A stretch of DNA of 21,652 nt from a virus. Under the pieces are notes generated by a model. That model saw only the letters and a program-made list of their open reading frames with translations. It ran no database searches and had not been told where the DNA came from. The position numbers and the translations under genes are program-made. The stretch lies in the IMG/VR virus record IMGVR_UViG_3300030329_001897, positions 1-21,652 of that record; one strand, 5' to 3'. Position 1 is the stretch's first letter. The number at the start of each line of letters is the position of its first letter. Of the stretch, positions 1 to 21,652 are shown in pieces.

Positions 1-662
1 GCAGTACTTTTACTTGTAGCAGTTGCTGTAGCCTTATCAGTTTCGTATGCAGTTGTTGTATCGTAAACAGTAGTTGTATCTGTTGCATACGAAGTATTTG
101 TAGCAGTTGCTTTACTAGTGTCTGTCGTTCTAGTAGTTGCTGTAGCATAAGCAGTCGTTGTATCAAAAGCTGTTGCAGTTGCATACGTTGTAGTAGTATC
201 GTATACAGTTGTCGTATTTGTAGCGTATGCAGTTTGTGTAGCAGTTGCAAAAGCTGTTGTTGTATCATACGCAGTAGTAGTAGCTATTGCTGTGTCTGTA
301 GTTTTAGTAGTTGCTGTAGAACTAGTAGTATCTGTAGTTGCTGAAGTATTAGTATCAAAAGTTGTGGTAGTACTTCCGCTTGTAGCTATTGTAGTATCAG
401 TATCATACGTTGTAGTTGTGTCAAACGTAGTAGTTGTATCATACGTTGTAGTTGTATCAAAAGCAGTTGTTGTACTTCTACTCGTTGCTGTAGCTCTGTC
501 TGTATTATAAATAGCATTAAAGAATGTCATTAAATCTGTACTACCTGTTGTATTTACTTTTACAACAGCGTAATTTACAAATTTGATAGTACCATCAGCT
601 GCCTTTATATGCACCTGCTTTGGTGTCTCTATCGAATCTCCATCCCAAATCTTGAGAGTCAT
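1..662 (-). CDS. Thr-rich hexapeptide-repeat virion protein, partial
   Basis: Open from an ATG at 662 to the left edge of the window, so the C-terminus is missing; about 220 residues are visible. The start follows a GGAGAGGA ribosome site and lies 17 bases after the tail-fibre stop. The first 65 residues look like a small folded domain (it opens MTLKIWDGDSIETPKQ). The rest is almost only Thr, Ala, Ser, Asp and Tyr/Phe in a loose six-residue repeat of the form TTTxYD or TTTxFD, for example TTTAFDTTTTYDTTTTFD near residue 75. No cysteine and few charged residues other than Asp. Its place directly after the fibre gene, in the same operon, suggests a fibre-tip, adhesin or tail accessory protein. 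Similar Thr/Ser/Phe repeats occur at the ends of marine phage structural proteins. The function is inference; that the frame is coding is well supported. Confidence 0.75.
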   Translation of the reverse strand, partial: MTLKIWDGDSIETPKQVHIKAADGTIKFVNYAVVKVNTTGSTDLMTFFNAIYNTDRATATSRSTTTAFDTTTTYDTTTTFDTTTTYDTDTTIATSGSTTTTFDTNTSATTDTTSSTATTKTTDTAIATTTAYDTTTAFATATQTAYATNTTTVYDTTTTYATATAFDTTTAYATATTRTTDTSKATATNTSYATDTTTVYDTTTAYETDKATATATSKST

Positions 663-679
663 TTTCTAGTCCTCTCCTA

Positions 680-3361
680 TTATACAACGTACCATACATG
701 ACCAGTTCTTTTACCGCTTCCTGATGTTGGTGCAGAAGTTGTAATAGTAAATCTGTCTGAATCAAAGTCAGTCATTGCTACTTGTTTCATTGTTCCGTTA
801 TCGTTGACTACTAATCTGTCTCCGTCTGCAAGTGTTGTAGAACTAGCGGCAGTTCCTCCGTCCATTATATTTAACTCTGCCGCAGTAGCATCTACCGCTG
901 CTAATTTTGTAAAGTCTGCTTGGACTAAACCAGAAACACCATCTAACAAGTTTAATTCTGCCGCAGTACTTGAAACTGCTGTACTTCCTAATACTAATTG
1001 TCCGTCTGGAATAACTGCTCTAGCCGCACCACCAAGAATTAAGTCGTCTTCTGATTCATCCCATAGCATATATGCACTAGCAGTAGCACCAAAGAATTTA
1101 ACATCGTATCCTGTATCGTCAACACCTACAGTAACAGTATTATCTATTTGTACTGCTCCATCAATATCAACAGCATCTAAATTAGTTGTGCCATCTATGT
1201 CTGCATCACCTGAAATATCTAAACTTCCTGCATCTAATTCGCCAGTTAAAGTTACATTTCTAAACGAACCTATATCTTTATTGCTATCTACAACAACCCC
1301 AAGACTAGCAGAAACTGTTCCTGCTGTTACTCCATCAAGAACATTTATTTCAGCAGGAGTAGCACTAATTTGAGTTGTAGTAGCCGCAGCTAAGACTGGA
1401 ATATATCCGCCTTGATTTATTAAATATTGTGTGTGATCTGATGTAGGATCTACTATAGAAAGAGTAGTTTCGTTTGCGTCCGCAGTTGCTCCTTCAAAAA
1501 TAATTGCGTTCTGCGCATTCATTGTAACAGTATCAACAGTTGTTGTTGTACCTGCTACTGTAAGATTAGGAACTAGTAGTTCTCCTGAACTTGGATTGTA
1601 TCTTAATGCTCCTGTATCGTCTAACAAAACATTGCCTGTTCCTTCATCATGGAAGACTACAGGGAAATTAGTGTTTGCTGTGCTATCTGTAACTGTTACT
1701 TTAGACGCAGTACCTGTTGTGTCCTGGTTTAGTGTTCCAATTACAAAGTCAAGTGTGTTGTCTCCGTCTTCATAAGTAACTGTAATACCAGTTTCAGTGT
1801 TAGAGCCAACCATTGCGCCAACTGTGTCGGCAATGTATTCATTTAAAGCTACATCGTCTATTGTTATCGCGTCAGCTTCTAATGTTCCGTCTATATCGGC
1901 ATTTCCTGAAATATCTAAACTTGTTGCGTCTACTTCTCCTGCAACAGTTACTACACCACTTGACAATGTTATTAAATCTGTATCTCCTGTGTGTCCAATA
2001 ACTGCGCCATCAATTACAACATTATCAACAGTAAGTGCTGTAAGAGTTCCAAGACTTGTAATGTTTGTTTGTGCTGCTGTATTTAGCGTACCTGCTAATA
2101 GTGTAGTAGTTAATAAACCACTAGAAGGATTATAGGTAAGTCCAGTATCGCTTTCTGCTCCTTGACTTCCAGTAGCACCATCTACAAAGATTGGGTATAC
2201 TGTTTCGTCTGTGGAGTTATTAGCTGAAATTGTAATGTTATCAGCAGTTCCTGTAGTGTCTTGGTTAAGTGTACCAACTGTAAAGTCTAATGTATTGTCT
2301 CCATCTTGATAAGCTACAGTTATTCCTGACTCAGTATTGCTTGATACCATCGCACCAACTGTATCAGCTATGTATTCGTTCAGAGCTGTTCCGTCTACTG
2401 TAATAGCATCTGCTTCCATAGTGCCATCAACATCTACATCAGTAGAAACAGTTACACTACCTGTTACCGCTAAAGTACTACCATTATATGTTAAACCTGA
2501 TTCAGCATCTAGTTCTGTTGTTGTAGCACCTACTGTAACAAGTTCATTCTCAGTAGCATTATTAAGTGCTGTAACTGTTCCTGTAGCTACAAAATCAAGA
2601 GTATTGTCTGAATCATCGTAAGTAACTGTAATATTTGTCTCAGTATTAGAAGTTACCATTGCTCCTACAGTATCTGCAATATATTCGTTTAATGCAGTTC
2701 CGTCTACTGTATAAGCATCCGCTTCAAGAGTTCCGTCAATATCTGCGTTACCACTTATATCTAAAGTAGCAGAAGTAAGCGCACCACCTATTGTCAAATT
2801 ACCTGAACTAGGATTATAAGTAAACCCTGTGTCTGTCTCTCCTCCTTGACTTCCTGTCGCTCCGTCTACAAATAGTGGATATACAGTTTCGTCTGTAGAA
2901 TTATTGGCGCTAACTGTAATAGACGTTGCTACGTCTGCTGTGCCTGTAACATCTCCTGTTAATGGACCAGCAAAAGCATCAGAAGTTACTGTACCATCAA
3001 AATACGCATCTTTAAATTCTAAAGAACTTGTTCCTAAATCAATATCATTATCTGTAACAGGAACAATAGCTCCATCTTGTATTCTAATCTGTTCTACAGC
3101 AGCACTAGAAACCTCTACAAAGAATCCCCATCTATTATTAGAGTCATCTACTACTATTTTATTAAGGAAATCTAAATCTCCTATTTGAGGAACATTACCG
3201 CCTTGACCTGCTGTACCATCGTGTCTGTGTCCTGTACTTGACGCACTACTTGAACTATAAATAAATGCGTTTACTAATTGATCGTATTCATTATTAAATA
3301 GTGCGGCAGTAATGGTATCGCCATCACTAAATGAACTTTGCCTTGTATAACTTTGTGCCAT
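680..3361 (-). CDS. Tail fibre protein with duplicated modules
   Basis: 893 residues. The N-terminus (residues 10-60, FSDGDTITAALFNNEYDQLV then GHRHDGTAGQGG) resembles the virion-attachment end of marine phage tail fibres. The body is beta-rich and repetitive. Unit A (DISGNADIDGTLEADA, then ALNEYIADTVGAMV, then DNTLDF) is at about residues 200-257, 305-360 and 481-540, with a remnant near 713-730. Unit B (NNSTDETVYP, then FVDGATGSQG, then TYNPSSG) is at about 145-190, 375-415 and, decayed, 551-593. Three short AELN-type motifs ending LLDGV or similar occur at 669-677, 800-809 and 827-834. The C-terminus ends GHVWYVV. Such long repetitive proteins form trimeric fibres that bind the host surface. 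The start has GGGGAG about ten bases upstream and follows the upstream gene by three bases. Receptor-binding role is from family and position. Confidence 0.8.
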   Translation of the reverse strand: MAQSYTRQSSFSDGDTITAALFNNEYDQLVNAFIYSSSSASSTGHRHDGTAGQGGNVPQIGDLDFLNKIVVDDSNNRWGFFVEVSSAAVEQIRIQDGAIVPVTDNDIDLGTSSLEFKDAYFDGTVTSDAFAGPLTGDVTGTADVATSITVSANNSTDETVYPLFVDGATGSQGGETDTGFTYNPSSGNLTIGGALTSATLDISGNADIDGTLEADAYTVDGTALNEYIADTVGAMVTSNTETNITVTYDDSDNTLDFVATGTVTALNNATENELVTVGATTTELDAESGLTYNGSTLAVTGSVTVSTDVDVDGTMEADAITVDGTALNEYIADTVGAMVSSNTESGITVAYQDGDNTLDFTVGTLNQDTTGTADNITISANNSTDETVYPIFVDGATGSQGAESDTGLTYNPSSGLLTTTLLAGTLNTAAQTNITSLGTLTALTVDNVVIDGAVIGHTGDTDLITLSSGVVTVAGEVDATSLDISGNADIDGTLEADAITIDDVALNEYIADTVGAMVGSNTETGITVTYEDGDNTLDFVIGTLNQDTTGTASKVTVTDSTANTNFPVVFHDEGTGNVLLDDTGALRYNPSSGELLVPNLTVAGTTTTVDTVTMNAQNAIIFEGATADANETTLSIVDPTSDHTQYLINQGGYIPVLAAATTTQISATPAEINVLDGVTAGTVSASLGVVVDSNKDIGSFRNVTLTGELDAGSLDISGDADIDGTTNLDAVDIDGAVQIDNTVTVGVDDTGYDVKFFGATASAYMLWDESEDDLILGGAARAVIPDGQLVLGSTAVSSTAAELNLLDGVSGLVQADFTKLAAVDATAAELNIMDGGTAASSTTLADGDRLVVNDNGTMKQVAMTDFDSDRFTITTSAPTSGSGKRTGHVWYVV

Positions 3362-3364
3362 GTT

Positions 3365-4999
3365 TTATTGTCTCCCCGATGGTACGTAATCTATATATAA
3401 TCCGTTAATTGTATAAGGTGAATTTTGATTATCACTAAAAATTCTAAAATAGTTTGTTTGTCCACTTCCTTCTACAGTCTGTCTAACCATAGGATCTGTT
3501 TGTCCTCCGAAAGTGTATCCTCCTGCTGTTCCAAAAGTAGCTGTTCCAAATAAAGAAGGACTATCAACAGCTAATGTGTAATCTCCAGGTTGAGGCGAAT
3601 CTAAACTATCAAAATTATATTTAATCCTTAGTTTAGTATCTACAGTTCCTTCAGGAGTAATAGAAACTTTAACATACTTTAGAGTTTTTAAAGTTCCTAG
3701 ATCTCCGTAGTCTATATCAGGAGTTTGATATTTAGAAATAATATTAAGAGCGTTACCTGCTGTATCTAATAAGTTATCTCCTGTATCGTGCAAATAAACC
3801 TTACCTGCATAATCTCCATGATAATAACGCTCTACTCCATCTGCATCAAAGCCAGAAGTAGAGGCAGAACTCGCGTCTATACCTACAGTTTCAGACCATT
3901 GAAAATTTGTAAATCCTTGATCTGTTGTTTTAAGAGTTCCTATTATTCCTCTCGATGAACCGCCTGTAGTAGAGCTTCCGTAATATAAACGATATTGAGC
4001 TTTATCTCTAATAACCATACTACTTACATTATAAGTACCTATGTTATCTGCTATATTTTGAATTACTGGCTGAATTGCTCTACTAACTGTTCCTAATTCA
4101 ACGTCACCAATTCTTGCTGTACCTGCTAGTGTTCTTATACCATCTGGAGCTAAGAATACTAAATCACCGCCAATCTCTTGAATACTTCTTCCGTCAAGAC
4201 AGCCTATGTTTCCTGTAATTGGCTGTACTGCAATAGTATCAGAATTGTTTATATTTATTAATTTCCAAATACTGTTTTTACAAAATATAATTAAGTCGTC
4301 ACGAAATGTTCTTAATCCTACAACTTGGTCATCTAATACAATACTTCCTCCATTTGGAAAATCGTCTATATCACTAGCTTCACTATAATGTATTGTATTA
4401 GGCGCTGTAGCTCCTCCTGCTACAACTAAATGTCTATCGTGCATTACACAAAATTTAGGGTATATAGTTCCGCTAACTGTTATTTCTTTTGCGTAAAAAG
4501 TTCTATTGCTTAATGCTCCTGTTCCTGTCATTTTAAAATAGAAAGGCTTTGCACCAGAACCTTCGTCAGTTATTATTACTTCACCATATTGAGTATCACC
4601 TTCGTAAAGAGTAAAATGTGATAAACTTTGAGAAGTTCTAGTTAAAGTACTTCTACCTGTAAAAGTACTATAATTATCTCCACTCGCTGATACGCTGTCT
4701 CTATTAATTTGTAGCCAAGTTATACCATCTAAAGTAAAATATATATTAGTTCCTGAACAGGCAATTAAACCATCTCCATAAACTAAAAGACCTAATATAT
4801 CGTTATCAGTATTAGGATTAGTAGCGCTAGATCCTCCAAATAAAGAATATCCATTTATTCTTCGATAGCCTCCTGCTAAATCTACTTCAAAATTTTCTAA
4901 TACAGTAGCAGCTCCTGGCTTTCTAAGCATCTCTATAGGACTAGCAGATCTATCAAGTCCTCCTTCACAAGCAATAGCAAAAGGCTGAGAATTTGACAT
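3365..4999 (-). CDS. Probable tail nozzle / needle-type tail protein
   Basis: 544 residues. The N-terminus (ACEGGLDRSASPIEMLRKPG followed by an aromatic and Gly-rich stretch, GGYRRINGYSLFGG) is the pattern of podovirus tail proteins that stack below the adaptor, such as P22 gp10 (stabilisation factor) and T7 gp12 (tail tubular B). Repeated beta-blades with motifs such as LLVYGDGLIA, HDRHLVVAGG and FRDDLIIFCK fit a propeller-like fold. No transmembrane segment or catalytic motif is seen. It follows the adaptor gene with a TAATG junction (stop and start share one base at 4999), implying translational coupling. The place between adaptor and fibre supports a nozzle or tail tube role. Whether it is closer to the P22 or T7 type cannot be told by eye. 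Confidence 0.7.
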   Translation of the reverse strand: MSNSQPFAIACEGGLDRSASPIEMLRKPGAATVLENFEVDLAGGYRRINGYSLFGGSSATNPNTDNDILGLLVYGDGLIACSGTNIYFTLDGITWLQINRDSVSASGDNYSTFTGRSTLTRTSQSLSHFTLYEGDTQYGEVIITDEGSGAKPFYFKMTGTGALSNRTFYAKEITVSGTIYPKFCVMHDRHLVVAGGATAPNTIHYSEASDIDDFPNGGSIVLDDQVVGLRTFRDDLIIFCKNSIWKLININNSDTIAVQPITGNIGCLDGRSIQEIGGDLVFLAPDGIRTLAGTARIGDVELGTVSRAIQPVIQNIADNIGTYNVSSMVIRDKAQYRLYYGSSTTGGSSRGIIGTLKTTDQGFTNFQWSETVGIDASSASTSGFDADGVERYYHGDYAGKVYLHDTGDNLLDTAGNALNIISKYQTPDIDYGDLGTLKTLKYVKVSITPEGTVDTKLRIKYNFDSLDSPQPGDYTLAVDSPSLFGTATFGTAGGYTFGGQTDPMVRQTVEGSGQTNYFRIFSDNQNSPYTINGLYIDYVPSGRQ

Positions 5000-5769
5000 T
5001 AGGTTACTCTGACTCTATCGTCTGCTATATATTTAGGAGCAGGACTTAAAAGATTAGATCTCATTTGTCTTAATCCTTTTTTATAATCGTCTAAAGCAAA
5101 AGCAGCTCCTTGAGAATTATCCTTAAATTGATGCATATAGTATCTTGCTCTTGCTAGTAATACAGGAGTATACATATCTGGAAATACTACATTGTCTCCG
5201 TGTGCGCTTAATGCTGTAGGTAAATCCCAAGCAAAAAACCAAATTTTATAAACTTTATCAGGTATTGGACTTATTCCAAATTTTCTACCATCTGTGCTTC
5301 TAAATACAACATTAGGTGTTCCCCACGTTTGAGTATCAGCATCGTCTACGTTTTCTGCTTCTCTTCTAAAATCTTTCCAGTCTTCAAGAGTTACAAATCT
5401 AAGGTTCTTACTAGTATAAGGAGCAGACTCTCCGCTTACTCCTATAGTAGTCATATAAAAGTCATCCCAATTAACAGCTCCATAATCGTTTGCTACTGAA
5501 CTTGACGATGCCTTCAATTCATACCAACGTGTTCCAGCGACAGTTTCAACACTAACGTTTCCGTATAAAGGATCTGTTGCTCCACTTTCTCCAGTAGCTA
5601 GAAAAGTCCAGCGAGGTTCAGAAGTTACTATATCACTATATGCTCTATTTATACAGTCTTTTACATGAGCCTGTATTCCTAAAGCACTACTAAAATTAGA
5701 CGAAGTTAAAGGTACTTCGTTTGTTTCTCTAAGTAGTTCGTTTGTTAATGTTAAAAATGAAGTTGCCAT
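4999..5769 (-). CDS. Head-to-tail adaptor (T7 gp11 / P22 gp4-like)
   Basis: 256 residues. It starts MATSFLTLTNELLRETNEVP and continues with a helical stretch containing CINRAYSDIVTSEPRWTFLA (residues 38-57). This arrangement, a short N-terminal helix then a conserved Trp near residue 54, is typical of podovirus adaptor or tail tubular A proteins that form a dodecameric ring under the portal. A later LEDWKDFRR and WGTPNVVF region and a helical C-terminus (ALDDYKKGLRQMRSN) also match. In family members the ring links the portal to the nozzle, here the next gene, with which it shares a TAATG. The assignment is from motif memory and context only. Confidence 0.65.
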   Translation of the reverse strand: MATSFLTLTNELLRETNEVPLTSSNFSSALGIQAHVKDCINRAYSDIVTSEPRWTFLATGESGATDPLYGNVSVETVAGTRWYELKASSSSVANDYGAVNWDDFYMTTIGVSGESAPYTSKNLRFVTLEDWKDFRREAENVDDADTQTWGTPNVVFRSTDGRKFGISPIPDKVYKIWFFAWDLPTALSAHGDNVVFPDMYTPVLLARARYYMHQFKDNSQGAAFALDDYKKGLRQMRSNLLSPAPKYIADDRVRVT

Positions 5770-5778
5770 CTATTTCCC

Positions 5779-6006
5779 CTAACAAGGTTTAGCTTTTTTC
5801 ATGCTGTTCTTTACAGCTTTTCCGCCTGAAGAAAACATCATTCTATTTTTAGGAGATTTTTTTCTAACTTTATTTATAGGTCCTTTTTTAGATTTAAATG
5901 TAAATTTCCCTCTTGGAATAGGTGTAGGTCCTGAAGGCGGTTTTGAAGGTGTCTTACCCTTACGTTTTTTATGAGGCATTACGTAGCCTGGAATTAATGT
6001 TGTCAT
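5779..6006 (-). CDS. Small very basic protein
   Basis: 75 residues, extremely rich in Lys and Arg (for example HKKRKGKTPSKPP near the N-terminus and NKVRKKSPKNR in the middle) with Pro and Ser; no hydrophobic segment. The ATG at 6006 is preceded by AAAAGGGG at good spacing, which favours it over the in-frame ATG nine codons later. It lies three bases after the 58-residue gene and nine before the adaptor gene. Near its end it carries FSSGGK, matched by FSSGGS in the gene at 6199-6378. It may be a nucleic-acid-binding or virion-packaged protein, but no family is recognised. Confidence 0.65.
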   Translation of the reverse strand: MTTLIPGYVMPHKKRKGKTPSKPPSGPTPIPRGKFTFKSKKGPINKVRKKSPKNRMMFSSGGKAVKNSMKKAKPC

Positions 6007-6009
6007 TTA

Positions 6010-6186
6010 TTACCCCTTTTGCCTGTTGTAGTTTTTTTGTTGTTTACCAAAGATTCTATCCCAACCTTTGCTATATAATTCTTTGTCTTTTTTACTTAGG
6101 TGCTTTCCTGCTAAACCTAATTTTCTATTGCCCTTCTTTTTATTTTTTAAAATGACTGGTCTTGAATCTGTGGATATTTGTGGCAT
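6010..6186 (-). CDS. Small basic protein, 58 residues
   Basis: An ATG at 6186 opens a 58-codon frame ending TAA at 6010-6012. The protein begins MPQISTDSRPVILKNKKKG and then has a charged helical stretch (GKHLSKKDKELYSKGWDRIF). It is basic and lacks membrane segments. It fills the space between two other small basic genes with gaps of 12 and 3 bases, on the coding strand, and no other frame explains the interval. The ribosome site is weak (AGTAGAATAAT before the ATG). No family recognised; a capsid-associated or DNA-binding role is only a guess from charge and position. Confidence 0.6.
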   Translation of the reverse strand: MPQISTDSRPVILKNKKKGNRKLGLAGKHLSKKDKELYSKGWDRIFGKQQKNYNRQKG

Positions 6187-6198
6187 ATTATTCTACTT

Positions 6199-6378
6199 TT
6201 AATTAGGTTTTTGTACTGATCCGCCAGAACTAAATTTCAATCTAAATACTCCAAAAGGACCACTTAGTACTTTTTGAGCTTTACCTGCACTCTTTTTACT
6301 CGCTGATTTATTCTCGGTTGATGCTGTTGTGCCACCTGATACAGCTTTTTTGGCTACTTTGCTTATTTTTTTACTCAC
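6199..6378 (-). CDS. Small basic protein, 59 residues, GTG start
   Basis: A GTG at 6378 with a good AAAGGAAA ribosome site opens 59 codons, ending TAA at 6199-6201. The N-terminal half is Lys, Ser and Ala rich (MSKKISKVAKKAVSGG and KSASKKSAGKA), reminiscent of disordered histone-like tails; the C-terminal half ends FRLKFSSGGSV. The FSSGG motif recurs in the gene at 5779-6006. It is the first gene after the coat protein and its hairpin. The use of GTG and a length below 60 residues make it easy to miss. Function unknown. Confidence 0.6.
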   Translation of the reverse strand: MSKKISKVAKKAVSGGTTASTENKSASKKSAGKAQKVLSGPFGVFRLKFSSGGSVQKPN

Positions 6379-6399
6379 TATATTTCCTTTAATTTAAGA

Positions 6400-6440
6400 G
6401 TATGGGGAGGAGTACTCCGATAGAATACCCTCCCGCATAC
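6400..6440 (-). terminator. Strong hairpin after the coat gene
   Basis: A long imperfect hairpin starts about 20 bases after the coat stop. Arms: GTATG (6400-6404) with CATAC (6436-6440); GGGAGG (6405-6410) with CCTCCC (6429-6434), one bulged G at 6435; then GTACTC (6412-6417) with GAATAC (6423-6428), one mismatch; loop CGATA. On the transcribed minus strand the hairpin is followed by CTCTTAAATT, not a clean U-tract, so it may be a partial terminator, an RNA-stability element or a processing site that keeps coat mRNA abundant relative to downstream genes. Confidence 0.6.
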
Positions 6441-6460
6441 ATTGGTTGCTTTAACTAAGA

Positions 6461-7459
6461 TTAGTCGATAGCATAGAAAGCAGACACAAGAGCTTCGCTA
6501 CGAAGTACATCAGCGCCATAGACGTGAAGACCTCTAACGATGTCACCAAAACTGTCAGGATCACGAAGAACCTCAGTTTGTGTGATAGCTTGTGCTGTAG
6601 CTGCGGCTGAGATATGTCCAGCTATACATTTACCACTTGCTGTAGAAGCAGCGGCAATGTTATTAGATTTATACATATCAAAACCACGCAACTTTCCGCT
6701 TGATACTAAGCCATTTCTAAGAGAACCTTGACCTGCGTTGTAGTCAACTGACATTAGTTTTGAACTAGACTGAGCTAGTTGCTCGTACCATGAAGGAGGA
6801 GCAACAAACCATCTTCCTTCTTCAGGAACATTTTGCTCGTCCAATAGTCTAGCCATAAATGCCATTACATCAAGGGGATCAGCTCCAGTACCATCAGAAC
6901 CTGTTAGGTCGATAGAATTAGAACCACCTTGATGCTGCCCCATTGTTTGAGTAGCCGCCGCCGCATCAGCACCTAACACATGGTCAGGTGAAGAGCTAGA
7001 GACTCCACTAAACAATTCGGCAATAACACCTTCGTCAAAAGCATCTTTAAGAGCGTAAGCCGCAGAAGAGGATGCTACCTCTTTCCAGTTTACGTGAGAC
7101 ATAGATTTCTCAATGTCATCTACTTTGAATTTGAAAGCGTTTGCTACATCAACAGTAAGGGTTTCTTCAACGTCAGTCAACTTAGTCTGTGTCACGTCCG
7201 CACCTCTTTCATACTGATAAACAGTAATTGTAGGTTCTTTGACGATTCTCACAGTATCACCAAAAGCAGAAATCTCACCAGAATAATCGGTGTTAGTGAT
7301 TGCTTCAGCTACTGAGGCTTTTCTAAAAAAGTTAAGTACCTTCTTGGAATAAACCTTAGGCATGAAGAATGCATTAGTTTGTCCACTTTCGGAGTTCGCA
7401 AAGTTGCCGTTAGTATCAGTCGACTGCTCGAATAAAGCGTCAGATTGATTATAAGCCAT
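6461..7459 (-). CDS. Major capsid protein (P22 coat-like)
   Basis: 332 residues. Early segments (FFMPKVYSKKVLNFFRKASV, then FGDTVRIVKEPTITVYQYER, then KLTDVEETLTVDVANAFKFK, then VDDIEKS) follow the order seen in P22 gene-5-type coat proteins: an N-terminal arm, a strand with G-D-T-V-R-I, and the K-F-x-V-D-D-I segment. The C-terminus has alanine-rich helices and ends in a conserved-looking strand. It is expected to form the icosahedral shell with an HK97 fold, assembled on the scaffold encoded just upstream. A likely ribosome site, GGTGA, lies five bases before the ATG. Codon use is noticeably more GC-rich than in neighbouring genes, consistent with high expression. The exact coat family is uncertain. 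Confidence 0.85.
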   Translation of the reverse strand: MAYNQSDALFEQSTDTNGNFANSESGQTNAFFMPKVYSKKVLNFFRKASVAEAITNTDYSGEISAFGDTVRIVKEPTITVYQYERGADVTQTKLTDVEETLTVDVANAFKFKVDDIEKSMSHVNWKEVASSSAAYALKDAFDEGVIAELFSGVSSSSPDHVLGADAAAATQTMGQHQGGSNSIDLTGSDGTGADPLDVMAFMARLLDEQNVPEEGRWFVAPPSWYEQLAQSSSKLMSVDYNAGQGSLRNGLVSSGKLRGFDMYKSNNIAAASTASGKCIAGHISAAATAQAITQTEVLRDPDSFGDIVRGLHVYGADVLRSEALVSAFYAID

Positions 7460-7491
7460 TTAAGTCACCATTAAATGTTAAAGGTTAATAT

Positions 7492-8382
7492 TTAACCACG
7501 AACTCTACCTTCGTCTAAAGCCTTATCTATCTCTGATTCGAGACGATCAAACTCATCCATAGGTAGTGCCGCGATCTCCTCCTGAGTCCAAATTTTAGGT
7601 TCTGATGTAGCATCTACAGTAGTAGTCTTTGTGGATACCATATCAGCAGCCTTTGAGCTTGAACTCTTAGACTTATTACGAGTTTGTTTTTTCTGAGAAG
7701 CGTCAAGTAAACCAACGTCTTGCTTAAATAAATCAATAGCTCGACTTGCTAAACGAACATTATGTGGGTTGTTGTACACCCAGGTCTGAATATCTTCTGG
7801 TTGTTCTTTTGCCCAGTCATGAAAGTCATCACTGTCTCGAATGTCTGCAAAATCAGGATGCTTATTAAGCAATTCAGATTCAGCTTCTTTTCTTAGGGCT
7901 ACAGCTTCTCTTTCTTCCAAAAGTTGAATCTTAGCAGTTAATTCTTCTACTTTAGATTCGCTTTGTAAGTGTGAAACTGTTTCAACAACATCATAAACTT
8001 CAGGATATTGTGCCTTAAACTTTTCAAGTTCTTCCGCAGTTTTAGGAGCTTTGTACTCAGGTCGCGAAGCTGTTGCTTCTTGAATAAGTTCTTGCTCCCT
8101 GCTTCTAAATTCGTTAAGTTTAGAATCATAATGTTTTTTAAGATCATCATACCTTTTTTTATAGTTAGGCTTTTTATAGGGCTTGGAATCTTGCGTAGCT
8201 TCTTGTTTTTCCTCTTCTTCAGTTTCTTGAACTTTAGGTTGAGGTTCAACAAATAAACTAGTAGCGTCTAAGCCTTCTTTAGGCATAACATCCTCCGTGT
8301 GCCAAGATTTCTTTGCATTATACGGATTAGGCATGGGTTCATTTTGAGTTTCTTCAGAAACTACATTTTCGTTATCAGTCAT
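7492..8382 (-). CDS. Capsid scaffolding protein
   Basis: 296 residues, acidic and highly charged, predicted helical. Residues 1-80 are disordered and Glu/Gln-rich; a coiled coil runs from about residue 80 to 175 (KKRYDDLKKHYDSKLNEF; VEELTAKIQLLEEREAVALR). A small domain follows (LLNKHPDFADIRDSDDFHDW, then YNNPHNVRLASRAIDLF). The C-terminus ends with a short helical acidic region after Lys/Ser-rich KKQTRNKSKSSSSK. Internal scaffolds of P22-like phages have this composition and sit directly before the coat gene, as here (32-base gap). The ATG follows an excellent GGAAGGAG ribosome site. It should nucleate procapsid assembly and then leave. Confidence 0.75.
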   Translation of the reverse strand: MTDNENVVSEETQNEPMPNPYNAKKSWHTEDVMPKEGLDATSLFVEPQPKVQETEEEEKQEATQDSKPYKKPNYKKRYDDLKKHYDSKLNEFRSREQELIQEATASRPEYKAPKTAEELEKFKAQYPEVYDVVETVSHLQSESKVEELTAKIQLLEEREAVALRKEAESELLNKHPDFADIRDSDDFHDWAKEQPEDIQTWVYNNPHNVRLASRAIDLFKQDVGLLDASQKKQTRNKSKSSSSKAADMVSTKTTTVDATSEPKIWTQEEIAALPMDEFDRLESEIDKALDEGRVRG

Positions 8383-8399
8383 TTTACTCTCCTTCCTTT

Positions 8400-8526
8400 G
8401 TGCTTACTATAACAAGGTGGCTTATTCCAAGAACGTCTTCTCATAAGTGCTTGACCTGTAAGGTGGCATCAAAAGGTATTTACTTTTTTAAGTTATGTAA
8501 AGTGCTGTCTGACTAAAACAGGTGGC
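8400..8526. repeat. Three-copy spaced direct repeat
   Basis: In the 158-base gap between the scaffold gene and the 254-residue gene, the composite motif GTGCT - spacer - AGGTGGC occurs three times on the plus strand: 8400-8421 (10-base spacer), 8447-8467 (9) and 8502-8526 (13). On the transcribed minus strand it reads GCCACCT...AGCAC. Unit starts are 47 and 55 bases apart. This is the only sizeable non-coding gap inside the packaging genes, so the repeats may be a late promoter cluster, a protein-binding site or an RNA element ahead of scaffold and coat. Confidence 0.55.
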
Positions 8527-8540
8527 TTTACGTTATGAAT

Positions 8541-9305
8541 CTAGGATTGAAATAGGCTGTATCTAGGATTTTGGAACATCATAGCTTTTTTAGTTTCTTT
8601 TTCCGCTAAAGAAGATCCCATCAACTTTTGTTGTTGTTGGGGATCAATTTTAGGTTTAATAGAAGCATGTACTATTTCTTGTTCTTCTTCTCCTTCGACC
8701 TTTTCTACTTCTCCTCCAGATTGTTTTTGTAGTCTTCTTTCATCAGCTTCTGATTCTGCTTGTCTCATCAAACTTTCTAAGTTATCAGTTCCAATTTCAT
8801 CAGCAGCTTTTGAAGTCATGACAAATTCTCCGTCCGATAACCTTGCAGGTATCGAATCAGAAACTGGAGATCCTGGTCCTTCTACAGAACCAGCACCTGA
8901 AAATTCTGATGCAGTTTCTACGACACGATCAAATATAGTACTTAATCTTTCATCGCCTTCTAATCTTTCTAAAAGATACTGCTCGTCTTCCATTGATAGG
9001 GACTCTCCTATCACATATTCTATATAATCTTGTTCCATTATTTCGTCTGGAACTTGCTTTTCTTCCATCATTTCTGGAGCTAACGAAGTTTTTTCGTCCG
9101 CTAAAACTTCTTCTTCGCCTTCCATTAGAGATCCCATTTCTTTATCTATTCCGAGAATCTCTTCATCTGTAATAGGCTCAGGCTCAACATCGCCTCCTTC
9201 ACGATAAAGAACTTTTTCTACTTTATCTTTAGCTTTCATATCTTTTCGATACTGTTCTTTACCTTCTTTAGTATAGGCATAATGTTTTTTCCCAATTTTA
9301 GGCAT
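8541..9305 (-). CDS. Acidic structural-module protein with GPG...SDGEFV motif
   Basis: 254 residues. Basic N-terminus (MPKIGKKHYAYTKEGKEQYR), then a long Glu/Asp/Met-rich stretch. Residues about 142-170 contain GPGSPVSDSIPARLSDGEFV followed by MTSKAADEIG. That motif, a Gly-Pro-Gly turn then S-D-x-I-P-A-x-L-S-D-G-E-F-V, recurs in many phage virion-module proteins, including parts of tape-measure proteins, but has no assigned reaction that I know of. The C-terminus is Gln/Lys-rich. It overlaps the 78-residue gene by eight bases and stands between portal and scaffold. It might be a minor virion or assembly protein. No protease or membrane signature is seen. Confidence 0.7.
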   Translation of the reverse strand: MPKIGKKHYAYTKEGKEQYRKDMKAKDKVEKVLYREGGDVEPEPITDEEILGIDKEMGSLMEGEEEVLADEKTSLAPEMMEEKQVPDEIMEQDYIEYVIGESLSMEDEQYLLERLEGDERLSTIFDRVVETASEFSGAGSVEGPGSPVSDSIPARLSDGEFVMTSKAADEIGTDNLESLMRQAESEADERRLQKQSGGEVEKVEGEEEQEIVHASIKPKIDPQQQQKLMGSSLAEKETKKAMMFQNPRYSLFQS

Positions 9306-9534
9306 TCTCGTCTCCTCTATTTAATGCTTCATTAACCTGTTCCTTGAGCTGCTCTAGGCGAACCAGAGAACTGATCTTCCCCTGGTAACGGAACATCTCC
9401 TGTTCCGATGTTGCCACCGCCAGTCCCTGTAACTCCAAGTTCTTGAGGCTGTTCAGGTGTTCCAGCAGCGCCTCCCATAGCTCCCTGTTCTTGACCAGTG
9501 GGTTGAGCCTGTGGGCTATCTTCTTGTCCAGCAT
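9298..9534 (-). CDS. 78-residue helical protein overprinted on the portal tail
   Basis: 78 residues: MLDKKIAHRLNPLVKNRELW, then a helix pair containing LLEHLNSLKNLELQGL, EQEMFRYQGKISSLVRLEQL and KEQVNEAL. The pattern ELW...LL..L, then E.FRYQGKI..L..L..L, is one I associate with small conserved phage proteins encoded after the portal gene. It has a plausible ribosome site (AGGA nine bases before ATG) and ends eight bases inside the next gene. It overlaps the portal gene by 203 bases in another frame. The overlapped portal residues (about 664-730) are low-complexity Gly/Gln/Pro, whereas this frame gives a well-formed amphipathic protein, so the short frame is probably real and may bear the stronger constraint. 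Role unknown. Confidence 0.7.
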   Translation of the reverse strand: MLDKKIAHRLNPLVKNRELWEALLEHLNSLKNLELQGLAVATSEQEMFRYQGKISSLVRLEQLKEQVNEALNRGDENA

Positions 9535-11524
9535 TTTGCATTCCTATAATTTGTGCCATAATAGCTGCTTCCTCAGGATCATTGAGTATCTCATCAGGAT
9601 CAAGATCCAAACTATAAGCAAGTTCACTTATTAATTTAGAAATTTTAACAAATGGTGCAATAGCTGGACTTTGTGCAGTTTGTAAGAACATAGTCAATCT
9701 TTGACTTCTTACTTCTTTCTGCATCAAGCTATTTGTTCCCATAGCTGTAATTTCTAAATCTCCTTCGATTCCTATCTTGCCTTCCATAAATTGCATATTC
9801 CATTGAAAGTATGCTTCACCTAAAGGCTTTAATAAGAAATCATCTAAATTCTTTACAACTGTTTTTATATTAAGACTAGCAGCTCCAAGTAACATTGACA
9901 TTCCAGAAGCAGTTCTTGTCATGCTTTGAACTCCTGTTTGCCCATGACTATAGCTAGGAAGTCCTGTCTGCTCGTCTGCAAGTTGTCTAAACCTATCAAA
10001 CATCATCATGTTCTCAGGCGCAGTATTAGGGAATTTTAAACCATACACTGCTTGTCCAGGCATTCCTGCTTGTCTACGAAATATTTTGCCTGGATATATT
10101 TCCATAGATTGTCCGCCTACTAAGGCTGATTCATCCACATCAAAAACTACAGATCCTGCCAGTGCTAAATTATCTATAGCCATTCTAGCATGACCATTCA
10201 TTATCTGTTGGCTATCATCCATGTTTTCCGCTACCCCTATACCAAAGAAATTATAAGGATTTCTTTCGTAAGGGAAAGCATGATAAGGTAATCTGTGCGG
10301 AGTAAAAGGATTTACAACTACTCTAAGAAGTTTTCCATTGCATATCCACGCGTTTATTTGAACTTCGTCTAAATCGTCTATACTATCAGGAACATCTACT
10401 TCAGCTTGTCTTAGATACTCAGCATCCATTATTCCCCAATATTCTAATACTTCGTATTTATCTGAACCATAATCTTTATCATTATCGTCTTCTCTTAACT
10501 GAGCGTCATAGTATCTATCTTCATAGTTTGATCCCATCATTAAACAATCACGAATAGCATCACTATCAAAGTAAGGCATTTTGCGCAAAGCGCGTAACTG
10601 GCTTTTGTTTAGCTTATGTCTATGGAAAACATATTCACATTCTTCCATATTAGTTGCTGAAGGATCTGGAAAGAAATCCCAAATACTTACAAATTCAATT
10701 CTAGGAACTCTTACATTAATAGGAGAATATTCTCTTTCTCCTTCTTCTCCTTCTTCCCAACGATTTAAAGTTTTATTAAAATTAAAAGGTCCTTTAACAA
10801 TTCCTGTTCCTAAGAGTGCTGATTCAAGAAGTGCGTTCCTTATTTCAGACGATCCGTTAGATTCTTCAATTTGATCGTGAATAAGTTTTTCCATTCTGCG
10901 AGAAGATTCTTGAGCTGGTTTTATAGTAGGATTTTCAGAAATAGAACTAGGACCTTCTGTTAATCTATCAGCAACTTCTTTATCTAAAAATGAAATATCT
11001 GAAAAAGTTGCGCCAGGTTTTAAAACTCTACCATCGCCTTCAAATCCTACATCAAAAGGATTTTCAGTTTCTTCTTCTTCTGGCTCTTCTTCAGGAATAC
11101 TTGTCTCTATTCCAGGAGAAGGATTTTGCATATCTAAGTGAGCAAACTCAGAAATTCCTTCAGGAACTTTAGTTTCTTTTACACCTATAGGAAAATTACC
11201 TGTTCCAAAAATTACATCTACAAGTTGACCAAAAGCAGCCAATACCTTAGTTTTTGTAATCTTTACAAATACTTTAGACTTCTCAGACTCTCTAAATTTA
11301 AGTTTCTTATCGTAAAGTCCTCTGTAATTTCTATACGCTGTCAGCCAACGATGCTCATTAGGTATTCGTGCTGACTCTGCATCTGAAAAACGAGATTTAA
11401 TAAGCCCAACTAAATTTAATCGTTGGTCTTCTTCTAATACAAGTTTTTTGCCTTGCTCCCCTTCTACATTTTCAAAGAAAGGAGCATCAGCGTTTAAAGT
11501 ATTTATTATTTCTTTTTCTGCCAT
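9332..11524 (-). CDS. Portal protein
   Basis: 730 residues, in the size range of P22-type portals. N-terminal helical region with RWLTAYRNYRGLYDKK (about 59-74), then KVFVKITKTKVLAAFGQLVD; a Glu-rich insert near 143-153; a core with PRIEFVSIWDFFPDPSA (274-290), RNPYNFFGIGVAENMDDSQQ, and a tunnel/crown region with LADEQTGLPSYSHGQTG and a Met-rich segment TRTASGMSMLLGAA. It forms the dodecameric ring through which DNA is pumped and joins terminase, scaffold and adaptor. The last 67 residues (about 664-730) are Gly/Gln/Pro-rich and overlap the 78-residue gene. The start is four bases after the large terminase stop. Confidence 0.85.
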   Translation of the reverse strand: MAEKEIINTLNADAPFFENVEGEQGKKLVLEEDQRLNLVGLIKSRFSDAESARIPNEHRWLTAYRNYRGLYDKKLKFRESEKSKVFVKITKTKVLAAFGQLVDVIFGTGNFPIGVKETKVPEGISEFAHLDMQNPSPGIETSIPEEEPEEEETENPFDVGFEGDGRVLKPGATFSDISFLDKEVADRLTEGPSSISENPTIKPAQESSRRMEKLIHDQIEESNGSSEIRNALLESALLGTGIVKGPFNFNKTLNRWEEGEEGEREYSPINVRVPRIEFVSIWDFFPDPSATNMEECEYVFHRHKLNKSQLRALRKMPYFDSDAIRDCLMMGSNYEDRYYDAQLREDDNDKDYGSDKYEVLEYWGIMDAEYLRQAEVDVPDSIDDLDEVQINAWICNGKLLRVVVNPFTPHRLPYHAFPYERNPYNFFGIGVAENMDDSQQIMNGHARMAIDNLALAGSVVFDVDESALVGGQSMEIYPGKIFRRQAGMPGQAVYGLKFPNTAPENMMMFDRFRQLADEQTGLPSYSHGQTGVQSMTRTASGMSMLLGAASLNIKTVVKNLDDFLLKPLGEAYFQWNMQFMEGKIGIEGDLEITAMGTNSLMQKEVRSQRLTMFLQTAQSPAIAPFVKISKLISELAYSLDLDPDEILNDPEEAAIMAQIIGMQNAGQEDSPQAQPTGQEQGAMGGAAGTPEQPQELGVTGTGGGNIGTGDVPLPGEDQFSGSPRAAQGTG

Positions 11525-11527
11525 ATA

Positions 11528-13168
11528 TTAATATCCAAAATCAGGATCTACAGGATCGTAAATGGATTCTCTTTTTAAGTCTCTTATACGCTGTAAAGGA
11601 TCGTTTATTCGAGGTCTACTCATTATTAAATAGCGCAAAGCATCATACGCATGGTCTGATGCATTTGTGTCTACGTCTTCAGGGTTTGTTTTACTTAGAG
11701 GGATACTTTGTAGTTCTCGAATCAAGTTGGGACAAGTGTTAAATATTTGAAGTTTAGGTCGACTCCCACTATTCTGAACTCGTAAGTATTCGTGTATTTG
11801 AATTTTTCCCTGTATTCTATTTTTATCTGCTCTTCTGAGCTTATGTCCTAATTGCTGAAGAGACTCACCAACAGTCGGACCAGTCGTTCCTGTTCTTGCC
11901 CAAGCGGCTGTATCTAGCACTCCTGGTACAGAAAAAGGATCTTCTACTTCTAATTCAGTTATTATACGTCCTAGATCAAGTCCTGTCAAGCCCTTTCGAT
12001 ATAATTCTCTATAAATTATTAAAGTTCCATCAGTTCTATCCACTACTCCCCATAGACAACAGCTCTCTGCAGCATACCCATAATCAATACCTTTTACTCT
12101 TTCCCATACTACAGGAAGATGAAAAGGTTCTATAACATGCAAGTTTGGATCAAACTCAACAAAAGCAGCGCCTTCAGCTACATCCCAATTACCTTCTAAA
12201 AGTTGTTTACGTTGAATAGGAGGAAGAGCTTTAAGCATTTCTTCGTATCTTCCGTCTTTTGCTAAATATGGATTATCGTCCAATCTAGCAGGAATAAATT
12301 TACGAGTTAGCCCATCTTTTCCTATAAAAGAAGTATTAAATTTTGAAGGTTCAATATATCTCTTTTTTACCCAATGTGCGCCAACTCCGCCAGGGTTAGC
12401 TGTACATCTTAAATAAGTTTGTATAGAAGGATCAGTAGTTCTTAATCTCGATGCTAAATAGTTCCAGCCAAACTCTGTGGGAAGGTGTGTTATCTCATCA
12501 AAACCTATCCAACTATATGCTTGACCTTGATAACGATAAACATCAGCGTCTCTTTCAAGGAATCCAAATTCTATCTTAGCACCGCTTGGAAAGTTCCAAA
12601 GTTTTTCAACCTCTCTAAACTTACATCCAGGGAAAGCCAAAGGATATAATTCTCTTGACTTATCTATAAGTTCGCGTAGCTCAGGCATAGATCTTCTAAG
12701 TATTAAAGCTCTATGTGCTTTTTTATGCGCATATCTTAAAGGATCAACTAACATAGCATAAGACTTACCGCCTCCTGCAGCTCCTCCATATAAAACATCT
12801 CGTTCAGGAGCCGCTAAGAAATCTGTCTGAGGACCTTCGTTTGCATGAAATACGACTGAATCTTCCGTCTCTTCTACATGTTTTTTGACAGAAGGAGTTA
12901 AAGAATCTAAATCTGAATCTAAAATAACTTTGTTATCTTCTTTATTATCTAGCTTATTTAAAACTTTCTTTTGAGTTTTTAAATTAGTAGTATGAGAAGA
13001 TATTTGATTTTTTAGTTTAGCAATCTTTTCTTCTTTCTTTTTTATAGATCTTCTAGCACTCATTTTAGCTTTAGTCTTAGAGTGGTAGTTATAATTGCTT
13101 TTAGATCCTTTAGGTCTACCCCTTTTTCTTTTCGGCTTAGAAGTTAAGTCTTTCTTGTCTTTTGCCAT
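11528..13168 (-). CDS. terL: Terminase large subunit with AT-hook-like N-terminal extension
   Basis: 546 residues. ATPase domain: Walker A GGAAGGGKS (128-136), Walker B WIGFDEI with D224 and E225, and a coupling motif CTANPGG (255-261). Nuclease domain: D362 in GIDYGYA, D419 in VLDTAAW, and SDHAYDA (504-510) giving acidic metal ligands. It cuts concatemeric DNA and drives packaging into the portal. Unusual is an N-terminal extension of roughly 100 residues before the ATPase: a basic tail with KRKRGRPKGSK (13-23), matching the AT-hook core RGRP, then a Lys-rich coiled coil at about 38-75. The start overlaps the preceding 91-residue gene by 32 bases, so this extension is where the overlap falls. 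Confidence 0.93.
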   Translation of the reverse strand: MAKDKKDLTSKPKRKRGRPKGSKSNYNYHSKTKAKMSARRSIKKKEEKIAKLKNQISSHTTNLKTQKKVLNKLDNKEDNKVILDSDLDSLTPSVKKHVEETEDSVVFHANEGPQTDFLAAPERDVLYGGAAGGGKSYAMLVDPLRYAHKKAHRALILRRSMPELRELIDKSRELYPLAFPGCKFREVEKLWNFPSGAKIEFGFLERDADVYRYQGQAYSWIGFDEITHLPTEFGWNYLASRLRTTDPSIQTYLRCTANPGGVGAHWVKKRYIEPSKFNTSFIGKDGLTRKFIPARLDDNPYLAKDGRYEEMLKALPPIQRKQLLEGNWDVAEGAAFVEFDPNLHVIEPFHLPVVWERVKGIDYGYAAESCCLWGVVDRTDGTLIIYRELYRKGLTGLDLGRIITELEVEDPFSVPGVLDTAAWARTGTTGPTVGESLQQLGHKLRRADKNRIQGKIQIHEYLRVQNSGSRPKLQIFNTCPNLIRELQSIPLSKTNPEDVDTNASDHAYDALRYLIMSRPRINDPLQRIRDLKRESIYDPVDPDFGY

Positions 13169-13412
13169 ACTTTTTATCTATAATTTTTTTTAAACCAGCA
13201 GGACTTATCCTTCTTCCTGTATAATGTTCTAATTGAACACAGCCTTCACGTAATGATATTTCTTCATTAATTACTTGCTTTTCTACATCTTTTAAAGCAT
13301 CTAACTGTTCTGGAACAGGTTTAATATAATTATTATTGCTTTCAGATAATTCATATCCAAAAGGTATAGTAGAACTAGTCCGCCTTTTTAATTGGGTAAG
13401 TAAACTTTCCAT
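13137..13412 (-). CDS. Small HTH-like protein before the large terminase
   Basis: 91 residues. The C-terminal half (REGCVQLEHYTGRRISPAGL, about 55-74, then KKIIDKKYG) has the spacing of a helix-turn-helix of the resolvase/recombinase-like type seen in small proteins encoded next to large terminase genes in marine podoviruses. The N-terminal half is polar. It shares a TAATG with the 86-residue gene before it and overlaps the large terminase start by 32 bases, so the three are probably co-translated. It may bind DNA during packaging. A separate small terminase-like gene lies at 16093-16524, so this is likely an accessory protein. Confidence 0.65.
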   Translation of the reverse strand: MESLLTQLKRRTSSTIPFGYELSESNNNYIKPVPEQLDALKDVEKQVINEEISLREGCVQLEHYTGRRISPAGLKKIIDKKYGKRQERLNF

Positions 13413-13672
13413 TAGTGTTTCTTAGGTCTTTTTTTTGCTTTAGTAATAGGCTTTACTTTATCTTCTGCAAATTCTACAACCCTATCAGGCTCTCCTTGCA
13501 GTTGTTCTAAATCAACAACCTTTCCTGATGAATCAAACTTGTATTCCATGTAGTCGCTATGAACTGTACTTCTAATCCACAATACAGGACACACTTTTAA
13601 CCATTCATAAAATATGTCAGGCATTTTATTTTCATCTCTAAACTGTTCTTCAAACGTTTCGCTAATAGCCAT
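13412..13672 (-). CDS. Hypothetical protein, 86 residues
   Basis: 86 residues: a small acidic/aromatic domain (FYEWLKVCPVLWIRSTVHSD, about 21-40, then YMEYKFDSSGKVVDLEQLQG) followed by a basic C-terminal tail (KPITKAKKRPKKH). A good AGGAG ribosome site lies before the ATG. It joins the next gene by a one-base TAATG overlap. No family is recognised. The pattern of hydrophobic strands suggests a compact beta-containing fold. It may be part of the packaging module because it is translationally coupled to genes leading into the large terminase. Confidence 0.55.
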   Translation of the reverse strand: MAISETFEEQFRDENKMPDIFYEWLKVCPVLWIRSTVHSDYMEYKFDSSGKVVDLEQLQGEPDRVVEFAEDKVKPITKAKKRPKKH

Positions 13673-13681
13673 TGGCTTCTC

Positions 13682-14410
13682 CTAAGTTATAAATTTAACA
13701 TTATGTAATTTGCGCCTCATTCTTGAAATTCTTTTCTTTGTTAGGTTTCCTAAATGCTCTACTATTTTCTTTTCTTTTTTAGGAAGCCCTTCAGTATAGG
13801 GTAATAATTTATCTAAACAATATGCATATGTTTCTAAAACTGATATATCTTTTTTGTTTAGTATGTCTATATAATTATAAATACAAGCACTTTCTCCTAA
13901 CACACCATACGTAAGTGCGTCTGAACAATTAATAGTTTGTTCTTTAAATATAGGATCATCTCTATGATTCATATATCTAGGCATAAATAATTTTTTTATG
14001 TTTGGTAATATTCCTTGATCTTTAGCAGGAATCCTATGCCATTTTAAAGGATTTATTATAAATAAAGAAAGATCTATTATTCCTTTATTCATTGGAGTAC
14101 TTATTAGATTATAGTGTTTTGCTATTGATGGGTGATCTGTATATACTCCTTGCCTACTAACACACATATCATATTTCATTAATTTATCTCTACTAGGTAA
14201 ATCACTATCTTTTATATTTAACACTAATCCGCTTTTAACTATTAAAGTAATATCGTCTATATTATGTAGAGCTGTAGCTAATTTACTTTTTCCACATGGA
14301 ACAACTTTATATTGAAACTGTGGCATATTCATTTCAATAGAGTTAATCGTTAAAGCTGTTAAGTTATTAACCTCCAGTATTAAGATCTTTCGGCTTTTTA
14401 GGCTGGACAT
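13682..14410 (-). CDS. Possible degenerate GT-A glycosyltransferase-like protein
   Basis: 242 residues. The N-terminal part (KILILEVNNLTALTINSIEM, about 8-27, then YKVVPCGKS and DDITLIVKSGLVLNI) resembles the first strand, helix and nucleotide-binding side of family-2-like glycosyltransferases, with VKSGLVL where an Asp-x-Asp metal motif would stand. No clear DxD is visible there, so it may be inactive, divergent, or unrelated. The C-terminus is basic (KKRISRMRRKLH). It overlaps the neighbouring 299-residue gene, also glycosyltransferase-like, by 44 bases, implying paired function. Its ribosome site is weak (AAAGATATAAAAC), which fits coupling to the upstream gene. Low confidence in function, high in coding. 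Confidence 0.4.
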   Translation of the reverse strand: MSSLKSRKILILEVNNLTALTINSIEMNMPQFQYKVVPCGKSKLATALHNIDDITLIVKSGLVLNIKDSDLPSRDKLMKYDMCVSRQGVYTDHPSIAKHYNLISTPMNKGIIDLSLFIINPLKWHRIPAKDQGILPNIKKLFMPRYMNHRDDPIFKEQTINCSDALTYGVLGESACIYNYIDILNKKDISVLETYAYCLDKLLPYTEGLPKKEKKIVEHLGNLTKKRISRMRRKLHNVKFIT

Positions 14411-15266
14411 GTTTTATATCTTTAAAATAATTAAAAAAGTTATTTATTCTTTCTTTAGGATTATGTACTAAATAAGAAACTAAGCCTGAATATTCTGAAG
14501 ACAGTATACGCTTTAAATCTAAAGGACTTGGTTCATTGTCTAATTTTCCTTTCCATAAAGCAGTATATATAGGAGTATATGTTCTAGGATTACATCCTTC
14601 TTTATCAAATAAGTTTATTTTGCTTCCTTGTGCTAAACCTATTAATCCCATTTCAGAATTACTACAACAACCTACAATCTCTGCTTGTTTTAATAACGAA
14701 TGTCCTGAAAGTTTTTTGTCTATAATTCTATCTTTAAATTTTCTTTTTAAATCGGCAAAGGCATATGCAGAAGTAAGAGGATGACATTTAAGATATGCGC
14801 CTTTATCTATTTCCTGCTCTACTCTGTCCATGTCTACTATATCGTATAATATATTAGTGCCTGGTAAGAATATAACATATTTAGGTTTAAACTTAGTTCT
14901 TCTTAATCTATATTTATCTAAGCTCTTAATTGCTAGTTCTTTAAAAAGCATATCGCCTTCTTCAGTAACGACTTCTTTCATAGATTCAATCATTATTTGA
15001 CTAGCGTATTGAAACGAGGCAGGTTTCATATAAATAAACTTAGACATAGCATCTGTATAAACATAGCCATGTATCCTAGAGTCTTTAGGGAAATCATACC
15101 AAATATCGTATTCAAGATTAGTTCCGTGATTACCTTTCTTTGGTAAAAGTTTATGTATTTCACTTAATCGTTCATTTTCTTCATTTCTAAGAACACTTCC
15201 AGATTTAAAGAAGTGAGCTGTCTTATCATTCAATACATCGTTTAATGCTAGTGTTTCAATGGGCAT
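14367..15266 (-). CDS. Possible GT-B / capsule-type glycosyltransferase-like protein
   Basis: 299 residues. Residues 128-140 (PKYVIFLPGTNIL) look like a Rossmann strand; then LKCHPLTSAYAFADLK (159-174) and AEIVGCCSNSEMGLIGLAQG (195-214) followed by SKINLFDKEG. The His-Pro pair (H162-P163) and the later S-x-S-E followed by a Gly-rich helix and a strand match in order the C-terminal nucleotide-sugar site of capsule enzymes such as KpsC/KpsS and of CDP-glycerol-type transferases. It could modify virion or host surface sugars. It sits inside the packaging operon, overlapping the coiled-coil gene by 11 bases and the 242-residue gene by 44. The family match is by eye and partial: it lacks an obvious acceptor domain of full size. 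Confidence 0.45.
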   Translation of the reverse strand: MPIETLALNDVLNDKTAHFFKSGSVLRNEENERLSEIHKLLPKKGNHGTNLEYDIWYDFPKDSRIHGYVYTDAMSKFIYMKPASFQYASQIMIESMKEVVTEEGDMLFKELAIKSLDKYRLRRTKFKPKYVIFLPGTNILYDIVDMDRVEQEIDKGAYLKCHPLTSAYAFADLKRKFKDRIIDKKLSGHSLLKQAEIVGCCSNSEMGLIGLAQGSKINLFDKEGCNPRTYTPIYTALWKGKLDNEPSPLDLKRILSSEYSGLVSYLVHNPKERINNFFNYFKDIKHVQPKKPKDLNTGG

Positions 15267-15414
15267 TTAATTTTTTCTCTATTTCTTCAAGCCTATCTTC
15301 AAATTCTTCTAGTCTTTCATCAACTTCTTTAAAATGGTCTACAATAATATGTAATGTTTCTTCAGTTCGCCTACCAATTAATTTAATTTCTTCTTCTATC
15401 TTATCCTTTTCCAA
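15256..15414 (-). CDS. Short coiled-coil protein, TTG start
   Basis: A 52-codon frame beginning at TTG (15414) and ending TGA at 15256-15258. The TTG has an excellent AAAGGAG site eight bases upstream; an in-frame GTG three codons earlier abuts that site and is less likely. After the start the protein is nearly all charged helix: KDKIEEEIKLIGRRTEET then a heptad stretch DERLEEFEDRLEEIEKKL. No signal or membrane segment. It overlaps the lipoprotein gene by 19 bases and the next gene by exactly 11. The interval would otherwise be empty. It probably oligomerises; role unknown. Confidence 0.55.
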   Translation of the reverse strand: MEKDKIEEEIKLIGRRTEETLHIIVDHFKEVDERLEEFEDRLEEIEKKLNAH

Positions 15415-15767
15415 GAACCACACTCCTTTACTACTTTATTTGAAGGTGAGCTTTCACGATCACCTGAATCTGTTACTGTTATATAAAACCAATATAATCC
15501 TTCAGTCAACCCTCGTATCTCCCATTGAATTAAATATACATCTGTAATATCAATTATTCTTGTCAAGCCTTTTATGTCACTCATGTAGATTGTAAATTTC
15601 TGCAATTCTTCTAGCATTAACTCACTACCATCAATCCTTTCTGTAGGTATCTCCCATGATAATGTAGCTATACAGGTATCTTCAATAACAGGCACATCGT
15701 CTGTATAATTAATATTATCTGAACAACTAGCTAATAATAATAATATTACTACTAGTATTCTTTCCAT
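15396..15767 (-). CDS. Lipoprotein with fibronectin type III-like domain
   Basis: 123 residues. The N-terminus MERILVVILLLLASC is a short lipoprotein signal peptide with lipobox L-A-S-C (C15 would be lipidated). The +2 residue is Ser, not Asp, which in enterobacteria favours outer-membrane sorting. Residues about 30-113 have the strand pattern of an FN3 domain: ATLSWEIP, FTIYMSD, YLIQWEIRGLTEGLYWFYIT, VTDSGDRESSPSNKV. FN3 domains usually bind proteins or sugars. Because it would face outward or into the periplasm, it could mask a receptor (superinfection exclusion), serve lysis as a spanin-like lipoprotein, or adhere. It overlaps its neighbours by 16 and 19 bases, so it is tied to late expression. 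Confidence 0.7.
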   Translation of the reverse strand: MERILVVILLLLASCSDNINYTDDVPVIEDTCIATLSWEIPTERIDGSELMLEELQKFTIYMSDIKGLTRIIDITDVYLIQWEIRGLTEGLYWFYITVTDSGDRESSPSNKVVKECGSWKRIR

Positions 15768-15955
15768 ATAACGTTTATTCCTCTTCGATTAAGTTCTTTT
15801 AAAACCTTATGTTTCTTTTTTGGAACTGCATTACTTGAATTTAAATAGTCAAATAGTTCTTTTTTAGATGTTCCCTTCATGTAATGATGAACAACTTTAT
15901 GAGTATCTGTTCTTCTATTATAACTTTTTTCAGTAGGTTTAAACTTAGTCGGCAT
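15752..15955 (-). CDS. Conserved small basic phage protein, 67 residues
   Basis: 67 residues: MPTKFKPTEKSYNRRTDTHK, then HHYMKGTSKKELFDYLN and a basic helical end KKKHKVLKELNRRGINVIWK. I recognise this shape (MxxKFKPs..., HHYxK.T...EL...LN, ...K...ELxRRG) from small conserved proteins of marine podo- and myoviruses, without a known function. It is basic, so nucleic-acid binding is possible. It overlaps the 52-residue gene by 11 bases and the lipoprotein gene by 16. Coding is well supported by that pattern and context. Confidence 0.7.
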   Translation of the reverse strand: MPTKFKPTEKSYNRRTDTHKVVHHYMKGTSKKELFDYLNSSNAVPKKKHKVLKELNRRGINVIWKEY

Positions 15956-16103
15956 TTTGAAATTGTTTTTTAAGCCAGTTCTTATTCTTTGCTACGTATT
16001 CTTCCATATTTTTATATGGTTTTTGTCCGTGATGCCAACGTTCATAACAGTTTTCGTCATACATATATCTACAATAACTTTTAAAATCTTTACTAGTCCT
16101 CAT
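15945..16103 (-). CDS. Conserved small phage protein, 52 residues
   Basis: An ATG at 16103 opens 52 codons ending TAA at 15945-15947. The sequence MRTSKDFKSYCRYMYDENCY, ERWHHGQKPYKNMEEYVAKN and KNWLKKQF matches my memory of a small family in marine phages with pattern F..YCR.MY.dN..ER...GQ.PY....EY...N..WL. Two Cys (11, 19) and two His (24, 25) could bind a metal but this is not shown. It overlaps the small terminase gene by 11 bases and the 67-residue gene by 11, which strongly supports translation. Function unknown. Confidence 0.65.
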   Translation of the reverse strand: MRTSKDFKSYCRYMYDENCYERWHHGQKPYKNMEEYVAKNKNWLKKQFQNAD

Positions 16104-16524
16104 TAACTTCTGCCTCTATAACTGTAATAGGTTCGTCTTGTATTTTGGCAGGAAGGATAAAAACACCTCCTCCTACATTATGATTAACATCTACTCTTTC
16201 TTTTTTAACTACACCTACTCTATCTAATATTGTCTGAGCTGCTTGTAATTTGTTAGCTACCTGAGGAATTGGCTTATCAGTATTCATAATATCTACTAAT
16301 TTAAAAGCTGCTTCAGGAGCGCTGTGCGCCAAAACATCCGTTGCGAGATCTACGATCTCATTCTTTAAAGACTTAACAACCTGATAGTGGTTTCCTGAAT
16401 ATCCAGCCAATTCTGCGGCTTTCTTAGGATCTCCATTAACTTCTATTAAACAATCTAAGAACTTCTGTTGCTTTTCAGTTAGTTGTTTGTTTCTTTCTTT
16501 TTCTTGTAAGTAGGTATTTCCCAT
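16093..16524 (-). CDS. Terminase small subunit-like protein
   Basis: 143 residues. Residues 15-56 (LTEKQQKFLDCLIEVNGDPK then AAELAGYSGNHYQVVKSLKN) are the N-terminal helix-turn-helix of many phage small terminases (L-T-x-K-Q-x-x-F, A-A-x-x-A-G-Y-S). The middle (HSAPEAAFKLVDIM, then KLQAAQTILDRVGVV) matches the oligomerisation helices. Its expected role is to recognise viral DNA and hand it to the large subunit. It is the first gene of the minus-strand late operon, with a consensus promoter only ten bases before its ATG and no ribosome site, so its mRNA may be leaderless or nearly so. Confidence 0.75.
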   Translation of the reverse strand: MGNTYLQEKERNKQLTEKQQKFLDCLIEVNGDPKKAAELAGYSGNHYQVVKSLKNEIVDLATDVLAHSAPEAAFKLVDIMNTDKPIPQVANKLQAAQTILDRVGVVKKERVDVNHNVGGGVFILPAKIQDEPITVIEAEVNED

Positions 16525-16533
16525 GATGTGTCC

Positions 16534-16562
16534 ATTATAGGACTGGTTTACAAAGTTGTCAA
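16534..16562 (-). promoter_or_regulatory. Consensus sigma70-type promoter for the late operon
   Basis: On the minus strand, TTGACA (16562-16557), 17-base spacer, TATAAT (16539-16534): both hexamers are perfect and the spacing is optimal. Transcription would start about seven bases later, within one to four bases of the small terminase ATG at 16524. The strength and position suggest that host RNA polymerase transcribes the late operon from here. Confidence 0.85.
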
Positions 16563-16585
16563 GTTATTTTAAAAATAAATATTGC

Positions 16586-16614
16586 TTGACAAATATAAAA
16601 TCTGCCTGTATACT
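16586..16614 (+). promoter_or_regulatory. Divergent sigma70-type promoter
   Basis: On the plus strand, TTGACA (16586-16591), 17-base spacer, TATACT (16609-16614). Its -35 is only 23 bases from the -35 of the opposing late promoter. It points into a region with no credible gene until the next terminator, so it probably makes a non-coding or leader transcript starting near 16621. Confidence 0.75.
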
Positions 16615-16863
16615 AAATGTAACACTGCCCAGGGTTGCATACCTAACACCACCTAGTTAGGAACTTTAAAAATAATCGGCAAAGTTATCAAGTAAACAGT
16701 CATTTCTGGCTTAAAATATTTAATCACTACATTTAAGAGGGGGACACCTAGTATGGCATCCTGCCTCCCCCTTACCCTATAACTACACTTTAAAACTTTT
16801 TAGATGGTGAGCTGACAAACTTTGCAAGTTTGAAAAGTTTTCCAGGTATCGCGCTAACTTTAA

Positions 16864-16890
16864 AAGTCTTTGCAGTGCAAAGAGTTGTAA
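16864..16890 (-). repeat. 27-bp palindromic element, copy 1 (inverted)
   Basis: Reverse complement of the elements at 18117 and 18417. The core CTTTGCA-N-TGCAAAG is a perfect dyad, flanked by conserved non-symmetric bases, so orientation is defined. This copy lies inside the candidate non-coding transcript, about 190 bases past the end of the two-gene minus-strand module. Its form suits a dimeric regulator. Confidence 0.8.
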
Positions 16891-17008
16891 ACCTGACAAG
16901 TTTACAAGTGATATTGAATTTTAAATGTAAATATTTTTTACTGAATGACTTTGCAATTTTTCAGTTTTATCAAGTGGTTGAATATTAATTGTATGGCTTG
17001 GACCATAA

Positions 17009-17038
17009 AAAAAGCCCTCAAGAATTTGAGAGCTTTTT
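17009..17038. terminator. Bidirectional intrinsic terminator
   Basis: AAAAAGC (17009-17015) pairs with GCTTTTT (17032-17038), one mismatch, then CTCAA with TTGAG; loop GAAT. The plus strand ends the helix in a U-run; the minus strand continues into a run of seven T. It would stop both the plus-strand transcript from 16586 and the minus-strand module that ends at 17079. Confidence 0.85.
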
Positions 17039-17078
17039 AAGTGTGACAAGCTAAGCAGTGGTATCAATTTCGTTAAAG

Positions 17079-17315
17079 TTAAATGTTCTTTTTAGGTGCT
17101 GGACTGATTAGTCTAGCCATGAGTTTGAACTTGTCATAGTGCCATTGATAACTATCAAAATCATCTAATCTTGAATATCTATCCATTTCAATTAGATGAT
17201 ATATCAAGTCATCAAGTTCGGCTAAGTCGAAGTTCTTTAACCAGTTCAAAACAACCTGACCTGACTTGTTTGGTGTGGTGTCATCACGCACTGTATTTTG
17301 ATAAATAAAGCTCAT
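17079..17315 (-). CDS. Hypothetical protein, 78 residues, second of a two-gene module
   Basis: 78 residues, acidic and aromatic: VVLNWLKNFDLAELDDLIYH (about 22-41), then RYSRLDDFDSYQWHYDKFKL. Two or three helices seem likely; no cysteine and no motif recognised. It shares one base with the stop of the 209-residue gene (17315) so it is translationally coupled, and the module ends at the terminator at 17009-17038. Its codon use looks less AT-rich than its neighbours. It could be a partner or antagonist of the 209-residue protein. Confidence 0.7.
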   Translation of the reverse strand: MSFIYQNTVRDDTTPNKSGQVVLNWLKNFDLAELDDLIYHLIEMDRYSRLDDFDSYQWHYDKFKLMARLISPAPKKNI

Positions 17316-17944
17316 TATTTCACCCCCTGACTTTTGATGTACTCATCAATAATCTTTGCCAGTTTGTCAGTCTCAGTTTTGACCTTTTTCTCATCTAATC
17401 GCAGTAAGTAATTGCTGATTTTAGCTGAGAGTTTTTTGGTTGCATCGGTTCTTGCCTTTGCACCACCACGCTGACTGTATGCTTTTCTCACTTCAGTGAA
17501 TGTTGTGGATTTTTTGATCTTTTCACCTGAGCCACCAATTTCTTTGCCTGATTCATTGAGTTGATCTTTATCACTAACATAACTGATTATATATCTAACA
17601 TACTGTTGCATCGTTGCATTAGCACTTGTCCTGTCTTTGTAGGCTATACCAGTGTTACCACTTAGTCCTTGCCTTTTCCAGCCATTCAAGTCCCAAATTT
17701 CATTCCTGACTTTCATAAATGCATCATAAGATTGAGTCTTTAGATGATGATCTTGAAAATAAGAAAGCAACTTTTCACCTTGCTCACTATCGGTTACTTT
17801 TAATTTTTCTCTCTCATCACTTGTCAGGTTTAATGCTTCGTGAATCGTTTTGAAAATTAAAGCACCTTTTGTGATTGTCGTTGAAACACTAAAGGTCTTT
17901 TTGGTTTTCGTTTCTTGGTTTAATTTTTGAGTTTGTTTGCTCAT
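17315..17944 (-). CDS. Hypothetical protein, 209 residues, first of a two-gene module
   Basis: 209 residues, no family recognised. Lys/Thr-rich N-terminus (KLNQETKTKKTFSVSTTITK), helical middle (YDAFMKVRNEIWDLNGWKRQ and TSANATMQQYVRYIISYVSD), a Gly/Lys linker (GKEIGGSGEKIKKS), then a basic helical C-terminus (VRKAYSQRGGAKARTD, KLAKIIDEYIKS). It is strongly basic overall, so DNA binding is plausible. Good ribosome site GGGG with a small hairpin just upstream. It reads against the plus-strand early genes and is set between copies of a 27-bp palindrome, the usual arrangement of an autoregulated DNA-binding protein, but that is inference. Confidence 0.7.
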   Translation of the reverse strand: MSKQTQKLNQETKTKKTFSVSTTITKGALIFKTIHEALNLTSDEREKLKVTDSEQGEKLLSYFQDHHLKTQSYDAFMKVRNEIWDLNGWKRQGLSGNTGIAYKDRTSANATMQQYVRYIISYVSDKDQLNESGKEIGGSGEKIKKSTTFTEVRKAYSQRGGAKARTDATKKLSAKISNYLLRLDEKKVKTETDKLAKIIDEYIKSQGVK

Positions 17945-17955
17945 TTGTTTCCCCT

Positions 17956-17969
17956 TGCATAAAAATGCA
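17956..17969 (-). promoter_or_regulatory. Hairpin beside a ribosome site
   Basis: TGCAT (17956-17960), four-base loop, ATGCA (17965-17969), adjacent to the GGGG ribosome site of the 209-residue gene. It could be an mRNA stem controlling translation or a small operator. A weak TTGACG -35-like element lies further upstream with only a poor -10, so no promoter is called. Confidence 0.4.
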
Positions 17970-18116
17970 GTTGTGAAACGTCAACCACCAACTTAACTTG
18001 TCATATTTTTAAAGAACACTGTTGCAGGACATAATCCCACTATTTCATTTTCTCAAAAATCGACCTGTATATCAAACTTATTACCCTGAAAAAAAATAAC
18101 CCTCTATAAACTTCTT

Positions 18117-18143
18117 TTACAACTCTTTGCACTGCAAAGACTT
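18117..18143 (+). repeat. 27-bp palindromic element, copy 2
   Basis: Identical over 27 bases to copy 3, and copy 1 is its exact reverse complement over the same length. Core CTTTGCACTGCAAAG at 18124-18138. It stands 173 bases upstream of the 209-residue gene start and just before the four-copy 22-bp repeat. Confidence 0.85.
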
Positions 18144-18174
18144 ACCACTACCCTCAGCTCAGCCTGGATATTTC

Positions 18175-18310
18175 TTATATATGCTTTAATAGGTAGCAAG
18201 GTCAGCTCAAATATTTCTAAAGTTATTTATAGATGCTCTAATAGGTAGGAATTTTTTTATATATGCTTTAATAGATAGGCTAGATTTTTTATATATGCTT
18301 TAATAGGTAG
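18175..18310 (+). repeat. Four-copy 22-bp direct repeat (iteron-like)
   Basis: Copies at 18175-18196, 18227-18248, 18257-18278 and 18289-18310. Copies 1 and 4 are identical; copy 2 differs at two positions and copy 3 at one. The unit begins TTATATATGC and ends TTTAATAGGTAG. Starts are 52, 30 and 32 bases apart, close to whole helical turns, so the last three lie on one DNA face. Features fit replication iterons or binding sites of one regulator; a phage-polymerase promoter cluster is an alternative. No gene is present from 17945 to 18460. Confidence 0.8.
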
Positions 18311-18416
18311 CTGAAGGTAGGATTTTTTTGAGGTCGATTATTTGCAATCGTTTCAGGGTTACTGTAAAATGGTGCGTAGCACCAGAAAATAAAATGATGC
18401 TAAAAATATAAACCAA

Positions 18417-18443
18417 TTACAACTCTTTGCACTGCAAAGACTT
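18417..18443 (+). repeat. 27-bp palindromic element, copy 3
   Basis: Exact copy of that at 18117, exactly 300 bases further on. It ends 17 bases before the ATG of the first plus-strand gene, overlapping where its promoter or leader must be, so it is the copy best placed to act as an operator. Confidence 0.85.
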
Positions 18444-18460
18444 ATACAAAGGGGAAAAAA

Positions 18461-18688
18461 ATGAATAATAAATTTGAGCATATAAAGCTCACCACTAGAA
18501 AGGACTTCTTACAGGATGAGATAGATATGAAAATACGAGCTGTAAAAAGTGCTAATGCTGAGGATATCTTAGCTCATGGTTTAACTGAGTTAGAGTTAGA
18601 GTCAGCAAAATTATTAGAGCTGTTAGTGATACAGTCTAAAGGATGTAGGGCTACAATTAATATTCGGATGCAGTTAAGAGATGAGTAA
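18461..18688 (+). CDS. Hypothetical protein, 75 residues
   Basis: 75 residues, helical and polar (KDFLQDEIDMKIRAVKSANA then LTELELESAKLLELL, about 41-56). ATG preceded by AAGGGG. First gene of the plus-strand run. It overlaps the 65-residue gene by eight bases. No family recognised. The amphipathic Leu/Glu helix suggests a small binding protein; early phage genes of this size often act on host proteins, but nothing in this one shows it. Confidence 0.6.
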   Translation: MNNKFEHIKLTTRKDFLQDEIDMKIRAVKSANAEDILAHGLTELELESAKLLELLVIQSKGCRATINIRMQLRDE

Positions 18689-18878
18689 ACTGAATTGGAA
18701 TAGTCCTGCTAACGCTAGGTATTTACCTGAGATGAGAACATCTAAAGTTTTTGATACCATAGCTCCTACTTTAGAGAGAAGGATTAAAGTAAGTAGAGGA
18801 CACACTAACCTACCTAAGAATTTATATAGAAGTAGTAGATTAAAACAAACTATGAAAGCTAAGGGATGGGTATACTAA
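18681..18878 (+). CDS. Hypothetical basic protein, 65 residues
   Basis: 65 residues, basic: LNWNSPANARYLPEMRTSKV, then LERRIKVSRGHTNLPKNLYR and SSRLKQTMKAKGWVY. No family recognised. Its start is eight bases inside the preceding gene and its stop forms a TAATG with the next, so the three are translated together. The Arg/Lys content might indicate nucleic-acid binding. Confidence 0.6.
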   Translation: MSKLNWNSPANARYLPEMRTSKVFDTIAPTLERRIKVSRGHTNLPKNLYRSSRLKQTMKAKGWVY

Positions 18879-19300
18879 TGTCCATAGAATCAGAAGAAAT
18901 AAAGAGGTTAGAATTTATTATTAAGCTGGTTGAAAAAGAGCTAACTAATTGTAGGGTTGCTCTTGTTCTAGCTAATAATAGAACAAAGCAAATAAAACAT
19001 TCTGAAGATGCCTCTAATATATATCTTGATGTAGTTCAGAAGGGTGTAGATGCAGGTATGAATGAGAATGATTTTTATTATAACCTTGAGGAAGTAAGGA
19101 GAGCGTCTAATAAATTAGAGTCAGCTATCTTTAGGATGGTAGAGCCTATTGAAGAAAAAATAAGTTTCTATGAGAATAAGATAGAAGAGCATGAAGATAG
19201 GATAGAGGCTATAGAAACAGAGGGACTGTTGCCTGATAAGTATCAGTCTATTAGTAGGGACAATGCAGATTACTTTGTGGTTGATGACGATGAGCAATAA
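18878..19300 (+). CDS. Hypothetical coiled-coil protein, 140 residues
   Basis: The start is set at 18878 (TAATG junction with the previous stop, with GGGA 12 bases upstream); an in-frame ATG four codons earlier is possible but is too close to its ribosome site. Long charged helices: EEIKRLEFIIKLVEKELTNC, EEVRRASNKLESAIFRM, EEKISFYENKIEEHEDRIEA. C-terminus acidic (VVDDDEQ). Likely a coiled-coil oligomer; no family recognised. The last 11 bases overlap the following gene. Confidence 0.6.
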   Translation: MSIESEEIKRLEFIIKLVEKELTNCRVALVLANNRTKQIKHSEDASNIYLDVVQKGVDAGMNENDFYYNLEEVRRASNKLESAIFRMVEPIEEKISFYENKIEEHEDRIEAIETEGLLPDKYQSISRDNADYFVVDDDEQ

Positions 19301-19454
19301 AGAATATAAAGAGGCAACATATGAGGAGCGTTATAAAATAGCTAGGAAAAAGGCTATTAAAGAGGCTCAATCTATGGGATATAAAGGCACTGAAAGGTAT
19401 TATTTCATAGAGCAAAGAACAGACGATTTATTAGGAGAGTTTGATGATAAGTAA
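19290..19454 (+). CDS. Hypothetical protein, 54 residues
   Basis: The start is set at 19290, inside the previous gene, rather than at an upstream ATG at 19263, because 19290 gives the 11-base overlap seen repeatedly here. 54 residues, polar and helical: NKEYKEATYEERYKIARKKA then KEAQSMGYKGTERYYF. No family recognised. It overlaps the next gene by 11 bases. Confidence 0.55.
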   Translation: MSNKEYKEATYEERYKIARKKAIKEAQSMGYKGTERYYFIEQRTDDLLGEFDDK

Positions 19455-19578
19455 AGAAGAAATGATTGAACAAATAAGAATCATATTAAAAGCTAACGAG
19501 GACAATCCTCATTGTTCTGTAGAGTTCTTAGTAGCTATGATTAAAGAAGTGATAGAGGAGGAGTCTGATGATACCTAA
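19444..19578 (+). CDS. Hypothetical acidic protein, 44 residues
   Basis: ATG at 19444 opens 44 codons to TAA at 19576-19578. Sequence MISKEEMIEQIRIILKANED, then EFLVAMIKEVIEEES: a small amphipathic acidic helix pair. It overlaps both neighbours by exactly 11 bases, filling an otherwise empty interval, so it is probably translated. It also carries the GAGGAGG ribosome site for the next gene. Function unknown. Confidence 0.5.
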   Translation: MISKEEMIEQIRIILKANEDNPHCSVEFLVAMIKEVIEEESDDT

Positions 19579-20293
19579 AATAAGTAAGACTTCTAAGATG
19601 CCTTCAGAGAGCTGGTCTACAAGAGCATGGGACACTTGTCCTGCTAAGATTAACTTAAAGACTAGGGAAGTAGACGATGCTTGTAAGACTTGCTATGCTA
19701 GGTTTGGACATTATAGGATGCCTACAGTAGAGAAGGCTAGAGAACATAACGAAAGGGCATGGAAAGACGACATCTTTGTTCCTTACATGGTCAATTATCT
19801 GGAGCCACATAGATTATTTAGGTGGTTTGATAGTGGGGACATGTATCATATAAGGTTAGCTGAAAAAATATATGAGGTATGTAAGCAAACAGAGTGGTGT
19901 AGGCATTGGATTCCTACCAGGATGTATAAGATAGATAAGTTTAAGGATGTAATAGATAGGTTAAACAATCTACCTAATGTTGTTGTTAGGTTCTCAAGTC
20001 CTAGTATAGTAGGCGAAGTTATAGAGGGAAGATATACTTCTACTATAATACCTTCAAAAGATTATAAGACTAAAGCAAAAGTATGTTATGCTTACTTAAC
20101 AGATAAGAAAGGTAGGGTTTGGAGAGCTGAAGATAAAGAAAGACTCACTAAAGAACAAATAAGAGAGCAAGACTTTGGACACTGTGGAACTTGTAGGTCT
20201 TGTTGGTCTAAAGAAGAACAAACAATAGCTTATGTAGGGCATGGGCAGGTAATGAAGAGTGTATTAAAGAAGAAAGGTTTAATAAAAGGTTGA
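19568..20293 (+). CDS. Cys-rich protein of the phage gp88 family
   Basis: 241 residues. Pattern: DTCP with C24, CKTCYARFGHYR (C39, C42), a helix with EHNERAW, then RLFRWFDSGDMYH (82-94) and RHWIPTRMYKIDKF, and near the end a cluster HCGTCRSC with C206, C209 and C212. I recognise this order (C-P, C-x-x-C-Y-A-x-x-G-x-Y, R-x-x-x-S-G-D, then C-x-x-C-x-x-C) from the gene-product-88 family of mycobacteriophages and marine phages, whose function is not established. The Cys sets could bind zinc or an iron-sulphur cluster; an SAM-radical-like role is only a suggestion from the CxxCY motif. Good GAGGAGG site before the ATG. Confidence 0.75.
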   Translation: MIPKISKTSKMPSESWSTRAWDTCPAKINLKTREVDDACKTCYARFGHYRMPTVEKAREHNERAWKDDIFVPYMVNYLEPHRLFRWFDSGDMYHIRLAEKIYEVCKQTEWCRHWIPTRMYKIDKFKDVIDRLNNLPNVVVRFSSPSIVGEVIEGRYTSTIIPSKDYKTKAKVCYAYLTDKKGRVWRAEDKERLTKEQIREQDFGHCGTCRSCWSKEEQTIAYVGHGQVMKSVLKKKGLIKG

Positions 20294-20448
20294 GATAGAT
20301 GTGGTCTATCGGGCAAGGGTGGGTAAAACTAGGTACTTCAGTTGAAATACTATAATAGACAAGGCAGATACAACGAAGTTAAAGGTACTGCACCTAGTTA
20401 AAATTTCTATAGGCTAAAGAGCAGTTGCCTTAATATACTGCTCACTTT
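20294..20448 (+). ncRNA. Candidate structured RNA with pseudoknot
   Basis: Between the gp88-like stop and the 121-residue gene. Helices: P0 GATAGA/TCTATC (20294-20310); P1 AACTAGGT (20327-20334) with ACCTAGTT (20392-20399); P2 ACTTC-A-GTTG (20335-20344) with CAACGAAGT (20371-20379), stacked on P1; P3 GAGCAGT (20419-20425) with ACTGCTC (20437-20443), extended by AAA/TTT. The P3 loop TGCCTT (20426-20431) is complementary to AAGGCA (20361-20366) in the P2 loop, a crossing pairing. The gene start with its AGAGGGG site follows at once, so this may be a cis-regulatory element such as a riboswitch, or a separate RNA. No known class recognised. Confidence 0.55.
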
Positions 20449-20463
20449 AATCAGAGGGGTATT

Positions 20464-20829
20464 ATGTCTGAGTATGTAATAAAGAACGTTCCTTGTGGGA
20501 ACTACAAAGAGAAGGAAGACTACCAAAAGTTTATTGATATGCTGAGAAGTGGGCTAGAAGGAACACCTTTTAGAATATCTAAGCAAAGAGGTAGAGGACC
20601 AAGAAGAGAAACAGCGATGGCGCATGGACTACATCCTACAGCCTACGATCAGGACTTACCTGTAGAGTATTCTACAACAGCAACAGTCTATATAGATTGG
20701 AGAGATAGTAGAAAGGCAAGGATAGCTAGGCTATTAGAGCAAAGAAGAAGTTATTCTTATGTTAAGTGGATGCTTGATAAAGAGCTGAACAGAGTGGATC
20801 GCATGATCGAGGAGCTGTCTGATGGGTAA
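20464..20829 (+). CDS. Hypothetical basic protein, 121 residues
   Basis: 121 residues. N-terminal MSEYVIKNVPCGNYKEKEDY, middle FRISKQRGRGPRRET with an Arg/Gly cluster, then VEYSTTATVYIDWRDSRKAR and a helical C-terminus SYVKWMLDKELNRVDR. One cysteine (C11). No family recognised. It follows the structured segment and has an AGAGGGG site. Overlaps the next gene by eight bases. Confidence 0.6.
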   Translation: MSEYVIKNVPCGNYKEKEDYQKFIDMLRSGLEGTPFRISKQRGRGPRRETAMAHGLHPTAYDQDLPVEYSTTATVYIDWRDSRKARIARLLEQRRSYSYVKWMLDKELNRVDRMIEELSDG

Positions 20830-21082
20830 GGTTAAAGAACACCTAATGGATTTAGAAGAGGCAGTCTTAGATGTATCAGGCGAGGCATATGATAGGATGG
20901 ATTTGAAGGGAGTTCTTGAAAAGAATTATGTCCACTACTATCCTATGTTTGTTGAGCAGGTAGTTAAATTATTACGCAAACAAAATCATCCTTTAGCTGA
21001 TGATACCTGGCTAGAAGATGTAGCAATAAAATATTACATGGAAGAAATTCTTGGTATTGAGTGGGATTTTGCAAAGGAGTAA
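20822..21082 (+). CDS. Hypothetical acidic protein, 86 residues
   Basis: 86 residues, acidic and helical: MGKVKEHLMDLEEAVLDVSG, then YVHYYPMFVEQVVKLLRKQN and WLEDVAIKYYMEEILGI. No motif or membrane segment. It starts eight bases before the end of the previous gene and ends at 21082, followed by an inverted repeat and likely promoter. Function unknown. Confidence 0.6.
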   Translation: MGKVKEHLMDLEEAVLDVSGEAYDRMDLKGVLEKNYVHYYPMFVEQVVKLLRKQNHPLADDTWLEDVAIKYYMEEILGIEWDFAKE

Positions 21083-21108
21083 GACAACAGCCTATAATAA
21101 GTGTTGTC
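21069..21108 (+). promoter_or_regulatory. Possible promoter within an inverted repeat
   Basis: GACAACA (21083-21089) and TGTTGTC (21102-21108) form a seven-base inverted repeat whose loop holds TATAAT (21093-21098). A TTGCAA (21069-21074), four of six to consensus, lies 18 bases before it. Together they could be a regulated promoter for the gene at 21128, with the repeat as an operator or an RNA hairpin. Confidence 0.4.
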
Positions 21109-21127
21109 CACAAGTGAGGAGTATGTC

Positions 21128-21319
21128 ATGACTGGAATAACAGTAGACGCTACTCGTAATGAAAGCTATGGTAGATTCTATAACTTACTTAATCTGGTTT
21201 CAGGTAAGTATGGTAGACGAATCTACGCTAGTCGATGGGAAATAGTTCGATCAGGCTTGGGAACGGAAGTTCATCTTGGTCGTTTCTACATTACCTTTAG
21301 ATTAGTTAGCTTTTCATAA
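21128..21319 (+). CDS. Hypothetical protein, 63 residues
   Basis: An ATG at 21128 with a GAGGAG site six bases upstream is preferred to the GTG at 21101, which lies in the inverted repeat. 63 residues, basic and beta-like: MTGITVDATRNESYGRFYNL, RIYASRWEIV, HLGRFYITFRLV. No family recognised. Confidence 0.6.
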   Translation: MTGITVDATRNESYGRFYNLLNLVSGKYGRRIYASRWEIVRSGLGTEVHLGRFYITFRLVSFS

Positions 21320-21424
21320 GCGACTTAACCAGATTAGTTCATCTGTCCCTTAAAGATAATAGGGTAAAGGTAACGGAGGTATAGGTAGGAAATTTATTTT
21401 AAATTAATTACATTAAAGAATGTT

Positions 21425-21601
21425 ATGGAAAACAATAACTTACAGAAAAGGATAGACAAAGTAATAGATAAACATGATCGTATTCTTGACGAGAATAATT
21501 TTGGTTTATGGATAGAGCCTTGTCCCTTATATCCTAAAGAACATATTAAAGTAGAAAGAACAGAAGAAGATGAAATCAAAGAGCTGGATTTTTCCTCTTG
21601 A
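21425..21601 (+). CDS. Hypothetical charged protein, 58 residues
   Basis: 58 codons, MENNNLQKRIDKVIDKHDRI, then GLWIEPCPLYPKEH and a final acidic helix EEDEIKELDF. No family recognised. Its ribosome site is weak; a strong ACGGAGG lies about 45 bases before it without a start codon, possibly a standby site. The opposite-strand frame over it is less credible. Confidence 0.5.
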   Translation: MENNNLQKRIDKVIDKHDRILDENNFGLWIEPCPLYPKEHIKVERTEEDEIKELDFSS

Positions 21602-21628
21602 TTTTTTGTTTGTTAGATGATATTTTAT

Positions 21629-21652
21629 TTATATATATATATATGTATATAT
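21629..21652. repeat. AT-dinucleotide tract at window end
   Basis: An almost pure TA repeat of about 24 bases after the last gene, running to the window edge. It may be an easily melted element or simply low-complexity sequence; its full length is not seen. Confidence 0.7.

Follow-up and report, generated by a model that had tools for sequence, protein, structure and literature searches.

Directly upstream of a small early gene in a fragment of a marine phage genome lies an intergenic interval of 170 nt, and the question is whether it encodes a structured RNA and what such an RNA would do there. A preliminary description made from the sequence alone had drawn four helices (6, 8, 9 and 7 bp) and a loop-loop contact in this interval, and had proposed a ligand- or protein-responsive switch of no known class just before a ribosome site. 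All four helices are present as pairings in the sequence. As judged from its homologues, the interval is a real, previously undescribed structured RNA, with two pseudoknots in a row that are conserved in relatives. The leader that it forms probably controls the expression strength of the following gene.

The locus and its features

The window, i.e., the whole stretch of DNA analysed, is an IMG/VR virus record of 21.6 kb. The large terminase encoded in it shares 65% identity with those of the Pelagibacter phages HTVC103P, HTVC104P and HTVC115P and 48% with that of HMO-2011, and the window is therefore regarded as a fragment of an HMO-2011-type podovirus. Phages of this type constitute a dominant marine viral group; noncoding RNAs, riboswitches and promoters go unmentioned in one paper on the genomes of the group (PMC9038755). 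In the window the structural genes are on the minus strand, and small early genes are on the plus strand from 18.46 kb. The features of the interval are listed in Table 1. As had been described, the element precedes a ribosome site and lies in the leader of the gene that follows. No Pfam or PHROG match was obtained for this 121-aa gene. The hairpin at the 5′ end of the interval is also present in L083 as GATATA-TGCGT-TATATC, a compensated change, in a module of 87.5% identity over 48 nt (L-numbers denote the loci compared).

Table 1. Positions of the features of the interval and its flanks in the window.
Feature	Position	Strand	Basis or remark
Upstream gene, gp88-like (PF17338)	19568..20293	+	Pfam match
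5′ hairpin GATAGA-TGTGG-TCTATC, 6 bp (20294-20299 / 20305-20310)	20294..20310	+	Inverted repeat; directly after gp88 stop codon
G-rich linker GGGCAAGGGTGGG after 5′ hairpin	20311-20323	+	
73-nt core: P1 enclosing H-type pseudoknot	20327..20399	+	8 distinct sequences, homologous contigs
P1, 8 bp, AACTAGGT:ACCTAGTT	20327-20334 with 20392-20399	+	Covariation
P2, ACTTC:GAAGT (RNA ACUUC:GAAGU)	20335-20339 with 20375-20379	+	U-A, U-G, C-G at one pair
P2, possible extension GTT:AAC	20341-20343 with 20372-20374	+	Pairs in 7 of 8 at sole variable position; no double change
Conserved 24-nt loop AGTTGAAATACTATAATAGACAAG between P2 and P3	20340..20363	+	8-sequence alignment; invariant at 23 of 24 positions
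P3, GCAG-A-TAC:GTACTGC (RNA GCAG-A-UAC:GUACUGC), crosses P2	20364-20367 and 20369-20371 with 20385-20391	+	C-G to U-A in L235, L299
3′ H-type pseudoknot (S1 and S2)	20411..20443	+	Covariation, position
S1, AGGC:GCCT (RNA AGGC:GCCU), crosses S2	20411-20414 with 20427-20430	+	Changes to AGGT:ACCT, AAAGGTG:CACCTTT
S2, 7 bp, GAGCAGT:ACTGCTC (RNA GAGCAGU:ACUGCUC)	20419-20425 with 20437-20443	+	Covariation
Shine-Dalgarno AGAGGGG	20453..20459	+	Sequence; ATG at 20464
Downstream gene, 121 aa, YDQDLP family	20464..20829	+	Distant homologues in L099, L102, L001, L088
Second RBS-proximal pseudoknot, AGG:CCT crossing GACAACA:TGTTGTC	21075..21108	+	Before 63-aa gene at 21128

Elsewhere in the window, the leader of the gene at 7492-8382 (8383-8540, minus strand) has three tandem hairpin-like repeats GCCACC ... 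GCAC, e.g. GTAAAGCCACCTGTTTTAGTCAGACAGCACTTTAC. Related blocks are intergenic in L093, L095, L099 and L101, a similar GCTACC...GCCC pattern occurs in 11 other loci, and the repeats look like another undescribed tandem RNA element. Between the divergent late and early genes (17940-18460), ATATGCTTTAATAGGTAG recurs about four times in the manner of an iteron and CAACTCTTTGCACTGCAAAGACTTA occurs twice (18120, 18420), and clusters of TTATCCACA are found in the large intergenic region of relatives such as L119; the region is a possible origin.

Fold, covariation and occurrence of the core

The folding energy of the 170 nt is ordinary (z -0.80; 43 of 200 shuffles are equally or more stable), and evidence beyond chance therefore comes from homologues only. 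The 73-nt core was found in 16–17 other IMG/VR contigs. An exact 21-mer of the second helix retrieved five of them, and with looser patterns the list grew to 15 contigs besides the window (L094, L156 and L158 are second reads of contigs already listed). Including the window there are eight distinct versions (window; L081/82/84/85; L083; L087/92; L088/89/91; L090; L235 with L248/272, whose core is identical; L299), all from metagenomic contigs, and the comparison contains four double-changed pairs. Each contig, up to 53.6 kb in length, has a single strong match. Core identity is 86–99%, against mostly 60–85% in the downstream gene and usually 58–66% in the upstream gene; two flanking-gene comparisons exceed those ranges through mosaicism or close kinship.

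The core is missing from L001/L093 (55.7 kb), the window's nearest relative by gp88 and small terminase. Among isolate phages of an annotated collection, blastn with two core versions found no core, and covariance model R1 found no distant cores in relatives or isolate phages. Two pattern matches in bacterial genomes were discarded, since an estimate predicts roughly as many and they do not share the gap lengths of the core family. Only L173 scored, weakly (14.5 bits), and nhmmer matches of the L116 type turned out to be coding sequence.

In the core, P1 (AACUAGGU:ACCUAGUU in RNA letters) encloses P2, which is itself crossed by P3. The strands run continuously from P1 into P2 on the 5′ side and from P3 into P1 on the 3′ side of this H-type pseudoknot. 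The two consecutive helices of the preliminary description do occur, ACTTC-A-GTTG / CAAC-GAAGT (20335-20344 with 20371-20379) stacking directly on the 8-bp helix. The full 9-bp form of P2 was rejected because its fourth extension pair competes with a covarying pair of P3, a helix absent from that drawing.

Variable columns in the eight-sequence alignment fall mostly on base pairs. Columns 3/71 of P1 are C-G, G-C or U-A, and columns 1/73 flip between A-U and U-A. In P2, columns 12/50 hold U-A, U-G and C-G. The outer pair of P3 (columns 45/59) is C-G, or U-A in L235 and L299, two backgrounds with different P1. Paired cells amount to 97.5% in the core helices, compared with 20–42% when the partners are slid. 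When substitution patterns were shuffled among columns with relatedness kept (seven sequences, without L299), none of 100,000 permutations reached the observed four double-changed pairs. By this alignment P1, P2 and P3 all show compensatory changes. Of the helices first drawn, the 8-bp one, the inner one in its 5-bp form and the 7-bp one (S2, see below) are preserved by such changes in homologues.

The pseudoknots supported by the homologues are P2/P3 and S1/S2, and not the one that had been drawn. For the proposed loop-loop contact between AAGGCA (20361-20366) and TGCCTT (20426-20431), the letters are complementary but the pairing is without support. There is no variation where both halves occur, hence no covariation; the GCA of the first half is the 5′ part of the covarying P3; the GCC of the second has a local partner, in phages that lack the core as well; and L088 and L299 have the core with neither a 3′ hairpin nor a TGCCTT partner. 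P3 (20364-20371 with 20385-20391) and the local AGGC:GCCT account for the conserved bases of both segments.

The start-proximal pseudoknot and the modular leader

The 3′ pseudoknot is 33 nt long and ends 20 nt before the AUG in the window. Among nine sequences, five of eight S2 pairs are changed on both sides, and double-changed cells number 13, compared with 0–2 for slid partners. The same architecture precedes other small genes in related phages, mostly phages without the core (L001, L160, L161, L150, L149, L151, L109, a second copy in L085/L081, and the window's 63-aa gene with its L099 homologue). In L099, the counterpart of the pseudoknot before the 63-aa gene is AAAGGTG:CACCTTT crossing (T)GACAACA:TGTTGTC(A). 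S2 sequences are many and different, and S1 takes the forms AGGC:GCCU, GGGC:GCCC, AGGU:ACCU and AAAGGUG:CACCUUU. Despite these changed stem sequences, the distance from the end of S2 to the AUG is 19–25 nt in 15 of 16 instances; the exception is the L085 row, for which the automatic scorer chose another pairing, and the near-identical L081 row has 23 nt. Selection on both folds, a position in leaders and a constant distance from the second pseudoknot to the AUG are directly supported by these comparisons. An alternative fold in which the S2′ strand sequesters the AGAGGGG, as in the minimum free energy structure of the window, was set aside; by inspection, its pairing is fair in the window and L235 and poor or missing at the other loci.

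At six loci in four backgrounds (L083, L085, L087, L090, L235, L248), a sigma70-like promoter was found that has two mismatches and a spacer of exactly 17 nt; its -10 ends 47–150 nt 5′ of the core. Each match alone has P of about 0.07–0.15 against shuffles; together, the promoters in four independent backgrounds are suggestive. Their presence upstream in several lineages argues that the interval is a 5′ leader. In the window, L088 and L299, where the element is located mid-operon, no promoter was found nearby on the upstream side. The core precedes three unrelated genes, of the MSRIT family in most loci, the YDQDLP family in the window, and a ssDNA-binding protein gene in L088 and L299. The L088 protein is 34–35% identical to HTVC103P gp36, annotated as a putative ssDNA-binding protein, and to HTVC115P gp23; the L299 gene was assigned from its first codons. 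Between the window's downstream small-protein family and the MSRIT family no homology could be demonstrated. AlphaFold models of the downstream small proteins were poor (pLDDT 50–55), too poor for a fold search, and offered no clue to RNA binding.

Between phages, whole modules of the leaders are gained or lost. L083 (8494-8570) and L090 (7843-7919) have a 77-nt hairpin of 98.7% identity between the core and the 3′ pseudoknot, an insertion of ~103 nt in L235 is missing from L248 and present at 88% in L160, and the 5′ module of L088 has a 95% identical copy in L099, a locus without the core. Short hairpins open some promoter-proximal leaders, e.g. GCTTTCGAGC after the L087 promoter.

The following observations were also made on these leaders. 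Within the 77-nt hairpin of L083 and L090, GATGC:GCATC crossing GTTAGAA:TTCTAAC looks like a third H-type pseudoknot. A module of 85–102 nt with GGG/CCC ends and two inner hairpins occurs at L235:6381-6482, L160:2999-3081 and L161:660-718, and is cleanly present in L235 and absent in L248. Another, of ~78 nt (UCUAUCC...GGAUAGA, with inner AUGAGAGCCAACGC and GUCGCAGAC), occurs on the minus strand at L088:4261-4342, L099:7764-7841 and L101:110-167 and just 5′ of the core in L299, and is a candidate for a separate structured RNA. The module between core and gene in L299, GTGTTGACAGGCACTA...AACTAC, is shared with L160 (about 3000-3230, minus strand) in leaders of different genes, and a related block is found in a 14-locus family. 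Identity between L083 and L087 is 99% on the downstream side of the leader (108 nt) and 62% on its upstream side, a break taken as a recombination junction within or beside the conserved RNA.

Possible functions and related RNAs

With roughly even confidence, the interval is read as a cis-acting leader in which two independent pseudoknotted elements control translation initiation or mRNA stability. Both elements would work in cis on their mRNA. A trans-acting factor, most probably a protein, would recognise the near-invariant core loop, and as the core stands before three unrelated early genes, such a factor would act on a small regulon and not on one gene. The RBS-proximal pseudoknot would set ribosome access and/or protect the 5′ side of the translation start, with its end, ~20 nt before the AUG, roughly where an initiating 30S subunit has its upstream edge. 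That a compact RNA with a near-invariant loop is more conserved than the surrounding genes suggests a specific binding partner, which could be found by pull-down. More tentatively, HMO-2011-type phages may possess a repertoire (at least six modules seen) of undescribed, exchangeable pseudoknotted leaders, placed cassette-like before early genes and served by a common phage- or host-encoded factor. Such modular leaders would be a testable system of phages rewiring early gene expression via RNA domain shuffling.

A leader that only stabilises the mRNA, its tandem pseudoknots and 5′ hairpins blocking 5′-end-dependent decay by RNase E or 5′-3′ decay by RNase J with no specific regulator, is rather unlikely. 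Long leaders and stackable modules fit a pure stability role equally well, and the short hairpins at the start of some promoter-proximal leaders and the exchangeability of modules that are not tied to one gene speak for it, but a plain barrier leaves the invariance of the 24-nt loop unexplained.

It is less probable that the core is a riboswitch, an aptamer for a metabolite that changes in level on infection. The small pseudoknot riboswitches (SAM-II, preQ1 types, NAD+-II) are H-type pseudoknots of 5′ leaders in which a loop is conserved. The core is similar to such aptamers in size and has, like them, a closing stem (P1), a conserved loop and an H-type pseudoknot embedded in it, and the one strong match per contig is in keeping with this. 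Unlike them, it has no Rfam match: Rfam 15 gave none at the gathering score in the window and in 12 related loci, and at E up to 10 it gave only an irrelevant MEG3_2 match outside the element and no riboswitch, which agrees with the absence of a recognised class in the preliminary description. In riboswitches the fold is linked to the Shine-Dalgarno sequence or a terminator, whereas the marine core has no such conserved link. The sequence 3′ of it is wholly different between lineages, being ~50 nt of plain unstructured A/U-rich sequence in L088, a different module in L299 and the 3′ pseudoknot in most others. The lack of a conserved expression platform makes a riboswitch the less likely reading. 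Of the switch first proposed, the metabolite-responsive form thus loses ground, and these comparisons favour a translation or stability operator over it.

The put RNA of phage HK022 is a structured RNA of about 70 nt in an early phage transcript. An antiterminator of this kind, acting on RNA polymerase downstream of early promoters, would be in accord with the early region and the single strong match per contig. The proximity to a promoter expected of it is seen at six loci in several lineages and not in the window, L088 and L299. Such a role is very unlikely, as the window and L088 carry the element mid-operon with no near promoter and the RBS spacing would be needless. The core also differs from put in its layout (a pseudoknot within P1), in its mid-operon place in some phages and in the added RBS-proximal pseudoknot.

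The chances are slimmer still that the interval is no leader and yields a trans-acting small RNA, or serves at the DNA level as a recombination boundary or origin. Modules move between leaders, and the identity break between L083 and L087 indicates exchange near the leader; against this, the compensatory changes indicate folding as a single strand, no terminator-like hairpin with a T-tract lies 3′ of the element on the plus strand of the window, and the window has no exact DnaA box. A coding remnant is hardly credible: one frame of the core reads (L)KYYNRQGRYSGVKGTAPS, YNRQGR is a common phage protein C-terminus and exact 16-nt matches to TAAYAGACAAGGCAGA (20353-20368) occur in many phage genes ending in it, but these matches stem from a search pattern chosen by the authors and were judged a coincidence, an in-frame TAG four codons earlier is invariant, and most variable sites are non-synonymous (e.g. 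AAY to AAG in L299) and fall on paired positions.

For the reading as a cis-acting leader with two pseudoknotted elements, the RBS-proximal pseudoknot can be compared with the pseudoknot operator of T4 gene 32. In the T4 operator, a pseudoknot of ~28 nt is followed on its 3′ side by a stretch with less structure that contains the translation signals (PMC535899). The autogenous operators of gene 32 in T4 and RB69 and the marine leader have in common a short H-type pseudoknot in a phage mRNA leader, followed by less structured sequence in which the Shine-Dalgarno lies, and by covariation and position S1/S2 is such a pseudoknot 5′ of the translation start. The T4 operator is repressed by the bound phage SSB, and the core of L088 and L299 precedes a ssDNA-binding protein gene. 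Unlike the T4 operator, the marine leader stands before several unrelated genes and has, 5′ of this pseudoknot, a core that is larger and also pseudoknotted. The less structured T4 sequence between pseudoknot and start contains UUAAA/UAAA repeats and exceeds 40 nt (PMC535899). In the marine leaders this distance is 19–25 nt, and membership in the class is not claimed because the stretch is too short. The T4 gene 32 operator is a comparable system and the closest working analogue of the marine leader.
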